Positions 1 through 64,000 of a DNA stretch of 64,000 nucleotides are shown here, in pieces (position 1 is the stretch's first letter; each line of letters opens with the position of its first letter). The stretch spans positions 1 through 64,000 of the forward strand of contig NZ_JNLX01000157.1 in assembly GCF_000715495.1 (NCBI RefSeq), read 5' to 3'. A program made the position numbers and the translations under genes. A model generated the notes under the pieces. It saw only the letters and a list, made by a program, of their open reading frames with translations. It made no database searches and had not been told where the DNA came from. This DNA comes from Hymenobacter sp. IS2118. GTDB taxonomy: Bacteria > Bacteroidota > Bacteroidia > Cytophagales > Hymenobacteraceae.

Positions 1-25
1 GTTTACTGCTTATTTACTTTTCAGC

Positions 26-777
26 ATGCGCCGTCACGAAATTTCTGATGCTACCTGGGCCCTGGTTGCCCCGCACCTCTCCGGCAAGGCCGCCGATGGC
101 GGGGCGACGGCCGTCGATAACCGGCTGTTTTTCAACGCTGTGGTGTGGATAATGCGCACCGGCTGCCCGTGGGCCGACCTGCCCGAACGCTTCGGCAAGT
201 CCGACACGGCCCGCAAACGCTTCCGCCGGCTGGCCGAAAAAGGCGTCTGGCGCCGCCTTTTCCAGGTCGTCCAAGCGCCGGAGCTGGACTGGGTGCTGCT
301 CGACTCGACCATCGTGCGGGCGCACCAGCACGCGGCGGGCCAAAAAAAAGCGACGCTCAGACCGAGTGCCTCGGCCGCAGCCGGGGCGGGATGAGCACCA
401 AAATTCACGCCTGCGTCGAGTCGCTGGGCAACGCGGTGCGCCTGCTCGCCACCCCCGGCCAGGCCGGCGACAGCCCGCAGGCGCTGCCCCTGCTCGACGG
501 CCTCGACGTGGGCCAGGTAGTGGCCGACACGGCCTACGACAGCGACCAAACCCGCGCCTATTGCGCTCAACGCGGTATTCAAGCCGTCATCCCCAGCCAC
601 CCCAACCGCACCCAACCGCTGCCCCTGGACGAGAATGCCTACCGCGACCGCAACAAAATCGAACGCTTTTTCGGACGCATGAAGCAGTATCGCCGCTTGG
701 CCACCCGCTACGAGAAGACCATCGTTTCCTTCCTCGCGTTCTGGCATATCGGAGCAGCACTTGATTGGCTTAGATGA
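26..777 (+). CDS. IS5-family transposase, two frames joined by a -1 frameshift
   Basis: Cut-and-paste DDE transposase. The first frame (26-394) carries the N-terminal DUF4096-like region (WIMRTGCPWADLPERFG) and the first catalytic Asp in LLDSTIVRAH (about residue 93). The second frame continues with GRSRGGMSTKIHA, the second Asp in VVADTAYDSD and the catalytic Glu in KIERFFGRMKQYRRL, ending at 777. The switch from the first to the second frame is a -1 shift at an A8 run (342-349). This is the layout known for two-ORF IS5-family elements (IS427 type) that make transposase by programmed frameshifting. All three catalytic residues are present, so the element looks intact apart from the frame change. 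It lies only 28 bp from the end of a convergent glycosyltransferase gene. The left terminal repeat was not resolved because the window starts here. Confidence 0.88.
342..349 (+). other. A8 slippery run, probable programmed -1 frameshift site
   Basis: Eight consecutive A follow CGGGCC and lie exactly where the upstream transposase frame must pass into the downstream one (shift of -1). Homopolymer A-runs are the usual slip site in two-ORF IS5-family elements. A sequencing indel cannot be excluded. Confidence 0.65.
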
Positions 778-805
778 ATAACTCATTTCTTAATGTCCTC
801 ACGCC

Positions 806-1954
806 CTAGTCTGGCCGTAAGGCTTGGCGGTAGCAGCTGGCCAGCTTTTGGTAGGTGTGCGCGGGGGCAAATTTTTCGCGCACGAAAACGCGGCTGGCCA
901 TCGAAAACTGCTGCCGTAGCGTGGCATCGCCGGCCAGTTGGAGCATGGCGGCGGTCATGGCGGGCACGTCACGGTTGGGCACGAGCAGGCCCGATTTGCC
1001 GTTTTCGAACAGCTCGGCCGGGCCGCCGCAGTCGGTAGCAATGAGGGGCACGCCGTAGTAAAGCGCGTCGAGGCAGGTGAGGGAGAAGGACTCGGCCTCG
1101 GAAAAATTCAGCACGATGTCGTGGGCTTTCATGGCTTGCTCGGTATCGGCCGCGAAACCTTCAAAATCGACTACTTCCGACAAGCCCGCAGCCTGAGCCG
1201 TGGCTTCCAGCTCCTGCCGAAACTGCTGGTTCTTGGCCATGCCCATGTCGCCGCCCACGAAGCGGAGGCGCAGGTTGGGGTTCAGGGCATACGCCAGCCG
1301 GAACGCCTCAAGTGCGAAATTCTGGCCCTTACCCCGGATATAATTGCTCAGGTACAGCAGTTGGGTGGGGGCGCCATTCGTGAGGTTTGGCACGTGGGGC
1401 GGCTGCATTTCGCCACGAGCAGGCAGCGGGTCGTAAACCGTGTGCACCCGGCCGTTGGTGGGGGTGAAATACGACCGCACCGCTTCCGACACGCACAGCA
1501 CCTGGTGGGCGCCGTGCTCGGCCAGCCACTTCCACACCCGCGCAAAGTACTGCGGCAGCGTCTGGGGCAAAAAGCGGACGTGTACCAGCACCCGCAGCTG
1601 GCCCAGGCTTAAAAAGCGGGCCACGTAGCCGGTCAGGTTGTAAAAATCGTTGAGGTGCAGCAGGCCAGCACCGCGCTGGCGGGCCAGCCGGTGCAGCCGC
1701 CAGCCGTTAAGCAGCAGCATGGGCACGTAGCGCAGCAAATCGGCCTTACGGCGGCTGATTTCGACGAATGGCAGCTCGTGCACCACGTAGCCGTCGGCCT
1801 CGAGTACGGCCCGGCCCGTGCTGCCGGTGGGCAGCACGTACTCAAACGCCAGGTCGGGCCGCAGGGGCCCCGTGGCGTGGCGAATGGCGTTGAGCGCTCC
1901 CGTCACGGCCCGGGAATTATCCACCACCAAAATTGTGTGTTTGGCTTTAACCAC
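806..1954 (-). CDS. GT4-type glycosyltransferase (second of a pair)
   Basis: Predicted GT-B fold glycosyltransferase that moves a sugar from an activated nucleotide donor to a cell-surface glycan; acceptor unknown. The 382-residue protein has an N-terminal Rossmann-type half and a C-terminal donor-binding half with LLYLSNYIRGKGQ, RFVGGD and the acidic segment FSEAESFSLTCLDALYYGVPLIATDCGG, which resembles the E-x7-E region of GT4 enzymes. The start is GTG, overlapping the 3' end of the upstream glycosyltransferase by 8 bp, so the two are probably translationally coupled. The convergent IS5-family transposase ends 28 bp beyond its stop. Confidence 0.85.
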   Translation of the reverse strand: MVKAKHTILVVDNSRAVTGALNAIRHATGPLRPDLAFEYVLPTGSTGRAVLEADGYVVHELPFVEISRRKADLLRYVPMLLLNGWRLHRLARQRGAGLLHLNDFYNLTGYVARFLSLGQLRVLVHVRFLPQTLPQYFARVWKWLAEHGAHQVLCVSEAVRSYFTPTNGRVHTVYDPLPARGEMQPPHVPNLTNGAPTQLLYLSNYIRGKGQNFALEAFRLAYALNPNLRLRFVGGDMGMAKNQQFRQELEATAQAAGLSEVVDFEGFAADTEQAMKAHDIVLNFSEAESFSLTCLDALYYGVPLIATDCGGPAELFENGKSGLLVPNRDVPAMTAAMLQLAGDATLRQQFSMASRVFVREKFAPAHTYQKLASCYRQALRPD

Positions 1955-3185
1955 GACAAACTTCTTCTAACATTTGCAGCCACTGGCCAAAAATCCGCTC
2001 GCGGGTGAAGTCCTGCATGCGCGCCCGGGCAAGCTGGCCCAGCCGGTCCTGCTCGGGTGCATTGCCTAGTAGACTCGTCAGCGCGGTGGTCCACACGGCC
2101 TGGTCGGCCGCTGCCGTGGCCGGGCTGGTGAGCATGGGCAGCAAGATGCCGAATTCTCCCGTCTCAGCCCGGCGTAGGGGCGCGGCCGGGGTGGCGGTGG
2201 CCGGGGCCAGCATCTCGCGCGGGCCGGTGGGGCAGTCGGTGCTCAGCACGGGCAGGCCGCACACCATGGCTTCGCCCAGGGCCATGGGAAAGCCTTCCCA
2301 GGCCGAGGGGAAAACGAAGGCCGTGGCCGGCCGCAGGTATTTGAAGGGGTTTTGCTGCAAGCCGAGGAAATACACGTCGAAATCGGGGGTGAGCTCGGCG
2401 GTATTTTCCCAGGCCGCGAACACGCGCAGGCCCAGTGTGCGCGCATGGACCGTAAGCTCGTCGCGCAGCTCACCGTCGCCCACAAACACCAGCTTGGCGG
2501 GCTGCTGGCGCAGCACGGCCGCAAAAATGTCGAGCAGCGGCGCCTGGTTTTTTTGAATGGTGAGCCGCCCCGACGTCACCAGCACGGGCGCGGTGGCATA
2601 CACGGCAGCTTCGGCAGCGGAAAGGGGCTCCTGGCTTTTGGCTTCGATTTGCGGAACGTCGAAGAAGTTGTTAATCGTGAGCAGCTTTTCCGGCTTCACC
2701 CCAAACCCGTCGATTAGCTCGGGCATGATGTCGCGGCTCACCGTCACAATCCGGTCGGCGCGGTTGTAGAGCAGGGGCATGAGCACGGCTTTGCGCAGCC
2801 AGCCCACCGGCCCCTTAATATTGGCATCGTGCAGTTTGGAGCCGTGCACGCAGAGAATGGTTTTGCCGGGGCCGCCGCTGAGTAAGTTCACGTAGTCGGC
2901 GCCCTCCAAATGGCTGATGCAGGCCGTGGGCCGCAGGCGTTCGCGCAGCTGGCGCAAACCCGCGATGCGCCGCCGGAAGTTGGTGAGCTTGGCCACTACG
3001 CCGCCGCCGCCGCTCACTTCGAGGCTTTGCACTGGGTTGCCGCTGGGGTATAGGTCGCCACCTTCCAGGTTGAACACGGCTTCCGTGACGGCGTAGTGCT
3101 TGGCCAGCTCCACGCTGTGGTCGTGGAATACCCGTTGGGCGCCGCCCAGGCCCAGGTTGGGAATCAGTAATACTAATGGTTGCAT
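1947..3185 (-). CDS. GT4-type glycosyltransferase (first of a pair)
   Basis: Glycosyltransferase of the GT-B superfamily, about 412 residues. The N-terminus MQPLVLLIPNLGLGGAQRV has the glycine-rich turn typical of GT4 enzymes. The C-terminal donor-binding half contains VTSGRLTIQKNQ, KLVFVGDGELRDEL and FPSAWEGFPMALGEAMVCGLP with the E-x7-E-like acidic residues. The ATG at 3185 is preferred over an earlier in-frame codon because the family normally starts directly with this beta strand. It is followed by a second glycosyltransferase with an 8-bp overlap, and a GT25-type gene lies 149 bp upstream on the same strand. The group probably builds a polysaccharide or modifies LPS or glycoproteins; the product cannot be told from sequence. 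Confidence 0.87.
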   Translation of the reverse strand: MQPLVLLIPNLGLGGAQRVFHDHSVELAKHYAVTEAVFNLEGGDLYPSGNPVQSLEVSGGGGVVAKLTNFRRRIAGLRQLRERLRPTACISHLEGADYVNLLSGGPGKTILCVHGSKLHDANIKGPVGWLRKAVLMPLLYNRADRIVTVSRDIMPELIDGFGVKPEKLLTINNFFDVPQIEAKSQEPLSAAEAAVYATAPVLVTSGRLTIQKNQAPLLDIFAAVLRQQPAKLVFVGDGELRDELTVHARTLGLRVFAAWENTAELTPDFDVYFLGLQQNPFKYLRPATAFVFPSAWEGFPMALGEAMVCGLPVLSTDCPTGPREMLAPATATPAAPLRRAETGEFGILLPMLTSPATAAADQAVWTTALTSLLGNAPEQDRLGQLARARMQDFTRERIFGQWLQMLEEVCRG

Positions 3186-3334
3186 AGGAGAAGAGAGGGA
3201 GGGCGGCAAAAAAGGCGCTTTTGTGGGTTTACGCCAGGTAGCAAGAGCCCGGGGCTAGCGCCATACTGCGGCTGCGGAAGGCACTGATTATGGCTTCAAC
3301 TGAGTAGGGTGCAGTAACCAAATCCAGTGCTTTT

Positions 3335-4159
3335 CTAGTTTGCGTTGAATGGTTTGGCATCTACAAAGCGCATGTTGTTTCGGGTTTCGAGCCGGGCCTT
3401 GTCCCTTTTTTTGAGGTAGTTGAATAGAACGGGAAATTTGGTTCGGCGCACGAAAGCGGCCACACCGCCTATTACGTCCTTGGCCACTTGGCGGGTAGTG
3501 GACGTCTTGATGGAATTATAGTTCAGGGTGCTGCGAAACTCCGCGTCGTGCGTCTTTATCGGATACAGGCATCGAAATGAAGTAAAAGCGCCCTGTCGGT
3601 AGTGCTCGCCCCAATAGTCGGCCGCTACCCGAACCGGAACTATGGCTGCCGATAGCTTGGCCGCCGCCGCGGGAGTTATCACGTAAGCCATGGCCGAGCC
3701 CAGGTTGCGCAGATTTGCCGGGTAAAACAGGCTGCTCTCCTCGTCCAGCTTTTGGGCGCGCTGCCGGCTTATTTCCACCGGCGTACCAAAGTGGCTGTAG
3801 TAGTGCATCGATATCACTTCCTCATTGGCAATGTGTTGCTCAATCAGGGCCAGTAGTTTTTTGATATTATCGGGCAGTTGGGCATCGTCTTCGAGCACCA
3901 GGCCCATCTTGGCGTTGCTAGCCGCAATAAGCCGGCTCACTTTCGCGTGGGAGAGGGCGCAGGCCAGCACACCTTTGGTTAAGTACGGGTTGGCCGCAAC
4001 CGCCGCCGGGTCTACTAATTCCGCATACTCGGCGGGCGTCATTTCCTGGTAATCCACCGCGTCCACGATTTCATATTCCAGCCCCAAAAGCGTGAGCTGC
4101 TTTTGCATGTAGGCACGCCGCTCAGTGGCACGACGCAGGCTTATGACGTATACTTTCAT
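3335..4159 (-). CDS. GT25-family glycosyltransferase (LPS-type)
   Basis: Glycosyltransferase family 25, the family of LPS galactosyltransferases and related enzymes. The N-terminus MKVYVISLRRATERRAYMQ is the classic GT25 opening (VISLxR..R), followed by YEIVDAVDYQEMTPAEY, LTKGVLACALSHAKV and the metal-binding-like LGLVLEDDAQLP motif. The C-terminal part has YWGEHYRQGAF and CLYPIKTHD. The start at 4159 is chosen over one 27 bp upstream because it begins directly with the conserved strand. Length is 274 residues, normal for the family. It is probably part of the same surface-glycan locus as the two downstream glycosyltransferases, though 149 bp separate them. Confidence 0.86.
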   Translation of the reverse strand: MKVYVISLRRATERRAYMQKQLTLLGLEYEIVDAVDYQEMTPAEYAELVDPAAVAANPYLTKGVLACALSHAKVSRLIAASNAKMGLVLEDDAQLPDNIKKLLALIEQHIANEEVISMHYYSHFGTPVEISRQRAQKLDEESSLFYPANLRNLGSAMAYVITPAAAAKLSAAIVPVRVAADYWGEHYRQGAFTSFRCLYPIKTHDAEFRSTLNYNSIKTSTTRQVAKDVIGGVAAFVRRTKFPVLFNYLKKRDKARLETRNNMRFVDAKPFNAN

Positions 4160-4488
4160 GAAAGCGGTAGGGTATAACGGCCGCAATTGCCAGTTGATAA
4201 GCGCGCAGGGTGCTTTGCTTTAACGCACAAAAGTAAGTGGCAATAAAGCACTCCTTGTTCAGCGCCGGCCCGGCACCGGCTGCCGTGGCCCCAGCCAGGG
4301 TATCGGGCGAGGGCGTCCGCATCATATTTCAGGCTGAAGCCGGAGCAAGGCCGGAAACCGGCGGATTGCCGGAAACACGGATGCCAATTCTGGCGCGGAA
4401 GCGCAATCAGTGGGCAACGGTTCCATAGGTTGTGGAAGTTGTCCCCTCTTAAACTGATAGGAGCCGGGCCTGCCACTCGTCAAAGGCG
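4160..4488. other. non-coding stretch upstream of the glycan locus
   Basis: No convincing gene on either strand; the short open frames here lack codon structure or recognisable motifs. The region should carry the minus-strand promoter for the GT25 gene, but no clear box was recognised. It ends in a long palindrome (separate entry). Confidence 0.5.
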
Positions 4489-4537
4489 GGAATAATTTGA
4501 TTTAACACAAACGATTGTGTTAAATCAAATTATATTC
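4489..4537. repeat. long AT-rich palindrome (19-bp perfect stem plus extension)
   Basis: The arm at 4492-4510 and its reverse complement at 4515-4533 pair perfectly over 19 bp around a 4-nt ACGA loop. After a one-base bulge the pairing continues with GGAAT-type outer bases. The core half-site reads TTTGATTTAACACAA. It lies about 110 bp before the lectin gene. There is no T-run after it, so it is not an obvious terminator. Confidence 0.8.
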
Positions 4538-4644
4538 CATATAATTGTTGAATAATCAGACAGAAAATGTCTTAACAGACAATATTATTTGCTGTTTTGT
4601 TTATCAATCGTTTGTTTTTTGTATCCACCATTTCTTCAAAAATC

Positions 4645-5517
4645 ATGACAAAATTCTTACTTTTTGGTTCTGTGCTAACCGTTTTTCTGGCGGGCGCTAC
4701 GACTTCTGCCTGGGCCCAGGGAGCCATTGTAAACGGCGGCACTTATAAGATGACGCACTACGGGGTGTTGTCCGGCAACACCACACCGGGCGCCGACCCC
4801 AACCTGCCGCTGTGTCTGGACGTGGACGCCAATCTGGCTACTGCCGGCACCAGTATCGGGCAGTGGGTTGATAACGGCAACGATGCCCAGCGTTTCATCT
4901 TCGAGCTGCAAACCGATGGTTCGTACAAGCTGCGCCACAAAGGCACCGAAATGTATGTGCAGTCCGTGGCCCTCAGCAAAACTGCAGGCGCCCAAATCGA
5001 ACAGAATGTGCTTCTGCCGACCGGCGATGACAGCCAGCGCTGGCTCATCACCGACCCCAACGGCAACGGGCGCTACAAATTCACGCTGAAAAATTCGGCC
5101 AATGCGGCGGGTGTCCCGCAGGTGCTTGAAATTGGTTTCGCCAGCAATTCCCCCGGTGCTCGTGTAAACCTCTGGGATGACAACGGTTTCGAAACGGCTC
5201 AGCGCTGGGGACTCACCCTGATTACGACGGCCACCGCCACCAAAGCTGCCAGCAACGCCGCCCTCAAAACGCAGGCCTACCCCAACCCCGCGGGCCCCGG
5301 CCAGCGCTTTGCCCTGCGGGTGGAGGCAACCAAAACCGGCACGGCCGAAATCGAGGTGCTGGACGTGTTGGGTAAGAAAATCCACCGCCAGTCCGAAATT
5401 TTGAAAGCGGGTAGCAGCGTAGTATCGCTTCGGGGCCCGCAGCTGGCGGCCGGCTTGTACGTGGTGCGCGTGCACCAGGGCGAGTTCACGCAGCAAACCC
5501 GCCTGGTGCAGCAATAA
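4645..5517 (+). CDS. secreted ricin-type lectin domain protein with T9SS sorting tail
   Basis: Probably an exported carbohydrate-binding protein. It starts with a signal peptide (MTKFLLFGSVLTVFLAGA...SAWAQ). A beta-trefoil RICIN-like domain follows at about residues 30-195, with repeated QxW-type units: LCLDVDANLATAGTSIGQWVDNGNDAQRF, SQRWLI and NLWDDNGFETAQRWGL. The last 80 residues form a type A T9SS C-terminal domain (QAYPNPAGPGQRF...GLYVVRVHQGEFTQQTRLVQQ), which in Bacteroidota directs outer-membrane translocation and surface attachment or release. The ATG at 4645 is chosen because an upstream in-frame ATG (4597) would put extra residues before the signal peptide. A strong terminator lies about 100 bp downstream. 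No catalytic domain is visible. Confidence 0.85.
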   Translation: MTKFLLFGSVLTVFLAGATTSAWAQGAIVNGGTYKMTHYGVLSGNTTPGADPNLPLCLDVDANLATAGTSIGQWVDNGNDAQRFIFELQTDGSYKLRHKGTEMYVQSVALSKTAGAQIEQNVLLPTGDDSQRWLITDPNGNGRYKFTLKNSANAAGVPQVLEIGFASNSPGARVNLWDDNGFETAQRWGLTLITTATATKAASNAALKTQAYPNPAGPGQRFALRVEATKTGTAEIEVLDVLGKKIHRQSEILKAGSSVVSLRGPQLAAGLYVVRVHQGEFTQQTRLVQQ

Positions 5518-5613
5518 AGCGCTGGCAAGGACCGGTCGCTCCGCCAATTTCAGCCAGTGAACAAAATAAGGTGACGAAAATAACGGGAGGAATTTGGCCT
5601 CTTGTTCCGCAGC

Positions 5614-5643
5614 AACCCCAGCCACAACCGGCTGGGGTTTTTT
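5614..5643 (+). terminator. rho-independent terminator after the lectin gene
   Basis: Perfect 10-bp stem AACCCCAGCC / GGCTGGGGTT with a 6-nt loop, followed by a T6 run. Confidence 0.9.
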
Positions 5644-5859
5644 GTCGCCTGTTGTTCAACGAAAAATGCGGCTGGCATCGCCGGCGCAGTTTCAGAAGTG
5701 CCTTATGCAGTGCCTTGCGAAGCGACTGGTATTAGGTAGTAGGTTACTCTTTTGGCGGGTTCATGATGCCTCCAGTCCTTGCCCGTTCGTTCGGTCCGGT
5801 GCTGCCGTGCCTCGCTGAGCAACCCAATACTTAAGCAGCGCTCCAGCCTACTGCAAAGC

Positions 5860-5896
5860 AAAAAGCGCCGTCTGCAATTGCAGACGGCGCTTTTTT
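5860..5896. terminator. bidirectional terminator, 34-bp perfect palindrome
   Basis: Arms at 5861-5877 and 5878-5894 (core GCGCCGTCTGCAA) are perfectly self-complementary and flanked by A5 and T6 runs. It lies 21 bp beyond the stop of the DUF4394 gene on the minus strand, which it should terminate. The rest of the interval 5518-5916 holds nothing else recognisable. Confidence 0.9.
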
Positions 5897-5916
5897 GGCA
5901 ATTAAAATGAGGCTTG

Positions 5917-8900
5917 CTATTCCACAACCAAGCGCTTGTTCACGGTGCCTTGCTCGGTTTGCAGGCGCAGCGTGTACACGCCACGGGCTACTCCGTTCAG
6001 CGACAGGGTGCGGGCCTGCGAGCCGGCGGCCAGCGTGCTGCGCAGTACCGTCTGGCCCAGGGCGTTTATCAGCTGCACTTCCGTGGCCTGGCGGGCCAGG
6101 TTGGCGGGCAGACCGATGGATACCGCGCTACGGGCCGGGTTCGGGAACACCGACACCTGCTGGCCAAGGGCCGCCGGGGCGTTAGCCAGCACCGTCTGCT
6201 GGGTGAGCAGCAGCGTGAAGCGGCCGGCCACTGTGCCCGCCGCCGTCAGCTGGAAGGAGTACTCGGGCTGAGTGGCCAGGTCGATGCGGGCCCCGGTCAG
6301 GGCATCGCGCAGGAAGGCAAACGTGCCCGTGGGCAGGCGTAGCAACTCGGCGGCGCGCAGCGTGTAAGTACCGGCCTTGTTGGCCTGCACCCGCAGGTTC
6401 ACCACTACATCGGCGGTACCCAGCGCGGGCAGGCCGTTGATGGCCAGGACCGTAACCGGCGCGCCGGTTTCCGTGGCCACCGAAGAGCCACTGCTACCTG
6501 CTAGCTTGTAGGCGTCAAACTCAGCATCGAAACCGGTCGTGGCGGCAGCATCAAAGTACACTACCGTTTCGTCGGTGGCCCCGGCCGCGTTCCGCAGAGC
6601 CAGGCGTACCAGTGGGGCCGTAGCAGCGCCGCGCTGAAAAACCGGGCTGGCGAAAGGAGTCAAGCGGACCTGGTTGGTGAAGCTTACCGTACCGTTGGAG
6701 TTGGGTTCGCCTACCCGCACGAAGAATCCCTGGGCCACGGCAATTTCGGCCGTGCCTCCGTTGGTACCCACGCCATTGGCCAGGTACGAAGAGTATTCGC
6801 CGCCGTACTGGCTGGTCGAGCGGAACACGTATACGGCGGCGCCCACGCCGGTGCGGCCCACCGCATCCCAATTGATGGGCGAGGGGTAGGGGTTGCCGAG
6901 CAGATGCCAGCCCGATTTGTCCTCGCCGCCGCGCGTGAGCCCGGAAGCGCTTTGGGGACCATTGTTGAGGGTGCCTACGAAGTCAACCTTGGCTTCGGCG
7001 GGAATATTCACCGTGTAGCCACGGGTTACCATCAGCGCACTGCTCAGGGCATTGGGCGAAACGAAGCCCTTGTCGAAGTCGATGGTGCCGGCGCTGCCGC
7101 TGGTGTTCACGCGGGTTTCGTCGTAGCCAAACACGGTGGGGAAAGGCGTTACCGGGTTGGGCTGCGGAATCGAATTGTAAGCCGGGTTTACCACGGGCGT
7201 GAAGCCCGTCGTAGTCAGGTCGGCCACGGTCGAGCCCATGACGGGGGCGGAGTAGTGGCGGTAGCCCAGGCCCGTGTTGTTGGGCGTGATGTAGCGCTGC
7301 ACGGTGGCGTTGCCGCTTACGACGCCGCTGGCGTTCACCACGTAGGCCGTGCCGGTGGCATTGGAGAGCAGGGTCAGGTTGCCACCGGAGGCCAGGCTGC
7401 CATCGAGGAGCAGCTCGTTCTGCACCTGCACCGGTGCCGCCGCGTTGAGGCCGGAGCCGCCCACGGTGACGTTGTTGAAGAAAGTAGTGGTGCCGATAAC
7501 GTTCTGGACGCCGCCGCCCGCGAAGGCGACCCTGCCCGTGCCGCTGCCGAGGGTGGTACCGCCGTTGTTCACAAAGTTGCCGTTCAGCGTCAGTGTGCCG
7601 CCGGGGGCGGTGGTCAGGGTAGCGCCGGCGGCCATGGTGAGGCTGTTGGCCTGTTGGGCATTGCTCACCACGGGGTCGTTGTCCACGTTCGGGATGAACA
7701 CATTGTCGGTAGCGGTGGGCACCTGCATGGGCAGCCAGTTGCCGGGCAGGCCCCAGGCCACCGAGACGGCGCCGGTCCAGGTCAGGTCGGCCACTACGGG
7801 CGCCGTGGGGAAGGCCGCCAGGCCGGTCAGGTTGCTGCCGTTGCCCACGCGGTTCACCAGGTTGGCGGCGCCCGAGGTCAGGTCAACGGTGTAAAGATTA
7901 TCAAATGCCTGGCCCGTAGGTGAGGCCACCAGGAAGGCCGTATTCACGGGTACGGCGGGGTTGGTCACGTCGGTAAACACGTCGAAATCCACGCCCGGGT
8001 TCACCGTGATGCCGGTCGTGCCCTGGTCCACGTAGGTTCCGGCGTTGGCATTGGTAGCCCGGAGCAGCACGTTGCGCGTCTGGTCGTAGCCGAAAAGGGT
8101 GGTGGCGGTGGCGGCGTTGTTGTCGTTGTTGAGGTAAGCCGCGCCCGACACTGCGGGCACGGTGCCGTTAGCATTCGTTAGCGAGCCATCGTTCACGAAC
8201 GTGCCGTCGTTGGGGTTCATGCGCAGGTTGGCCTGCGTGGTGGCCGAAATAATGCGGATGCGGTCCACCGTGGGGTTGAAGTCGAAGGCGATGGCCGACG
8301 CCGTCGCGCCCAGCGGCAGGGCCTGGAGGGCGCCCACCGTCGTAAGCGCACCAGTACTCAGGTTCAGGTTGTAAAGCTGGCCCTCGCCGGCGGCGGCGTT
8401 GTAGCCCAGGGCAACCAAGCCGCCCGTAGCCGGCCGGAAATCGAGGCCCACCAGGGCCTGGCCGCCGCCCAGCCCGGTGATGTTCACGGCCGAGCGAATG
8501 TTAGTGGGGTTGCCCGAGTCAAACGAAATCAGGTTGCCGCCGGCCACGCCGTACAGCAGCCGGCCTATCAGCGCGGGCTGCGTGAGCGGGGCAATGCGGG
8601 CCGCCACGTCGCGCACCGGAATGCCCAACCCGATGGTGCCCACGGGCGAGGTGGTGCCCGCCATCGTGTTCAGGGTGTAGAGGGTACTGAAATTGGCCGA
8701 GGTGCTGGGCCCGTCGGTGTTCGAGACGATGAAGCCGCGGTTTATCTGCGCGGCGGCGTCGAAGTAAAAATCCAGGTCATTGACCTCGCTGCTGGGCAGC
8801 AGGCTGGTGCCGCTGGCCGAAGTGAGTTCGCCCGCGTTGGGGTCGCTCTGAATGAAGAGCTGGTTGCGGGCGTCGTCGATGTCGTAGAGTTCCGTGAAGG

Positions 8901-10266
8901 TGCTGCCGGCAAACGAGTTGGTGTAGGCCACGGCCCCGATGGTGGGCGTGCCGGTGGCGCCGCTCACGAAGTTCAGGTCGCCGTCCATGATGACAATCGC
9001 GCCGTTATTGGGGTTGAGGCGGTAGTTGCGGGTGTTACGGCCCGTCACGCGGATGCGGTCCACGGTGGGGTTGAAGTCGAAGCCGATGCCGTTGATTTCG
9101 GCTGCGGTGGTGCCCAGCGGCAGCGCTTGCGGGCTACCCACGGCCGTAGCCGCCGCCGTGGTCTGGTCGATGCGGTAGAGCTGGCCCTGCTCGGTGGTGG
9201 CATCATAGCCCAGGCCAAACAGCTCGCCGGTATTGGGGCGGAAGTCGGTGCCTACTAGCGTTTGAGTGGTAGGAATGCCCATGATGCTCATCGCCGAAAG
9301 GATGAACCCCGGCTGGCCCGAATTAAAGGAAATGAGAGCGTTGTTGGTGTTCACCGCGAACAGCCGCTGGCCGCTGGCCGCCGGCGCCGTGCGGTCGATT
9401 TCAAAGGTGATGTCGGTAACGGCGAAGGGAAGGTTTTGCGGCTGCACGGCAAGGCCCGAAGCCAAATCGAGGAGGTAGAGTATGGTAGCGCCACTCCGAA
9501 CTATCGACAAAGCCGCCACCTGCTGCCCGGTGCCGTTGGGGATGGTGTAAATATCGAGGTCCGTGATGTCGGTGCCTTGCAGCAGCGGCGTTACGCCATT
9601 GGCGGTAATCAGGTTCGACGTGCCCAGTACCCCGCCATTGGGGTCGGTTTGCAGGTATAGCCGCGACCCGGCCACGTCGATGTCGTAGAGCCGGGTGGCG
9701 GCGGCACCGATGAAACTGTTTGTGTAGGCCACCGCGTCGATAACGGCTGCGGGCGCCCCGTTCAGGTTCCCGTCGGTCATCGTAATGGTTCCGTCGTTGG
9801 GGTTGAGGCGGTAGTTGGCCGTGTTGCTGCTGATTACCCGAATGCGGTCCACGGTGGGGTTGAAATCGAAGCTGATGCGGGCGGTGGAGCTGCCCAGCGC
9901 CAGGGCCTGCGGCGTGCCCACGGCCGTGGCCATACCGGTGGTCCGGTTCAGGGTGTAGAGCTGGGCCGAGCCCGCGCCGTTGTAACCCAGCGCGAACAGC
10001 TCGCCGGTTGCCGGCCGCGAGTCGAGGCCCACCAGCGTGAAACCCATCGCCACGTTCGTAATGGGCACGAAGGTGGGAATAGTTGGGCTCGCGATGGTTA
10101 ACGAAACCAGCGCCGGGGCACCAGCCAGGGTGCTGAGGCCGTAAGCGGTTTGCGCTTGCGCAGCCGGAGCGGCGGCCAGCAAACCCATTGCGAGGGCCGC
10201 GCCGGACACTACCCTACGGGTGTACCGCCAAAATCCTAATGCGGGAGAAGGTACCATTGTGTTCAT
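5917..10266 (-). CDS. giant secreted protein: three tandem DUF4394 units plus T9SS tail
   Basis: 1449-residue exported protein with signal peptide (residues 1-39, ...LLAAAPAAQAQ). Three tandem DUF4394 units of about 263 residues follow (roughly 40-300, 301-575 and 576-850). Each repeats the order LVGxDxRPxTGxLxxLGY, LYxLNxxTGxxTxVG, FDFNPTVDRIRV and NxRxNPNDGT. A region with WTGAVSVAWGLPGNWLPMQVPTATDNVFIPN, typical of Bacteroidota surface proteins, comes next, then Ig/sandwich-like segments. A type A T9SS sorting domain closes the protein (SVFPNPARSAVSIGLPA...RGVYTLRLQTEQGTVNKRLVVE). DUF4394 is predicted to form a beta-propeller; its biochemical role is unknown to me. The gene stands alone, with a bidirectional terminator downstream and 437 bp of non-coding DNA upstream. 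Confidence 0.88.
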   Translation of the reverse strand: MNTMVPSPALGFWRYTRRVVSGAALAMGLLAAAPAAQAQTAYGLSTLAGAPALVSLTIASPTIPTFVPITNVAMGFTLVGLDSRPATGELFALGYNGAGSAQLYTLNRTTGMATAVGTPQALALGSSTARISFDFNPTVDRIRVISSNTANYRLNPNDGTITMTDGNLNGAPAAVIDAVAYTNSFIGAAATRLYDIDVAGSRLYLQTDPNGGVLGTSNLITANGVTPLLQGTDITDLDIYTIPNGTGQQVAALSIVRSGATILYLLDLASGLAVQPQNLPFAVTDITFEIDRTAPAASGQRLFAVNTNNALISFNSGQPGFILSAMSIMGIPTTQTLVGTDFRPNTGELFGLGYDATTEQGQLYRIDQTTAAATAVGSPQALPLGTTAAEINGIGFDFNPTVDRIRVTGRNTRNYRLNPNNGAIVIMDGDLNFVSGATGTPTIGAVAYTNSFAGSTFTELYDIDDARNQLFIQSDPNAGELTSASGTSLLPSSEVNDLDFYFDAAAQINRGFIVSNTDGPSTSANFSTLYTLNTMAGTTSPVGTIGLGIPVRDVAARIAPLTQPALIGRLLYGVAGGNLISFDSGNPTNIRSAVNITGLGGGQALVGLDFRPATGGLVALGYNAAAGEGQLYNLNLSTGALTTVGALQALPLGATASAIAFDFNPTVDRIRIISATTQANLRMNPNDGTFVNDGSLTNANGTVPAVSGAAYLNNDNNAATATTLFGYDQTRNVLLRATNANAGTYVDQGTTGITVNPGVDFDVFTDVTNPAVPVNTAFLVASPTGQAFDNLYTVDLTSGAANLVNRVGNGSNLTGLAAFPTAPVVADLTWTGAVSVAWGLPGNWLPMQVPTATDNVFIPNVDNDPVVSNAQQANSLTMAAGATLTTAPGGTLTLNGNFVNNGGTTLGSGTGRVAFAGGGVQNVIGTTTFFNNVTVGGSGLNAAAPVQVQNELLLDGSLASGGNLTLLSNATGTAYVVNASGVVSGNATVQRYITPNNTGLGYRHYSAPVMGSTVADLTTTGFTPVVNPAYNSIPQPNPVTPFPTVFGYDETRVNTSGSAGTIDFDKGFVSPNALSSALMVTRGYTVNIPAEAKVDFVGTLNNGPQSASGLTRGGEDKSGWHLLGNPYPSPINWDAVGRTGVGAAVYVFRSTSQYGGEYSSYLANGVGTNGGTAEIAVAQGFFVRVGEPNSNGTVSFTNQVRLTPFASPVFQRGAATAPLVRLALRNAAGATDETVVYFDAAATTGFDAEFDAYKLAGSSGSSVATETGAPVTVLAINGLPALGTADVVVNLRVQANKAGTYTLRAAELLRLPTGTFAFLRDALTGARIDLATQPEYSFQLTAAGTVAGRFTLLLTQQTVLANAPAALGQQVSVFPNPARSAVSIGLPANLARQATEVQLINALGQTVLRSTLAAGSQARTLSLNGVARGVYTLRLQTEQGTVNKRLVVE

Positions 10267-10703
10267 ACTTACTTGGGGTTGTTTAAAAAAGAAAAGTGAA
10301 CGTACAGGTGACGGCGTCAGCCCAAGACGGGCATGACAATGATAGTAGAATTACGACACTTTTGGCTGATTAGATTGAACCTTTTCAGATTAAATTAAAA
10401 TTAAAATAATAAATGTGTGCTATTGGGCTTGATGCGTGCTTTGTAGTTAAAAAACAGGTAGTTTAACACGGTGCCGGACGGAGGAAGCGGGCCGCGAGAG
10501 AAACAAAAAAGCCCACTTTATAAAAAGCGAGCCTTCCTGTTCCGGTACCTAAAGCTGAGCATTACGGCTTCGTAGAATATGGCTTTTGGAGGCCCGGCCG
10601 AATTCGGGAATTCCAGAAGTGCCGGGCGCTTTTTTAACGGTTTCCGCCCCGGAAATCCTTAAAAATCCGGTCTGTACATGCCCCAGAGGTAGCATCGGTC
10701 AGC
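10267..10703. other. intergenic region with AT-rich promoter zone and nested hairpin
   Basis: Non-coding between two minus-strand genes. 10370-10420 is strongly AT-rich against GC-rich surroundings and probably contains the promoter of the DUF4394 gene, although no exact TAnnTTTG box with a -33 partner was seen. The distal part carries a nested hairpin with a T-run (separate entry). Confidence 0.5.
10592..10635 (+). terminator. orphan terminator-like nested hairpin on the plus strand
   Basis: GCCCGGC (10592-10598) pairs with GCCGGGC (10621-10627) around an inner palindrome GAATTCGGGAATTC, and is followed by GCTTTTTT. The T-run is on the plus strand, where no annotated gene runs into it. It is either a terminator of an unseen small plus-strand RNA or a chance structure. 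Confidence 0.4.
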
Positions 10704-13145
10704 TTAAAACTCTACGATAAATCCTATGGTGGGCACCACCAGCGCGTCGTTGTCGCGCAGTAGAATCGGGTTGGCGTTGCGGCCGTCGGGGCGCAGGGGC
10801 TGGCCGTCGGTGGTGGTGTAGCCGCTGTTGTCGGGCATGCGCTCGAAGGTGTAGGTGGGCGGCGAGGCGGGCTTGGTGAGCAGGGCGTTCTGCACGTCGA
10901 TGTAGAAATCGAAGCTCAGGCGGCGCAGGCTGATTTTCTTGTCCAGGCGCAGGTCCAGCTGTTGGAAGGCGTCCAGGCGCTGGGTATTGAGCTGCGTGTA
11001 GTCGAGGATGCCCGTGCCCACGGCCTGGTAGCTGGCGCGGCTGGCCGCTTCGTCGTAGGGCGTGTAGGGCCCGCCGCCGCCCACGCGGTACTTGGCGCCC
11101 ACTTCCCAGCCGCGGCCGAGCTGGTAGCCCAGCAGCGCCGAGCCCAGAAAGCGCGTGTCCCAGGCCGTGGGCCGGTACACGCCATCAAGCCCCGAAAACT
11201 CGGAGCGGAACGCCGTGAGCGACACAATGGCGAAGAGCTTGCCGCTGAGCTTCTGCTGAAAAAAGGCTTCGGCCCCGTAGGCGCGGCCCTTGCCGGTGCT
11301 CGTCACGGCTTCGTTGCCGATGGCGTTGAAATCGCCGCCCAGGTTGGCCAGGCTGATGCCGTCGCGCACACTCACCGGGTAGTTGGCGTACTTCTTATAA
11401 AAGCCTTCGAGGGTGAAGCGGGTGGCCGCGCCGGGCAGCCATTCCAGCCCCGCCACCGCGTGGTCGGACCGGATGTAGCGGCCGTCGGCGTTCACGCGGC
11501 GGCCGTTTTCGTCCCGAAAGCCCAACAGCGTGCTGGGCGGGATTTTGAAGTAGCGCCCCAGCGAGGCATTCAGGTTCAGGGTGGGCAGCAGGGCGTAGGA
11601 GAGCGAGGCGCGGGGCGAAAGCGTGCGGTCCAGCCGGTAGCCTTCGGTCAGGGCCGAGGTGCCATCGGTCCGCACGCCGGCCGACACGGTGAGGCGGTTT
11701 TCGGCGCCGTAGGTGCGCGTGGCTTGCGCGAAAGCGCCGTAGCGCACAAAGTCCAGGTCGGTGGCAAAGCGCACCGTCACGGCCGGGCTCACGAGGGCCC
11801 CGTTCCCGTCGCGCACCTCGGAGCGGATGCGGTTGAACAGGTCGTTGTTGTAGTGCTGGAGCTGGCCCACCACGCCGTAGCTGTACTGCCAGCGGCCTAC
11901 GCGCTTGTTCACGTCGGCGCGCAGCTTGTTCTCTATCTCGCCGTTGCGCGAGCCCAGCTTGCGGAAGGCTTCCTGCCCCTCGAAGCCGTACTCAAACTGG
12001 TCGGCCTTGCCGTATTGCTGGGTGCGGCTCAGGGCCACGTTCACGAAGCCGTTTTCCACCAGCTGGCGCAGGTTCACGCCCACGGTGTAGTTCCATTGGT
12101 CAATGGTGGGGTTGGAGCGCAGCACGAATTCCTTGGACGGCGAGCTGTTCTTGGGCGCCACGATTTCAAAGTGGTCAATTGCGCCCAGGCCCAGCGTGGT
12201 AACGGTGGTTTTGGGCGAAAGCTTGGTGGTGGTTTTGAACTGAAAATCGTAGAAATCGGGCCGGATGGGCAAGTCAATCAGCTTAAACAGCACTTGCAGG
12301 TAGCTGCGCCGGGCCGAGGCCAGAAACGTAGTATTGGGCGTGAGCGGGCCTTCGAGCGTGGCCGCCACTTCGGTGCCCGAGGTGCGCAGGTTGCCCTGAA
12401 TGCGCTCGGAGTTGCCGTCGCGCTGCCGGAACTGCAGCACCGAACTCAGTGCGTTGTCGTAGCGCGCCTGAAACGCCGAGCTGCTCAGCGTCACGTCCTC
12501 AATAAAGCTCACGTTGAGAATGCCGGCCGGCCCGCCCGCGCTGCCCTGCGTCGGAAAGTGGTTGATAACCGGCACCTCAATGCCGTCGAGGTAGTACACG
12601 TTTTCGTTGGGCGCCCCACCCCGAATGATGATGTCGTTGCGGAAGCCGGCCGTGCCGCCGCTGCCCCCGCCGCCCACGCCCGGCAGGCTCTGTATCACCC
12701 TCGAAATGTCGAAGTTGCCGCCGGGGTTGCTCTTGATTTCCTCGGTGGTGAGGCGCTGCACGCTGAGCGGCGTTTCGGGCGTGGCCACGCGAATGGCGCG
12801 GTTGGCCGTCACGGTTACTTCGGCCAGGGCCTGGGGTGCGGTGTTCAGCTCCAGGTTGATGGTGTTCACGTTGCCGCTGCTCAGGGCAATGTTGGCCCGC
12901 AGCAGGGCGTCGTAGCCCACGAAGGTGGCGCGCAGGTTGTAGGGGCCGGCCGGCACGCCGGTGAGGCGGTAGCGCCCTTCGGCGTCGGTAGTCGTGCCAA
13001 AGTCGGTGCCTTCGAGGGCAATGCTCACGCCGGGCAGCAGCTCCTGGGTGGCGCGGTCGCGCACGGTGCCGGCCACGGTGCTGGCGGTTTGGGCGAAGCC
13101 GGGCAGGGAAATCAGCAGAACAAGCAGCAGGGTAAGAATTCGCAT
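10704..13145 (-). CDS. TonB-dependent receptor with carboxypeptidase-regulatory-like domain
   Basis: Outer-membrane, TonB-energised receptor of about 813 residues; substrate unknown. Signal peptide MRILTLLLVLLISLPGFAQ. A CarboxypepD_reg-like domain covers about residues 22-110 (VAGTVRDRATQELLPGVSI...DAEGRYRLTGVPAGPYNL...VGYD). A plug domain follows (EVTVTANRAIRVATPETPLSVQRLTTEEI...SRVIQSLPGV...DIIIRGGAPNENVYYLDGIEVP), then a 22-strand-type beta barrel ending in ...VVPTIGFIVEF with a C-terminal Phe. The start at 13145 is chosen because it begins the signal peptide. An open frame continues 81 codons upstream but only translates palindromic repeats. No SusD-like partner is adjacent, so this is not a classic SusC/D pair. 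Confidence 0.9.
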   Translation of the reverse strand: MRILTLLLVLLISLPGFAQTASTVAGTVRDRATQELLPGVSIALEGTDFGTTTDAEGRYRLTGVPAGPYNLRATFVGYDALLRANIALSSGNVNTINLELNTAPQALAEVTVTANRAIRVATPETPLSVQRLTTEEIKSNPGGNFDISRVIQSLPGVGGGGSGGTAGFRNDIIIRGGAPNENVYYLDGIEVPVINHFPTQGSAGGPAGILNVSFIEDVTLSSSAFQARYDNALSSVLQFRQRDGNSERIQGNLRTSGTEVAATLEGPLTPNTTFLASARRSYLQVLFKLIDLPIRPDFYDFQFKTTTKLSPKTTVTTLGLGAIDHFEIVAPKNSSPSKEFVLRSNPTIDQWNYTVGVNLRQLVENGFVNVALSRTQQYGKADQFEYGFEGQEAFRKLGSRNGEIENKLRADVNKRVGRWQYSYGVVGQLQHYNNDLFNRIRSEVRDGNGALVSPAVTVRFATDLDFVRYGAFAQATRTYGAENRLTVSAGVRTDGTSALTEGYRLDRTLSPRASLSYALLPTLNLNASLGRYFKIPPSTLLGFRDENGRRVNADGRYIRSDHAVAGLEWLPGAATRFTLEGFYKKYANYPVSVRDGISLANLGGDFNAIGNEAVTSTGKGRAYGAEAFFQQKLSGKLFAIVSLTAFRSEFSGLDGVYRPTAWDTRFLGSALLGYQLGRGWEVGAKYRVGGGGPYTPYDEAASRASYQAVGTGILDYTQLNTQRLDAFQQLDLRLDKKISLRRLSFDFYIDVQNALLTKPASPPTYTFERMPDNSGYTTTDGQPLRPDGRNANPILLRDNDALVVPTIGFIVEF

Positions 13146-13178
13146 GTAGCAGCAAGCAACAGGTGCGGTAAATGGTTT

Positions 13179-13346
13179 GTAGGAACGCGCCTCGGCGCGT
13201 TCTGCTCGTTGGCCCGCGCCTGGCGAGGTCAAATGTAGGAAAGCGCCTCGGTGCGTTCTGTCGTTGGCCCGCGCCTGGTGCATCTGTTGAATGGCCGCCA
13301 GGACATGCCCCGTCCAACGACAGAACGCGCCAAGGCGCGTTCCTAC
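13179..13346. repeat. three copies of a 26-bp palindromic REP-like unit
   Basis: Units at 13179-13204 and 13235-13260 (direct) and 13321-13346 (inverted) share the pattern GTAGGAA(C/A)GCGCC..., with GAACGCGCC and GGCGCGTTC forming a 9-bp hairpin around 2 nt in the first copy. The two direct copies are each followed by the same 18-mer TCGTTGGCCCGCGCCTGG (13206-13223 and 13261-13278). The cluster sits in the 5' region between the divergent TonB receptor and fasciclin genes. Confidence 0.85.
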
Positions 13347-13481
13347 CCAACCAGACACGCCCGCATTCCCAAACGGATGTGCCCGCATTCAGAAAAAAAA
13401 TTGCTTCCCGGCAATCCAACCCGTCGAACCGTGGCGTAGGTGGGTCATCGTTCAAAAAAATCAAACCATTTATTTATACCG

Positions 13482-14048
13482 ATGAAAAAGACTTTGTTTT
13501 CCCTCGCTCTGGTTGCCATGTTCAGCGTTGGTGCTACCACTACCGTTTCGGCCCAGAAAATGGCTAAGACCGTAATGGTGGGCGGCGCGGCCATGTACCC
13601 CACGAAAAACATCGTGGAAAATGCCGTAAACTCGAAAGACCACACCACCCTGGTCGCCGCCGTGAAAGCTGCTGGCCTGGTCGAAACCCTGCAAAGCGCC
13701 GGCCCCTTCACCGTATTCGCCCCTACCAACGATGCTTTCGGCAAACTGCCCGCCGGCACTGTCGAAACCCTGGTGAAGCCTGAGAGCAAGGAAACGCTCA
13801 CCAAAATCCTGACCTACCACGTCGTAGCCGGCCGCATGACCGCCGCCGACCTGATGAAGGCCATCAAAGCCGGCAAAGGCACCGCTACCCTCAAAACCGT
13901 GAGCGGCGGCACCCTGACAGCCAAAATGAAAGGCAAAGGCATCGAGCTGAAGGACGAAAAAGGCGGCATGTCGATGGTCACCATCGCCGACGTAATGCAG
14001 AGCAACGGCGTCATCCACGTAGTTGACACGGTGCTGCTGCCCAACTAG
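13482..14048 (+). CDS. secreted fasciclin (FAS1) domain protein
   Basis: Exported 188-residue protein with signal peptide MKKTLFSLALVAMFSVGATTTVSAQ and one FAS1 domain. FAS1 hallmarks seen are NIVENAVNSKDHTTLVAAVKAAGLVETL, GPFTVFAPTNDAFGKLPAGTVETL (H1 box), LTKILTYHVVAGRM and NGVIHVVDTVLLPN (H2 box). FAS1 domains mediate adhesion; small single-domain versions are common in Bacteroidota, with unclear roles. The start at 13482 is chosen for the signal peptide over an upstream in-frame ATG at 13440. A large hairpin lies directly downstream, separating it from the convergent DnaJ-TPR gene. Confidence 0.9.
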   Translation: MKKTLFSLALVAMFSVGATTTVSAQKMAKTVMVGGAAMYPTKNIVENAVNSKDHTTLVAAVKAAGLVETLQSAGPFTVFAPTNDAFGKLPAGTVETLVKPESKETLTKILTYHVVAGRMTAADLMKAIKAGKGTATLKTVSGGTLTAKMKGKGIELKDEKGGMSMVTIADVMQSNGVIHVVDTVLLPN

Positions 14049-14062
14049 TTTTTCTGAGCTAG

Positions 14063-14124
14063 CCCCCAAACGCAAACAACCGCTGCCAGCCCCGTGCCAG
14101 CAGCGGTTGTTTGCGTTTGGGGGG
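14063..14124. terminator. 23-bp perfect inverted repeat between convergent genes
   Basis: The arm at 14063-14085 (CCCCCAAACGCAAACAACCG...) pairs perfectly with 14101-14123 across a 15-nt loop. It lies 14 bp past the fasciclin stop and before the convergent DnaJ-TPR gene. There is no extended T-run, so it may terminate by stem strength alone or protect mRNA ends. Confidence 0.7.
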
Positions 14125-14140
14125 TTCTGAGGTTTTTCAA

Positions 14141-14229
14141 CGCCTTGCAGGCGCTGGGCAACGCCACCCTCCGGTGGCACCACCCCCGTTTCAGCTGCGC
14201 TGAAACATCCCCTCCTTGGTAAGGAGGGG
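14141..14229. repeat. cluster of four consecutive short hairpins
   Basis: Four perfect small hairpins follow each other: CGCCT-tgc-AGGCG (14141-14153), CCACC-ctcc-GGTGG (14164-14177), GTTTCAG-ctgcg-CTGAAAC (14188-14206) and CCCCTCCTT-ggt-AAGGAGGGG (14209-14229). It looks like a composite dispersed intergenic repeat; no second copy is in this window. It sits just downstream of the DnaJ-TPR gene stop. Confidence 0.7.
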
Positions 14230-14246
14230 AGTTGGCTGCTTGCCTG

Positions 14247-15386
14247 CTACCGGCACTTTCCCTCCGCCGTGCGGGCGTACTCGTAGCCCAGCAGCAGGGC
14301 GCGGCGGTAGAATTCGCAGGCCGAAGCCGTGTCGTTGCCGTGGGCGGCCAGCCGGCCCAGCAGAAAATGCGTGCGCCCGTCGCGCGGCCGGGCTTGCAGC
14401 ACTCGGAAATATGCCGTGCGGGCGCTGTCGTAGCGGCCCAGGGCGGTGAGGGCCAGTCCGCGCACCTGCACGTAGTGCCAGGGCGTGGCCTGGTTGGCCC
14501 GGCGGCGCTGGGCCAGGCCGTACTCAATGTCGGCCAGTCCTTTTTCGGGTTGGTCGAGGTCGAGCAGGCGGGCCTGGCCCCGGGCGAGGTAGGCGGCGCT
14601 CAGGCTACTGTCCAGGGCCAGGGCGCGGTTGAAGCTGAGTTCGGCGGCGGCGGGCAGGCCCAGGTCGGTTTCGCAGCGGGCCAGGCGGTACAGCAGGTCG
14701 GCGGCAATGGGGCGGGGCTGGGGCTGGAGCAGGGCCGCCTGAAAATCGGCGCGGGCGGCCCGCGGGTCCCGGTTCACGAGCAGCTCCAGCTCGGCGCGGC
14801 GGCGGAGGGCGGGCGCGTAGTCGGGCCGGAAGTGCAGGCTCTCGTCCATGAAGCTGTAGGCCGCCGCCAGCTGCCGCTGTCCGTACGCGCGCAGCCCGTC
14901 CTCGTAGTTGCTGCTGGCCGTCACGCGGTCCATGGTCACCTTCACGGCCAGCGCAAACAGTACGATGCCCGCCAGAAACAACAGCGTTAGCGTCCAGTCG
15001 CGGCGGTTGAACCCGGCGCGCTGGCGCGGAATGGTTTGGTAATGCCGCTCCCGGCTGTTGGCGGGTGGGCGCGTGCGCAGGGGCGCGGGCGGCGGCATGG
15101 GCACGCCGTACACATGCTGGGTGGCGGGGCGCTGTTGCTGCTGGCGCCGCACTTCCTCGGTGCGGCGGGCAGCCTGGGTGAGCTGGAAATCGTAGGTGGC
15201 GCGGCGGCCGGGGTCGCCCAGCACGCGGTAGGCCACGGCCACAGCCTTGAACTGCTCTTCGTAGCGCACGTCGCCGCCGTGCTTATCGGGGTGGTAGCGC
15301 ACCACCAGCTGCCGGTAGGCCCGCTTTATTTCGGCGGCCGGGGCAGTGGCAGCGACTCCGAGGACTTGATAATGATTTTGACTCAC
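14247..15386 (-). CDS. membrane-anchored DnaJ-domain protein with TPR repeats
   Basis: Co-chaperone-like protein of about 379 residues. It has an N-terminal J domain (QNHYQVLGVAATAPAAEIKRAYRQL...YHPDKHGGD...AYRVLGDPGRRATYD) with the diagnostic HPD motif. A proline-rich linker leads to one membrane segment (TLTLLFLAGIVLFALAVKVT, about residues 130-150). Several TPR-like helical pairs follow (LAAAYSFMDESLHFRPDYAPALRRRAEL, ELSFNRALALDSSLSAAYLARGQARL, YDSARTAYFRVLQARPRDGRTHFLLGRLA). The GTG at 15386 gives MSQNHYQVLG, a typical J-domain start. The protein would recruit an Hsp70 (DnaK) to the inner membrane; its client is unknown. Confidence 0.85.
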   Translation of the reverse strand: MSQNHYQVLGVAATAPAAEIKRAYRQLVVRYHPDKHGGDVRYEEQFKAVAVAYRVLGDPGRRATYDFQLTQAARRTEEVRRQQQQRPATQHVYGVPMPPPAPLRTRPPANSRERHYQTIPRQRAGFNRRDWTLTLLFLAGIVLFALAVKVTMDRVTASSNYEDGLRAYGQRQLAAAYSFMDESLHFRPDYAPALRRRAELELLVNRDPRAARADFQAALLQPQPRPIAADLLYRLARCETDLGLPAAAELSFNRALALDSSLSAAYLARGQARLLDLDQPEKGLADIEYGLAQRRRANQATPWHYVQVRGLALTALGRYDSARTAYFRVLQARPRDGRTHFLLGRLAAHGNDTASACEFYRRALLLGYEYARTAEGKCR

Positions 15387-15532
15387 GCTGGGCACCAAAC
15401 ATAAAGGACCGCACAAAAGTCAGCCACACCTTAATATTTTCCGTAGAACCGGCTCAGTCCACTGCTGTTTTCGGGCAGCTTCCGGGCTGAAAATAATTCC
15501 TCTTTTCTTCTTGACACACTATTTCGCGCCGC

Positions 15533-15910
15533 ATGATTCTCGACGACGATACTTCCAAAACACCCCGTAACGACAGCCTGATTGGCAACCTGACCGGCTA
15601 CCTCGACACCCGCATCGACTTGGTGCGCCTGGAGCTTCAGCAAAAGGTATCGGGCATTATGGTGAGCACCATTCACGGGGCCGCCCTCGGAATTCTGGCC
15701 CTGATGTTCGTCATCTTTCTCAGCGTGTTTGCGGGACTAGCCCTTAATTCGGTTCTTGAAAGTTCTTTCTGGGGCTTTGGTATCGTAGCTGGCTTCTACC
15801 TGCTGCTGCTCATACTGGTGCTGGTAGGCGTTGATAAAGCCGCTTTCCAGGGCCTAGCCAACAAAGCCCTCAAGGATACCATCTATAAATCTGACAAACG
15901 CCAAGCCTAG
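15533..15910 (+). CDS. phage-holin-like / YqjE-type small membrane protein
   Basis: 125-residue protein of the Phage_holin_3_6 (DUF1469, YqjE-like) type, judged by the N-terminal amphipathic segment (LIGNLTGYLDTRIDLVRLELQQKVSGIM) and two membrane helices (IHGAALGILALMFVIFLSVFAGLAL; GIVAGFYLLLLILVLVGV). These proteins are chromosomal, not phage; their role in bacteria is not settled. It begins a three-gene operon, with the next gene 6 bp downstream. Confidence 0.78.
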   Translation: MILDDDTSKTPRNDSLIGNLTGYLDTRIDLVRLELQQKVSGIMVSTIHGAALGILALMFVIFLSVFAGLALNSVLESSFWGFGIVAGFYLLLLILVLVGVDKAAFQGLANKALKDTIYKSDKRQA

Positions 15911-15916
15911 CCTGCC

Positions 15917-16807
15917 ATGAGTGACCTGCATAACCCCCTGTTCGACGAGGAAAAAGAATTTTTGGAACGCAAAAAGCTCGAGTACGAGCGGGCACTGCGC
16001 GGCGATGTCGATGACATCAAAGAAAAGTCGGTGGTTTTTGGCAAAGTGGCCCTGGTTGGGGCCGGGCTGGCTGGCGGCGTCTGGCTGATTACCAAAGCCT
16101 TTGGCTCCGGTAAAAAGAAGAAAAAGAAGCGCAACGTGAGCGAGGCCTACGAGAGCAGCAAGGACCGGGAAGCCGGAGACGACAACGCGGACGAGCAGTT
16201 CGAAAACGACAACGGTTTCGGTGCCGAGTACTATACTGCTGGCAATGGCAAGCGTTACAAAAGCGTCCCTTTCCACAAGTCTGCTGCCAATTCCGCGCAG
16301 GCATTTATGGACAATGAGGACCGGGAGCGCCGCGCCGCGCAGGATTCCGAGTCCGACGACCTGGGATTCGGCTCCACGGCCGCACCGCAGATGCCCCTGG
16401 CCGCCGCTAGCCCGGCCCTGGTGCCCTCGGCCTTCAACCCCGAACACTTTGAGGACGACCCGTTCAAGGATTTGCCCTACGATGACAGCCGTCGCCTGCC
16501 CACCTCGCACGATTTTGACGGGTTCGATGAGATGCCGGAACCCGCTGCCACTGCCCGCCCCAGCTTCGTGGGACAGGTTTTGCAGAGCTTTTTGAAGTCG
16601 GATACGGGCAAGATTATCGTAGCCCAAGCGGCTGCCGTAGTGCTGGCGCTAGTGACAAAAAAAGTGAGTGAGTTTTTCCCGGCCGACAAAAATCCCGACC
16701 TTTCGGATTCCCCGGCCGTCGCCCCCGCTGAAACCGGGTTTGCGCCCGTCGTTTCGCCCGCTTCTCCCGACTTCCTGGATGCGTCCACCCACACTTCTGC
16801 TATATGA
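15917..16807 (+). CDS. single-pass membrane-anchored acidic/disordered protein, function unknown
   Basis: 296 residues. An N-terminal charged helix (DEEKEFLERKKLEYERALRGDVDDIKEKS) precedes a predicted membrane helix (VALVGAGLAGGVWLITKAF, about residues 44-62) and a striking basic cluster (GSGKKKKKKRN). A long acidic, low-complexity middle follows, with a second hydrophobic stretch near 235-255 (IIVAQAAAVVLALVTKKVSEFF). I do not recognise a family. It lies between a YqjE-like gene and a PcrB-like gene and overlaps the start of the latter by 29 bp, so the three are co-translated. Context suggests an envelope or membrane-stress role (inference). Confidence 0.65.
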   Translation: MSDLHNPLFDEEKEFLERKKLEYERALRGDVDDIKEKSVVFGKVALVGAGLAGGVWLITKAFGSGKKKKKKRNVSEAYESSKDREAGDDNADEQFENDNGFGAEYYTAGNGKRYKSVPFHKSAANSAQAFMDNEDRERRAAQDSESDDLGFGSTAAPQMPLAAASPALVPSAFNPEHFEDDPFKDLPYDDSRRLPTSHDFDGFDEMPEPAATARPSFVGQVLQSFLKSDTGKIIVAQAAAVVLALVTKKVSEFFPADKNPDLSDSPAVAPAETGFAPVVSPASPDFLDASTHTSAI

Positions 16808-17558
16808 CACGCTCCGGGCGCGGCAGCAACAAGGCCGCAAAGCGCTGGCCGTGCTGCTTGACCCAGATAATTTAAACGAAACCAGCTTGTTAACCCTGCT
16901 GCGCCTGGCTCAGGCGCATCCGGTCGATTACTTTTTCGTGGGGGGCAGCCTGGTGCTTAGTTCGCATCAGGCTGCCCTTATTGCGTTAATAAAGGTGCAC
17001 TCTACAGTGCCCGTGCTGCTATTTCCCAGCCACAGCCTGCACCTCGACGGGCCTGCCGATGGCGTGCTACTGCTGTCGCTGATTTCGGGCCGCAACCCCG
17101 ATTTTCTGATTGGCCAGCATGTTGTGGCCGCGCCGCGCCTGCGGGCCAGCGGCCTGCAATTATTGTCCACCGGCTACATGCTGGTCGATTCGGGACGGGC
17201 CACCACGGCTTCGTACATGAGCGGCACCGTGCCGCTGCCGCACGATAAGCCCGGCATTGCGGCCTGCACGGCCCTGGCCGGCGAGCAGCTGGGCTTGCAG
17301 CTAATGTACCTCGATGGGGGCAGCGGCGCCCAAAACCCAGTGTCGGCCGCCATGATTGCGGCCGTGCGGGAAACGGTGAGCACGCCCCTTATCGTGGGGG
17401 GCGGGCTCAATACCCAAGCTAAAGTGCGCGCCGCCCTCGCGGCCGGGGCCGACGTGGTGGTGGTCGGCAACCACATTGAAGCCGAGCCGGAGTTTCTGGC
17501 GGAGGCCGTGGGCGTGGTGGCGTCATTCAACGCCGTCGCAGCCGCTGCCGAAGCGTAA
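16779..17558 (+). CDS. pcrB: geranylgeranylglyceryl/heptaprenylglyceryl phosphate synthase-type (PcrB/GGGPS)
   Basis: Prenyltransferase that in characterised family members joins sn-glycerol-1-phosphate to a polyprenyl diphosphate, making an archaeal-type ether lipid precursor. The 259-residue TIM barrel shows ALAVLLDPDNLNE (Mg/phosphate region), VDYFFVGGSLVLS, LLISLISGRNPDFLIGQHV-type residues, QLMYLDGGSGAQNPV and IVGGGLNTQAKVRAALAAGADVVVVGNHIE (phosphate-binding loops). The ATG at 16779 gives the normal N-terminus and overlaps the preceding gene by 29 bp. Bacteroidota members are usually placed in GGGPS group II; prenyl chain length cannot be read from sequence here. It is last in the operon. 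Confidence 0.85.
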   Translation: MRPPTLLLYDTLRARQQQGRKALAVLLDPDNLNETSLLTLLRLAQAHPVDYFFVGGSLVLSSHQAALIALIKVHSTVPVLLFPSHSLHLDGPADGVLLLSLISGRNPDFLIGQHVVAAPRLRASGLQLLSTGYMLVDSGRATTASYMSGTVPLPHDKPGIAACTALAGEQLGLQLMYLDGGSGAQNPVSAAMIAAVRETVSTPLIVGGGLNTQAKVRAALAAGADVVVVGNHIEAEPEFLAEAVGVVASFNAVAAAAEA

Positions 17559-17999
17559 TTTCTTCCGCAGCCTTATCAGTGGGCCAGTTGCTCTGGCCGC
17601 CAGTGTGCGACCCGTGAGCACACTAGCTATACGTCGAAGATGGGTTGCGGCATCATTATGTGGAACGGTTGTTTCGCGCTGTCATGGGGTAAAGTTGTAG
17701 CACCCGTGGAACGTGCTGCAGTCGCTGCCAAAATGGTGTAAGGGAAGGTTGAAACCGGGCCGGTTGCGCGAATTGGGGCCATAAATGACAATGAGTAGAA
17801 AGTGGGAAATAAGTTGATTATTCAGTTATTCTGCTTTTAGGCTGCTGCCTTGAGAACGGTTTCGGCTTAAACTATTGACCGGGCTTTTCGGTCAATTTAA
17901 CCAGTAATAAGTACCATTGGAAGAAAACACAAAAGGAATCGCAGGCTGAAATAGTAGCTTTGAGGTCTTCTTGTAAATGTTTTATTTCTGATTACTCCA
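17559..17999. other. 441-bp intergenic region before a TonB receptor gene
   Basis: No gene recognised. Base composition drops from GC-rich to near-even from about 17780 onward. The octamer TAGCTTTG at 17955-17962 matches the Bacteroidota -7 consensus TAnnTTTG, 38 bp before the receptor start. No TTG -33 box sits at the usual 19-23 bp spacing. Confidence 0.45.
17955..17962 (+). promoter_or_regulatory. candidate -7 box (TAnnTTTG) for the TonB receptor
   Basis: TAGCTTTG fits the sigma-A-type -7 element of Bacteroidota and leaves a leader of about 30 nt before the ATG at 18000. The -33 element is not evident. Confidence 0.4.
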
Positions 18000-20822
18000 A
18001 TGCAACACGTTTATTCGGCAATGCTTGCAACATTGCTGCACGTTTATCCGGCTAATGCCATCCCAGCTACTGCTGACAACCCCCAAAAACCGACTGCTAA
18101 GAAGAATACGGCTCGGCGCTTGGAAGCTAAACGCCGGACGCTGCATCTAGCTACTGACCCTGCAGAAAACTCGATTCGAGGTATTGTGCAAACCAAGGAA
18201 GGCGAAACGCTGCCCGGTGCCACCGTTTTTATTCGGGGTACCTACGTGGGTACTGCCACCAACCAGCTGGGCGAGTTCAGCCTGAATCCTTCCTTTACCG
18301 AGGGTACGGTGGAGCTGGTGGTGTCTTATGTGGGCTACGAAACCCAGGTGCTACAGCTCACGCAGCCCACGGCGCTCATTGTGCAGCTGCTGCCCAGCGC
18401 CACGCTGCTGAACGAAACGGTAGTATCGGCCTCGCGCATCGAGGAAAACATTCTGCGGGCCCCTGTTACCATCGACAAAATATCGGGGCGCCAGCTCGAG
18501 CGCATGAGCACGCCCGAAGTGCTGGCCGGCCTGGGCATGCTCCCCGGCGTGGACGTGAACTCGGCCTCCATGCTCTTCACCAGCATCAGTACCCGCGGCT
18601 TCAACACGGCCAAATCGGAACGGGTAATTCAGCTCGTGGACTACATGGACACGGCTTTGCCTTCGCTCAACCTGAGCCCCGGCAACCTGGTGGGCATTCC
18701 CGAGCTGGACATGGAGAGCATTGAAATCATTCACGGCCCGGCCTCGGCCCTCTACGGCTCCAACGCCCTGAGCGGGGTGGTGCTGTTCAACTCCAAAGAC
18801 GCCTTTGTGTACGACGGCCTGAGCGTGCGCCTGCGCGGCGGCGAGCGCAGCCTGCTCGACGGCCAGCTGCGCTACGCCAAAAAGGTGGGCGAGCGGTTTG
18901 CTTTTAAGGTGAACGCCAGTGGCTTCCGGGCCACCGACTGGGTTGCCAACAACTTCGAAGCCAATTCGGGCTCAGTGAACCCGGCCGGCTCGACGCTGGG
19001 CTACGATGCCGTGAACCGCTACGGCGAGCTGAGCAACCTGTACTCGCCCTTCCAGAACCAGCCGGGTTTCACGGTGGACCCCGAACTTTACGGCAAAACG
19101 GTGTACCTGCCCGGCTTCACGGAGCAGGAATTGATTAAAGGCGACGAAAAAACGCAGTCTTACCGCGTGCAGGGCGCCGTGTCGTACCTCTTGAAGGACG
19201 ACCTGAAACTGACCGTGGAGGCCAAGCGGGGCGTGGGCACGGCAACCTACCAGAACCTGAGTCGTTTCCGTATCAAAGACCTGGGCACCAATCAGTATCG
19301 GGCCGAGCTCAAGAACGCAAAAGGCTTTGTCCGGGTGTATTCGACGGAGGATTTCACGGGCAGCTCCTACGAGCTGTCGCAGCTGAGCCGGCTCATAGGC
19401 CTGTCGCCGGCATCGGAAGCCGGCAACACGGGCAGCTACTTCCAGCAGTACGTGGTAGCGTACAACAGCGCGTACAGCGCGGCCCGCAATCCGGGCCGGC
19501 CGGGCGGCAGCCTGAGCATGGCCGAGGCGCAGGCCTTTGCCCAAAACGTCGCCAACAGCACCCAGTTGTCGTCGTCCGACCCGCGCTTCACCACGCTGCG
19601 CGATAACATTGCCAACGACGACCAGCCCGGCCGGGGCGCCCAACAGAACTTCAATTCCTTCCTCAACGACATCAGCAGCCAGTACAGCTTCAAGCTGGGC
19701 GAGGCGGGAACCAACCTGATTGTGGGCGGCGCCTACCGCGAGTACCGCCTGGGTTCGGGCGGCAAGCTGTTTGCCGATACCGACGGCGAGCGCCTCACCA
19801 ACTACGAGTACGGGGCTTACGGCCAATTGACCCAAGCCCTGCTCAACGACCGGCTGAAACTGGCCCTGGCCGGTCGCCTGGACAACTTCAAGAACTTTGA
19901 CCCGTCGTTCTCGCCCCGCGTGGCGGCCGTATACTCGCTGGGCAAAAACATGCAGCATAACTTCCGGGGCAGCTTCAGCCAGGCGTTCCGCAGCCCCACG
20001 CAGCCCGACCAGTTCCTGCGCTCCGACGTGGGTAACTTCATTCTACTCGGCAACGTGGGCGCGGGCTTCCAGGGCTACAACTTCACCAACTCCCAGGGCC
20101 AGCCCTACACGCCGGGCGCCCCGCTCGCCGATTTTGAGCTGTCGATTGACAAGCTGAAGCTGGAGCGGGTGAGCACGGCTGAAATTGGCTACAAGGGCGC
20201 CATCATTCCCAACGTGTATGTAGATGCCAGCTACTTCCGCAGCCGCTACAACGACTTCATCGGCGGCACTGCCTTTGTGGGCAATGTGGACGGCACCCGC
20301 CCCACCTTTCAGCAGGTAAACGCCGGCCTGGCCTCGGGCTTCACCAATCCGAATGCTTCGCCGGCCCGCATCATCTACACGGCCAGCAACAACAGTCAGG
20401 AAGTGCGTACCCAAGGCGCCACGTTCGGCCTCACTTACTACATGAGCAAGGCCCTGAACATTGGCGGCAACTACTCCTTCAACCTCCTGGACCGCAGCAA
20501 CCTGCCGGACGGCTTCCTCACGTTCTTCAATACGCCCAAGCACAAGTACAACCTGATTGCCAGCGGTACCGTGCTGAGCAACCTCACCTATTCGGTTAAC
20601 TACCGCTGGGTGGAAGGCCACAAGCAGGAATTACCCTTCGCTAACGGTCAGATTCGTACGTACAGCACCACCGATGCCTACCTCGGTTACACGGTGCCCA
20701 AGCTGGCCACCACGTTCCAGGCCGGCATCTCTAATGCCTTCGATGCGAACAACGTGCAAATCATCGGCGGCCCGCAGATTGGCCGCCTCGCCTACCTGGG
20801 CGTACTCCTGAACGTGAAGTAA
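18000..20822 (+). CDS. TonB-dependent receptor with carboxypeptidase-regulatory-like domain
   Basis: Outer-membrane active-transport receptor, 940 residues; substrate unknown. After a short leader, a CarboxypepD_reg-like domain covers about residues 60-135 (IRGIVQTKEGETLPGATVFIRGTYVGTATNQLGEFSL...VSYVGYETQVLQL). The plug reads TVVSASRIEENILRAPVTIDKISGRQLERMSTPEVLAGLGMLPGVDVNSASMLFTSISTRGFN, with ESIEIIHGPASALYGSNALSGVV at its end. A long beta barrel follows, ending ...QIIGGPQIGRLAYLGVLLNVK. Plug and barrel resemble siderophore or vitamin receptors more than SusC. The gene is monocistronic, with a strong terminator downstream shared with the convergent amine oxidase gene. Confidence 0.9.
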   Translation: MQHVYSAMLATLLHVYPANAIPATADNPQKPTAKKNTARRLEAKRRTLHLATDPAENSIRGIVQTKEGETLPGATVFIRGTYVGTATNQLGEFSLNPSFTEGTVELVVSYVGYETQVLQLTQPTALIVQLLPSATLLNETVVSASRIEENILRAPVTIDKISGRQLERMSTPEVLAGLGMLPGVDVNSASMLFTSISTRGFNTAKSERVIQLVDYMDTALPSLNLSPGNLVGIPELDMESIEIIHGPASALYGSNALSGVVLFNSKDAFVYDGLSVRLRGGERSLLDGQLRYAKKVGERFAFKVNASGFRATDWVANNFEANSGSVNPAGSTLGYDAVNRYGELSNLYSPFQNQPGFTVDPELYGKTVYLPGFTEQELIKGDEKTQSYRVQGAVSYLLKDDLKLTVEAKRGVGTATYQNLSRFRIKDLGTNQYRAELKNAKGFVRVYSTEDFTGSSYELSQLSRLIGLSPASEAGNTGSYFQQYVVAYNSAYSAARNPGRPGGSLSMAEAQAFAQNVANSTQLSSSDPRFTTLRDNIANDDQPGRGAQQNFNSFLNDISSQYSFKLGEAGTNLIVGGAYREYRLGSGGKLFADTDGERLTNYEYGAYGQLTQALLNDRLKLALAGRLDNFKNFDPSFSPRVAAVYSLGKNMQHNFRGSFSQAFRSPTQPDQFLRSDVGNFILLGNVGAGFQGYNFTNSQGQPYTPGAPLADFELSIDKLKLERVSTAEIGYKGAIIPNVYVDASYFRSRYNDFIGGTAFVGNVDGTRPTFQQVNAGLASGFTNPNASPARIIYTASNNSQEVRTQGATFGLTYYMSKALNIGGNYSFNLLDRSNLPDGFLTFFNTPKHKYNLIASGTVLSNLTYSVNYRWVEGHKQELPFANGQIRTYSTTDAYLGYTVPKLATTFQAGISNAFDANNVQIIGGPQIGRLAYLGVLLNVK

Positions 20823-20843
20823 GGCGCTGCCGCACACGTTATA

Positions 20844-20878
20844 AAAAAGGTCCCGCATCACTGATGCGGGACCTTTTT
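20844..20878. terminator. bidirectional terminator between convergent genes
   Basis: Perfect inverted repeat (AAAAAGGTCCCGCATCA / TGATGCGGGACCTTTTT) with flanking A- and T-runs. It lies 21 bp after the TonB receptor stop and 35 bp from the amine oxidase stop. Confidence 0.92.
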
Positions 20879-20913
20879 GTTGGGCGCCAATCGGCAAACA
20901 GGAGCCGCGACGC

Positions 20914-22053
20914 TTAATTGGCAGCCACGGCATCGGGCAGCAATTGCAGGAGTTGTGCGGCCGCCCACCGGCCCGATTCCACGGCCCCATCAAGCCGGCC
21001 CCATTCGCTGACGGAGGTTTCGGCGCCGGCCCAGTGCAAGGTGCCGGCCCACTGGGGCTGGCGCAGTAGCGCGGGGCCCTGCAGGGGTACGGCCAGGGGC
21101 GGCTGCTCGTCGCCGGGGGTGCTGGTAAACGGTTCAAGGGACCAGTCCAACTCGTGGTAAGCCAGTGGGGCGCCGGCGGCCGGGCCAAACAGCCGCTCCA
21201 GCTGCGCCACCACTGCGGCCTGCCGCTCGGCCCGGCCCGCTGCCCGCAGCGGGTGCGGGGTGGCAAAGAACCCGAACAACGCCCCCACTGCCGCACTCTG
21301 CGGCGACGCATCGTGCAGCTCCACCAGCGGTCCGGTCTGGCTCACACCGAAGCCCGACCAGCCCTGGGTGCGCCAAAAAGGCTGCTCGTATACCAGCACC
21401 GCTTTCATGGCGTGGCTCATCCAGGTGGGTACGGTTTGCATGGTGTGTTGCAGCGCCGCCGACAGGTCGGGCTCAAACGCCATACTGTGGGCTACCAGCC
21501 GCGGGGGCATGGCCACTATCACGGCCGGTGCGCGGTAGGTGCGGGGAAGGCCGCCGTGCACGGCCGTCACTTCGATGTCGCCCTCCGGCAAGCGGCGCAG
21601 CCGGGTCACGCGGGTAGCCAGCTGTAGCGTATCCGGCGATAATTCGTCGGCCAGGGTACGGCAGAGCACGGCGGCCCCACCGCCCAGGCGCAGGTAGCCC
21701 GCCGAGCCCGCCGGCTGCGGCAGCCGGTGCACGCCGTGTGGCGTTTCGTAAGCCGTAGCACCGGCGCTGAACTGCGTAAACGGCCGAATTTTCAATTCTT
21801 CCAATACCTGCGTCAGGTAAGGGTGGTGGGTCCAGCCCCAGGTTGCGCCCAGGTCCAGTAGCTCGGCTGCGGGGCGGCCGGGCACAGCGGGCACGGCCAT
21901 TGTGCGCCCGCCCACTCGAGCACGGGCTTCCAGCACCAACACCGCCCGGCCGGCGGCCTGCAGCCGCTGGGCTGCCACCAGCCCAGACAGCCCGGCTCCA
22001 ATGATGATGACCGGGGACGGCGGTGAAGAGGGAGAGTCGGCGGCGAACGTCAT
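20914..22053 (-). CDS. flavin-dependent amine oxidase
   Basis: FAD-dependent oxidoreductase of the monoamine oxidase/phytoene desaturase superfamily, about 379 residues. The N-terminal dinucleotide-binding motif (VIIIGAGLSGLVAAQRLQAAGRAVLVLEARARVGGRTM) has both GxGxxG and GGRT. The C-terminal FAD motif is WAGTLHWAGAETSVSEWGRLDGAVESGRWAA. It oxidises primary amines in characterised relatives; the substrate here is unknown. The ATG at 22053 is used; an in-frame ATG at 22074 would add seven residues. Convergent with the TonB receptor gene and sharing its terminator. Confidence 0.87.
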   Translation of the reverse strand: MTFAADSPSSPPSPVIIIGAGLSGLVAAQRLQAAGRAVLVLEARARVGGRTMAVPAVPGRPAAELLDLGATWGWTHHPYLTQVLEELKIRPFTQFSAGATAYETPHGVHRLPQPAGSAGYLRLGGGAAVLCRTLADELSPDTLQLATRVTRLRRLPEGDIEVTAVHGGLPRTYRAPAVIVAMPPRLVAHSMAFEPDLSAALQHTMQTVPTWMSHAMKAVLVYEQPFWRTQGWSGFGVSQTGPLVELHDASPQSAAVGALFGFFATPHPLRAAGRAERQAAVVAQLERLFGPAAGAPLAYHELDWSLEPFTSTPGDEQPPLAVPLQGPALLRQPQWAGTLHWAGAETSVSEWGRLDGAVESGRWAAAQLLQLLPDAVAAN

Positions 22054-22276
22054 GCAGGGAAGCCTGTGGGGCATTGACTTGGGTGGGCACGAAACAAAGG
22101 CGGGTGTCGGTGCTGTCTATTCGTGGTTGTGGTGGGGGTATAACACCCGTTGGCCTTTTCGGTTAGCTGCTGAGTCAATGGCAGCCAGGTTTTGTGCTTA
22201 CCAACAAGGAGTTACAGCAAACGTACTGCGCGCTTAACATGGAACAGGCTCATTAGATGCGAAGGCCCCGAAACGC

Positions 22277-22327
22277 AAAAACCCGAAAACATGCTCCTGC
22301 CAAGCAGGAAGGATGTTTTCGGGTTTT
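22277..22327 (-). terminator. terminator downstream of tRNA-Thr
   Basis: The arm AAAACCCGAAAACAT (22277-22292 zone) pairs with ATGTTTTCGGGTTTT (22313-22327), with an inner CCTGC/GCAGG stem. On the minus strand the structure ends in a T-run, 8 nt past the tRNA 3' end. Confidence 0.8.
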
Positions 22328-22334
22328 GCTAAAG

Positions 22335-22407
22335 AGCCTCTTATTGGACTCGAACCAACGACCTGCTCATTACGAATGAGCTGCTCTACCAGCTGAGCTA
22401 AAGAGGC
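22335..22407 (-). tRNA. tRNA-Thr (anticodon CGU)
   Basis: On the minus strand the 73-nt sequence folds as a cloverleaf. The acceptor GCCTCTT pairs with AAGAGGC, followed by the D-arm GCTC...GAGC. The anticodon stem GCTCA/TGAGC carries loop TTCGTAA (anticodon CGT), and the T-arm is GTTGG-TTCGAGT-CCAAT. The CCA end is not encoded. A strong terminator follows directly. Confidence 0.95.
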
Positions 22408-22514
22408 TTGTTTTCCCGCCGACGCTTTCGGAACGGACTGCAAAGATAGGCACCGCGCCGGACGCCGCGCAACCGCCCTCCCGGAAAAGTTTTGCCCGGC
22501 GTGGGCGGGCGCGG

Positions 22515-22548
22515 TTTTTGAGCGGCAGTGGGAGTGGTTTGTACCTTG
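22515..22548 (+). promoter_or_regulatory. candidate Bacteroidota promoter for the DUF4834 gene
   Basis: TTTTTG at 22515-22520 and TACCTTG at 22542-22548 are separated by 21 bp, close to the -33 TTTG / -7 TAnnTTTG pattern. The start codon is 26 bp further. Confidence 0.5.
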
Positions 22549-22573
22549 CGGCGGCATTTACCGTTCTATAACT

Positions 22574-22834
22574 ATGCGTTTCTGGCTCATCTTGATTCTG
22601 GTAATTTTTGCATTGCGCTACCTGCTGCCCATCGTGCTGCGGCTGGTGTTGGCGGGGTTTGTGCGCAAGCAAATGCGCAACGGCGGCTTTGTGGTGCCCC
22701 CGCAGTCGCAGCCCGGCCCGCCGCCCGTGCCCGGCGAAGTTCGGGTAGACTACGTGCCTCCGGTTGCGCCCGAAGCGGAGAAGCCATCGGGCTTTAAAGG
22801 CGGCGAATACGTTGACTTTGAGGAGATAAAATAG
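22574..22834 (+). CDS. DUF4834-type small membrane protein
   Basis: 86 residues: one N-terminal membrane helix (FWLILILVIFALRYLLPIVLRLVLAGFV), a basic turn (RKQMRN), a proline-rich linker, and the C-terminal signature FKGGEYVDFEEIK. The combination matches DUF4834 proteins of Bacteroidota, which in other genomes commonly sit near the YfhO membrane protein gene, as here. Function unknown. The C-terminal tail would be cytoplasmic, given the basic residues after the helix. Confidence 0.78.
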   Translation: MRFWLILILVIFALRYLLPIVLRLVLAGFVRKQMRNGGFVVPPQSQPGPPPVPGEVRVDYVPPVAPEAEKPSGFKGGEYVDFEEIK

Positions 22835-22903
22835 CGCGCAAGGTTGCGCGAAGTAGAAATTAAGTCTCGCTAAGGATTGTACTCACATTCTGGCGAGGCT
22901 TTC

Positions 22904-22940
22904 TTTTTGCTTCGCGTAGCCCTGCGCGACTGTACCTTCG
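22904..22940 (+). promoter_or_regulatory. candidate promoter for the YfhO-family gene
   Basis: TTTTTG (22904-22909) is followed 23 bp later by TACCTTCG (22933-22940), one base from the TAnnTTTG -7 box. It lies 33 bp before the ATG at 22974. Confidence 0.4.
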
Positions 22941-22973
22941 GGCACGTTTTTATGTTCCTCCAAAATTGCCCTG

Positions 22974-25532
22974 ATGGCTGCTGTTACTTCTGCTTCTCCT
23001 GTTTCGTCCGCGCCGTGGTGGCAGCGGGCTTTGCCGCACGCGCTGGCGGTTCTGTTTTTCGTGGTGCTGGCGGGTCTGTATTTCTCGCCCATCATGTTCG
23101 AGGGCAAAAGCCTGACGCAGCACGATATCACCCAGTTTCAGGGCGGCGCTCACGAGGCGCAGGAGTATGCCAAAGCCATGGGCCGGGAAGCGCTGTGGAC
23201 GAATTCCATGTTTTCGGGCATGCCCACTTACCTCATCAGCCTGCACTTTCCGGGCGACTGGTCGGGGTACCTGCAAAGTATCATGACGCTGGGCCTGCCC
23301 GCCGTGGTGGCCAACCTGTTTCTGGCGCTGCTCTGCGGCTATATTTTGCTGGTGGCGATAGGCGTGCGGCCACTGGTGGCCGTGGCGGGCGCCGTGGCGC
23401 TGGGCTTTTCGAGCTACAACATAGCCATTCTGGCCGCCGGGCACAACACCAAGAGCATTGCCCTGGCCTACGCGCCGCTGGTGCTGGCCGGCGTGCTGGT
23501 GGCCTACCGCCGCGATAAGTGGCTGGGAGCCGCGCTGTTTGCCGTGGGCCTCACCCTCAACGTGCGCGCCAATCACCTCCAGATTACGTATTACCTGCTG
23601 CTGCTGCTGGCCATTTTTGGCATCATCGAACTGGTGGCGGCCATTCGCGCCGGGCGGCTGCCCGCGTTTTTGCAGCGCACGGCACTGCTGGGGCTGGGCG
23701 CCGCGCTGGCCGTGGGCGTCAGCTTCGGCCGCCTCTACACCACCCTCGAATATAGCAAGTACAGCAACCGGGGCCGCACCGAGCTAACGACCCCGGGACC
23801 TGGTCAGGCCCCCGCCGCCAGCGCCGCCGACGAGAGCACGGGCGTGGACCGCGACTACGCCTTCCAGTACAGCTACGGCGTGGGCGAAACCATCACGCTG
23901 CTCATTCCCAACTTCTACGGCGGGGCCAGCTCCATGCCGCTCGGCACCGATTCTAACCTCGCCAAGGCGGGCCTGCCGCAGGAATATCTGGCCGGCATGC
24001 CCACCTACTGGGGTCAGCAGAGCTACACCGCCGGCCCGGTTTACATGGGCGCGGTGGTTTGCTTTCTGTTTGTTCTGGGCCTGTTTGTGGTGGATAAGCG
24101 GACGCGCTACTGGCTGCTGGCCGGCACGGTGCTGTCCATTCTGCTGGCCTGGGGCAAGAACTTCGAGACGTTCAACTACCTGATTTTTGACTTATTACCC
24201 GGCTACAACAAGTTCCGGGCGGTGAGCATGGCGCTGGTTATTGCGCAGTTGGCCATGCCCATTCTGGGTGCGCTGGCCCTGAGCCGCGTGCTGCGTCCGC
24301 GCGTAGTGGTGCCTTTGGACCCGACCGATGCCCAGCAGCACCCCGCCCTAGCCAAAGCCGTCGGTGCTGCCAAAGCCCCCCTCTCGGCCGATGCCACGGC
24401 GCTGCTGCCCAAAGTATTGTATGCGGGCGCCATCGCGGCCGGTATTTGCGTGCTGGCGTGGCTGGCCAGCTTCAGCTTCGATTTTTCGGCGCCTATTGAC
24501 GGGGAGCTGACCAAGCAGGGCTTCACGCCGGAGCTGCTCGGGGCCCTGCGCGCCGACCGGGCCGACCTGCTGCGCGGCGACGTGTGGCGCGGCCTGCTCT
24601 TTATCGGGGCGGCGCTGGGGGTGCTCTATTTCTACCTCAAGGGCCGCCTGAATAGGATGCCCGCGGCTGCGCTCATGGTGTTTTTGGTGCTGGTTGATTT
24701 GTGGGGCGTGGACAAGCGTTACCTCGGCAACGATAAATTCCAGAGCGAAACCATTGCCCAAACCTTCCAGCCTTCGCCCGCCGACCAGCTTATTCTGCGC
24801 GACCCCGACCTAAGCTACCGCGTGCTCAACGTGCAGAACCCGTTCAACGAAGCGCAGACATCGTACTTCCACAAGAGCATCGGCGGCTACCACGGCGCCA
24901 AGCTGCGCCGCTACCAGGACCTCATCGAACGCCAGATTTCCACCAACAACCAGCAGGTGCTCAACATGCTGAACACGCGCTACATCATCACTGGCGACCC
25001 CAAGCAGCCGGTGCAGCGCAACCCCGGCGCCCTGGGCAATGCCTGGTTTGTGCGCGAGGTGAAAACCGTGAGCAGCCCCGACGAGGAAATGGCGGCCCTC
25101 AGCACGCTCAACCCCGCCACCGAAGCCGTGGTGGATGTCAGCAAGTTTGCTGACCAAAAGGCCGCCAGCTACGACGTAACCGGCGCCACTATCCGGCTGG
25201 CCGGCTACACGCCCGACGAGCTGAAGTACAGCTACACCTCGCCCCAGCCTGGCCTGGTCGTGTTCTCGGAAATCTACTATGCCGATGGCTGGCAGGCCTT
25301 TATCGATGGCAAGCCGGTACCGCACATCCGGGCTAACTACGTGCTGCGCGCGCTGCCGGTGCCCGCCGGCTCGCACGCCATCGAGTTCCGGTTTGAGCCC
25401 AAGGCGTATGCTTTGGGCAACGGGGTTTCGCTGGCTGCCAGCATTGCCCTGCTGCTGGTGCTGGTGGGCGCGGGCGTGTACGCCGTGCGCCGCAAGCCGG
25501 AACTGGATGCGCCGGTGGTGGCCGTAGCCTAA
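22974..25532 (+). CDS. YfhO-family polytopic membrane protein
   Basis: 852-residue integral membrane protein of the bacterial YfhO family, related to GT-C glycosyltransferases and implicated in glycan or lipoteichoic-acid glycosylation in Firmicutes. Seen are the extracytoplasmic acidic opening (GLYFSPIMFEGKSLTQHDITQFQGGAHEAQEYAKAMGREALWTNSMFSGMPTYL), many hydrophobic helices, the loop YNKFRAVSMALVIAQLAMPILGALAL, and a C-terminal soluble domain ending in YADGWQAFIDGKPVPHIRANYVLRALPVPAGSHAIEFRFEP, typical for the family. A last helix precedes the stop. The gene is next to a DUF4834 gene. Donor and acceptor are unknown. Confidence 0.86.
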   Translation: MAAVTSASPVSSAPWWQRALPHALAVLFFVVLAGLYFSPIMFEGKSLTQHDITQFQGGAHEAQEYAKAMGREALWTNSMFSGMPTYLISLHFPGDWSGYLQSIMTLGLPAVVANLFLALLCGYILLVAIGVRPLVAVAGAVALGFSSYNIAILAAGHNTKSIALAYAPLVLAGVLVAYRRDKWLGAALFAVGLTLNVRANHLQITYYLLLLLAIFGIIELVAAIRAGRLPAFLQRTALLGLGAALAVGVSFGRLYTTLEYSKYSNRGRTELTTPGPGQAPAASAADESTGVDRDYAFQYSYGVGETITLLIPNFYGGASSMPLGTDSNLAKAGLPQEYLAGMPTYWGQQSYTAGPVYMGAVVCFLFVLGLFVVDKRTRYWLLAGTVLSILLAWGKNFETFNYLIFDLLPGYNKFRAVSMALVIAQLAMPILGALALSRVLRPRVVVPLDPTDAQQHPALAKAVGAAKAPLSADATALLPKVLYAGAIAAGICVLAWLASFSFDFSAPIDGELTKQGFTPELLGALRADRADLLRGDVWRGLLFIGAALGVLYFYLKGRLNRMPAAALMVFLVLVDLWGVDKRYLGNDKFQSETIAQTFQPSPADQLILRDPDLSYRVLNVQNPFNEAQTSYFHKSIGGYHGAKLRRYQDLIERQISTNNQQVLNMLNTRYIITGDPKQPVQRNPGALGNAWFVREVKTVSSPDEEMAALSTLNPATEAVVDVSKFADQKAASYDVTGATIRLAGYTPDELKYSYTSPQPGLVVFSEIYYADGWQAFIDGKPVPHIRANYVLRALPVPAGSHAIEFRFEPKAYALGNGVSLAASIALLLVLVGAGVYAVRRKPELDAPVVAVA

Positions 25533-25553
25533 CCCGGCGCGCCCTGCTCAATT

Positions 25554-25688
25554 GCTGGCGCGCGTCTCCGACGCGTTGCCTACTGGTTTCGCGTCTGTGA
25601 TGCGCAGGGCCAATGAGGCCAGATGGTGAGAACGGCGGCGTTTGGAAATGCCAAGCCAGTAGGCACCGCGGCGGAGACGCGCGCCAGC
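25554..25688. repeat. 135-bp MITE-like element with 33-bp terminal inverted repeats
   Basis: The terminal arms 25554-25586 (starting GCTGGCGCGCGTCTCCG) and 25656-25688 match as reverse complements at 31 of 33 positions. The 69-bp interior has no coding potential. The arm itself contains a GCGTC-tcc-GACGC hairpin. No target-site duplication was recognised. Confidence 0.75.
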
Positions 25689-25757
25689 GGCTGACTGCGT
25701 AAGTCCTATTTTTAATTTTCTCAAAAACTGTACACCAACCTGGAAACCGCTCTAAGT

Positions 25758-26666
25758 ATGCCGGTGGTCGCTGATTTTTTGCAGGAATTGAACGAGCCTG
25801 CCGCCGCAGAGCAGGGCGTGCGCCTGCTGCTGTGGCGCGATGACCTGGCGCATCCGGACCTGCCCGGCAACAAGGCCCGCAAGCTCAAATTCAACCTGGC
25901 CGCCGCCCGGCAGCAGGGCCACCATACGTTGCTCACGTTTGGCGGCGCGTACTCCAACCACGTTGCCGCCGTGGCCACGGCCGGCCGGCTGTTCGGCTTC
26001 AAAACCATCGGGCTGATACGGGGCGACGACGCACTCGCGCTCAACCCCACGCTAACCCAGGCCGCCGCCGATGGCATGGCCGTGCACTACCTTGACCGCA
26101 CCGCCTACCGCCGCCGCGCCGACCCCGACTTCATTGCCGGGCAGCTGGCCCGGTTCGGCCCGGCCTACGTGCTGCCCGAAGGTGGCACCAACGCCCTGGC
26201 TCTGCTCGGCTGCGCCGAGCTGCTGACCGAGCTGCGCGCGCGCACCGCGTTCGATGCCGTGGCGGTGGCCGTGGGCACGGGCGGCACGCTGGCTGGCCTG
26301 CTTACCGGCCTGGCCGGGCAGGAGCAGGCCGTGGGCGTGGCCGCCCTGAAAAATGGCGCCTTCCTGCGCGCCGAAATCGACGCGCTGACGCAGCAGGCCC
26401 AAGGCCGGACGGTCGCCGATTATTCGCTGCAAACCGACTATCATTTTGGCGGCTACGCGAAATACTCGGCTCCACTGCTGGCGTTTATTCAGCAGTTTGA
26501 GGCGCGGCATGGCGTGCTTCTCGACCCGATTTATACTGGTAAGCTGCTGTTTGGCGTGCTCGATTTGATAGCGCAAGGCTACTTCCGGCGCGGCAGTACC
26601 GTGGTGGCCATTCACACTGGGGGGCTGCAAGCCTGGGCGGGTTGGCACGAGCGGTTTGGGCGTTGA
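25758..26666 (+). CDS. ACC deaminase / D-cysteine desulfhydrase family PLP enzyme
   Basis: PLP-dependent fold-II enzyme, 302 residues. The Schiff-base lysine region is LPGNKARKLKFNLAAARQQGHHTLLTFGGAYSNHVAAVATAGRLFG, where the Lys of GNKARK(L)K and the SNH motif are family hallmarks. VAVGTGGTLAGLL binds the PLP phosphate, and the C-terminus has LDPIYTGKLLFGVLDL and TVVAIHTGGLQAW. The family cleaves 1-aminocyclopropane-1-carboxylate or D-cysteine; sequence reading alone does not decide, and D-cysteine desulfhydrase activity is more common in non-plant-associated bacteria. The start ATG at 25758 gives MPVVADFLQELN. Single gene, flanked by palindromic repeats on both sides. Confidence 0.86.
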   Translation: MPVVADFLQELNEPAAAEQGVRLLLWRDDLAHPDLPGNKARKLKFNLAAARQQGHHTLLTFGGAYSNHVAAVATAGRLFGFKTIGLIRGDDALALNPTLTQAAADGMAVHYLDRTAYRRRADPDFIAGQLARFGPAYVLPEGGTNALALLGCAELLTELRARTAFDAVAVAVGTGGTLAGLLTGLAGQEQAVGVAALKNGAFLRAEIDALTQQAQGRTVADYSLQTDYHFGGYAKYSAPLLAFIQQFEARHGVLLDPIYTGKLLFGVLDLIAQGYFRRGSTVVAIHTGGLQAWAGWHERFGR

Positions 26667-26698
26667 GTAGCAGGGTTAGAAACCGTTTGAGTTGTCCT

Positions 26699-26788
26699 GT
26701 CATGCTGAGCGCAGCCGAAGCATCTCGCTCGCTTCGGCCGCACCTTTCGACGAAGCGAGCGAGATGCTTCGGCTGCGCTCAGCATGAC
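26699..26788. repeat. REP-like palindrome, family R1 copy A (GCAGCC subtype)
   Basis: 38-bp arms (26699-26736 and 26751-26788) beginning GTCATGCTGAGCGCAGCC pair perfectly around a 14-nt loop. First of six family members in this window. Confidence 0.92.
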
Positions 26789-26806
26789 CAGTTGGATAGG
26801 TTACTG

Positions 26807-27970
26807 CTACTGCTTAACCAGCTTCTTGGCCAGGCGAGCCACTTCCAACGAAGCCAGTACGAAAATTACTGGTAGGACCGGTGCCAGAAACCGCACGTCC
26901 CAGTCATCGACGGTGAGCATGATGATGGCCGTTTGGAGCAGAACGATGGCGGCCAGAAACACCCGCGCCGGGCGCCAGATGGCCGGGCGCCCGGTGGCCC
27001 GCGCCGCCAGCCAATAGGCTGGCCACAACACGGCCACGCCCACCACCCGATGCGCCAGCGAATAATGCGGCTTGAGGTAGCTAAGGAAAACGAAAAGCTT
27101 GCCCAGCATCAGCCGGCCCAGATAGATTGGGTTGTGGAAGGCGAAATAGAGCACGCGCGCGGCCGGGCCGGTGCCGGGCGGCGGCATATGCAGCGGCTCG
27201 GTTTGGTGCACGGCCCAGAGCTGGTAACGAAAAATCAGCTCGCCCCGCTCGTAAGTATCCATGAGGTAGTAGGTGGCGAGCTGGTGGTTGAGCGCCTGCC
27301 AGAGCGCGGGCGACAGCAGCACCAGCAGCAGCAGCGCGGCGCGCCAGGGCCGTGGGTCGCGCCGGCGCCGCAGCACATCCAGCCCGGCCAGCCCCGCTGC
27401 CAGCCCCACCAGGAAGCCGTTGGGCCGGACCAGCGCCGTGAGTAGCAGGGCCAGCAGCAGCAGGGCCCAATCCTGGCGGCGGCCGTGACGCACGCGGGTG
27501 AAGGCCCCGAACGAGAGCGCCACCAAGCTGATAAACAGCGACTCGGTGAGCAGAAAAACGTTGAACCGCTGAATGTCGGGCCAGGCGATAAAGAGCAGCG
27601 TAGCCCCAGCTGCGGCCGCACGATGGCCCAGCGCCAGCCGGCGGGTACCGCGGTAAATGGCCCGCGTGGCCAGAGCCGAAACCGCCATCTGGCCCGCCAC
27701 AATGCCCCACCACCCCAGCCCCAGCCGCAGCCACAGGCTCTGGAACAGCGGGTAGAGCACGTAGCGCAGGTTGTGGCCGGGCTCGAAGTAGCTGCGCTCG
27801 GCAATGTTGGCGGCGTATTCGAGGTAACGGGCGCTGTCGTTGGCGAAGTGCGGGCCCCGAAACTGCCACAGGTACCAGAGCTGCACCAGCACCCACAGGC
27901 CAACCAGCCCGGCCCGGTGCTGCGGCCACAGACGCCGGCCCAGCGAACGAAAAAAGAGAACCACGCGCAT
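26807..27970 (-). CDS. polytopic membrane glycosyltransferase-like protein (GT-C type)
   Basis: 387-residue membrane protein with about ten hydrophobic helices. The N-terminal periplasmic loop FRGPHFANDSARYLEYAANIAERSYF places an acidic residue (ND/SARY) after helix 1, as in GT-C transferases of the ArnT/PMT (dolichyl-phosphate-mannose) class. Later helices include LALLLTALVRPNGFLVGLAAGLAGL, with the RPNG motif common in these proteins. A role in transferring lipid-linked sugars is inferred. The start at 27970 (MRVVLFFRSLG) is chosen because upstream in-frame codons would run through an arginine-rich translation of the divergent gene's 5' region. It is divergent from the DUF4230 gene, with 64 bp between starts. 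Confidence 0.72.
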   Translation of the reverse strand: MRVVLFFRSLGRRLWPQHRAGLVGLWVLVQLWYLWQFRGPHFANDSARYLEYAANIAERSYFEPGHNLRYVLYPLFQSLWLRLGLGWWGIVAGQMAVSALATRAIYRGTRRLALGHRAAAAGATLLFIAWPDIQRFNVFLLTESLFISLVALSFGAFTRVRHGRRQDWALLLLALLLTALVRPNGFLVGLAAGLAGLDVLRRRRDPRPWRAALLLLVLLSPALWQALNHQLATYYLMDTYERGELIFRYQLWAVHQTEPLHMPPPGTGPAARVLYFAFHNPIYLGRLMLGKLFVFLSYLKPHYSLAHRVVGVAVLWPAYWLAARATGRPAIWRPARVFLAAIVLLQTAIIMLTVDDWDVRFLAPVLPVIFVLASLEVARLAKKLVKQ

Positions 27971-28034
27971 CAACCGCAAAGCTAGCTGCCCGCGCCGCCG
28001 AACACCGCGCCGCCGCCGCCGTATTGTAGAGCCT

Positions 28035-28670
28035 ATGAACCTTGTCCGTCTGTTTCGCCGTCTGCTTCCGTTGTTGTTTTTAGTGGGGCTGGGCTGGTTT
28101 CTGTGGCGCAAAGTGAGCCCCGCGCTCGGCGACCTGGGCACGCTGGCCGACACCCGCCCGCAGGTGACCGTGACCCACAACACGGTACTGACGCAGGTGG
28201 AAGCCCTGGGCCGGCTGGAGCTGGTGCGCTACCGCTTCAAAGACGTGGTGGAGTACAAGCGCCGCACCTACCGGTTTCTGCCCGAGTCGAAAGTGGCGCT
28301 GGTGGTGGCGGGCGAGGCCGTGGGCTGCATCGATTTGCGCAAGCTAAAGCCGCAGGACGTGGTGCTGGAAGGTGATTCCATCGTGCGCGTGTCCTTGCCC
28401 GCGCCCGAGCTGTGCAGCTTCCAGGTAAACCACAACCAGAGCCGGGTTTTCAGCACTGAAAACGGCTTTTTTCAGGATGCCGAGCTGGTGGACGAGGGCT
28501 ACAAGTACGCCGAAGCACAGGTGCGCAACGCCGCGCTCCAGTCCGGCATTCTGGCCGCCACCCAGCGCAATGCCGAGCAGATTCTCGTGCCCATGCTGCG
28601 CACCCTCACCGGCCGCCGCGTCATCCTGGGCCAGCAAATGCAATTGCCGAAAGCCGGCCCCAAGCAGTAG
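28035..28670 (+). CDS. DUF4230-type membrane-anchored protein
   Basis: 211 residues: an N-terminal membrane anchor (LLPLLFLVGLGWFLW) and a soluble domain with NTVLTQVEALGRLELVRYRFKDVVEY, KVALVVAGEAVGCIDLRKL, VVLEGDSIVRVSLPAPEL and AEAQVRNAALQSGILAATQRNAEQILVPMLRTLTGRRV. This is the pattern of DUF4230 proteins, which have a distant SPFH/stomatin-like flavour in their helical tail. Role unknown. The start at 28035 sits only 64 bp from the divergent membrane transferase gene, so the two share a promoter region. Confidence 0.78.
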   Translation: MNLVRLFRRLLPLLFLVGLGWFLWRKVSPALGDLGTLADTRPQVTVTHNTVLTQVEALGRLELVRYRFKDVVEYKRRTYRFLPESKVALVVAGEAVGCIDLRKLKPQDVVLEGDSIVRVSLPAPELCSFQVNHNQSRVFSTENGFFQDAELVDEGYKYAEAQVRNAALQSGILAATQRNAEQILVPMLRTLTGRRVILGQQMQLPKAGPKQ

Positions 28671-28730
28671 GTAATTAGCCGTTAGCTCTCAGCTACTAGC
28701 CGTTAGCTTTTCGATTTATTATCAATGCAT
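28671..28730. repeat. short direct repeats of TAGCCGTTAGCT
   Basis: The 12-mer TAGCCGTTAGCT occurs twice within 25 bp just after the DUF4230 stop, interspersed with AGCT-type words. Low-complexity intergenic repeat; no further role seen. Confidence 0.5.
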
Positions 28731-28756
28731 TAGAGCTAAAAATCATAAGGTCGGTA

Positions 28757-28848
28757 GTCATGCTGAGCTTGTCGAAGCATCTCTACCGCTTCGTTGAATC
28801 AATTAGATTAGTTGTGCGGTAGAGATGCTTCGACAAGCTCAGCATGAC
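28757..28848. repeat. REP-like palindrome, family R1 copy B (TTGTCG subtype)
   Basis: 33-bp arms (28757-28789 and 28816-28848) starting GTCATGCTGAGCTTGTCG pair perfectly around a 26-nt AT-rich loop. Lies between the convergent DUF4230 and recX genes. Confidence 0.92.
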
Positions 28849-28941
28849 CTCTCTTTCTCTGATTTGTACTTCTTTAGGAACAAGTCTACTACCTTAAAAT
28901 CACCTGTTGATTATTTAGGTTGAAATACTTGAGAAGGCACG

Positions 28942-29445
28942 CTACTCGTCGTCCTCTAGCTCTTTGCCCAGGTCGTCCAAGGCCATTTTTATCAGGTCCT
29001 GCTCGTAGCCCTTGCCGGTGAGGTACTGGGATATTTTCATGCGGCGCACGCGCGGGTTCTTTTCCTTTTCCTGGCGGTCCTTCTTCTCCATCACTTCCAC
29101 GAGGTTTTGGTAATATTCCTCGCCGTCAATCTCCTTCATGCCGGATTTGATGCAGTACTCGCTGAGCCCTTTGTACTTGAGCTCTTGCAAAATGCGGCGA
29201 CGGCCCCACTTCTTTTGGCGATAGTGCCCGCGCACAAAAGCCTGAGCAAACCGCTCTTCGTCGAGCAGCTTTTCCCGGCTCAGGCGAATGATGATTTCGC
29301 CGGCATCGTCCTCGTCCAGGCCGTAGGAGCGTAGCTTTTGCTCCACCTCTTTTTGGGTGCGCTCCTGGTAGGCGCAGAAAGCGGCAATTTTTTGCAGGGC
29401 TTCGCCGGGCGTGTACTGCTTGGGCGTTTTGTCGGTTTTAAACAT
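28942..29445 (-). CDS. recX: regulatory protein RecX
   Basis: RecX binds RecA filaments and modulates recombination. The 167-residue protein shows RecX helical repeats: ALQKIAAFCAYQERTQKEVEQKLRSYGLDEDDAGEIIIRLSREKLLDEERFAQAFVRGHYRQKKWGRRRILQELKYKGLSEYCI, then RVRRMKISQYLTGKGYEQDLI. The R-T-KEV-QKL and LDEERFA-F signatures are diagnostic. The ATG at 29445 gives MFKTDKTPKQYTPGEAL; an upstream in-frame codon at 29526 would overlap the divergent gene. No recA neighbour is present. Confidence 0.85.
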   Translation of the reverse strand: MFKTDKTPKQYTPGEALQKIAAFCAYQERTQKEVEQKLRSYGLDEDDAGEIIIRLSREKLLDEERFAQAFVRGHYRQKKWGRRRILQELKYKGLSEYCIKSGMKEIDGEEYYQNLVEVMEKKDRQEKEKNPRVRRMKISQYLTGKGYEQDLIKMALDDLGKELEDDE

Positions 29446-29591
29446 GGGATTTAGCGCGAATGGGGCAGATAATCCTGAACAATGCGTTCGGCACTTCGTT
29501 ACCCAATTGGGCGCATCGTTACGCAATTAAATACTCGGCTACCGGTCTGACTCTTGGTTTGAAACTGGAAATATCTCTTGGCATTCGCCAT

Positions 29592-30476
29592 ATGTTGCTG
29601 AGTACGGTGCTCTTTGCGGGCATGAATGCCTGCGTGAAACAGCTGTCTCACCTGCCCGCCCTGGAAATTATTTTCTTCCGGTCCATCTTTTCCATTGTGG
29701 CCAGCTACGTGGCGTTGCGGCGGCTGGGCGTAGCCCCGCTGGGCCACAACCGCCGCCTGCTCGTGAGCCGCGGCAGCACGGGCGCGGTGGCGCTGGTGTG
29801 CTACTTTCTGGCTTTGCAAAACCTGCCCCTGGCCACAGCCGTGACCGCCCAATACCTGGCCCCGATTTTCACGGCCGTGATGGGCATCTGGCTGGTGCGC
29901 GAGCCGGTGCGCGGCTGGCAGTGGCTGTTTTTCGCCCTGAGCTTTGGCGGCGTGGTGCTGGTGCAGCAGGGTGGGCCACCGGCCAGCGCCGGGGCTGGGA
30001 CGGCCGCGGCGGGCCTGGCGTTTCTGGGAGTGGGCGTGCTGGGTGCGCTGCTTTCGGGCCTGAGCTACAACGCCATCCGCAAGCTGCGCGGGCGCGAGCA
30101 TCCGCTGGTGATTGTGTTTTATTTCCCCTTGATTTCGTTGCCGCTGGCGGCGTTGGGCTGCCTGTTTCAGTGGCAGTCGCCGCAAGGCGCCGACTGGTTC
30201 TGGCTGCTGGCCTGCGGTGCGTTCACGCAGGTGGCCCAGGTGAGCATGACGCGCGCCTACCAACTCGAACGCCTGAGCCGGGTGGCGCCGCTCAACTACC
30301 TCGGGCTGTTTTACGCGCTGGGCCTGGGCTACGTGTTTTTTGGCGAAATCTTTGGTCCGCTGGCCTACGGCGGCATGGCCCTGGTGGTGCTGGGCGTGGG
30401 CCTGAATGCCTGGTACACGGCCCGCGTTGATGCCCATGCCGCCGCCTTGGCGCCCGCCGAAGAAGTTGTGGCTTGA
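29592..30476 (+). CDS. EamA-family (DMT) transporter
   Basis: Drug/metabolite-transporter-superfamily permease, likely exporting a small metabolite through the inner membrane. It has ten hydrophobic helices in two EamA halves: HLPALEIIFFRSIFSIVASY...LATAVTAQYLAPIFTAVMGIWLVREPVRGWQWLFFALSFGGVVLVQQGG in the first, and GLSYNAIRKLRGREHPLVIVFYFPLISLPLAALGC...TRAYQLERLSRVAPLNYLGLFYALGLGYVFFGE in the second. The ATG at 29592 is chosen to begin near helix 1 (294 residues, usual length). An in-frame ATG at 29460 would add 44 residues lacking family similarity. The 5' end is divergent from recX. Confidence 0.82.
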   Translation: MLLSTVLFAGMNACVKQLSHLPALEIIFFRSIFSIVASYVALRRLGVAPLGHNRRLLVSRGSTGAVALVCYFLALQNLPLATAVTAQYLAPIFTAVMGIWLVREPVRGWQWLFFALSFGGVVLVQQGGPPASAGAGTAAAGLAFLGVGVLGALLSGLSYNAIRKLRGREHPLVIVFYFPLISLPLAALGCLFQWQSPQGADWFWLLACGAFTQVAQVSMTRAYQLERLSRVAPLNYLGLFYALGLGYVFFGEIFGPLAYGGMALVVLGVGLNAWYTARVDAHAAALAPAEEVVA

Positions 30477-30520
30477 TTTGGCTTTTAAGTACTCGAGCAA
30501 AAGTAATCGAAGCAAAAATC

Positions 30521-30608
30521 GTCATGCAGAGCGCAGTGAAGCATCTCGCTCGCCCCGTTGGGCTGCTTCAACCCAGCGAGCGAGATGCTTCGCTGCGCTC
30601 TGCATGAC
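30521..30608. repeat. REP-like palindrome, family R1 copy C (GCAGTG variant)
   Basis: 33-bp arms (30521-30553 and 30576-30608) starting GTCATGCAGAGCGCAGTG pair with one mismatch; the 22-nt centre can form a further small stem. Confidence 0.88.
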
Positions 30609-30735
30609 AACACCAAGTCAAGAACACACTTACTTCTACACGACCACTTAAATAGGCCCCACAGGCAACCATTGGCCTCTGGGCGGCATCAGTTGCGCGA
30701 AGGCCGTAACTTGGCCGGGTTAAGTTTTCTGCTTT

Positions 30736-33384
30736 ATGTTATTATCTACACTACGTCTGCCCACTTTTCTACTGTTGCTCGTTTGGTTGCCATTCGTGGG
30801 CTTTGCCGGGGTGATTAAAGGCACGGTGAGCGGGGCCAACCAGCAGGGCCTGGCCTTTGCCAACGTGGCGGTGCGGGGCTCGGCCACCAGCACGGGCTCC
30901 AACGAGCAGGGCGAGTTTCAGCTGCGGCTGCCGGCGGGGCAATACGAGCTGGTGTTTCAGTACGTGGGCTACCGGCCGCTTATTCAGCCGGTGCGCGTGC
31001 AGGGTGGCGACACGGCCGTGACGGTGAACGTGACGCTCCAGCCGGAGTCCTACAACTTGGGCGAGGTGCTGGTGAAATCCACCGACCGCGACCCGGCCTA
31101 CGCCATTATTCAGCAGGCGCAGCAGTGGCGCGCCTACCACCGCCGCGAAGTGGCCGCCTACCGGGCCCGCGTCTACATCAAAAGCCTGGGCCGCATCAAC
31201 GACACGCCGGAGAAAATCATGGGCCTGTTCAAGCTCGGCCCCGACATCAAAAAAGGCATTTTTTACCTGTCCGAAAGCCTCTCCGACATCAGCTTTGCCC
31301 AGCCCAACGTGGTGAAGGAGCGCATGATATCGAGCCGGGTGAGCGGCGACTCGCGGGGCATCAGCTTCAACCGGGCCAGCGCGGCCCGCAACCTGGGCTT
31401 CTACGAAAACCTGATAAAGCCCGGCTTCTCGGAGCGCGGCTTCGTGTCGCCCATCGCCAGCAACGCCATGCTGTTCTACAAGTACGAGCTGGTGGGCAGC
31501 ACCCCGCAGGGCGGCGTGACGGTGCACAAAATTCGGGTGACGCCGCGGCGCCGCACCGACCCGGTTTTCTCGGGCTTCATCTACATCGTGGACGAATCCT
31601 GGCGCATTCATTCCGTGGATTTGAACCTCGACAAAGACGCCCAGATTGACTACGTGGACGTGCTGCACATTGCCCAGCAGTACGCCCCGGCCCCCGGCAA
31701 CCCCAACGTGTGGCTCATTCAGTCGCAGCAAATCCGGGCCGACCTGTCGGGCATGGGCTTCAAGGGGTCGGGCTACATTACGGCGGTGCTGTCGAACTAC
31801 GCCAACGTGGTGGCCACCTACCCCACGCCGCCCGTTGCCCGCACCGCGCCGCCCGTGGTGGCCGAGGGCAAAGACGAGGCCCCGCTGGGCCAGGAAACCG
31901 CCGCCCAAATCCGCAAGCGCAAGCCCGACCTGCGCGGCCTCAGCGCCCAGGTACGCAAGCAGGTGAAAAAGACCGAGCGCGACTCGCTCAAAAACGACCC
32001 GTTTGCCCAAATGCCGCGCGGCCAGGTACAATTGGTGGAAAAAGGCGTGAACGAGCGCGACTCGGCCTACTGGGACCAGGTGCGCCCCGTGCCGCTCACG
32101 GCAGAGGAAAAAAAGGACTACGCCGTGAAGGACAGCACCGAAGTCATCCGCGCCTCGCGCCCCTACCAGGACTCGCTCGACCGCAAGCGCAACGAATTCG
32201 AACCCATCAACCTGATTTTGGGCGGCTATACGTACCAGAATAGCTTCAAAAAGCAGTCGGTAACGGTGCTGCCGCTGTCGCGCATTTTGCAGTACAACAC
32301 CGTGGAAGGCGGCGTGCTGAATGCCCAGGCCGTTTTCCGGCAGCGCACCGACGACCGGCGCTACTTCACCATCACGCCCACGCTGCGCTACGGATTCAGC
32401 AGCAAAGAGCTGAACCCCAGTCTGGAAGCCAGCTGGCAGCTGCACCCGGCCAAGGCGAAGCGGATTGCGCTGACGGCAGGCCGCACCATCGAGAATTTCG
32501 ACCGCAACTCGCAGCTCACGCCCGCCATCAACAGCGTGTACACCCTGCTAGCCAACCGCAACTACGCCAAGCTATACCGGCGCGATGGCGCGGAGCTGTC
32601 CTACTTCACCGAGCCCGTTAACGGCCTGAACCTGTCGGTCAGCGCCAGCTATTTCGACCGTCGGGAACTGTTCAACACCACCACCGAGCTGCTGCGCGAC
32701 GTGCCCGGCCGGGCCTTCACCCCCAACCTGCCGGTGAGCGAGGAGCTGGCCAACCCCGGTTTCGGCCGTAGCCAGGTGCTCACGCTGGGTCTGTCGCTGG
32801 ACTTCAAGCCCGGTCAGCGCTACATCAGCCGGCCCGATGGCAAGTTCAACCTCGGCTCGAAGTGGCCCACCTTCACCGTGCAGGGCCGCACGGCGGTGGC
32901 GGGCGCGCTGGGGGCCGACGTGCGCTACACCCTGCTGCAAGCCGGCGTGCGCGACAATTTCTCGCTGGGCCTGCTGGGCACCAGCAGCTACCGGGTGAAC
33001 GTGGGCAGCTTCGTGGGTCGGCAGCGGGGCGTGCAGTTCATGGACTACCGCCACTTCTCGGGCAACCAGACTATTCTGGCCGGTAGCTTCAACAACTTCC
33101 AGCTGCTCGACTACTACCGCTTCAGCACCAACAACAGCTACGTCGAAGGCCACTACGACCACCATTTCAACGGCTTTTTCCTCAATAATATCCCGCTGCT
33201 GCGCAAGCTGAAGTGGCAGGAAGTGGCCACGGTCAACTACCTCACCACGGCCCAGGCTGGCCACTACCTGGAGCTGGGCGTAGGCATCGAGCACATCGTG
33301 AAAGTGCTGCGGGTTGATTTCTATACGGCCCTACAAAGCGGCGAAAAGCTGGGCACCGGCGTGCGGGTAGGCATGGGGTTTTAG
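30736..33384 (+). CDS. DUF5686 protein with carboxypeptidase-regulatory-like domain
   Basis: 882-residue exported protein. A signal peptide (LLSTLRLPTFLLLLVWLPFVGFAG) is followed by a CarboxypepD_reg-like domain at about 25-110 (IKGTVSGANQQGLAFANVAVRG...NEQGEFQLRLPAGQYELVFQYVGYRPL). A DUF5686 region then extends to the C-terminus, with DPAYAIIQQAQQWRAYHRREVAAYRARVYIKSLG, FYENLIKPGFSERGFVSPIASNAMLFYKYELVGS and a C-terminal outer-membrane beta-barrel-like half. These are common Bacteroidota outer-membrane proteins of unknown function. The last residues (GVRVGMGF) end in Phe, as barrel proteins do. The gene appears monocistronic. Confidence 0.84.
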   Translation: MLLSTLRLPTFLLLLVWLPFVGFAGVIKGTVSGANQQGLAFANVAVRGSATSTGSNEQGEFQLRLPAGQYELVFQYVGYRPLIQPVRVQGGDTAVTVNVTLQPESYNLGEVLVKSTDRDPAYAIIQQAQQWRAYHRREVAAYRARVYIKSLGRINDTPEKIMGLFKLGPDIKKGIFYLSESLSDISFAQPNVVKERMISSRVSGDSRGISFNRASAARNLGFYENLIKPGFSERGFVSPIASNAMLFYKYELVGSTPQGGVTVHKIRVTPRRRTDPVFSGFIYIVDESWRIHSVDLNLDKDAQIDYVDVLHIAQQYAPAPGNPNVWLIQSQQIRADLSGMGFKGSGYITAVLSNYANVVATYPTPPVARTAPPVVAEGKDEAPLGQETAAQIRKRKPDLRGLSAQVRKQVKKTERDSLKNDPFAQMPRGQVQLVEKGVNERDSAYWDQVRPVPLTAEEKKDYAVKDSTEVIRASRPYQDSLDRKRNEFEPINLILGGYTYQNSFKKQSVTVLPLSRILQYNTVEGGVLNAQAVFRQRTDDRRYFTITPTLRYGFSSKELNPSLEASWQLHPAKAKRIALTAGRTIENFDRNSQLTPAINSVYTLLANRNYAKLYRRDGAELSYFTEPVNGLNLSVSASYFDRRELFNTTTELLRDVPGRAFTPNLPVSEELANPGFGRSQVLTLGLSLDFKPGQRYISRPDGKFNLGSKWPTFTVQGRTAVAGALGADVRYTLLQAGVRDNFSLGLLGTSSYRVNVGSFVGRQRGVQFMDYRHFSGNQTILAGSFNNFQLLDYYRFSTNNSYVEGHYDHHFNGFFLNNIPLLRKLKWQEVATVNYLTTAQAGHYLELGVGIEHIVKVLRVDFYTALQSGEKLGTGVRVGMGF

Positions 33385-33428
33385 GCGGGGATGTAGCGGA
33401 TTGGTCGGATTTTGGGGGCGACGCTGCA

Positions 33429-33463
33429 CTGGCGCGAGTTTAACATAGCGTAACTCGCGCCAG
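33429..33463. terminator. hairpin after the DUF5686 gene
   Basis: The 12-bp perfect stem CTGGCGCGAGTT / AACTCGCGCCAG around an 11-nt loop is followed only by TTT. It may be a weak terminator or a dispersed hairpin. Confidence 0.5.
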
Positions 33464-33514
33464 TTTCGGGCTTGTACCGACTTCGCTCGCATTACGAGCA
33501 CCAACATGCCTAAA

Positions 33515-34372
33515 TTAGGGCAGACAAGAGCGACTTTGTTTTAATACCATTGGCTTATTCACTAAGCCATAGGAGGAGGCCGACACGGCAACATTGGTCC
33601 CCGGAGGCAGCGGCAAGTCGGCAATGCGACTGCCGGTGCCTCCGGGGAACTGGCTTAGGGCAGGGGCATCGCCGGTGTTGCAGCCCGCTTGCCCTTGCAG
33701 GGTGAGGCGCAGAAAATTGATGCTAGTCCCGGGGTACCTGATGGGGTCAGGACCCACCAGTGTGCCCAAGGCATACGCCCCATTTTGACCCATCCCCACG
33801 ATGCCATAAGCTGTAAAGACAGTGCTGGTGTTGGGAATGGAACTGCTGGGAGCTGGCGAGAGCGCGCGCGCCGCAAAGCCACGACCTGATGCATCCACGG
33901 CATAGTAGGAGAGTCCATTATCCGATTCCACGGTCCAGCAGACCTCCTCCCGTAACCCGAACCCGACCGCCCCAAACGTGACAAATCCAGCGGTTGCTGA
34001 ATAGAGGGCGCTGCTTTCGAGGGTCCCCGTCCCGCTCAGTCTCAGAATTTGCGCCTGTCCACTGGCCCGCTTGGCGGCGAAGACCACAACGGCGCCCGTG
34101 CTAGGCGCAACGGCCAGGTTGAAATAGTCAAGTTCCGTTCCCAGCGGAAATCCGCCGACGTCCAGCCGCCGCTGCCAACGCAACTGCCCATTGCCATCTA
34201 CGCACGTGAGGGCATAGGCGGTGGCCTCAATTTGCTCCAGCAGCAGCTCCCCCCCTCGCCCCGGGGCAACGGCTTGAAAATAGGGATGTAACGGGGTAGC
34301 GTTGCCGTCCTGCTGGGATTGGCGTAGGCCGTAAAGGCCGCCAATTCGCCGCTGCCGGAAACGCGCACTTAT
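33515..34372 (-). pseudogene. N-terminally truncated beta-propeller-like protein remnant
   Basis: The reading frame is open from a stop at 34373-34375 down to 33515 (about 285 codons). It has no ATG near its beginning, only a TTG at 34183 that would start inside the fold. The translation contains ALTCVDGNGQLRWQRRLDVGGFPLGTELDYFNLAVAPSTGAVVVFA, a blade resembling PQQ/quinoprotein-like repeats, and later propeller-like strands (GIVGMGQNGAYALGTLVG). The frame lacks a signal peptide, and the next gene upstream ends only 28 bp away. The 5' part of the gene therefore appears to be missing. I read it as a decaying fragment; expression from TTG cannot be excluded. Confidence 0.55.
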
Positions 34373-34399
34373 TTAGCCTTATCCGATAAATAACCGGTC

Positions 34400-34984
34400 T
34401 CAATAGTGGACATCGAAGCGACCTTGTGTTAATTCATTGGTCACGTAGGGCGTCCACGTCTGACGCAATTGTCCTTCAAACGTGCCGGCAATGATACGGC
34501 GCACGGTGTCCACCTGCGTTAACACAATACGGCTGGTCGCGGCCGTGCTTAGCGCCAACTGATGGGCAGCATCTGTCGTCCTATTGTCCTGCAGGGCGAA
34601 GCCGGTGGGCACCGGGCGTACTGTGCCCGTAAAATGGGGCGAGCACCGGTAGCTCCCGGGCCCTCGAATGGAGTCGACTTGTAGCAGGAAGTCTTCTGCG
34701 TGCTGCGCCGTAGTGAGTCGGGTGGTCACGAGCAATCTATACAGCCCCCCTGGCCCGCGGTCGACGCGGGCCGAAAGCATATTGTCTCGGCAGGGTCCAG
34801 AAAAGACGCACGTTTGCCCGTGGGTGGTCCAAACACGTCCGTTGATTTGGAAACCCAGGGTATTGGCGCCAACGGCTGTGGCGGCAGGTAACGGCAGCCC
34901 AGGCTCCGGCGTTTTGGAACGGTCACACCCACCCAATAGTAAGCAGATGCCCAGGAAAGCCGTTAGAGTAGAAAGCAGTTTCAT
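34400..34984 (-). CDS. secreted lipoprotein of unknown function
   Basis: 194 residues with a lipoprotein signal (MKLLSTLTAFLGICLLLGGC, lipobox LGGC), so anchored to a membrane. The mature part has LGFQINGRVWTTHGQTCVFSGPCRDNMLSARV, followed by GSYRCSPHFTGT and ..TVRRIIAGTFEGQLRQTW. The INGxxW and ISGTF-like motifs resemble small Bacteroidota lipoproteins of the DUF6252 kind (tentative). The ATG at 34984 is chosen for the lipobox; an upstream in-frame codon (35023) adds 13 residues. It is followed by the truncated propeller remnant on the same strand. Confidence 0.65.
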   Translation of the reverse strand: MKLLSTLTAFLGICLLLGGCDRSKTPEPGLPLPAATAVGANTLGFQINGRVWTTHGQTCVFSGPCRDNMLSARVDRGPGGLYRLLVTTRLTTAQHAEDFLLQVDSIRGPGSYRCSPHFTGTVRPVPTGFALQDNRTTDAAHQLALSTAATSRIVLTQVDTVRRIIAGTFEGQLRQTWTPYVTNELTQGRFDVHY

Positions 34985-35115
34985 GTAATTGGAGGTAGTG
35001 CAAAAGAATGAGCAACGCGACAACAGCAGGGTTGCATAGCAGTGACAAAAATCTTTTCCTAAAAGCTAATGTACACGAAGAATGTAACAGCAGAATGTAA
35101 TTCAACCAAACCTCC

Positions 35116-36555
35116 TCACGGATTCTTCACCGCCCGCATCATGTTTTTGAGCGCCGCCGTCGGATAGGCTTTGCCCCGCGACACCACGGCGTCAATCTGC
35201 TTGATGTTGGCGATGTTCTCCAGCGGGTTGGCGGTGAGCAGCAGCAGGTCGGCATCTTTGCCGGGGGCGATGGTGCCGGTGCTACTGGCCACGCCCATAA
35301 ATTTGGCGCCGTTGATGGTGGCGGCTTGCAGGGCTTGCAGGGGCGTAAGGCCGGCTACCACCAGCTGCTGCAGCTCGTCTTGCAAGGAGGCGCCGGGGTA
35401 GATGAAGGAGTTGAACGGCCCGCTGTCGGAGCCGGCCAGAATGCTGACGCCGGCCGCCTGCATCAGCGGCACCAGCGTGTAGAACTTCGCTTCCAGCTTG
35501 CGGCTGAATGCTTGTGCGGCGGGCGACTGCTGGCGGGCGCCGGCCAGCCGCCGCTGATAGGTGGCCTGAATTTTGGGGTCGATGTAGGCCCGCAGCGTAT
35601 CCTGGGCGTGGTCGTTTTCCGCCAGCTCGCTCAGGGTCTTGCCAATGAAAAGCGTAGGCACCACGGCCGTTTTGCGCTTGGCCATGAGCTTGAAAATGCG
35701 GTCGGCTGCCTCCGGACTGTACGTGTCGTACACGGCCGGCAGCACCGCAAAAAGCCCCAGCGGCTTGGGGGTACTCAGGCTGCTGCGCACCAGTGCCGTT
35801 AGGCTGTCTTCCTTACTGGAGGCTGCCTTGAAGACGTAATACAGGTGCTCGGTGGCGTCCAGGCCGCGCCGCACGGCATCGGCCAACGTCACGGAGTAGG
35901 GCATGTGGCCGGTGGTTTTCAAACCCCGCTTCTGAGCCTCAGAGATGGTGTTGAGGAAGGCTGGGCCGGAAATTTTGCTATCGTAAATTTTTACGTAGTC
36001 CACCCCCAGCCGCTTGAGCGAATCCACGGCCTGGCGAATTTGGGCGGGCGTTTCCACTGCCAGCGAGCCGGGCCAGTAGCCTCCGGGACCATCGATTTTG
36101 GGGCCGGAAGTAAAGATGCGCGGCCCGGCCAGCTTGCCGGCATTCATATCCTGGCGCCACTGAAACACGCTGGGCGTGAGGTCGCCGCCGGCATCGCGCA
36201 CCGTGGTCACGCCGTGGGCCAGAAAAAGCGTCAGGCTTTTGCGGTTGGCGGCAATGAGGCTGTCGCCGCCCCGAAAGTGTACGTGCATGTCCCACAAGCC
36301 CGGAATGAGGTAGCGCCCGTTGCCGTTCACGTACTGCTTGGCGGCGTAGCTGTCGCGGTCGGCGGGCTCAACACCCACAATTTTGCCCCTCGAAACGGTG
36401 ACTACCTGATTGGGCCGGAGCTGGCCGGTTACCACGTCCACCACGGTTACGTGGTTGATTACCACGTCGTAAATTTCCAGTTTGGTGGGCCGGCGGGCAC
36501 AGTCGGCCAACAGCACAATCAAACTCAGGCCTAATAGCAATCGAAAAAATCTCAT
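35116..36555 (-). CDS. secreted metal-dependent amidohydrolase
   Basis: 479-residue amidohydrolase-superfamily enzyme with an N-terminal lipoprotein-like signal (MRFFRLLLGLSLIVLLADCA). The TIM barrel shows GRYLIPGLWDMHVHFRGG (first metal-binding HxH), TTVRDAGG, VKIYDSKISG, KTTGHMPYS (metal His), GLDATEHLYY (metal His) and ILAGSDSGPFNSFIYPGASLQDELQQLVVAGLTPLQALQAAT (catalytic Asp). The C-terminal strand set has GTIAPGKDADLLLL. It resembles imidazolonepropionase-like or prolidase-like periplasmic hydrolases; the substrate is unknown. The start at 36555 is chosen for the signal; longer open sequence upstream is not protein-like. Confidence 0.87.
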   Translation of the reverse strand: MRFFRLLLGLSLIVLLADCARRPTKLEIYDVVINHVTVVDVVTGQLRPNQVVTVSRGKIVGVEPADRDSYAAKQYVNGNGRYLIPGLWDMHVHFRGGDSLIAANRKSLTLFLAHGVTTVRDAGGDLTPSVFQWRQDMNAGKLAGPRIFTSGPKIDGPGGYWPGSLAVETPAQIRQAVDSLKRLGVDYVKIYDSKISGPAFLNTISEAQKRGLKTTGHMPYSVTLADAVRRGLDATEHLYYVFKAASSKEDSLTALVRSSLSTPKPLGLFAVLPAVYDTYSPEAADRIFKLMAKRKTAVVPTLFIGKTLSELAENDHAQDTLRAYIDPKIQATYQRRLAGARQQSPAAQAFSRKLEAKFYTLVPLMQAAGVSILAGSDSGPFNSFIYPGASLQDELQQLVVAGLTPLQALQAATINGAKFMGVASSTGTIAPGKDADLLLLTANPLENIANIKQIDAVVSRGKAYPTAALKNMMRAVKNP

Positions 36556-36836
36556 GTAAGAAACAGACAAACAAGGGCCGGCAAAGTTAGGCGGGGATTT
36601 GGACCGTGAACCCGGCAAACAGTTTGGCCGGATTTGGCATGGCATAGGGGCGCTGTCGGCCTCGGTAAATCCCAACTGATACCTTTTGACATTGTATGTC
36701 AGGCCAGGCGTTGCGTGCGTTCGCTGGTTGTGCGCGGGCTGCTGTTGCAACACCGGCCAGCGCGCAACCAGTAAACGCATGCATCTCCACGCTTGCAGCT
36801 TCTGAAGGAACTCACAGTTGCTGGTATTACTGCTCA
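36556..36836. other. intergenic region without recognised gene
   Basis: Together with the adjacent terminator this forms a 334-bp gap. It must contain the minus-strand promoter of the amidohydrolase gene; no clear box was identified. Confidence 0.4.
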
Positions 36837-36868
36837 AAAAGCCGTTCTGATTGCTCAAAACGGCTTTT
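36837..36868 (-). terminator. terminator of the lipoprotein gene
   Basis: AAAAGCCGTT (36837-36846) pairs with AACGGCTTTT (36859-36868) around 12 nt. On the minus strand it lies 21 bp after the stop and ends in a T5 run. Confidence 0.8.
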
Positions 36869-36889
36869 CTGAAAACAAGTAACGACTGC

Positions 36890-37516
36890 TTACTGGCCCT
36901 TCACCTTGAGGTTTTCAAAGCTGCCTTCCATGATGATAGTGCACTTGGGGCCGCCAAACGTGATGGTTGCGCTGGGCTCATTCTGCTCGGGGGCCCGCAC
37001 TTCGTAGGTGCCGCTTACCAGCTGGCGCTTGGCGTCGTAGGCCGTAATGGTGACGTTGCCGGTGAGCTCGCGGGTCGTTTCGCTGAAGCGGTAGATGGCG
37101 CCGCTGCTGCCAGTGGCGGTGCGCACGGTGTAGATATAGGAGGTAAAAACCGGGTCGGTGGGGCGGTTGCGGCACTGCAGCGCGTAGGTGCCCGTCCACT
37201 TGGCCGAAATCTTGGCGCGGTCTACTTCAAAGTAGGTGTTGTCGGTGCCTGCCTCAAAATCCAACGCCAATACTTGCGGCCCCAGGGTGGCGGTGCCTTT
37301 GATGTCGGCTGGCCGGTAGCCGGTACCGTAGCCTGAATGGGCGGTACCGCCCGCGGGGGTGATGGTCACAAAGTCGAAGTAGCTGCTCATCTGCAGTGCC
37401 GGCGTGGGGTCGGCGGGCATGGGGGCTTCGTCCTTGGCCTTATCGGAGCAAGCGGCAATTAGTCCGGACGCGGCGGTGAAGACGGTTATAAAGAGGGTGC
37501 GGACAGGTGTTTTCAT
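36890..37516 (-). CDS. secreted lipoprotein of unknown function
   Basis: 208 residues. Signal MKTPVRTLFITVFTAASGLIAAC with lipobox IAAC. The mature protein is beta-rich: YFDFVTITPAGGTAHSGYGTGYRP, TYFEVDRAKISAKWTGTYALQCRN, ELTGNVTITAYDAKRQLVSGTYEVRAPEQNEPSATITFGGPKCTIIMEGSFENLKV. The LVSGTYEV...GSFENLKV end is like the ISGTFxF..N-type tail of small Bacteroidota lipoproteins. No family assigned. The start is at 37516 for the lipobox; longer upstream sequence is not protein-like. Confidence 0.68.
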   Translation of the reverse strand: MKTPVRTLFITVFTAASGLIAACSDKAKDEAPMPADPTPALQMSSYFDFVTITPAGGTAHSGYGTGYRPADIKGTATLGPQVLALDFEAGTDNTYFEVDRAKISAKWTGTYALQCRNRPTDPVFTSYIYTVRTATGSSGAIYRFSETTRELTGNVTITAYDAKRQLVSGTYEVRAPEQNEPSATITFGGPKCTIIMEGSFENLKVKGQ

Positions 37517-37683
37517 AGGGATAAGTGGGCGTGGCAGGTAGCCGAGTGAGGCAGTAGCTGCCAAGGCAAAGGCTGGGCCAAATGGGAATTGCCACGCAAA
37601 AAAAGTTCCTTCCCGCCGCAAATCTTTCGAATTGCCACGGAAAGGAACGAAACAATGCACGCGAAATCAGCAGGCAGCCAGCG

Positions 37684-38412
37684 CTACAGTGCCTTTTTGC
37701 GCTCGGCCTGAAACTTCTTTATCTGTGGCTCAATCACCTTTTTGTCGCCCACTACCACCACGGTCATGGCCTCGGGGCGCACATACTTGCGGGCCGTTTC
37801 GCTCACCTGCTGGGGCGTCACGGCATTGATGTTTTTCACCTGGTCGGTGAGGTAGGTTTCGGGCAGGCCGTGCAGGTCCAGGGTATTGAGCTGGCCGATG
37901 ATGCCGCCGGGGTTGGACTTGCGGAGCACGAACATGCCGCCCTCATAGTTCTGAATGCCCTGCAACTCGTCGGCCGAAGGCGGCGTTTTTTGCAGCAGCT
38001 CCACTTCCTTCATGATTTCGCGCAGCGAATTGTAGGTATCGGCCGTGGTCACGTCGGCGTTTTGCGTCCAGTTGGAGGTGCGGTATTTGGTATCGAGGTA
38101 GCTATAGGGCGAGTACGTGTAGCCCTTGTCCTCCCGAATGTTGCGGGTGATGCGCGAGCCAAACGAGCCACCGAGCAGCGAGTTCATCACGCGCAGCCGG
38201 ATGTAGTCCGGGTGGCTGGGGTCGACGACCGGCAGGCCCACCACAATGGTCGACTGCGGCGCGTTGGGCCGGTCCTGGGTCAGCACCTCGCCTTTGTTCA
38301 CGGGCTTGGCTACTTCGATGCTGGGGGCGGGACCGGGCGGGAAGCTGGCCCACGCTGCCGGGACGGCAGTTACGAGGGCCGTGCTGAGCAGCCCAATCAC
38401 TAGCTTGTTCAT
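37684..38412 (-). CDS. secreted M16-family C-terminal-half protein (non-catalytic partner)
   Basis: 242 residues with a signal peptide (MNKLVIGLLSTALVTAVPAAWA). The mature part is only the M16 C-domain: QSTIVVGLPVVDPSHPDYIRLRVMNSLLGGSFGSRITRNIREDKGYTYSPYSYLDTKYRTS...DLHGLPETYLTDQVKNINAVTPQQVSETARKYVRPEAMTVVVVGD. It lacks the zinc-binding HxxEH and so should serve as the partner subunit of the catalytic M16 protein encoded 17 bp upstream, as in two-subunit M16B peptidases. The start is at 38412. Confidence 0.83.
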   Translation of the reverse strand: MNKLVIGLLSTALVTAVPAAWASFPPGPAPSIEVAKPVNKGEVLTQDRPNAPQSTIVVGLPVVDPSHPDYIRLRVMNSLLGGSFGSRITRNIREDKGYTYSPYSYLDTKYRTSNWTQNADVTTADTYNSLREIMKEVELLQKTPPSADELQGIQNYEGGMFVLRKSNPGGIIGQLNTLDLHGLPETYLTDQVKNINAVTPQQVSETARKYVRPEAMTVVVVGDKKVIEPQIKKFQAERKKAL

Positions 38413-38429
38413 GTCGAAAGGAGGGAGGG

Positions 38430-39882
38430 CTAGCTCTTGGCCAGCGGGTTGATGGTGATGATGGTGCGGTTGGAGGGCCGCAGGTACTCGCGGATGGTAG
38501 CCTGCATGAGCGCCGGCGTCACCTTGCGGAATTCGCTCTCCAGGCGGTTGATGCGGCCCGGGTCGTTGTCGAACAAGGCGAACGCGGCCAGCAAATCGGC
38601 CCGCCCGAAGTTGTCGGACCCGCTTACCTGGTCGTAAAACGCCGAGCGGATTTTCACCATCGCCAAATCCATGGTGGCTTGGTCGATGCCGGTGCGGGCC
38701 AGGCGGTCTATTTCCTGGTCGAGCACGCGCACCACCGAATCGGCCCGCACGGTGGGGTCGTACACCAGGCTGCCCATCCAGAGCATGGGCCCGTTGTAGT
38801 TGAACTGGTTGCCTAGGTCCGAGTTGATGCCGCCGCTCACGCCATCGGAGTAGCCGCGCTTCTGCACCAGGGCCTGGTAGAGGCGGCTGTCGTTGCCCTG
38901 CAGCAGAATCTGGTCCAGCATTATCAGGGCGTAGTATTCGGGAGTGTTGCGCTCGGGCATGTGGTAGGCGAAGGCCAGAGCCGGCTTGGTGGCCAACTTG
39001 TCGTCTTCCACGAAGCGCTGCTCCTGCTCTTGGCGCGGCTCGGCCAGGTCGGGCTTGGGCGGCTGCGGGGCGCTGGGGATGTTGCCGTAGTATTTTTCTA
39101 CCCAGGCCTTGGCCTCGGCGGGCTCGAAGTCGCCCACCACGGCCAGCACGGCGTTGTTGGGGGCGTAATAGGTCTTGAAAAAGTCCTTGGTGTCGGTGAG
39201 CGTGGCGGCGTCGAGGTCCTTGAGGTCGCCGTAGAAATTGTGGGCGTTGTTCCAGTTCTTGTTGGCCTTCTGCGGCATCATCAGCCACGGAAAGCCTCCG
39301 TAGGGCTGGTTGAGCACGTTCACGCGCACTTCGCTTTTCACCACCTCTTGCTGGTTGGTCAGGTTGCTCTGGGTGATGGCCAGCCCGCGCATCCGGTCAG
39401 CCTCAGCCCACAGAATGGTTTCGAGCTTGTGGGCGGGCACCACCTCGTAGTAGTTCGTGAAGTCGAAGCGCGTGGAGCCGTTCAGCGCCCCACCGTTTTC
39501 TTAATCAGCCCGATAAACTCGTTCTTGCCCAGGTTCTGCGAACCCTGAAACATCAGGTGCTCAAACAAATGCGCAAACCCCGTGCGGTTGCGCGGCTCCG
39601 TGCGGAAGCCAACCGCGTAGTACGCAGCCACGGTGGCTGTGGGCGCGGTGTGGTCGGGCGAGAGCACTACCCGCAGCCCGTTGGGCAGGGTGTAGTAGTC
39701 CACCGGAATCTGGAAAGCGGGTCCGGCCGGCGCTGTCGCCATAGTCGGCGCTGCCGCTGGTGCGGCACTGGTTGCCGAAGCCGCCGTTACGCCCGTGCTG
39801 GTTTTGGGGCTGCAGGTACCAGCGCCAGCGCTGCCGCCGGTGCCCACAGCAGGGCACGCCCCAATACTTGGTATTGTTTCAT
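38430..39882 (-). CDS. M16-family zinc peptidase, interrupted by two single-base frameshifts
   Basis: Secreted zinc metallopeptidase. An ATG at 39882 opens a signal peptide (MKQYQVLGRALLWAPAAALA) that runs out of frame at 39802-39805. The catalytic part (YTLPNGLRVVLSPDHTAP, GFAHLFEHLMFQG with the HxxEH zinc motif) is in a second frame that stops at 39482. The rest (VPAHKLETILWAEADRMRGL...FEPAEAKAWVEKYYG...YHMPERNTPEYYAL) is in a third frame, to 38430. Each break sits in an AAAA run on the coding strand. Adding one A at each restores LIKKNGGALNGSTRFDFTNYYEVVPAHK and a single 484-codon frame. The C-terminal partner gene follows after 17 bp. Either the gene is damaged or two homopolymer bases were missed. 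Confidence 0.75.
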
Positions 39883-39988
39883 AGGAAAAAGGTGTGGAGT
39901 GGGTGAAGAAAGTAAATCCGATTTACGTAATATTTGGCAAAGTCACAGAAAATCTTGCACTTGCAGTAGTTGCTGACTGAGCTAACGC

Positions 39989-40106
39989 CCACCTCACCCC
40001 CTAACCCCCTCTCCCCAAGAGAGGGGGGACTAACCTTAATTTCTAAGGCTAAAGCTAAAACCCAGTTCCCCCTCTCTTTTGGAGAGGGGGCTAGGGGGTG
40101 AGGTGG
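39989..40106. repeat. 118-bp composite palindrome in a divergent promoter region
   Basis: Outer arms 39989-40014 and 40081-40106 (CCACCTCACCCCCTA...) pair at 25 of 26 positions. Each arm also folds back on an inner CCCCCTCTC / GAGAGGGGG stem, giving a cruciform-like structure. It lies between the divergent M16 peptidase and murF-alr genes, in their shared upstream region. Confidence 0.82.
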
Positions 40107-40154
40107 ACGTAAGGCCTGCGTCGCATTCTCCCACCCACCGCCGACCTTTGCGCT

Positions 40155-42743
40155 GTGTTCTTCTTCTCTGCTCTCCCGGGCCTGCTTGGCGGCCGCTTGC
40201 TGCAAGCCCCAGCTGCCTCAACCGCCGAAGTCCGCCACCTGCTGCTCGACAGCCGGCGGGTGGGCCTGTCCGCCGGCGCCCTGTTTTTTGCCCTGCGCGG
40301 CCCCAGTCACAATGGCCACCGCTACCTGCCCGAACTCTACGCCCAGGGCGTGCGCTTGTTCATCGTGGAGGATGGGCGGGCATTGCCCGGTGGCCTGGCC
40401 GCTTATGCGGAGGCGGGCATTATGGCGGTGCCAAGCCCGCTGGCCGCGCTGCAAGCCGTGGCCGCCGCCCATCGGGCCACGTTTGCCGGCCCGGTTTTCG
40501 GCATCACCGGCTCCAACGGCAAAACCATTGTCAAGGAGTGGCTGGCCCAGCTGCTGAGCCCCGACGAGGATATCTGCCGCTCGCCGCGCTCCTACAACTC
40601 CCAGGTGGGCGTGCCTCTCAGCGTGTGGGAGCTGCTACCCGAACGCCACACCCTAGGCATTTTCGAAGCCGGGATTTCCGAGGTTGGCGAAATGGCCCGC
40701 CTGGCCACGGTCATTCAGCCCACCGAAGGGATATTCACCACGCTGGGCACGGCGCACGACGCCGGCTTTGCCTCTGCCCAGGAGAAGCTGCTCGAAAAGC
40801 TGCAGCTGTTCCAAGGCCCCCGGTTCCAGCGCTTGTTCTACTGCCACGACCAGGAACTGGTGCGCCACGCCGTGGCCACCCAGCAGCTGCCCGGCTTCAG
40901 TTGGACGCGCCACGCCGGGCAGCCCGCCGATATCTATTTTGCCCTCGACCAGAGCACCAGCGGCAGCACCAGCCTGCACGCCCGCTACGCCGGCACGGGC
41001 CTGGGAGCCGCATTCACGTTGCCCTTCTCCGATGAGCCCTCGGTAGAAAATGCCCTGCACTGCCTGGCCGTACTACTGCACCGCCAGCTCGAACCAGCCG
41101 AAATCCAGCGCCGCCTCGCCCGCCTGCACCCCGTGGCCATGCGCCTCGAAATGAAGCTGGGCCGCCACGATTCCTACCTGCTCGACGATACCTACAACAA
41201 CGACTTGGCCGGCTTGGCGCTGGCCCTCAATACTCTGGGCCGGCAGTCCCGCCCCGGCCGCCGCACCCTGATACTGAGCGACGTGCTGGAGTCGGGCCTG
41301 AGCGGCGCCGAGTTGTACTCCCGCGTAGCCGCGCTGCTACCCGCCGCAGGCGTCACACGTCTGGTAGGCATCGGAGAAGAGATTTCGAGGGAATTAACAA
41401 TCATAAATTATAAATTAAAAAGTGAGATTGAAGAAGGTCCCGATACCCCGAATACTTCGACTAATCAGGACTCATTTTTAATTTTTAATTCTCAATTTTT
41501 AATTGAAACCTACCCCACCACCGAGGCCTTCCTCGCCCAGCTCGACCCCGCTGCCTTCGCCCGCGAAGTCATCCTGATAAAGGGTGCCCGGCGGTTTGGC
41601 TTCGAGCGCATTGTGGCGGCGCTGCAGGCCCAGCAGCACGGCACCGTGCTGGAAGTCAACCTCGATGCCCTCGCCCACAACCTGCAGCACTACCGCCGTC
41701 AGCTGCAGCCTGCCACCAAGCTCATGGTGATGGTGAAGGCCTTTGCCTACGGCGCGGGGTCTTACGAAGTGGCCAGCCTGCTCGAATTTCAGCGGGCCGA
41801 CTACCTCGCCGTGGCCTACCCCGACGAAGGCGTGGCCCTGCGCGAAGCTGGCATCAGCCTGCCCATCATGGTGATGAACCCGGCCCCCGATTCCTTCGGC
41901 GCGCTGCAGCACTACCGCCTGGAGCCCGAGATTTACTCTTTCGAGATGCTGGCTGAATACCTTGCGGCCTTTCCGCCCGCGGCCAGCCCCGGGCCGCCCA
42001 TTCACCTCAAGCTCGACACCGGCATGCGCCGCCTGGGTTTCGATGAGGCCGACCTGCCGGCGCTGGTTGCGCTGCTGGGCCAGCAAGCCGCGCGGCTGCC
42101 CATCGCCAGCATTATGACGCATCTGGCTGCCGCCGACGACGACGCGCATGACGACTTCACCCAAACGCAGCTGGCAGCGTTCCGGCGCATGGCCACCGCG
42201 CTGGAGACCGCCCTGGGCTATGCTGTGCTGAAACACGCGCTGAACTCCGCCGGCATCCTGCGGTTTCCCGCTGCGCATTTCGACATGGTGCGCCTCGGCA
42301 TCGGCCTCTACGGCGTAGACGCCAGCGGCCGCGACACCGCGGCCCTGCACCCCGTGAGCCAGCTGCGCACTACCATTTCCCAAATCAAAACCCTGCCCGC
42401 GGGCCACACCGTGGGCTACGGCCGCCGTGGGGCGGCGGCCGCCAGCGAGCGGCGCATTGCCACCCTGGCCATTGGCTACGCCGACGGCTACGACCGGCGC
42501 TTCGGCAACGGGGCGGGCCTGGCGCTCATTCATGGCCAGCGGGCGCCGGTGGTGGGCTCGGTGTGCATGGACATGTGCATGGTCGACGTCACGCACATTG
42601 CCCAGGCCCGGGCTGGCGACGTAGCCCTGCTGTTCGGCGAGGGGTTGCCGCTTCCGGAGCTGGCGGGCCGCATCGGCACCATTGCCTACGAGCTGCTGAC
42701 CAACGTGAGCGAGCGGGTGAAGCGCGTGTTCGTGAGCGAGTAG
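40155..42743 (+). CDS. murF-alr: bifunctional MurF / alanine racemase fusion
   Basis: 862-residue fusion for peptidoglycan synthesis. The N-terminal MurF ligase (adds D-Ala-D-Ala to UDP-MurNAc-tripeptide) shows HLLLDSRRVGLSAGALFFALRG, FGITGSNGKTIVKEWLAQLL (ATP P-loop), SYNSQVGVPLSV and LLDDTYNND. The C-terminal Alr half is a PLP racemase: EVNLDALAHNLQHYRRQL, KLMVMVKAFAYGAG (PLP lysine), LDTGMRRLGF, HALNSAGILRF, RLGIGLYGV, ATLAIGYADGYDRRFG (catalytic Tyr) and VGSVCMDMCMVDVT. Such fusions are known in Bacteroidota. The start is a GTG at 40155. Unusual: about 38 residues (413-450) near the end of the MurF half are encoded by an AT-rich palindromic repeat inserted in frame (separate entry). Confidence 0.9.
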   Translation: MFFFSALPGLLGGRLLQAPAASTAEVRHLLLDSRRVGLSAGALFFALRGPSHNGHRYLPELYAQGVRLFIVEDGRALPGGLAAYAEAGIMAVPSPLAALQAVAAAHRATFAGPVFGITGSNGKTIVKEWLAQLLSPDEDICRSPRSYNSQVGVPLSVWELLPERHTLGIFEAGISEVGEMARLATVIQPTEGIFTTLGTAHDAGFASAQEKLLEKLQLFQGPRFQRLFYCHDQELVRHAVATQQLPGFSWTRHAGQPADIYFALDQSTSGSTSLHARYAGTGLGAAFTLPFSDEPSVENALHCLAVLLHRQLEPAEIQRRLARLHPVAMRLEMKLGRHDSYLLDDTYNNDLAGLALALNTLGRQSRPGRRTLILSDVLESGLSGAELYSRVAALLPAAGVTRLVGIGEEISRELTIINYKLKSEIEEGPDTPNTSTNQDSFLIFNSQFLIETYPTTEAFLAQLDPAAFAREVILIKGARRFGFERIVAALQAQQHGTVLEVNLDALAHNLQHYRRQLQPATKLMVMVKAFAYGAGSYEVASLLEFQRADYLAVAYPDEGVALREAGISLPIMVMNPAPDSFGALQHYRLEPEIYSFEMLAEYLAAFPPAASPGPPIHLKLDTGMRRLGFDEADLPALVALLGQQAARLPIASIMTHLAAADDDAHDDFTQTQLAAFRRMATALETALGYAVLKHALNSAGILRFPAAHFDMVRLGIGLYGVDASGRDTAALHPVSQLRTTISQIKTLPAGHTVGYGRRGAAAASERRIATLAIGYADGYDRRFGNGAGLALIHGQRAPVVGSVCMDMCMVDVTHIAQARAGDVALLFGEGLPLPELAGRIGTIAYELLTNVSERVKRVFVSE
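41393..41505 (+). repeat. AT-rich palindromic repeat inserted in frame in murF-alr
   Basis: About 113 bp of strongly AT-rich DNA inside GC-rich murF-alr. The left arm (41398-41426, ...AAATTATAAATTAAAAAG) and right arm (41470-41505, CTCATTTTTAATTTTTAATT...) are imperfect reverse complements. The element is translated without a stop (TIINYKLKSEIEEG...NSQFLIE). A copy of the same kind lies at 56398-56505. Confidence 0.82.
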
Positions 42744-42934
42744 CGGCACAAATTTTGCCACGTGGTTTTGGCCGTACGCGGGCAACGGCGCTCTCTGCTG
42801 CACCTTCAACGTGAAAGATAATTTGCCACTGCTCACCCGTAGGTGGCCGAATTAATGCCCGGTGGGCGGTGCGTACAGCTGATTTTGGCCGGCGCTTTCC
42901 GTGATTATTCACGGAGTGCTCATTTAAATAAGAT

Positions 42935-42964
42935 GTTGGCAAGGTATTTATTTTGCTACTTTAC
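42935..42964 (+). promoter_or_regulatory. candidate promoter for the first hydrolase
   Basis: TTG at 42935-42937 and TACTTTAC at 42957-42964 are 19 bp apart, close to the Bacteroidota -33/-7 layout. The ATG lies 67 bp further. Confidence 0.4.
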
Positions 42965-43031
42965 AGTCGGCGTCCCGCGTCCTTAATAACTTTGGGTTGC
43001 TATCATGTCCTAAAGCGTTTCTTTTCTAACT

Positions 43032-44459
43032 ATGTCAATTAATACTCTGCGCTTATCCCGCCTGACGGGCGGTCTTATTCTTTATCTCATTTGCGCGGGC
43101 GTTCTGCCGGCCGCCGCCCGGCCGGCCGCGGTCGCAGTGGCCGCTACCGACGATGCCCCGGCCCTCGATGGCCTGTGGAAGGGCCAGCTGAAAGTGCCGG
43201 GCGGGCAGCTCGAAGTCATTTTTCGGCTTCGTAAGCTGATGGGCAACGACTATTACTGCGACCTCGACGTGCCCCAGCAGAAAGTGAGCCGCATGGCGGT
43301 GAAAGCCGAAGTGAAAGGCGATACCGTGCGCCTCTACGCCGAGGAAGCCGCTACCCGCTTCATCGGCCGCCTCTCTGCCGATGGCAAGCAGATGAACGGC
43401 ACCTGGCAATCGCCGGGATTTAAAACGCCAATGGTGCTGAATTTCAGCGCCATGCCCGATATAAGTGCTAAAAATGTGCGCCTCACCCCGCCTTACCGCG
43501 AGGAGGAAGCCACTTTCACCAACCTCACCGTGAACACGCGGCTCGGCGGCATGCTCACCATTCCGGCCGGCCAGGGGCCGTTTCCGGCCGTAGTGCTGCT
43601 CAGCGATGCTGGCCCGCAGGACCGTGACGGCACCGTGGGCGACTTTGCCCCACTGGGCCTGTTGGCTGATTTTCTTACGCGCCGGGGCATCGCCGTGCTG
43701 CGGTTTGATGACCGGGGCGTGGGTAAATCCGGCGGTACGGCTGCCGTCAGCACCGCCGATTTGGTGAGCGATGCCCAGGCAGGCATGAATTTCTTGCGCA
43801 CCCGTCCCGAAATTGATTTGGCACATCTGGGCCTGATTGGGCACGGCGAAGGCGGTAATGTGGCACTGCTGGCGGCGGCGCAACCCTTGCCGCCGGCTTT
43901 TGTAGTGGCCCTGGCCGCTTACGGCCTGCCGGGCCGCGAAATTGTGGTGCAGCAACAGGCTACCACGCTCCGCACCCTGGGCACCGACAACAACCAGATT
44001 GAGGCCGCGACCAAGCGGCAGCAGGCCATGCTCGAAATCATTCGGCAAACGACCGATAACGCCCAGGCCCAGGCCATTGTGGCCAACATGCTCAAGCAGA
44101 ACAACGCCGCTATCGACAATGCTACCGCCCAATCGAGCGCGGCCGAGATGACGTCGGCCCGCTACCGGTTTTTCCTCGCCTTCAACCCGGTGCAGCAGCT
44201 CACGGGCGTTTCCTGCCCGGTATTGCTCCTGAACGGCACCAACGACCTGACCATCAATGCTGATGCTAACCAGAAAGCATTGCAAAAAGGACTGGCGCTC
44301 AATAAGAATGTGACGGCCAAGAAATTGTCCGGTGTCAACCACCTCTTTCAGCCGGAGGCTACCAAGTGGCCCATCATCAACGGCCAGCAGCAGCCCAACT
44401 TCTCGCCCGAAGCCGAGGAAACTATCCGGGAATGGATTGTGGCGCAGAGCAAAAAATAA
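43032..44459 (+). CDS. secreted alpha/beta-hydrolase-fold protein lacking the nucleophile Ser (module copy 1)
   Basis: 475 residues. Signal peptide at about 1-30. An N-terminal beta domain (residues 45-150) starts ALDGLWKGQLKVPGGQLEVIFRL, then an alpha/beta-hydrolase core (X-Pro dipeptidase/S33-like) with YREEEATFTNLTVNTRLGGMLTIPAGQGPFPAVVLLSDAGPQDRDG and VLRFDDRGVGKSGG. The nucleophile elbow reads LGLIGHGEGGNVALLAA: glycine stands where the family has serine (GHSEGG). The Asp loop (LLNGTNDLTI) and the His (GVNHLFQPEA) are kept. The protein may be a pseudo-enzyme or binding protein. It converges on the carboxypeptidase-regulatory-like gene ending at 45820; the same pair is repeated at 47.3-49.6 kb. 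Confidence 0.82.
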   Translation: MSINTLRLSRLTGGLILYLICAGVLPAAARPAAVAVAATDDAPALDGLWKGQLKVPGGQLEVIFRLRKLMGNDYYCDLDVPQQKVSRMAVKAEVKGDTVRLYAEEAATRFIGRLSADGKQMNGTWQSPGFKTPMVLNFSAMPDISAKNVRLTPPYREEEATFTNLTVNTRLGGMLTIPAGQGPFPAVVLLSDAGPQDRDGTVGDFAPLGLLADFLTRRGIAVLRFDDRGVGKSGGTAAVSTADLVSDAQAGMNFLRTRPEIDLAHLGLIGHGEGGNVALLAAAQPLPPAFVVALAAYGLPGREIVVQQQATTLRTLGTDNNQIEAATKRQQAMLEIIRQTTDNAQAQAIVANMLKQNNAAIDNATAQSSAAEMTSARYRFFLAFNPVQQLTGVSCPVLLLNGTNDLTINADANQKALQKGLALNKNVTAKKLSGVNHLFQPEATKWPIINGQQQPNFSPEAEETIREWIVAQSKK

Positions 44460-44470
44460 TCACTGACTCT

Positions 44471-44600
44471 CGGTGATTAACCTTGATTTCGCTGATTCAA
44501 AAATCCCCTGGCTTGGTAGAGTCAGGGGATTTTTTTATGTGCTGGCAGCACTGCTCTACAGTGGTCGAGCGTGCCACTCTCCTTCAGCGAAATCACGGTT
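44471..44600. repeat. repeats of an AATCAGCGAAATCACGG word
   Basis: An inverted copy at 44471-44497 and a direct partial copy at 44585-44600 (CAGCGAAATCACGGTT) recur as a direct copy at 45781-45807. Short intergenic dispersed repeat around the IS1595 insertion. Confidence 0.65.
44499..44536 (+). terminator. terminator after the first hydrolase gene
   Basis: Stem AAAAATCCCCTG / CAGGGGATTTTT with a 12-nt loop and a T7 run, 40 bp after the stop. The loop and stem resemble the terminator at 45703-45733, suggesting they are related. Confidence 0.88.
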
Positions 44601-44639
44601 GATAAGTGAGCACGCACGAGTAAGCATAGCCTCCAGGCT

Positions 44640-44720
44640 GTCATGTCGAGCGCAGCCGAGGCATCTCGCTCGCACCGCTCAATGAAGCGAGCAAGATGCC
44701 TCGGCTGCGCTCGACATGAC
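44640..44720. repeat. REP-like palindrome, family R1 copy D (GCAGCC subtype)
   Basis: Arms 44640-44673 and 44687-44720, starting GTCATGTCGAGCGCAGCC, pair over 34 bp with one mismatch. Confidence 0.88.
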
Positions 44721-44790
44721 CACACGCAACACGCTTCATGTGCGCGATTATTTAAGCAGTGGTGCAAAAGTAACCGTAGCAAAAAAGCGG

Positions 44791-44878
44791 GTCATGCTGA
44801 GCTTGCCGAAGCCTCTCTACCGCACCGTTGGAGTTGTTCAACGAGGCGGTAGAGAGGCTTCGACAAGCTCAGCATGAC
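44791..44878. repeat. REP-like palindrome, family R1 copy E (TTGCCG subtype)
   Basis: Arms starting GTCATGCTGAGCTTGCCG, about 33 bp each, at 44791-44823 and 44846-44878, with one mismatch. It ends 13 bp before the IS1595 left repeat, so two family copies stand in tandem here. Confidence 0.88.
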
Positions 44879-44890
44879 GGTTAAAATTTA

Positions 44891-45636
44891 GGGGCTTAGG
44901 AAGCAAAAACCAGAAAATGGGGCATAACTTACTGTTATGCAATCAGCTAACCGCTATTATAAGTGCAGCAAAATTTCAGAGGTCAAATTTCGCTACTTGC
45001 TGCGCCTGTTTGCCTTGGATTTGACGGCCTCGGATACGGCCCGGCTCACGGGCCTGAGCGTGCGGGCTGTCAATGAAATTTACCTGCGGCTGCGCCACCG
45101 GCTCCTGGCCTGGAGCCCCGTGCCGGCTGAACTCGACGGGGCCGTCGAACTCGACGAGAGCTACTTCGGCCCGCGCCGGGTGCGCGGCAAACGGGGCCGC
45201 GGGGCCGGCGGTAAAACCATCGTCTTTGGCCTGTTCAAACGTGGCGGGCAGGTGTACACGGAAATCGTACCCGACTGCTCGAAAAAAACCTTGCAGGCCA
45301 TCATACGCGGCAAAATCGACGTGGCCGCCATGGTCAATACCGACGGCTGGCGCGGCTACGACGGGCTGGTGGACGTGGGCTTTGACCGCCACTTCCGCGT
45401 CCGCCACGGCCAGAACGAATTCGTGGGCGGCGCTTCGCATATCAATGTCATTGAATCCTTCTGGAGCTTCGCCAAAGCCCGCCTTCAGCAGTTCAAGGGC
45501 GTACCCAAGCACACCTTTTTGCTGCACCTGAAAGAGTCTGAATTTCGCTTCAATCATCGTTACGAGGACCTTTATAAACTGCTCCTTAAATTACTTCGCC
45601 AACAGCCCCTCTAACCAAGTTTGCTTCCTAAGCCCC
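44891..45636 (+). mobile_element. IS1595-family insertion sequence (ISXO2-like)
   Basis: 746-bp element with perfect 17-bp terminal inverted repeats GGGGCTTAGGAAGCAAA (44891-44907, and reverse complement at 45620-45636). The direct repeat AAATTTA flanks both ends (44884-44890 and 45637-45643), consistent with target-site duplication; the family usually gives 8 bp. It carries one transposase gene and is inserted between the convergent genes of module copy 1. Confidence 0.9.
44937..45614 (+). CDS. IS1595-family (ISXO2-like) transposase
   Basis: 225-residue DDE transposase. It contains ELDESYFGPRRVRGKRGRGAGGKTIVFGLFKRGG (first catalytic Asp at about 73), AAMVNTDGWRGYDGL (second Asp), NEFVGGASHINVIESFWSFAKARLQQFKGV (catalytic Glu region) and FLLHLKESEFRFNHR. 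These are the hallmarks of the ISXO2-like transposase domain. The N-terminus begins near a helix-turn-helix (LDLTASDTARLTGLSVRAVNEIYLRL) and lacks the zinc ribbon found in many relatives, so this is the short form. The element has intact ends and an intact frame, so it may be active. Confidence 0.9.
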   Translation: MQSANRYYKCSKISEVKFRYLLRLFALDLTASDTARLTGLSVRAVNEIYLRLRHRLLAWSPVPAELDGAVELDESYFGPRRVRGKRGRGAGGKTIVFGLFKRGGQVYTEIVPDCSKKTLQAIIRGKIDVAAMVNTDGWRGYDGLVDVGFDRHFRVRHGQNEFVGGASHINVIESFWSFAKARLQQFKGVPKHTFLLHLKESEFRFNHRYEDLYKLLLKLLRQQPL

Positions 45637-45702
45637 AAATTTAATACGATTACTTATGCACACCTGCTTAGTCGCTGATTAGCAACTATCAACTGTAATA
45701 AA

Positions 45703-45733
45703 AAAACCCTGGCTCGGTAGAACCAGGGTTTTA
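45703..45733 (-). terminator. terminator for the minus-strand gene of module copy 1
   Basis: AAAACCCTGG / CCAGGGTTTT stem with a 10-nt loop. On the minus strand it ends in a T7 run, 87 bp after the stop at 45820. Confidence 0.82.
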
Positions 45734-45819
45734 CAGGAACTATCGGTGTAGCTAAACCAATGGTTAAACACGACGCCCTCAATCAGCGAAATCACGGTTA
45801 ATCACCGCTAATCAGCGAT

Positions 45820-46719
45820 TTATTTAATCATATCCACTTCGGCCTTAATCATGGCGTTGTAGCGGCGGCCCTGGTCGTTAGCCAACGTGAGCAGGTTCCA
45901 GCCCTTGCCAATAGTATAGCTCCAGGTGCGGCTTTCCTTGAACTCGAAGGTGGGACGCATAATCTGGCCGTAGGGCGTGTAGTTGTCCATGAAGTTGGTG
46001 GTGTAGAACTTGTCGCCGCCCACAATCCACTCCATGGCCACGAAGAAGCCTTCTTCCGGCGCTGGAATATTGTAGGTGCTCAAGTCGATGGTATACCATT
46101 CGCCGCCGCGCGAAGCCGACACCACTACGTTTTCGGTGAGCAGGTCGGTGTTGGGGGCGTTGTAGTTGCCGTCGGCCTTGTAGATACGCACCCGGAAGGG
46201 CTCGCGGGGGAAACCATTTTCCCCGATGTAAAAGGACACCGTGCGCACGTTGCCCAGCTTCTTCTGCTTCTCGTTTTTCACGAAAAAGGCGTACTGGCTG
46301 CCGGGCAAGCCCTGAATCATGCCTTCGCCGGGGTTGTTTGAGTTGGAGCCGAGCACAAGGTTTTTCACCTTACCGCCTCTAACCGTCACGTTGGCGAGCT
46401 CAATAACCCGCTTATCAAGTTCGATGATAAGGTCTTCGGTACCGCCACGCTTGATTACGACGGCACTGCGCGCGTAGCCTAGCGTCATAACAATAAGGGA
46501 ATCCTGGCTCGCCTTTTCGAGGCCGGCCAGCTGAAAGTAGCCGTACTCGTTGGTTAGTGCGCCCGTGCCCTCTTCCCGCAGGCTAATGGAGGCAAAGGGA
46601 ACCGGGTCTTTGGTTTTGGCATCCACAACCCGGCCCGTAACACGGTTTTCCTGTGCCCAGCCCAGTGCTGGCAACAGCAACAAAGCCCAAAATGCAAGAA
46701 CAGGTATGCGTTTCATCAT
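45820..46719 (-). CDS. carboxypeptidase-regulatory-like secreted protein (module copy 1)
   Basis: 299 residues with a signal peptide (...VLAFWALLLLPALGWAQ) and a CarboxypepD_reg-like domain at about 25-110 (RVTGRVVDAKTKDPVPFASISLREEGTGALTNEYGYFQLAGL...MTLGYAR). A C-terminal domain of unknown family (about 120-299) has KVKNLVLGSNSNNPGEGMIQGLPGSQYAFFV, VRTVSFYIGENGFPREPFRVRIYKADGNYNAP and PEEGFFVAMEWIVGG, ending in MIKAEVDMIK. This second domain looks like a beta-sandwich. The same-length paralog at 48723-49622 is nearly identical over the C-terminal domain, but its N-terminal domain has diverged. It is convergent with the hydrolase of the same module. Confidence 0.8.
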   Translation of the reverse strand: MMKRIPVLAFWALLLLPALGWAQENRVTGRVVDAKTKDPVPFASISLREEGTGALTNEYGYFQLAGLEKASQDSLIVMTLGYARSAVVIKRGGTEDLIIELDKRVIELANVTVRGGKVKNLVLGSNSNNPGEGMIQGLPGSQYAFFVKNEKQKKLGNVRTVSFYIGENGFPREPFRVRIYKADGNYNAPNTDLLTENVVVSASRGGEWYTIDLSTYNIPAPEEGFFVAMEWIVGGDKFYTTNFMDNYTPYGQIMRPTFEFKESRTWSYTIGKGWNLLTLANDQGRRYNAMIKAEVDMIK

Positions 46720-46751
46720 CGCCGGAGATAATAATAATGGATGTAGTTTGG

Positions 46752-46759
46752 CAAATTTA
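46752..46759 (-). promoter_or_regulatory. candidate -7 box for the module copy 1 minus-strand gene
   Basis: On the minus strand TAAATTTG matches TAnnTTTG, 33 bp before the start at 46719. No clear -33 TTG. Confidence 0.45.
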
Positions 46760-47280
46760 CTAGTTCTCAGTCATTATATCGCCATCCATGGCCAGGGAGC
46801 GCAACAAATGATTTGTTAAATCCAAATTAAATGGGCCAATACCATTAAAAAGAAGATAAATATTGGGCAAAAATTTATTAATCAAGCCTTTAGGTTTTGA
46901 AAAAAAAGGCCCCGGTACTGCACATCGAAAGTAACGAAAAGTGTTTTTTCTGCCTAACCAGAGTTTTACGACCACAGTACATTTTCCTTATTTGCCGGTA
47001 ATTGCTTCGAAATTCATTACGTGGCAGGGTTGAAAACGGATTGGCACGACTTGCATCAAGGGACATCAGGGCCAATGCTTCCGGCACAGGGCGGGTACCA
47101 TAGACGGGCTTTGGCTTGGCTGCGAAGGTGATGTTAAATATTTAATGCAATATATTTATAATGAACTGATTGAAGCGTTTGTTGCTGAGACGGAAGGCCC
47201 GGCGGTGGCGCTGGTTACGGCGGGAGTTATGCTATTGCTTATCTTTCGGGTGCCATAAGTCTATTTACAACAAGTGCACA
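46760..47280. other. divergent intergenic region between the two module copies
   Basis: About 520 bp without a recognised gene, AT-rich around 46800-47000 and 47130-47165. It separates the minus-strand gene of copy 1 from the plus-strand hydrolase of copy 2. A TATCTTTC octamer (47240-47247), one base from the -7 consensus, lies 34 bp before the hydrolase start. Confidence 0.5.
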
Positions 47281-48699
47281 ATGAAAAGGTGGGTAATTTG
47301 GGTGGTACTGTTGCTGACTGGATGCAGCATTGGTACTGCCTGGGCCAACGGCCGCGCGCCGAGGGGAGAAAGCCTGCCTCTGGGGGGCTTATGGAAGGGG
47401 AAACTGTCCGTTTTAGGGGGGCAGCTGGATTTGACCATCAGCGTGGTGCCGTTGGCGAACGGCCAGTACTTTGCCGCCCTCGACGTGCCCGCCCAAAAGG
47501 TGAACCGCATGGTCACGGAAATGACCGTTCGCGGCGATTCCGTGCTGTTGTACATGCCGGCGGCGGGCAGCCGCTACGCCGCCCGCTTCGATGCCGCCAA
47601 GCGGGAGTTGATTGGCGTCTGGACCCAGGGCGGGGTAAAGTCCCCGCTGCGGCTGCGGTACGCGCCAATGCCAAGCCTCAGCGGACCCGGCACACGCCTG
47701 GCCCCGCCCTACCGCGAAGAGGAGGTTGCATTTGATAATGCCGTATCGCGCTTAAATTTTAGCGGCACGCTCACGGTGCCGCCCGGCACCGGGCCCTTCT
47801 CGGCCGTGGTGCTGGTGAGCGACCTCGGCGCTCAGGACCGTGACGGTACCGTGGGCAACTATCGCATGATGGGCGCCTTGGCTGATTACCTTACCCGCCG
47901 GGGCGTCGTCGTACTCCGCTATGATGACCGGGGGGTGGGGCAGTCGGGCGGGAGCACGGCCACCGCCACCACCGCCATGCGGGTGAGCGACGTGCAAGGC
48001 GCCATCAACTTTCTGCGCTCCCGGCTGGAAGTCAACATTGCCCGCATTGGTGTGGTGGGCCACGGCGAAGGCGCCAACGTGGCCTTATTGGCTGCGGGGC
48101 AGCCGTTGCCGCCAGCCTTCGTGGTTTCGTTGGCGGGCTACGGCCTCACGGGCGAACAAACGTTGCTGCAACAGCTGCTGATGCAGCAGCGCGCCCAGAA
48201 ACTGGAACCTGCTGCGATGCAGGCGGCCTACGAGCGGCGGCGTACGATGTACAGCATCATCCGGCTAACTAATCCGGCGCAGGCCCGCGCCATTGTGAGC
48301 AACATGCTGCGCCAGGACCAGCCCGGCCTTGATGCTCAGGCTATTCAAAAGGCGGCATCACAGCTGCTGACGCCCTGGCAGCGCTCTTTTCTGGCCTTCG
48401 ACCCGTTGGAGGACCTGAACGAAGTGCGCTGCCCGGTGCTGCTGCTCAGCGGCACTGCCGATGAAGTGGCTCCCGCCGAGCTGCATCAGGTAGCGCTGGA
48501 AAAAGAGCTGAAAAGCTTCAATCGCCAAACGGTTGCCAAGCGTTTGCCGGGCGTCAACCACCTTTTTCAGCCCGCGAAATCGGAATGGACACTGATGAAT
48601 GGCGAATTGAGTCCCCTGTTTTCGCCTGTGGCACAGGAAACGATTCGGCAGTGGCTGGTTGATTTGGACAAGCCAAGCAAAGTGTTATTCTCTAAATAA
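47281..48699 (+). CDS. secreted alpha/beta-hydrolase-fold protein lacking the nucleophile Ser (module copy 2)
   Basis: 472 residues, paralog of the 43.0-kb hydrolase with the same architecture. The signal peptide is MKRWVIWVVLLLTGCSIGTAWA (contains a possible lipobox LTGC). A beta domain begins GGLWKGKLSVLGGQLDLTISVV, and the alpha/beta core has YREEEVAFDNAVSRLNFSGTLTVPPGTGPFSAVVLVSDLGAQDRDG and VLRYDDRGVGQSGG. The elbow is IGVVGHGEGANVALLAAG, again with Gly in place of the nucleophile Ser. The Asp region (LLLSGTADEVAPAE) and His (GVNHLFQPAK) remain. The ATG at 47281 is used; an in-frame codon at 47170 adds a basic, unlikely leader. Only 23 bp separate its stop from that of the convergent paralog gene. 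Confidence 0.82.
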   Translation: MKRWVIWVVLLLTGCSIGTAWANGRAPRGESLPLGGLWKGKLSVLGGQLDLTISVVPLANGQYFAALDVPAQKVNRMVTEMTVRGDSVLLYMPAAGSRYAARFDAAKRELIGVWTQGGVKSPLRLRYAPMPSLSGPGTRLAPPYREEEVAFDNAVSRLNFSGTLTVPPGTGPFSAVVLVSDLGAQDRDGTVGNYRMMGALADYLTRRGVVVLRYDDRGVGQSGGSTATATTAMRVSDVQGAINFLRSRLEVNIARIGVVGHGEGANVALLAAGQPLPPAFVVSLAGYGLTGEQTLLQQLLMQQRAQKLEPAAMQAAYERRRTMYSIIRLTNPAQARAIVSNMLRQDQPGLDAQAIQKAASQLLTPWQRSFLAFDPLEDLNEVRCPVLLLSGTADEVAPAELHQVALEKELKSFNRQTVAKRLPGVNHLFQPAKSEWTLMNGELSPLFSPVAQETIRQWLVDLDKPSKVLFSK

Positions 48700-48722
48700 G
48701 CTACAAGTCAAAAGCTGCAAGC

Positions 48723-49622
48723 TTATTTAATCATGTCTACTTCGGCCTTAATCATGGCGTTGTAGCGCAGGCCCTGGCTGTTGGCGGCGGTGATGAGGCT
48801 CCAGCCCTTGCCGATGGAGTAGTTCCAGGTGCGGCTTTCCTTAAACTCGAAGGTGGGCCGCATAATCTGGCCGTAGGGCGTGTAGTCGTCCATGAAGTTG
48901 GTGGCGAAGAACTTATCGCCGCTCACCACCCATTCCATGGCCACGAAGAAGCCTTCTTCCGGCGCCATGATGTTGTAGGGCGTCAGGTCGACGGTGTACC
49001 ACTGCCCGCCTTGCGGCGCGGAAACCACCACGTTTTCGGTGAGCAAGTCGGTGTTGGGGGCGTTGTAGTTGCCGTCAGCTTTGTAAAGCCGCACCCGGAA
49101 GGGCTCGCGGGGGAAACCATTTTCACCGATGTAGAAGGATACGGTGCGCACGCTGCCCAGGCGCTTCTTTTTATCATTTTTCACAAAGAAGGCGTACTGA
49201 CTGCCGGGCAGGCCCTGAATCATGCCTTCGCCGGGGTCATTGGACTTGGCACCAAGGCCTAAGTTTTTGATTTTCCCCGCCTTCACCACCACGTTGCTCA
49301 GCTGAACCGCGCGCTTGGCTACTTCGATGGTAAGGTTGGCTACGGCCACGCCGCGCTGCACCAGCACCGTCCGCCGGGAATAGCCGAGCGCCTCCACGAC
49401 CAAGGAGTCTTCCGCATTTTTGCTGGGCGTGGGTACCACAAACTGGCCGTGCTCGTTGCTGAGCGCGCCAATTTGTTCACTTTTGAGCCCAACAGACGTG
49501 AAGGGTAATGGCTCTTTGGTGTCTTTGTCCACAATCACGCCCTTTATCTGACTCTGCTGAGCCCAACCTGACGTTGCAGTGATGACTGAGAATAATGCTA
49601 TAAGAAGTAGGCGTGAACTCAT
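48723..49622 (-). CDS. carboxypeptidase-regulatory-like secreted protein (module copy 2)
   Basis: 299 residues, exactly the length of its paralog at 45820. Signal peptide (MSSRLLLIALFSVITATSGWAQ) and CarboxypepD_reg-like domain (QIKGVIVDKDTKEPLPFTSVGLKSEQIGALSNEHGQFVV). The C-terminal domain is nearly identical to copy 1 (PGEGMIQGLPGSQYAFFVKN, FYIGENGFPREPFRVR, YGQIMRPTFEFKESRTW, YNAMIKAEVDMIK). The start at 49622 is chosen for the signal peptide. It is convergent with the copy 2 hydrolase, 23 bp apart at the stops. The domain of unknown family may bind the hydrolase-like partner (inference from conserved pairing). Confidence 0.8.
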   Translation of the reverse strand: MSSRLLLIALFSVITATSGWAQQSQIKGVIVDKDTKEPLPFTSVGLKSEQIGALSNEHGQFVVPTPSKNAEDSLVVEALGYSRRTVLVQRGVAVANLTIEVAKRAVQLSNVVVKAGKIKNLGLGAKSNDPGEGMIQGLPGSQYAFFVKNDKKKRLGSVRTVSFYIGENGFPREPFRVRLYKADGNYNAPNTDLLTENVVVSAPQGGQWYTVDLTPYNIMAPEEGFFVAMEWVVSGDKFFATNFMDDYTPYGQIMRPTFEFKESRTWNYSIGKGWSLITAANSQGLRYNAMIKAEVDMIK

Positions 49623-49642
49623 ATTATTAGGGGTAGAAAGCA

Positions 49643-49650
49643 CAAAATTA
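49643..49650 (-). promoter_or_regulatory. candidate -7 box for the module copy 2 minus-strand gene
   Basis: On the minus strand TAATTTTG fits TAnnTTTG, 21 bp before the start at 49622, a position like that in the paralog. Confidence 0.45.
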
Positions 49651-49794
49651 CAAATAGTGGGGTGAAAGTTATTGTAAAATTTCGGGAGAAACAACCCTTC
49701 TTTTTGAGTGTAAGGCCATGAACCTTATTGGAGGCCCGCAAAGTGGCATTTTTTGCTTCAAAAAAACCTGGTGGCGAATAAGCGGTTGGCATTG

Positions 49795-49802
49795 TACCTT
49801 TG
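49795..49802 (+). promoter_or_regulatory. -7 box (TACCTTTG) upstream of feoA
   Basis: Exact TAnnTTTG match, 41 bp before the GTG start of feoA. The -33 element is weak. Confidence 0.55.
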
Positions 49803-49842
49803 TTTGTATTCTTTCTAAATAAGCTTTCCCCGTTTCCTGCCC

Positions 49843-50121
49843 GTGGCATTTTTCCGCAATTCCTCTCCGCTTGTTGCTGCCGGTGTGGCCGCCCGCCGTA
49901 CTGCCAAAGACCTGCGCCTGGGCGAATCCGGCACCATTTGCTGCCTCGAAGACCCCGAAATGGCACTTAAGCTGCTGGAGATGGGCTGCGTGCCCGGCGT
50001 GCAGGTGCGCCTGAGCGGCCGGGCGCCCCTGGGCGACCCGCTGATGCTGGTGCTTGGCGACCAGGAATACACGCTGTCGGTTCGGGCCAGTGAGGCCGCT
50101 ACCATTTTATTGAAAGAGTAA
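49843..50121 (+). CDS. feoA: FeoA-type ferrous iron transport protein
   Basis: 92-residue SH3-like FeoA domain protein, partner of the FeoB iron permease. It has AKDLRLGESGTICCLEDPEMALKLLEMGCVPGVQVRLSGRAPLGDPLMLVLGDQEYTLSVRASEAATILL, where LLEMGCVPG and GDPLM..L...EYTLSVR..EA are the family hallmarks. GTG start. It is 10 bp upstream of feoB, so co-transcribed. A 15-20 residue N-terminal extension precedes the domain. Confidence 0.88.
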   Translation: MAFFRNSSPLVAAGVAARRTAKDLRLGESGTICCLEDPEMALKLLEMGCVPGVQVRLSGRAPLGDPLMLVLGDQEYTLSVRASEAATILLKE

Positions 50122-50131
50122 AGCGCAGCGT

Positions 50132-52300
50132 ATGGCGGCAACAGAGCGCACCCCCGCGACGGCCGAGTCCCTCGCCCCGCCGGCCGGGCTGGCTGCCGGC
50201 CCGCAGCCGTTGCGCATTGCCCTCATTGGCAACCCCAACAGCGGCAAAACGTCGTTATTCAATCAACTCACCGGGCTGAACCAGAAGGTGGGCAACTTTC
50301 CGGGCGTGACGGTGGACCGCAAGTCGGGCTTCGCGCAGCTCACGCCGGCGCAGCGGGCCGAGATTGTGGACCTGCCGGGCACCTACTCGCTCTACCCCAA
50401 GAGCCTGGACGAGAAGGTGATTACGGACCTGCTCTACGACCGGGCCGCGGGTAACTACCCCGATTTTGTGGTGGTGACGGTGGACGCCAATAACCTGCGC
50501 CGCAGTCTGTTGCTCTTCACCCAGCTCGGCGACCTGGGCCTGCCCGCCGTGCTGGCTCTGAACATGATGGACGTGGCCGAGCGCCACGGCATCCGCATCG
50601 ATTTGCCGGCGCTGGAGCGGGAGCTGGGCGTGCCCATTATCCCGATGAATGCCCGCAAGGGCATTGGCGTGGCGGCCCTCAAGATTGTGATGGCCCAGCG
50701 GCTCGATGCCGCGCCGGAACGCTTTTGGGAGCCCGATGAAGCGCTGCTGCCGCTGGTACGGCAAATCCGCTACTACTTCGACCTGCATAACGACTACCTG
50801 GCCCTGCACTACGCCCAGCAGTACCGCCACATCGGTTTCCTGAGCGCCGACGACAAGGCGTATTTGCAGGAGCTGACGCACAAGTACGAGTTCGACGCTA
50901 CGGCGCGGCAAGCGGCTGAAACCATTGCCCGCTACGGCCGCATCAACGACATTCTGCTCGAAACCGTGACGGTGACGCGCACCGAAACCCGTGAGCCGAT
51001 TAGCAACCGCATCGACAAGGTGCTGACCCACCGCATCGGCGGCTACCTGATTTTTCTGAGTATTCTGTTCCTGTTGTTCCAGGCCATTTTTGCCTGGGCG
51101 CAGTACCCCATGGACTGGATTGACCAGGGCATTGCGGCCCTGAGCGCCACCATTCAGGACAATTTCGACGGGCCGTTGGTGCGCCTGCTCACCGAGGGCG
51201 TGCTGGCTGGCCTGGGTGGGGTGCTGATATTCATTCCGCAGATTGCGCTGCTGTTTGGCTTCCTGGCCGTGCTGGAGGAAACGGGCTACATGGCCCGCGT
51301 TACCTTTCTGATGGACAAGCTGATGCGGCCATTTGGCCTTAGCGGCAAAAGCGTGGTGCCGATGATATCGGGGCTGGCGTGCGCGGTGCCGGCCATTATG
51401 GGCGCCCGCACCATTGAGAGCTGGAAGGACCGGATGATAACCATCTTTGTGACGCCGCTCATGTCGTGCTCGGCGCGCATTCCGGTGTACACGGTGCTGG
51501 TGGCGCTGGTGGTGCCCGACCAAGCTGCGTGGGGCATCTTCAACCTGCGCGGCGTCACGCTCATGGGGCTGTATTTGCTGGGCCTATTTTCGGCCCTGGG
51601 CTCGGCCTGGGCGCTGAAAATCGTGCTCAAAGCCCGGGAGCGGAGCTACTTCATCATGGAATTCCCCGTGTACCAGTGGCCGCGCTGGAAAAACGTGGGC
51701 CTGACTATCTACCAGAAAGTGCAGGCCTTTGTGATGCAGGCGGGCAAGGTGATTGTGGCCATTTCGGTGCTGCTGTGGGTGCTGGCCACCTACGGCCCCG
51801 GCCAAAAGCAGGAAACCGCCGAAGCCCAGGTGCGCCAGCAAGTGCCCGCCCAGGGCTGGAACGAGGAGGAAACCAGCCGTCGCGTGGCTTCAGCCCGTCT
51901 CGAAAACTCTTACGCTGGCTCGTTTGGGCGGGCCCTGGAGCCGGCCATCCGCCCGCTGGGCTACGATTGGAAGATTGGCATTGCACTGCTCACCTCGTTT
52001 GCGGCGCGGGAGGTATTTGTGGGCACCATTTCCACCATCTACAGCGTGGGGCAGGACGCCGACATGGGCACGCTGCAGGACAAGCTGCGTGCCGAGAAAG
52101 ACGCCAACGGGCAGCCGTTCTTCACGCCAGCCCGGGCGTTTTCGCTGCTTGTGTTCTACGTGTTTGCCATGCAGTGCATGAGCACGCTGGCCGTGACGTA
52201 CCGCGAAACCAAGAGCTGGAAGTGGCCGATGGCTCAGCTGGTGTACATGACCGGGCTGGCCTACGTGGCGGCCTTGGCGGTGTACCAGATGCTGGCCTAA
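50132..52300 (+). CDS. feoB: ferrous iron transporter FeoB
   Basis: 722-residue inner-membrane Fe(II) permease with an N-terminal G domain. Seen are G1 GNPNSGKTS (about 33-41), FPGVTVDRKSG (switch I), G3 DLPGTYS (80-86) and G4 NMMD. The helical spacer follows, then gate domains: LIFIPQIALLFGFLAVLEETGYMARVTFLMDKLMRPFGLSGKSVVPMISGLACAVPAIMGARTIES, with the conserved GCAVPA-type Cys. A C-terminal gate contains LLTSFAAREVFVGTISTIY and AMQCMSTLAVTYRETKSWKWP. All domains are present. An N-terminal extension of about 27 residues precedes the G domain. Confidence 0.93.
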   Translation: MAATERTPATAESLAPPAGLAAGPQPLRIALIGNPNSGKTSLFNQLTGLNQKVGNFPGVTVDRKSGFAQLTPAQRAEIVDLPGTYSLYPKSLDEKVITDLLYDRAAGNYPDFVVVTVDANNLRRSLLLFTQLGDLGLPAVLALNMMDVAERHGIRIDLPALERELGVPIIPMNARKGIGVAALKIVMAQRLDAAPERFWEPDEALLPLVRQIRYYFDLHNDYLALHYAQQYRHIGFLSADDKAYLQELTHKYEFDATARQAAETIARYGRINDILLETVTVTRTETREPISNRIDKVLTHRIGGYLIFLSILFLLFQAIFAWAQYPMDWIDQGIAALSATIQDNFDGPLVRLLTEGVLAGLGGVLIFIPQIALLFGFLAVLEETGYMARVTFLMDKLMRPFGLSGKSVVPMISGLACAVPAIMGARTIESWKDRMITIFVTPLMSCSARIPVYTVLVALVVPDQAAWGIFNLRGVTLMGLYLLGLFSALGSAWALKIVLKARERSYFIMEFPVYQWPRWKNVGLTIYQKVQAFVMQAGKVIVAISVLLWVLATYGPGQKQETAEAQVRQQVPAQGWNEEETSRRVASARLENSYAGSFGRALEPAIRPLGYDWKIGIALLTSFAAREVFVGTISTIYSVGQDADMGTLQDKLRAEKDANGQPFFTPARAFSLLVFYVFAMQCMSTLAVTYRETKSWKWPMAQLVYMTGLAYVAALAVYQMLA

Positions 52301-52371
52301 CAGCCCATAACGTGCGCCGAAAGGGCCGGGCTTAACTTTTCGGGCGTGGCCGGGTTCGGGAAGGAAAAGCC

Positions 52372-52572
52372 ATGGCCAAGCGTAACTCGCCCAACGACAT
52401 TAGGGAAATTGGCGACCTCAACCGGCTCGGCGAAATTGTGGTGGACAAGCGCAACGGCAAGCGGGCCGAGGCTAAAAAAAGCCGGCGCAACCGTCACTAC
52501 GACAAACAATTCATAAAAGGGGCGCTAAAGGACAACCTATATGGCGACGAGCCGGGCCTGGAGCCTGCGTGA
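52372..52572 (+). CDS. small basic conserved-type protein, function unknown
   Basis: 66-residue basic protein (MAKRNSPNDIREIGDLNRLGEIVVDKRNGKRAEAKKSRRNRHYDKQFIKGALKDNLYGDE...) downstream of feoB, with a purine-rich ribosome-binding stretch (GGAAGGAAAAG) just before the ATG. The charged composition and codon usage look real. It has no transmembrane segment. No family is recognised; nucleic-acid binding is possible from the basic repeats (weak inference). Confidence 0.6.
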   Translation: MAKRNSPNDIREIGDLNRLGEIVVDKRNGKRAEAKKSRRNRHYDKQFIKGALKDNLYGDEPGLEPA

Positions 52573-52605
52573 GTGGGGCTCGGCTGATGGGAGTAAGCGG
52601 GCGTA

Positions 52606-52647
52606 CTGTCCGATTTAAAAGCAGTTGTCCGGTAACGGACACTTTTT
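52606..52647 (+). promoter_or_regulatory. TGTCCG dyad: enhancer-like site or terminator upstream of efflux operon
   Basis: A half site ACTGTCCG (52606-52613) precedes a perfect dyad TGTCCGgtaaCGGACA (52626-52641), followed by CTTTTT. It can be read as a rho-independent terminator of the feo region. It can also be an upstream activating sequence for a sigma-54 activator, since it lies about 65 bp before a sigma-54-like promoter. Confidence 0.5.
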
Positions 52648-52706
52648 AGGAGAACCAACTCGGCTTAATTATATGTTATTTAATGGTAATCAGATGGTTA
52701 TATAAA

Positions 52707-52723
52707 TGGCACGGGCCTTGGCA
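52707..52723 (+). promoter_or_regulatory. sigma-54-like -24/-12 promoter of the efflux operon
   Basis: TGGCACGGGCCTTGGCA matches the consensus TGGCACG-N4-TTGC at 10 of 11 positions. The -12 Cys-position base is G, with GC displaced by one base. Start codon of the adaptor gene is 36 bp downstream. Confidence 0.45.
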
Positions 52724-52758
52724 ATAGGTAGTGGAATCATACCTATTCCCGCCCGAAA

Positions 52759-54006
52759 ATGGACAGAGCCATTGCCCCATCAATTCAAAGCCAACGACAG
52801 CGGCGCCGCTGGCTGCTAGGGGCGGGCGTGGTGGCGGTGCTTTTGGTGGCGGTGCTGGCCTTTCGCACGGTGCTGAAACCTAGTATCAGCCGCAACGACA
52901 TTCTCACGGCGCGGGTAGAGACCGGTGATGTGGAAGCCTCGCTAACGGCCGCGGGTACCATCATTCCGGGCCGGGAAGCGGTGCTGACCAGTCCCATCCA
53001 GAGCACGATTCGCCGGGTGGCGGTGGCGGTGGGCGCCCGCGTGCAGCCCAACGAAACCATTCTGGAGCTGGATAAGGAGCTGGCCAATTCCGCCCTGGCC
53101 AAGCTCGACGACGAGCAGCTGCGTAACCAAAACAAGAACTCGCAGCTGCAGCTGACCCTGGAGCGCAGCCTCAACGACCTGCGCGTGCAAGCCCAGGTGC
53201 AGGCCGTGAAAGTGCGCAGCCTGCAATCGACCTTGCGCGACGAAGAGCAACTACTAAAAATAGGGGGCGGCACTGCCGAAAACGTGCGCCAGGCCGAGCT
53301 GAACCTAGCCGTGGCCCAGCTGGAAGCCCAGCGCCTGGCCCGCCAGATTCAAACCCAGCAGCGGTCCAACGCGGCCGATGTGCGCGAGCTGGGCTACACC
53401 GTGTCGATGCAGCAGCGCAGCATTTCGGAGCTGGCCACCAAGCTGCGGCAGGCCAACATCAGCAGCCAGCAGCCGGGCGTGCTGACCTGGGTGAACGAGA
53501 ACATTGGTACCACGGTGCAGGCTGGTGACCCGCTGGCCCGCGTGGCCGACCTGAGTAGCTTCCGGGTGCGGGCCACGATTTCGGATTCCTACGCCGAGGC
53601 CCTGCGCGCCGGCGACCCGGTGGTGGTGCGCATCAACGACACGGATTTGCGCGGCAGCGTTGCCAGCATCAGCCCCAGTGTGGACAAGGGCGTGGTTACC
53701 TTTTATGCCCAACTGGAAAACCCCCGGCACCCGGTGCTGCGGCCCAACCTGCGGGCCGATGTGTTTGTGGTGACCCGCGCCCACCACGGGGTATTGCGTT
53801 TGAAAAACGGTCCGTTTTACCAGGGAGGAAAGGAGCAGGCTGTGTTCGTGGTGCAGAACGGCCGGGCCGTGCGCCGCACCGTGCGCTTCGGCGACAGCAA
53901 CTTCGACCACGTGCAAATTATTGACGGCCTGCAAGCTGGCGATGAGGTGGTGGTGTCGGACATGAAAAGCCACGCCGAAACGCCGGAGCTTCTCATTAAG
54001 GAATAA
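52759..54006 (+). CDS. HlyD/MacA-family periplasmic adaptor
   Basis: 415-residue membrane-fusion protein linking an inner-membrane pump to an outer-membrane channel. One N-terminal membrane helix (WLLGAGVVAVLLVAVLAF) is followed by a barrel-sandwich half (VETGDVEASLTAAGTIIPGREAVLTSPIQSTIRRVAVAVGARVQPNETILELD), then an alpha-helical hairpin (about 105-225, Gln- and Leu-rich coiled coil). The second lipoyl-like half is QPGVLTWVNENIGTTVQAGDPLARVADL, and the beta-barrel and membrane-proximal domains come last. It is first in the operon with TolC, the ABC ATPase and the permeases, so it is a MacA-like adaptor. Confidence 0.88.
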   Translation: MDRAIAPSIQSQRQRRRWLLGAGVVAVLLVAVLAFRTVLKPSISRNDILTARVETGDVEASLTAAGTIIPGREAVLTSPIQSTIRRVAVAVGARVQPNETILELDKELANSALAKLDDEQLRNQNKNSQLQLTLERSLNDLRVQAQVQAVKVRSLQSTLRDEEQLLKIGGGTAENVRQAELNLAVAQLEAQRLARQIQTQQRSNAADVRELGYTVSMQQRSISELATKLRQANISSQQPGVLTWVNENIGTTVQAGDPLARVADLSSFRVRATISDSYAEALRAGDPVVVRINDTDLRGSVASISPSVDKGVVTFYAQLENPRHPVLRPNLRADVFVVTRAHHGVLRLKNGPFYQGGKEQAVFVVQNGRAVRRTVRFGDSNFDHVQIIDGLQAGDEVVVSDMKSHAETPELLIKE

Positions 54007-54018
54007 CACGGCCCGGTG

Positions 54019-55476
54019 ATGAAAATTCGACTTCTTTTTCTGCTCGTATTGCTGGCGCTGCCCAAGCTGCCGGCCGGGGCCCAGACCGCCCCCGGCGGCC
54101 TCACGCTGGACGGCGTGATTGCCCTGGCGCTGAGCCAGTCGGCCGTGGGCCAGCAGGCCTATACCACCCGCGAAACCAGCTACTGGGCCTGGCGCGGCTA
54201 CCAGGCCAACTACCGGCCGCAGCTGGGCTTGCAGGGGACGCTGCCCAATTTCAGCCGGGCCATTGCGCCGGTGGTGCAGCCCGATGGTACCACCAGCTTC
54301 CAGTCGGTACGCATCAATAACTCGGATTTGGGTTTAACCCTGAGCCAGAACATTGGCCTCACCGGCGGGCAGGTATTCGTGGGGTCGGTGGTGCAGCGGT
54401 TCGATGATTTCAATGGCCAGCTGCGGCGCTACAATAACCAGCCCTTTGCCGTGGGCCTCACGCAGCCGCTGGGCCAGTTCAACGGCCTGCGCTGGGCCCG
54501 GCGCATCGAGCCGCTGCGCTACCAGGAAAGCCAGCGCCAGTACGTGGAAGAGCGCGAAACCATTGCCCAGCGCGTCACGGAGCTGTATTTTGACGTGTTG
54601 CTGGAGCAGGTGAACGCCGAAGTGGCCCGCCAAAACGCCGAAGCCACCGCCGAGCTGCTGCGTATTGGCCAGGAGCGATACCGGCTGGGGCGGCTCTCGC
54701 AGAGCGACTTGCTGCAGCTGGAGCTCAACCTGCTCGACGCCCGCCAGGCCCAGACGCAGGCCCAGCTCAACGCCCAAAACGCCACCGTGGAGCTGCAAGC
54801 CTACACCGGCCTGACCGAAGCTCCGGCCCTGGCCGAGCCGGCCCCGGCGCCGCAGCCGGTAGTGCTGCCGGCCCGGGCGCTGGAGCAGGCCCGGCAGCAC
54901 CGCAGCACCACGCTGGCCTTCCGCCGCCGGCTGCTGCAGGCCGAGCGCGACGTGGCCCAGGCGCGGGGCACCACCGGCTTCCGGGCCACCCTCACGGCCA
55001 ACCTGGGCTACGTGAATCAAGCCACTTCCTTCACCGATACTTACGCCAACCTGCAAAACCAGCAGCAGGTGGGCTTGGTGTTTTCCGCTCCGCTCGTGGA
55101 CTGGGGCCGCCGCAAATCCATTGTGAAAACCGCCGAGTTGACCCGCGACCAAGTGCAGCGCGCCGTAGCCCAGGAAGAGCGCAGCTTCGAGCAAACCGTG
55201 CTCACGCAGGCCAGCCAGTTTACGGCCCTGGCCGAGCAGCTGCGCCTGGCCGAGCGGGCCGACTCGCTGGCCCAGCGCCGCTACGACATCACGCGGGCCA
55301 CCTACCTGCTGGGCCGCCTCAGCCTCACCGATTTGAGCCTGGCCTCCAACGCCAAGGACAGCGCCAAGCGCACCCGCATTTTCGCGCTACGGGCGTGCTG
55401 GGTAGCCCACTACCGCCTACGCGCCCTCACGCTATACGACTTTGATAAACAGGTGCCCATCGTGGCTACTCGCTGA
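54019..55476 (+). CDS. TolC-family outer-membrane channel
   Basis: 485-residue outer-membrane efflux protein with signal peptide (MKIRLLFLLVLLALPKLPAGAQ). Two long coiled-coil repeats typical of TolC are visible: LDGVIALALSQS...YFDVLLEQVNAEVARQNAEATAELLRIGQERYRLGRLSQSDLLQLELNLLDARQAQTQAQLNAQNATVELQAYTG, and QEERSFEQTVLTQASQFTALAEQLRLAERADSLAQRRYDITRATYLLGRLSLTDLSLA. The ATG at 54019 follows the adaptor stop after 12 bp; a GTG 3 bp earlier is an alternative. Outer channel for the tripartite pump. Confidence 0.88.
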   Translation: MKIRLLFLLVLLALPKLPAGAQTAPGGLTLDGVIALALSQSAVGQQAYTTRETSYWAWRGYQANYRPQLGLQGTLPNFSRAIAPVVQPDGTTSFQSVRINNSDLGLTLSQNIGLTGGQVFVGSVVQRFDDFNGQLRRYNNQPFAVGLTQPLGQFNGLRWARRIEPLRYQESQRQYVEERETIAQRVTELYFDVLLEQVNAEVARQNAEATAELLRIGQERYRLGRLSQSDLLQLELNLLDARQAQTQAQLNAQNATVELQAYTGLTEAPALAEPAPAPQPVVLPARALEQARQHRSTTLAFRRRLLQAERDVAQARGTTGFRATLTANLGYVNQATSFTDTYANLQNQQQVGLVFSAPLVDWGRRKSIVKTAELTRDQVQRAVAQEERSFEQTVLTQASQFTALAEQLRLAERADSLAQRRYDITRATYLLGRLSLTDLSLASNAKDSAKRTRIFALRACWVAHYRLRALTLYDFDKQVPIVATR

Positions 55477-55493
55477 TTGCCAATAAGTAAGTT

Positions 55494-55577
55494 GTCATGC
55501 TGAGCTTGTCGAAGCATCTCTACCGCGCAACTAATTTCAACGAAGCGGTAGAGATGCTTCGACAAGCTCAGCATGAC
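55494..55577. repeat. REP-like palindrome, family R1 copy F, inside the efflux operon
   Basis: Arms starting GTCATGCTGAGCTTGTCG at 55494-55526 and 55545-55577 are 33 bp each and pair perfectly around 18 nt. Located between the tolC-like and ABC ATPase genes. Confidence 0.9.
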
Positions 55578-55650
55578 AGCTCCAAACTACCTGATTTCTC
55601 TTCGCGCTTTTCTCACCTTTTCTGCACCTTTCACTATTTGATTTTTTAAT

Positions 55651-56397
55651 ATGGAAAACCTGCTCGCCACCTCGTTCGATACCCACCCGGAGCTGCTGCC
55701 CAACGGCCCGGCCGCTGCGGAAACGCCGGTCCTTCAGCTCACCAACATCGAGAAGGTGTACCAGACCAGCACCATCGAAACAGTGGCGCTGAACCGGGTG
55801 AACCTGACCATTAACCGGGGCGAGTTCGTGTCCATTATGGGGCCCAGCGGCTGCGGCAAGTCCACGCTGCTCAGCCTCATGGGCCTGCTCGACGAGCCCA
55901 CCGGCGGCACCATTGCCGTGGATGGCCGGCTCGTGACTTCGTACTCGGACCGGGAACTGGCCGGGCTGCGCAATCTCAAAATTGGCTTCGTGTTCCAGAG
56001 CTACCACCTGATAAACGACCTGTCGGTGGTGGACAACGTGGAAGTGCCACTGCTCTACCGGCCCGGCATGGGCGGCAAGGAGCGTCGGCAGCGGGCAATG
56101 GCTGCGCTCGACAAAGTGGGATTGAGCGCCCGCACCGGCCACTTTCCCGGCCAGCTCTCGGGCGGGCAGCGGCAGCGGGTGGCCATTGCCCGCGCCCTGG
56201 CCGGCGGCCCCGAAATCATTCTGGCCGATGAGCCCACCGGCAACCTCGACTCGGTGATGGGCGAGGAAATTATGGACCTGCTGCTGGGCCTCAACCGCCA
56301 GGACGGCGTGACCATCGTGATGGTGACCCACGACGAGCAGCAGGCCCAGAAAACGCAGCGCGTGGTGCGGTTTTTTGACGGCAGCCAGGTGGGGTAG
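55651..56397 (+). CDS. MacB/LolD-type ABC transporter ATPase
   Basis: 248-residue ATP-binding subunit driving the pump. Walker A is GPSGCGKSTLL, the Q-loop region is VFQSYHLINDLSVVDNVEVPLLYRPGM, the signature is LSGGQRQRVAIARAL, Walker B is IILADEPTGNLDS and the switch His is MVTHDEQQAQ. DLSVVDNVEVPLLY and GNLDSVMGEEIM are typical of MacB/LolD-type ATPases that work with FtsX-like permeases. The N-terminus has a 30-residue leader before VLQLTNIEKVY. It serves the following permease pairs; no second ATPase is in the window. Confidence 0.92.
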   Translation: MENLLATSFDTHPELLPNGPAAAETPVLQLTNIEKVYQTSTIETVALNRVNLTINRGEFVSIMGPSGCGKSTLLSLMGLLDEPTGGTIAVDGRLVTSYSDRELAGLRNLKIGFVFQSYHLINDLSVVDNVEVPLLYRPGMGGKERRQRAMAALDKVGLSARTGHFPGQLSGGQRQRVAIARALAGGPEIILADEPTGNLDSVMGEEIMDLLLGLNRQDGVTIVMVTHDEQQAQKTQRVVRFFDGSQVG

Positions 56398-56505
56398 GAT
56401 AATTAAAAATTAAAAATGAAGAATTAAAAATGAGTCGACAGGACGATTCTGAACAGGCTCGATTTGCTCTCATTTTTAATTTTTAATTCATAATTTTTAA
56501 TTCAA
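56398..56505. repeat. AT-rich palindromic repeat between ATPase and first permease
   Basis: Arms of AATTAAAAATTAAAAATGA type (56401-56435) and TCATTTTTAATTTTTAATTC (56471-56503) are near-perfect reverse complements around a 35-bp centre. Same type as the repeat inside murF-alr. Confidence 0.82.
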
Positions 56506-56509
56506 ACCC

Positions 56510-57766
56510 ATGCTCCTCTCTTACTTAAAAATTGCCTGGAAGGTGCTGATGCGCCGCAAGTTCTTTACCGCCATTAGTTTGTTTGGTATCAGCTTCACGC
56601 TGATGATTCTGCTGGTGGTTTATGCCATGTTTGACTACACGGCCGGCCCGCGTCGGCCCGAGCTGCGCACCGACCGGCTGATGTTCATCAGTCGTATTCA
56701 GTTGGTGTACCGCGACGGTGGCACCGGCAACTCAAGCTTGGGCTACGCTTTTCTGGAGAAGTGGGTCCGTACCCTGAAAACACCCGAAAAGGTGTCGCTC
56801 AGTTTGGCCAATTTCAAGCCGGCGGTGGCGTACGTGGGCAATCAGGTGCTGAAGCTGGACCTCAAGTTTACGGACGGCGAATTCTGGCAGGTGCTGGATT
56901 TTGATTTCGTGGCCGGCCGGCCTTACAACCTGCAGGAGGTGCGCGAAGCCGCCCACGTGGCCGTGCTCAATCAAACCAGCGCCCGGCGCTATTTCGGCCC
57001 CGATGCGGCTACGGCGGTGGGCCGCTTCGTGGTGCTCGATGCTGTGCGCTACCGGGTGGTGGGCGTGGTGCATGACGTGGGCCTCGCGCGCTTTCATTCC
57101 TACGCCGATGTGTGGCTGCCCAACACGGTATCGACCTACAACCTGCGTGACCCTAACTACCAGGGCTCCTTCCAGGCCATTGTGCTGGCCCGCACCCCGG
57201 CCGAAGTGCCGCGCGTGCAGGACGAGTTTCAGCGGGTGCTGGCCGGCGTGCCGCTGCCCGACCCGAAGGAGTTTAGCAAAATTAACGCGTGGGCGCATCC
57301 GCTGCTGGCTTCCATCACGGCGCAGTACAACGGCGATGCCGGGGCCGATGGCGGCGTGGGCGGCTTCCTGCGCGTGCTGTTGGGGCTGGGGCTGCTGTTT
57401 CTGGTGCTGCCGGCCCTCAACCTCGTCAACATCAACGTGAGCCGTACCCTGGAGCGGAGCTCCGAGATTGGGGTGCGGAAGGCTTTCGGGGCCACGGCGA
57501 GCCGGCTGGTGGGACAGATTCTGGTGGAGAACATCTTTCTGACGTTGCTGGGCGGGGTGCTCGGTCTGGGGCTGGCGGCGGGAGTGCTGGCGCTGCTCAA
57601 CGGCAGCCATTTCTTCGCCTACTCGCAGTTTGAGCTCAACGGCCGGGTATATGCGATGGGGTTGGGCATGGCGTTGTTTTTCGGAGTGCTGTCGGGAGCC
57701 TACCCGGCCTACAAAATATCGAAACTATCGGCCGTGAAGGCCCTGAAAGGAGAAATCGCCGCATGA
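56510..57766 (+). CDS. FtsX-like ABC permease, pair 1 member A
   Basis: 418 residues. The N-terminal helix follows MLLSYLKIAWKVLMRRKFFTAISLFGISFTLMILLVVYAMFDYTAGP. A large periplasmic MacB_PCD-like domain follows, then three C-terminal helices with the FtsX motif LNLVNINVSRTLERSSEIGVRKAFGATASRLVGQILVENIFLTLLGGVLGLGLAAGVLALL and GVLSGAYPAYKISKLSAVKALKGEIAA. Its stop overlaps the next start by ATGA. It is paralogous to members A of pairs 2 and 3, which begin with almost the same N-terminus. Confidence 0.9.
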   Translation: MLLSYLKIAWKVLMRRKFFTAISLFGISFTLMILLVVYAMFDYTAGPRRPELRTDRLMFISRIQLVYRDGGTGNSSLGYAFLEKWVRTLKTPEKVSLSLANFKPAVAYVGNQVLKLDLKFTDGEFWQVLDFDFVAGRPYNLQEVREAAHVAVLNQTSARRYFGPDAATAVGRFVVLDAVRYRVVGVVHDVGLARFHSYADVWLPNTVSTYNLRDPNYQGSFQAIVLARTPAEVPRVQDEFQRVLAGVPLPDPKEFSKINAWAHPLLASITAQYNGDAGADGGVGGFLRVLLGLGLLFLVLPALNLVNINVSRTLERSSEIGVRKAFGATASRLVGQILVENIFLTLLGGVLGLGLAAGVLALLNGSHFFAYSQFELNGRVYAMGLGMALFFGVLSGAYPAYKISKLSAVKALKGEIAA

Positions 57767-58959
57767 TACGCCACCTGTTTACGCTGATGTGGAACCGCAA
57801 GCGCGCCAACGGCCTGCTGCTGCTCGAAATAGTGCTGGCCTTCGTGGTGCTCTTCGCCGTGGGCAGCGTGGCCGTGTACAACTGGACCAACTACCGCGCC
57901 CCTTTGGGCTTCACCTACGAGCAGGTGTGGGAAGTGGACATGAGCCCCGGCAATCAGCCCCGCCGCGAGCAGTTTGCCACCTTGCAGCGGGTGTTGCAGC
58001 GGGTGCGCAGCATGCCGGGCGTGGTCGGCGTAGCCCGCCACTCCGAGAACACGCCCTTCTCGTTCAACGACAGCTCTACGGAGTTTCAGGTGAAGGACGG
58101 GACTGATAAGTTGAAGGTGGGGGCGGAGTTTTACCACGTTGGCCCGGAGTTGCGCGACGTGATGAGCCTGCGTCTGGTGGCGGGCCGCTGGTTCGACCGC
58201 CGCGACGAGGCCGCCGGCCGCCGCAAGCCGGTGGTTATTACCGAGCTGATGCAGGCTAGTCTATTTCCCAAAGGCCGGGCATCGGCAGTAGGCCAGACGT
58301 TGGTCGACAACGACCAGGATGCCTATGAGGTAGTGGGGATTATCAGTTCCTACCGCGCCCAGGGCGAGCTAGCCGAGCCCTACCCGGCCGTACTGGCCTA
58401 CGTGGGCCCGCAGGACTCGGCCCACGCCTGGACCAGCCCGATGGTGCGGGTGCAGCCGGGCAGCGGCGCGGCCCTCGAAAAGCGCCTCGGCGAAGAAATC
58501 CGGGCCGTGAGCGGGGGCTGGGTCAGCAGCGTCACCAGCCTGCCCGACCAGCGCCTCACGCAGCTCAAGTTCCGGCTGACTCCGCCCGCTATTATGGCCG
58601 TAATCTGCGTTTTTCTGCTCGTCAATGTAGCGCTGGGCCTGTTCGGGGTGCTCTGGCTGAATATTAATCAGCGGCGCGGCGAGTTGGGCGTGCGTCGGGC
58701 CATGGGTGCCCCGGCCGGGGCCATCAGCTGGCAGGTGGTGGGCGAACTCCTGGTGCTCACCACGTTTGGATTGCTGCTGGGGCTGCTGCTGGCGGTGCAG
58801 TTTCCGCTGCTGGGCGTGTTCGACGTGGCCCCCGGCGTGTACGGCCTGGCCATGCTGCTGGCCACCGGGATACTCTACGTGCTGGCCATCGGCTGCGCTT
58901 TTTACCCCAGCCGGCTGGCGGCGGCCATTCAGCCGGCCGTGGCGCTCCGGGAGGAGTAA
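57763..58959 (+). CDS. FtsX-like ABC permease, pair 1 member B
   Basis: 398 residues. It starts MIRHLFTLMWNRKRANGLLLLEIVLAFVVLFAVGSVAVYNW, has a large periplasmic domain, and ends with three helices including VALGLFGVLWLNINQRRGELGVRRAMGAPAGAISWQVVGELLVLTTFGLLLG and PSRLAAAIQPAVALREE. The start overlaps the preceding stop (ATGA), implying translational coupling and probably a heterodimeric transmembrane pair with member A. Related to the B members at 60402 and 62900. Confidence 0.88.
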   Translation: MIRHLFTLMWNRKRANGLLLLEIVLAFVVLFAVGSVAVYNWTNYRAPLGFTYEQVWEVDMSPGNQPRREQFATLQRVLQRVRSMPGVVGVARHSENTPFSFNDSSTEFQVKDGTDKLKVGAEFYHVGPELRDVMSLRLVAGRWFDRRDEAAGRRKPVVITELMQASLFPKGRASAVGQTLVDNDQDAYEVVGIISSYRAQGELAEPYPAVLAYVGPQDSAHAWTSPMVRVQPGSGAALEKRLGEEIRAVSGGWVSSVTSLPDQRLTQLKFRLTPPAIMAVICVFLLVNVALGLFGVLWLNINQRRGELGVRRAMGAPAGAISWQVVGELLVLTTFGLLLGLLLAVQFPLLGVFDVAPGVYGLAMLLATGILYVLAIGCAFYPSRLAAAIQPAVALREE

Positions 58960-59017
58960 GCCGCGCCAGCCCCGGCGGGCATCGTTCCCAAATTCATCGG
59001 TTTACCACTGTTTGCCC

Positions 59018-60268
59018 ATGTTGCTCTCCTACTTAAAAATTGCCTGGAAGGTGCTCATGCGCCGCAAGTTCTTCGCCTTCATCAGCTTGTTTGGGGTGAG
59101 CTTCACGCTGATGATTTTGCTGGTGGTGATGGCCCTGTTCGACCACTTGGTGGGGCCCAGCACGCCCATTAAGCGCGTGGACCGGATGCTGTTCGTGAAT
59201 ACCATCCGGCACCAGATGGCGGAGGGCAACGGCTGGATGAACATGCCGGCCAGCATCCACTTCGTGGACGATTACGTGCGCAAGCTGAAAACCCCGGAAA
59301 AGGTGGGCATCATCACCGCGTCATCCAATGCCACGGCTTTCACCAAAAGCAAGCTTTTGCCTCTAGACCTTTCTTACACCGACGGTGACTTCTGGCAAAT
59401 CATGGATTTTGATTTCCTGGGCGGCCGGGCCTTTACCAGCACCGAAGTGCAAGCCGCCCAGCACGTGTGCGTGCTGAACGAAGCCACCGCCCGCGGCTAC
59501 TTTGGCACCACCGACGTGGTGGGCCGCACCATTGAAATCGACCTGAAACGCTACCGGGTGGCGGGCGTGGTGCGCAACGTCTCGGCCGGCCACTTGTATG
59601 CCTACGCCGACGTGTGGGTACCCTACACCCTGAGCCCGCAGTACTACAAGGATAACCGAATCGAAGGCGAATTTCTGGTGGTGATGCTGGCGCCCTCGGC
59701 TGCGGCGGTGCCGGCCGTACGCGAAGAATACCGCCAGATGATGCGCCGGGTGGAAATTCCGAACCCGAAGGACGTGAAAGCCCTGTTCTCCTACGCCGAC
59801 CCGATGCTAGCCGGCTTCACCCGCGAGCTGCTGAACTACCAGGACCGGACCGTGGACAACGACAACATCACCTCATTTTACTTGGTAGTGGGCGGTCTGG
59901 CGTTGCTGTTTATGCTGCTGCCGGCCCTGAACCTGGTGAACCTGAACGTGACTCGCATTTTGGAGCGCTCGGGCGAAATTGGCGTGCGCAAGGCGTTCGG
60001 GGCCACGGGCCGCGATTTGGTGGGGCAGTTTCTGGTCGAGAACGTGGTGCTGGCCCTGGTGGGCGGGCTGCTGGGTCTGGGCCTGGCCGCCGGCGCCCTG
60101 GCGCTGCTCAACCAGGCCCACACCGTGGCCTATGCGCATTTCGCCCTCAGCTGGCGGGTATTCGGCTGGGGTATGGTGCTCACGCTGCTGTTCGGGCTGA
60201 TGAGCGGCGTGTACCCGGCCTGGAAAATGTCGCGCCTCAACCCCGTGGTGGCCCTGCGCGGCAGATGA
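59018..60268 (+). CDS. FtsX-like ABC permease, pair 2 member A
   Basis: 416 residues. The N-terminus MLLSYLKIAWKVLMRRKFF is the same as in pair 1 member A. The C-terminal FtsX motif is LNLVNLNVTRILERSGEIGVRKAFGATGRDLVGQFLVENVVLALVGGLLGLGLAAGALALL, with GLMSGVYPAWKMSRLNPVVALRGR at the end. It ends AGATGA, which contains a relict ATG at the place where pairs 1 and 3 start their B member. The B gene of this pair is displaced 133 bp by a G-rich repeat. Confidence 0.9.
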   Translation: MLLSYLKIAWKVLMRRKFFAFISLFGVSFTLMILLVVMALFDHLVGPSTPIKRVDRMLFVNTIRHQMAEGNGWMNMPASIHFVDDYVRKLKTPEKVGIITASSNATAFTKSKLLPLDLSYTDGDFWQIMDFDFLGGRAFTSTEVQAAQHVCVLNEATARGYFGTTDVVGRTIEIDLKRYRVAGVVRNVSAGHLYAYADVWVPYTLSPQYYKDNRIEGEFLVVMLAPSAAAVPAVREEYRQMMRRVEIPNPKDVKALFSYADPMLAGFTRELLNYQDRTVDNDNITSFYLVVGGLALLFMLLPALNLVNLNVTRILERSGEIGVRKAFGATGRDLVGQFLVENVVLALVGGLLGLGLAAGALALLNQAHTVAYAHFALSWRVFGWGMVLTLLFGLMSGVYPAWKMSRLNPVVALRGR

Positions 60269-60276
60269 GTTTTTTC

Positions 60277-60400
60277 AGGGTAGGAGGGTGTGAGGGTAAG
60301 GGGGTGGGAGGGTAGGAGCATTTTAGCTGCTTGCCTTATTCCAATACCCTCACCCTCCCAACCTCCCACCCTCCTACCCCCTTACCCTCACACCCTATCC
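60277..60400. repeat. G-rich inverted repeat between permeases of pair 2
   Basis: The left arm (60278-60319, runs of GGG with GGGTGTGAGGGTAAGGGGG) and right arm (about 60347-60398, its C-rich complement) are inverted repeats. Multiple G3 tracts separated by 1-5 nt fit a G-quadruplex motif. Confidence 0.8.
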
Positions 60401-60401
60401 C

Positions 60402-61601
60402 ATGTTCCGCCACATCTTTACCCTTATCTGGAATCGCAAGCGGGCCAATATGCTGCTGATTTCCGAAGTGTTTTTCTCGTTTGTGGTGCTCTTTGGGGTA
60501 GGGGCGGTGCTCATTACCGTTGGCAAGAACTACCTGGCGCCGCACGGTTTCGACTACGCCGACGTGTGGCGGCTGCAGGTGCGTGCCGGCCAGGGCCTGC
60601 AAATGCCCCGCTCCGAGCTCGACGAGGTGCTGCGGCAGGTGCGCGCCCTGCCCGGCGTGCGCACCGTGGCCCTCACCAGCGGCAACCTGCCGTTCATTTT
60701 CAGCACCAATAATTCGACTTTTGGCTACGGCGACAAAATCATGGTGGCCAATGTGTACGACGCCGACGACCGCTACACCGACGCCATGCGCCTGCACCTG
60801 CGCGAAGGCCGCTGGTTCGAGCCGAGCGACGACGCCAGCAACCACCGCCCGGTGGTCATCAGCCAGGACCTGCGCGAAACCTTGTTTGGCAACGGCCCGG
60901 CGCTGGGTAAAATCTTCACCTGGAGCCATCAGAACCCCAAATCCACCAAGCCCGAAGACGAATTTCTGGTGACCGGTGTGGTCGATAATGTGCGCATGGC
61001 CAACGACTTCGCGGCGGCCGAGCCCGGCGTGTGGAAGCGCCTGCTGCCCCACGATACCACTAGCTGGGAAACGGCCAACGTGCTGGTGCGCGTGGCCCCC
61101 GGCCAGGGCGGCGAGCTCCAGGAGAAAATTGCTCGTACCGTGGCTAGCGTCACCCGCCAGTGGACCACCGAAGTGCGCGTGATGAACGACGACCGCCTCA
61201 GCAAGCGGCGCTACACGCTGGTGCCGGTGGTGGGCCTGTCCATCATGGGCCTGTTTCTTATTGTGAATGTGGCGCTGGGGCTTTTTGGCGTGCTGTGGTA
61301 CAACATCAGCCAGCGCCGGGCCGAAATTGGGCTGCGCCGGGCAATGGGCGCCACCGGCGCGGGTATTGGCCGGCAGTTTTTGGGCGAGATGCTGGTCGTG
61401 ACCACGCTGGGCGTGTTGGGCGGCGTGCTGCTGGCGGTGCAGTTTCCGCTGTTGGGCGCCTTCGACCTGCCCGTGCAGCCGTACCTGCTGGCTATTGCGG
61501 CGGCCACCATTGCGGTCTACGTCATCACGGCGCTGTGTGCCTGGCAGCCCAGCCGGTTGGCGGCGGCCATTCAGCCGGCCGTGGCGCTGCGGGAGGAGTG
61601 A
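60402..61601 (+). CDS. FtsX-like ABC permease, pair 2 member B
   Basis: 399 residues, starting MFRHIFTLIWNRKRANMLLISEVFFSFVVLFGVGAVLI. The periplasmic domain contains LPGVRTVALTSGNLPFIF, followed by VALGLFGVLWYNISQRRAEIGLRRAMGATGAGIGRQFLGEMLVVTTLGVLGG and PSRLAAAIQPAVALREE. Close paralog of pair 1 member B; the C-terminal 17 residues are the same. Unlike the other pairs, it starts 133 bp after its partner because a G-rich repeat interrupts the junction. Confidence 0.88.
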   Translation: MFRHIFTLIWNRKRANMLLISEVFFSFVVLFGVGAVLITVGKNYLAPHGFDYADVWRLQVRAGQGLQMPRSELDEVLRQVRALPGVRTVALTSGNLPFIFSTNNSTFGYGDKIMVANVYDADDRYTDAMRLHLREGRWFEPSDDASNHRPVVISQDLRETLFGNGPALGKIFTWSHQNPKSTKPEDEFLVTGVVDNVRMANDFAAAEPGVWKRLLPHDTTSWETANVLVRVAPGQGGELQEKIARTVASVTRQWTTEVRVMNDDRLSKRRYTLVPVVGLSIMGLFLIVNVALGLFGVLWYNISQRRAEIGLRRAMGATGAGIGRQFLGEMLVVTTLGVLGGVLLAVQFPLLGAFDLPVQPYLLAIAAATIAVYVITALCAWQPSRLAAAIQPAVALREE

Positions 61602-61664
61602 GCCGCGCCGGCCGGCCCCGGCTTGCATCGTTTCCAAAATCCATCAGCTTACCGCTACTTGCCC

Positions 61665-62903
61665 ATGTTGCTTCATCACCTCAAAATGGCCTGGAAAGTC
61701 TTGCTGCGCCGCAAGTTCTTTACTCTGCTGAGTTTGGTCGGCATCGGGGCCACGCTCATGAGCTTGCTCGTTGCCGTGGCACTTTACGACGCCGCCGCCG
61801 GCCCGCACCGCCCCGAAAGCCACCCCGACCGCCTGCTGTGCAGCACGTTCGTAACCCTGGACATGGGCGGCGGCCCCATGCGCACGCGCCCCAGCCAGTG
61901 GCTGCTGAGCAAAGCCCTGGCGCCGGTGCGCGCCCAGGCGGTGGTGGGCATTGCCAGTACCGAGCCGTTGCCCGTGGTGGCCTACGTGCGGGGCCGCAAG
62001 CTGCCGCTGAACGTGAAAGCCGCCGACGCCGGGTTCTGGCAGGTGCTGAATTTTCGGTTTCTGGAAGGCGGGCCTTACACGGCCGGGCAGCGGGGGGCAG
62101 GCCGGCCGGCGGTCATCAGCGCGGGCACGGCGCGGGCCTATTTTGGCGCGGCTCGCGGGGTGGTAGGCCGCACCCTGGTTATCGACCAGAAAAACTACCG
62201 GGTGCAAGGCGTGGTCGAAGACGTGCCGGCCGTGCGCTTCCACGCCCACGCCGATGTGTGGGTGCCCTACGACCCCGGCTCGATGGACGTGCAGACCGAC
62301 AATGCCTTCGGTACTTCCGAAGCGCTGGTGCTGGTGCCCACGGCGGCGGCCATTCCGGCCGTGCACCGCGCGTTTGAGCGGGCCGTAGGGGCGGTGCCCA
62401 TGGAACCCGGCATGACCCTGGACCTGCACCTACAGTCGTTTGCCGAGTCGGTGGCGGGCCACGTGCTGGCCCGCTACAACTGGACGCAGGACCCGGCCCG
62501 CCTGTTTCGGGGGCTGAGCGTGGGCGCCGTGCTGCTGCTTTTGCTGCTGCCGGCCCTCAACCTGATAACCATGAACGTGAGCCGTATCAGCGAGCGGGCC
62601 ACGGAGATTGGGGTGCGCAAGGCTTTCGGGGCCACCGCCGGCGCCTTGGCGGGCCAGTTCATGGTCGAAACGCTGCTGCTGACGCTGCTGGGCGGCGTGG
62701 TGGGCCTGGCGCTGGCCACGGCGGTGCTGCGCGGGCTGGCCGGCAGCCACCTGGCCGCCTACGGGCGCATCGAACCCAACCTGCTTGTTTTTGGCTGGGC
62801 CCTGCTCGGGAGCTTGGTTTTTGGCCTGCTCTCGGGCGCGTACCCGGCCTACCGCATGGCGCGGCTGCCCGCCATGGAAGCCCTTAAAAACGCTCAGTCA
62901 TGA
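61665..62903 (+). CDS. FtsX-like ABC permease, pair 3 member A
   Basis: 412 residues starting MLLHHLKMAWKVLLRRKFFTLLSLVGIGATLMSLLVAVAL. A periplasmic domain follows, then LNLITMNVSRISERATEIGVRKAFGATAGALAGQFMVETLLLTLLGGVVGLALA and GLLSGAYPAYRMARLPAMEALKNAQS. More diverged from pairs 1 and 2 than they are from each other, by eye. It ends in an ATGA overlap with member B. The spacer preceding it resembles the one before pair 2. Confidence 0.9.
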   Translation: MLLHHLKMAWKVLLRRKFFTLLSLVGIGATLMSLLVAVALYDAAAGPHRPESHPDRLLCSTFVTLDMGGGPMRTRPSQWLLSKALAPVRAQAVVGIASTEPLPVVAYVRGRKLPLNVKAADAGFWQVLNFRFLEGGPYTAGQRGAGRPAVISAGTARAYFGAARGVVGRTLVIDQKNYRVQGVVEDVPAVRFHAHADVWVPYDPGSMDVQTDNAFGTSEALVLVPTAAAIPAVHRAFERAVGAVPMEPGMTLDLHLQSFAESVAGHVLARYNWTQDPARLFRGLSVGAVLLLLLLPALNLITMNVSRISERATEIGVRKAFGATAGALAGQFMVETLLLTLLGGVVGLALATAVLRGLAGSHLAAYGRIEPNLLVFGWALLGSLVFGLLSGAYPAYRMARLPAMEALKNAQS

Positions 62904-64000
62904 TAAAGCACCTCCTCAAGCTGATTTGGAACCGCAAGCGAGCCAATGCCTTGCTCATCACCGAGCTTTTTCTCTCGTTCATGGTGCTCTTTGGGCTGGG
63001 TAGCCTGGGGGCCGTGCTGGGCCTGGCCATGCGCCAGCCGCCGGGCTTCGCCTACGAAGACGTCTGGGAGCTGCGCCTGACCACCAACAACGACCCGCTG
63101 CCCCAAAACCCCACTCTGCGCCGGTTGCTCCCTCAGCTGCGGGCCGTGCCGGGCGTGGTGGATGTCAGCCGGTCTTCGTTCAGCACGCCCTTCTCAGCCT
63201 ATAGCATGAACAGCAACGTGCGGGCCGGCAACCGGCCGGTAGTAGAGGGCAACGAAGTGCAGACCGACGACCATTTCGGCCCCCTGCTGCGCCTGGAGCT
63301 GCTGGAAGGCCGCTGGTTCGACGCGCGCGACGATGCCAGCGCTGTGCCACCCGTCATCATCAACCGGGAGATGCGGGAGGCGCTGTTCCCCGACGGCCCC
63401 GCACTGGGCCAGCTCGTGCGCTCCAGCCACTCCTCCAACCCCAAGGAAATGAATGAGGGGCGGGTGGTCGGCGTCACCGGCTCGTATCGCTCCGGGGGCG
63501 ACCTGGGCGCGCCGGCCCCGTTTGTTTTCGTGCGTACCGTGCTGCCCGATAGCAGCGATACCATGTTTTCGCACACGCTGCTGGTGCGGGTGCGGCCCGG
63601 CAGCGGCGCGGCCCTGGAAGAACAGCTGGTGCGCACCGTGGCCGCCGAAACCAAAACCTGGAGCACCAGCGCCATTTCCCTCACCGACAGCCGCGCGGCC
63701 GGCCTGGAAACGGCTTTGGCGCCCGTGTTTGCGGTGGGCCTGGTGGCGGCCTTCCTGTTTTTGAACGTGGCCCTGGGGCTGTTTGGCGCCTTGTGGCAAG
63801 CCATTGGGCAGCGCCGGGCCGAGATTGGGCTGCGGCGGGCCGTGGGCGCTACCGGACCGGGCATCAGCCGGCAGTTTGTGGTCGAAACGCTGGCGCTCAC
63901 CACCCTGGCCGTGGTGCCGGGCCTGCTGCTGGCGGCGCAATTGCCGCTGCTGGGCATCTTTGGGCAGCCCGCGGCGGTGTACGGCGTGGGCATGGCGTTG
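62900..64000 (+). CDS. FtsX-like ABC permease, pair 3 member B (partial, runs off the window)
   Basis: Open from the ATG at 62900 to the end of the window (about 367 codons, no stop). It starts MIKHLLKLIWNRKRANALLITELFLSFMVLFGLGSLGAVLGLAM. The periplasmic part has VPGVVDVSRSSFSTPFSAYSMNS, then VALGLFGALWQAIGQRRAEIGLRRAVGATGPGISRQFVVETLALTTLAVVPGLLLAAQLPLLGIFG. It is coupled to the preceding gene by an ATGA overlap. Confidence 0.88.
   Translation, partial: MIKHLLKLIWNRKRANALLITELFLSFMVLFGLGSLGAVLGLAMRQPPGFAYEDVWELRLTTNNDPLPQNPTLRRLLPQLRAVPGVVDVSRSSFSTPFSAYSMNSNVRAGNRPVVEGNEVQTDDHFGPLLRLELLEGRWFDARDDASAVPPVIINREMREALFPDGPALGQLVRSSHSSNPKEMNEGRVVGVTGSYRSGGDLGAPAPFVFVRTVLPDSSDTMFSHTLLVRVRPGSGAALEEQLVRTVAAETKTWSTSAISLTDSRAAGLETALAPVFAVGLVAAFLFLNVALGLFGALWQAIGQRRAEIGLRRAVGATGPGISRQFVVETLALTTLAVVPGLLLAAQLPLLGIFGQPAAVYGVGMAL

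Follow-up and report, generated by a model that had tools for sequence, protein, structure and literature searches.

Serine-less alpha/beta-hydrolase-fold proteins and their convergent two-domain neighbours beside feoAB in Hymenobacter

The alpha/beta-hydrolase fold is found in enzymes, and also in the nonenzymatic NDRG family, which has the fold without its nucleophile. EstD, of bacterial lipolytic family X, is an alpha/beta hydrolase with a GHSLG motif that loses 96% of its activity to PMSF (PMC6622161), and in NDRG3 the whole catalytic triad has been replaced (PMC7022630). In the hydroxynitrile lyases of this fold, exchange of residues in the oxyanion region alters the chemistry, with the histidine acting as a base, and each triad mutant of AtHNL was left with under 2% activity (PMC3444685, the latter from a table). 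Among envelope proteins, BamP homologues have been shown to shield F. johnsoniae from darobactin, BamP4 binding the BAM complex; according to the authors, the rest of the phylum has either different mechanisms or analogous proteins that have escaped recognition (PMC12611786).

In Hymenobacter sp. IS2118, a stretch of 64,000 nucleotides (the window; contig NZ_JNLX01000157.1) holds two genes for an alpha/beta-hydrolase-fold protein (H1 and H2) and two for a partner protein (P1 and P2), all four products being putatively secreted (Table 1). An earlier note, made from the sequence alone, had described two convergent H/P pairs with a P of exactly 299 residues in each; all four reading frames are intact at the positions given, and both P proteins have that length. 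Of the two pairs only the second, H2 and P2, is directly adjacent, its genes being 23 bp apart. H1 and P1 are not adjacent because an insertion of IS1595 type splits the first pair: its transposase gene (44937-45614) scores 160 bits against a family cut-off of 75 in a profile search, and its terminal inverted repeats (44885-44907 and 45620-45642) are 23 nt long and 91% complementary, so that both features of the IS1595 family are present. Two long palindromes also lie between H1 and P1. In most loci of relatives long enough to show it, murF-alr is found on the far side of H/P. As far as the searched literature goes, the H/P pair is undescribed: the parts of the literature covered on Hymenobacter, feoB and the named domain of P held nothing on the locus, and searches on serine-less alpha/beta hydrolases pointed to NDRG and other enzymes instead.

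Table 1. Features of the H/P locus in the window
Feature	Position	Strand	Size and basis
murF-alr fusion gene bordering the conserved locus on the left	40155..42743	+	ORF; name read from sequence, start codon uncertain
H1, secreted two-domain alpha/beta-hydrolase-fold protein without nucleophile serine	43032..44459	+	475 aa; Pfam, NCBIfam, model, motif survey
IS1595-family insertion sequence including inverted ends, splits first pair	44885..45642		inverted arms and transposase
P1, secreted, CarboxypepD_reg-like N-domain and unnamed C-terminal domain	45820..46719	-	299 aa; PF13715 match, orthologue alignments, model
H2, second serine-less hydrolase	47281..48699	+	472 aa from ATG; ORF, Pfam, motif survey
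P2, second partner protein, divergent from feoA	48723..49622	-	299 aa; ORF, Pfam, neighbourhood
feoA (GTG start)	49843..50121	+	translation; adjoins P in relatives
feoB	50132..52300	+	ORF; conserved beside feoA and P

By sequence H resembles an ordinary hydrolase. Pfam Hydrolase_4 is matched by H1 at 2.9e-13, the scores of the two proteins (50.1 and 48.2 bits) being over the cut-off of 27, and in the model of H1 (pLDDT 86) residues ~152-475 gave Z scores of 22-28 to alpha/beta hydrolases on fold comparison, with 6lzh_A as the top match (Z 28.1, rmsd 3.0, 249 aligned). Profile and predicted structure agree that the modelled fold of H is that of an alpha/beta hydrolase. The best NCBIfam match is EstD (NF041096; 4.7e-26 for H1 and 1.6e-20 for H2), at scores of 91.8 and 73.5 bits that are under the curated cut-off of 600, whilst the Pfam search, with an E limit of 1, gave H no match to Ndr. 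A lipobox-like LTGC can be read by eye in the signal sequence of H2.

The serine of the GxSxG motif, as found in EstD, is lacking in both proteins: the motif reads GHGEGG in H1 and GHGEGA in H2, as the earlier note had recognised in calling the hydrolases serine-less. The nucleophile position is Gly272 in H1 (codon 43845-43847) and Gly262 in H2 (codon 48064-48066), and H1 carries Asp192 (codon 43605-43607) in the oxyanion loop, so that the Gly and Asp of H differ from the arrangement around the GHSLG reported for EstD. In a motif survey of 160 rows the nucleophile position was Gly in 117 and Ser in 43; position 192 was Gly in all 43 Ser-rows and Asp in 114 of the 117 Gly-rows, the three others carrying Glu, Gly and Asn. 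Counting distinct middle segments only, Ser-rows have Gly in 40/40 and Gly-rows have Asp in 113/116. Asp405 and His437 are invariant in a 50-row alignment (50/50), where Gly272 and Asp192 are at least 90% conserved. On a tree of 148 rows, built after 12 fragments or duplicates had been removed, with the motif columns left out, no bootstrap and a midpoint root, Ser and Gly are separated by one change of state (support 100); short or frame-broken matches were also dropped from the comparisons. Judged from these alignments, loss of the serine is apparently a trait of the whole H family that happened once. H is under purifying selection (dN/dS 0.066-0.126, against 0.071-0.087 for feoB, measured against three species). 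Sequencing error or a pseudogene as the origin of the missing serine is ruled out by the 117 Gly-rows and by these dN/dS values.

H cannot form a serine acyl-enzyme because the nucleophile serine is replaced by glycine, and the same lack in five of the six strongly matching paralogues of this genome means that these five cannot be serine hydrolases of the ordinary kind. One explanation is that H is a non-catalytic scaffold devoid of enzyme activity, and the serine loss agrees with this almost as well as with a rewired pocket: the nucleophile is absent on one side of a single tree branch, and purifying selection on H suits a structural protein too. Unlike NDRG3, however, for which replacement of the full triad is described, H keeps its Asp and His in every row, and the new Asp that accompanies the Gly exceeds what a scaffold would be expected to need; we consider the scaffold a serious contender that is nevertheless somewhat improbable. 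The hydroxynitrile lyases share with H an exchange in the oxyanion region, but they keep the serine. In the reading that we prefer, the H family would have swapped its nucleophile serine for glycine once, the oxyanion-loop glycine changing to aspartate along with it and the catalytic Asp and His staying, and the predicted pocket of Asp192, His437 and Asp405 would most likely serve ligand binding or acid-base chemistry with no covalent serine intermediate. How an enzyme family alters or abandons its chemistry can be asked cleanly here, since the coupled Gly/Asp exchange occurs in one well-defined group and tandem paralogues that keep the Ser serve as natural controls in the same genomes.

P begins with a transthyretin-like domain resembling the CarboxypepD_reg-like domain (PF13715) and the N-terminal extension of SusC/RagA, the match covering residues 27-113 of P1 at 2.5e-15 and the two proteins scoring 56.7 and 51.7 bits (cut-off 32.2). 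Unlike SusC/RagA, P has no receptor barrel, and a C-domain with no Pfam name follows instead; the model of P has a pLDDT of 62, with residues 233-276 and 278-282 below 50, which makes that of the C-domain unreliable. The order of an N-domain, a loop and a second domain, present in several copies, also recalls BamP, and P could serve the outer-membrane insertion machine as a comparable accessory: residues 6-148 of BamP (9n2d_E) are matched by the P-family profile at 5e-5, the fold match has a Z of 10.2 over 79 residues, and a profile search found no BamP over the family cut-off in this genome. Against the BamP profile itself (NF053692), however, P2 reaches only 19.4 bits (cut-off 230) over residues 21-119 and P1 is not listed, and SusC-type receptors and carboxypeptidase D match better in both sequence and fold, so that a BamP-like role is very unlikely. 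We take P to be a secreted envelope protein, most likely an accessory domain for docking or for binding a ligand.

The earlier note had described the C-terminal 180 residues of P as almost identical between copies. At 84.5% amino-acid identity (residues 119-299) that was overstated, but they are far more alike than the N-domains (43.6% at residues 25-118); the further statement that the latter and the hydrolases had diverged more agrees with these values and with the 47% identity of H1 and H2. Constraint or gene conversion had been offered as the cause, and signals of both were found. The dN/dS of P is 0.010-0.032 in the C-domain against 0.041-0.104 in residues 1-118, and across 24 loci the fraction of shared four-fold sites differing between P1 and P2 in the C-domain is 0.270 within a genome against 0.365 across genomes (0 of 20000 permutations as low), the difference being reversed in one of the 24 and the own-genome P2 being the closest by these sites in ten. 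Codons 121-220 show the largest effect, and residues 25-118 show none (0.516 vs 0.525; 5143 of 20000 permutations). Part of it is explained by shared codon habits, since a small difference is also seen in the H1/H2 control (0.433 vs 0.452; 17 loci; 93 of 20000). The C-domain is strongly constrained and has been homogenised between copies; constraint alone as the source of the similarity is ruled out by the four-fold-site test.

A recent, strain-specific duplication is ruled out, as many species carry both genes in duplicate. In a tree of the P N-domain, with few columns and no bootstrap, the feo-proximal copies of the window's clade (31 rows and one solo row, support 98) and the distal copies (33 rows, support 96) form separate groups, and P pairs outside these groups are found in a few other species.

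Gene order was compared at 74 P loci, each counted once from the best 80 of 132 relatives; a few of the loci share a genome (L206/L219, L212/L270). P adjoins feoA, divergently, in 71/71 loci where feo is in view, whether H is present or not, and also in 40/40 further loci of the genus and 8/8 of a related genus group, these sets overlapping in species so that the counts cannot be added. This constancy would suit a P that works with FeoAB in ferrous iron uptake. However, separate promoter-like boxes lie in the shared P-feoA intergenic region, a conserved stretch in the window stands behind the feoA box ~180 bp from P, synteny within one lineage may reflect inheritance alone, and no feoA or feoB match was found at 52 distant P-like loci, most with 1.5 kb flanks; we hold an iron-related role to be distinctly unlikely.

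H is convergent with P within 2 kb in 55/74 loci, and the arrangement of two copies occurs in many species, so co-occurrence is neither rare nor peculiar to this strain, either of which the earlier note had set against the functional partnership it proposed. A dedicated two-component system, duplicated as a unit, would account for this, for the doubling of both genes in many species and for the fusion of P-like domains to hydrolases elsewhere. Against it, no H was seen at the P locus in 19/74 loci (two of which end at contig ends), in 38/74 the gene that converges directly on P encodes an OmpA-like lipoprotein, and several species have two P and no second H. In the thirteen of these 19 loci that have a single P and the lipoprotein, the identity of P to P1 is 72-77%, close to that in single-P loci where H is present. 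The partnership is partly supported, by proximity and fusions, and falls short in that feoA is the constant neighbour, H may be missing and the lipoprotein may intervene; a dedicated system duplicated as a unit is a rather unlikely account. Presence or absence of H by genome cannot decide the matter, because all 101 genus genomes searched carry H somewhere. We prefer to see Hymenobacter and one related genus group as keeping an envelope island of murF-alr, an optional H, an optional OmpA-like lipoprotein, P, feoA and feoB, which would apparently have been inherited vertically, with H and P both doubled in one large clade. That this island joins an H with a rewired pocket to P as an envelope accessory domain of hydrolases is a reading with an even chance of being right, its biochemistry being predicted. 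The narrower proposal, serine-free Asp-His-Asp chemistry in a multi-copy secreted H clade, aided by a separate P that may meet H and has hydrolase-fused relatives, is tentative and on balance doubtful.

The highly constrained C-domain of P, which has no name in Pfam, has relatives across Bacteroidota, and several lineages have them joined to hydrolases. In three lineages the fusion partner of a distant P-like protein is an ordinary alpha/beta hydrolase: four proteins combine P-like and Abhydrolase_1 domains (G397, G477 and G640 of one genus, and Hymenobacter G091), and G300 has a DLH and P-like fusion. In G676 a P-like gene and a hydrolase gene are neighbours on one strand. The Abhydrolase_1 fusions have the N-domain/C-domain order of P plus the hydrolase; they differ from H/P in being a single chain and in keeping the serine (GWSDGG), and the fused hydrolases, all serine-keeping, belong to another subfamily than H. 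At 27 distant P-like loci, 4/63 neighbouring ORFs were hydrolases, two of the four from one genus, against 1/104 in controls (Fisher p 0.068), which were 27 stretches mostly ~20 kb from the P-like gene (those for G640 and G663 from other contigs, that for G676 from a genome not among the 27). P-like fusion is not exclusive to hydrolases, because C87 of this genome joins a P-like domain to a membrane domain.

Four open frames stand exactly where the earlier note had placed the two hydrolase genes (H1 and H2) and the two partner genes (P1 and P2); the doubled pair is thus confirmed as an observation, whilst its interpretation as a functional partnership is partly supported. Both H1 and H2 match Pfam Hydrolase_4 and also the EstD esterase family, but the latter far under the family cut-off, and CarboxypepD_reg-like models match the N-terminus of P1 and of P2. 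An IS1595-family element is bordered by a short repeat, AAATTTA by visual reading (roughly 7 nt), and REP-like long palindromes were also observed. A 23-nt palindrome-arm pattern occurs six times at ≤3 mismatches, in three facing pairs, where shuffles expect none.

Features of the window and of other loci, with their coordinates
Feature	Sequence	Position	Strand	Remark
REP-like long palindrome	window	28757-28848		
H1	window	43032-44459	+	475 aa
Palindrome	window	44640-44720		
REP-like long palindrome	window	44640-44878		
IS1595-family element	window	44885-45642		23-nt inverted ends; between H1 and P1
P1	window	45820-46719	-	299 aa
H2	window	47281-48699	+	472 aa
P2	window	48723-49622	-	299 aa
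Conserved stretch	window	49795-49822		between feoA promoter-like box and feoA start
REP-like long palindrome	window	55494-55577		
Hydrolase tandem (L165)	G000 (window's genome) C47	28796-31813		Ser-keeping (GHSQGG) and Gly-form (GHGEGG)
Membrane domain + P-like (L019)	G000 C87	6260-7072		
P paralogue, N-terminal part	G000 C1	197-496		contig edge
H-family hydrolase, Ser kept	L206	2266-3570		downstream of feoB

The strongest new fact is that the nucleophile serine of H was lost to glycine in a single group, and that this loss is coupled to the gain of an aspartate. Among 160 aligned homologues from Hymenobacter and the related genus group g5, from further genera of this family and from further families within the order, the nucleophile position is Ser in 43 and Gly in 117. 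Oxyanion-loop position 192 (H1 numbering) is Gly in all 43 Ser-bearing sequences and Asp in 114 of the 117 Gly-bearing ones, the remaining three carrying Glu, Gly and Asn; with only distinct middle-part sequences counted, the figures are 40/40 and 113/116. The Ser/Gly state changes once, with a support of 100 (not a bootstrap value), on a midpoint-rooted tree of 148 sequences built by a quick method with the motif columns left out. In this genome a Ser-keeping paralogue and a Gly-form lie in tandem, and such a tandem recurs in several relatives (G009, G012, G022, G042 and G085, and within g5 G104, G117 and G133). Asp405 and His437 are invariant in a 50-row alignment, and dN/dS against three other species is 0.066-0.126 for H1/H2 and 0.071-0.087 for feoB. 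The predicted H1 structure (pLDDT 86) matches alpha/beta hydrolases at Z up to 28.1. In the literature, EstD carries a GHSLG motif (PMC6622161), NDRG3 has its triad replaced and is nonenzymatic (PMC7022630), and the chemistry of hydroxynitrile lyases is redirected by a residue of the oxyanion region (PMC3444685). Any chemistry ascribed to H is an inference.

The N-domain of P is transthyretin-like; it matches carboxypeptidase D (Z 12.9) and a SusC N-terminal extension (Z 12.8). The C-domain has no match in Pfam; matches of the P sequence to solved structures end near the N-domain, and the predicted structure is unreliable in the C-domain. P1 and P2 are 43.6% identical over residues 25-118 and 84.5% over residues 119-299, a pattern for which strong constraint or gene conversion had been proposed. 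Both apply, as judged from dN/dS and four-fold sites: against three species, dN/dS is 0.010-0.032 in the C-domain and 0.041-0.104 in residues 1-118, and at four-fold sites of the C-part the copies differ by 0.270 within a genome versus 0.365 across genomes (24 loci, one of them reversed; 0 of 20000 permutations). No within-genome effect was seen in the N-part (0.516 vs 0.525), and the H1/H2 control gave a much smaller one (0.433 vs 0.452). A contact between H and P is presumed. BamP, labelled CarboxypepD_reg-like in its PDB entry, sits on BamA (PMC12611786).

Gene order was compared in 74 loci, the distinct ones among the best 80 of 132 relatives. It runs, with variations, murF-alr, an optional H, an optional OmpA-like lipoprotein (assigned by PF00691), P on the opposite strand, feoA and feoB. 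The divergent feoA adjoins P in 71/71 loci with feo in view. A convergent H lies within 2 kb of P in 55/74 loci (directly beside it in 33); no H was seen in 19, two of which (L228, L270) end at contig edges. The lipoprotein is present in 55/74, directly convergent with P in 38, and was not found at the window's own locus. In two further sets, which share species with the others, P stands beside feo in 40/40 genus loci and 8/8 g5 loci, and the corresponding counts for H are 23/40 and 5/8. By these counts, feoAB is the constant neighbour of P, and H a frequent yet optional one. At loci of distant P-like genes, most viewed with 1.5 kb flanks, feo matches number 0/52. A further Ser-keeping H-family hydrolase was noted at locus L206.

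The order murF-alr, H, P, lipoprotein, H, P, feoA, feoB occurs in 14/74 loci, and the same order minus the lipoprotein, as in the window, in two. Doubling of P and H was not always joint: elsewhere a single H accompanies two P, or the first H is missing and only the second, lying between the two P, is present. In the N-domain tree the majority of the feo-proximal P copies and the majority of the distal ones fall into separate groups, and the duplication is therefore old in the window's clade; the P pairs of a few other species lie outside both groups.

TAnnTTTG is a Bacteroidota promoter element. An alignment of 72 intergenic regions between P and feoA gives, ahead of feoA, the consensus GTACCTTTGTTTg.A.t...TCTAAATAA, which contains a box of this type, and the P side has a separate one; no operator common to P and feoA was seen in these regions. 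The conserved stretch before feoA, near-palindromic by eye in some regions, is possibly a metal-repressor operator.

Close matches to H (E ≤1e-70) and to P (E ≤1e-50) were found in 101/101 genus genomes searched. The window's genome is a Hymenobacter; among the matches listed, the nearest named relative is H. jeongseonensis BT683 (H1 90-91%, P1 94% identical). At E 1e-15 the P C-domain was found in 41 of 100 family genomes (33 of this genus, eight of g5) and in none from four further genera. Within 30 family genomes outside the genus, the best H match is <1e-130 in each of the six g5 genomes, and no better than 1e-75 in any of the other 24. A further P paralogue on contig C1 is 53% identical.

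A profile including distant P relatives matched 210/296 phylum genomes, most of the matches listed spanning only the common N-domain. Amongst 27 distant P-like loci (the best 30 minus three of this genus), an Abhydrolase_1 domain (GWSDGG) is fused to the P-like domain in three (G397, G477, G640, one genus); this domain order is shared by G091, a protein of Hymenobacter. In G300, of another family, a dienelactone-hydrolase-like domain precedes the P-like one, and G676 has the two as separate genes, side by side and on one strand. When the G640 fusion was searched class-wide, it aligned near full length in 2/15 matching genomes, and over the hydrolase part in the others. Hydrolases make up 4/63 ORFs near the 27 loci versus 1/104 control ORFs (p 0.068). 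Relatives of the fused hydrolases at L388, L389, L390, L392 and L397 carry a different N-terminal domain, beta-sandwich-like by eye, which the P-like profile does not match. At L379 and L384 (two genomes, one genus) GH3-family and DUF6909 genes flank a P-like gene on one strand. On contig C87 of the window's own genome, a 589-aa open frame combines a P-like domain with a membrane domain that looks DUF2306-like by eye.
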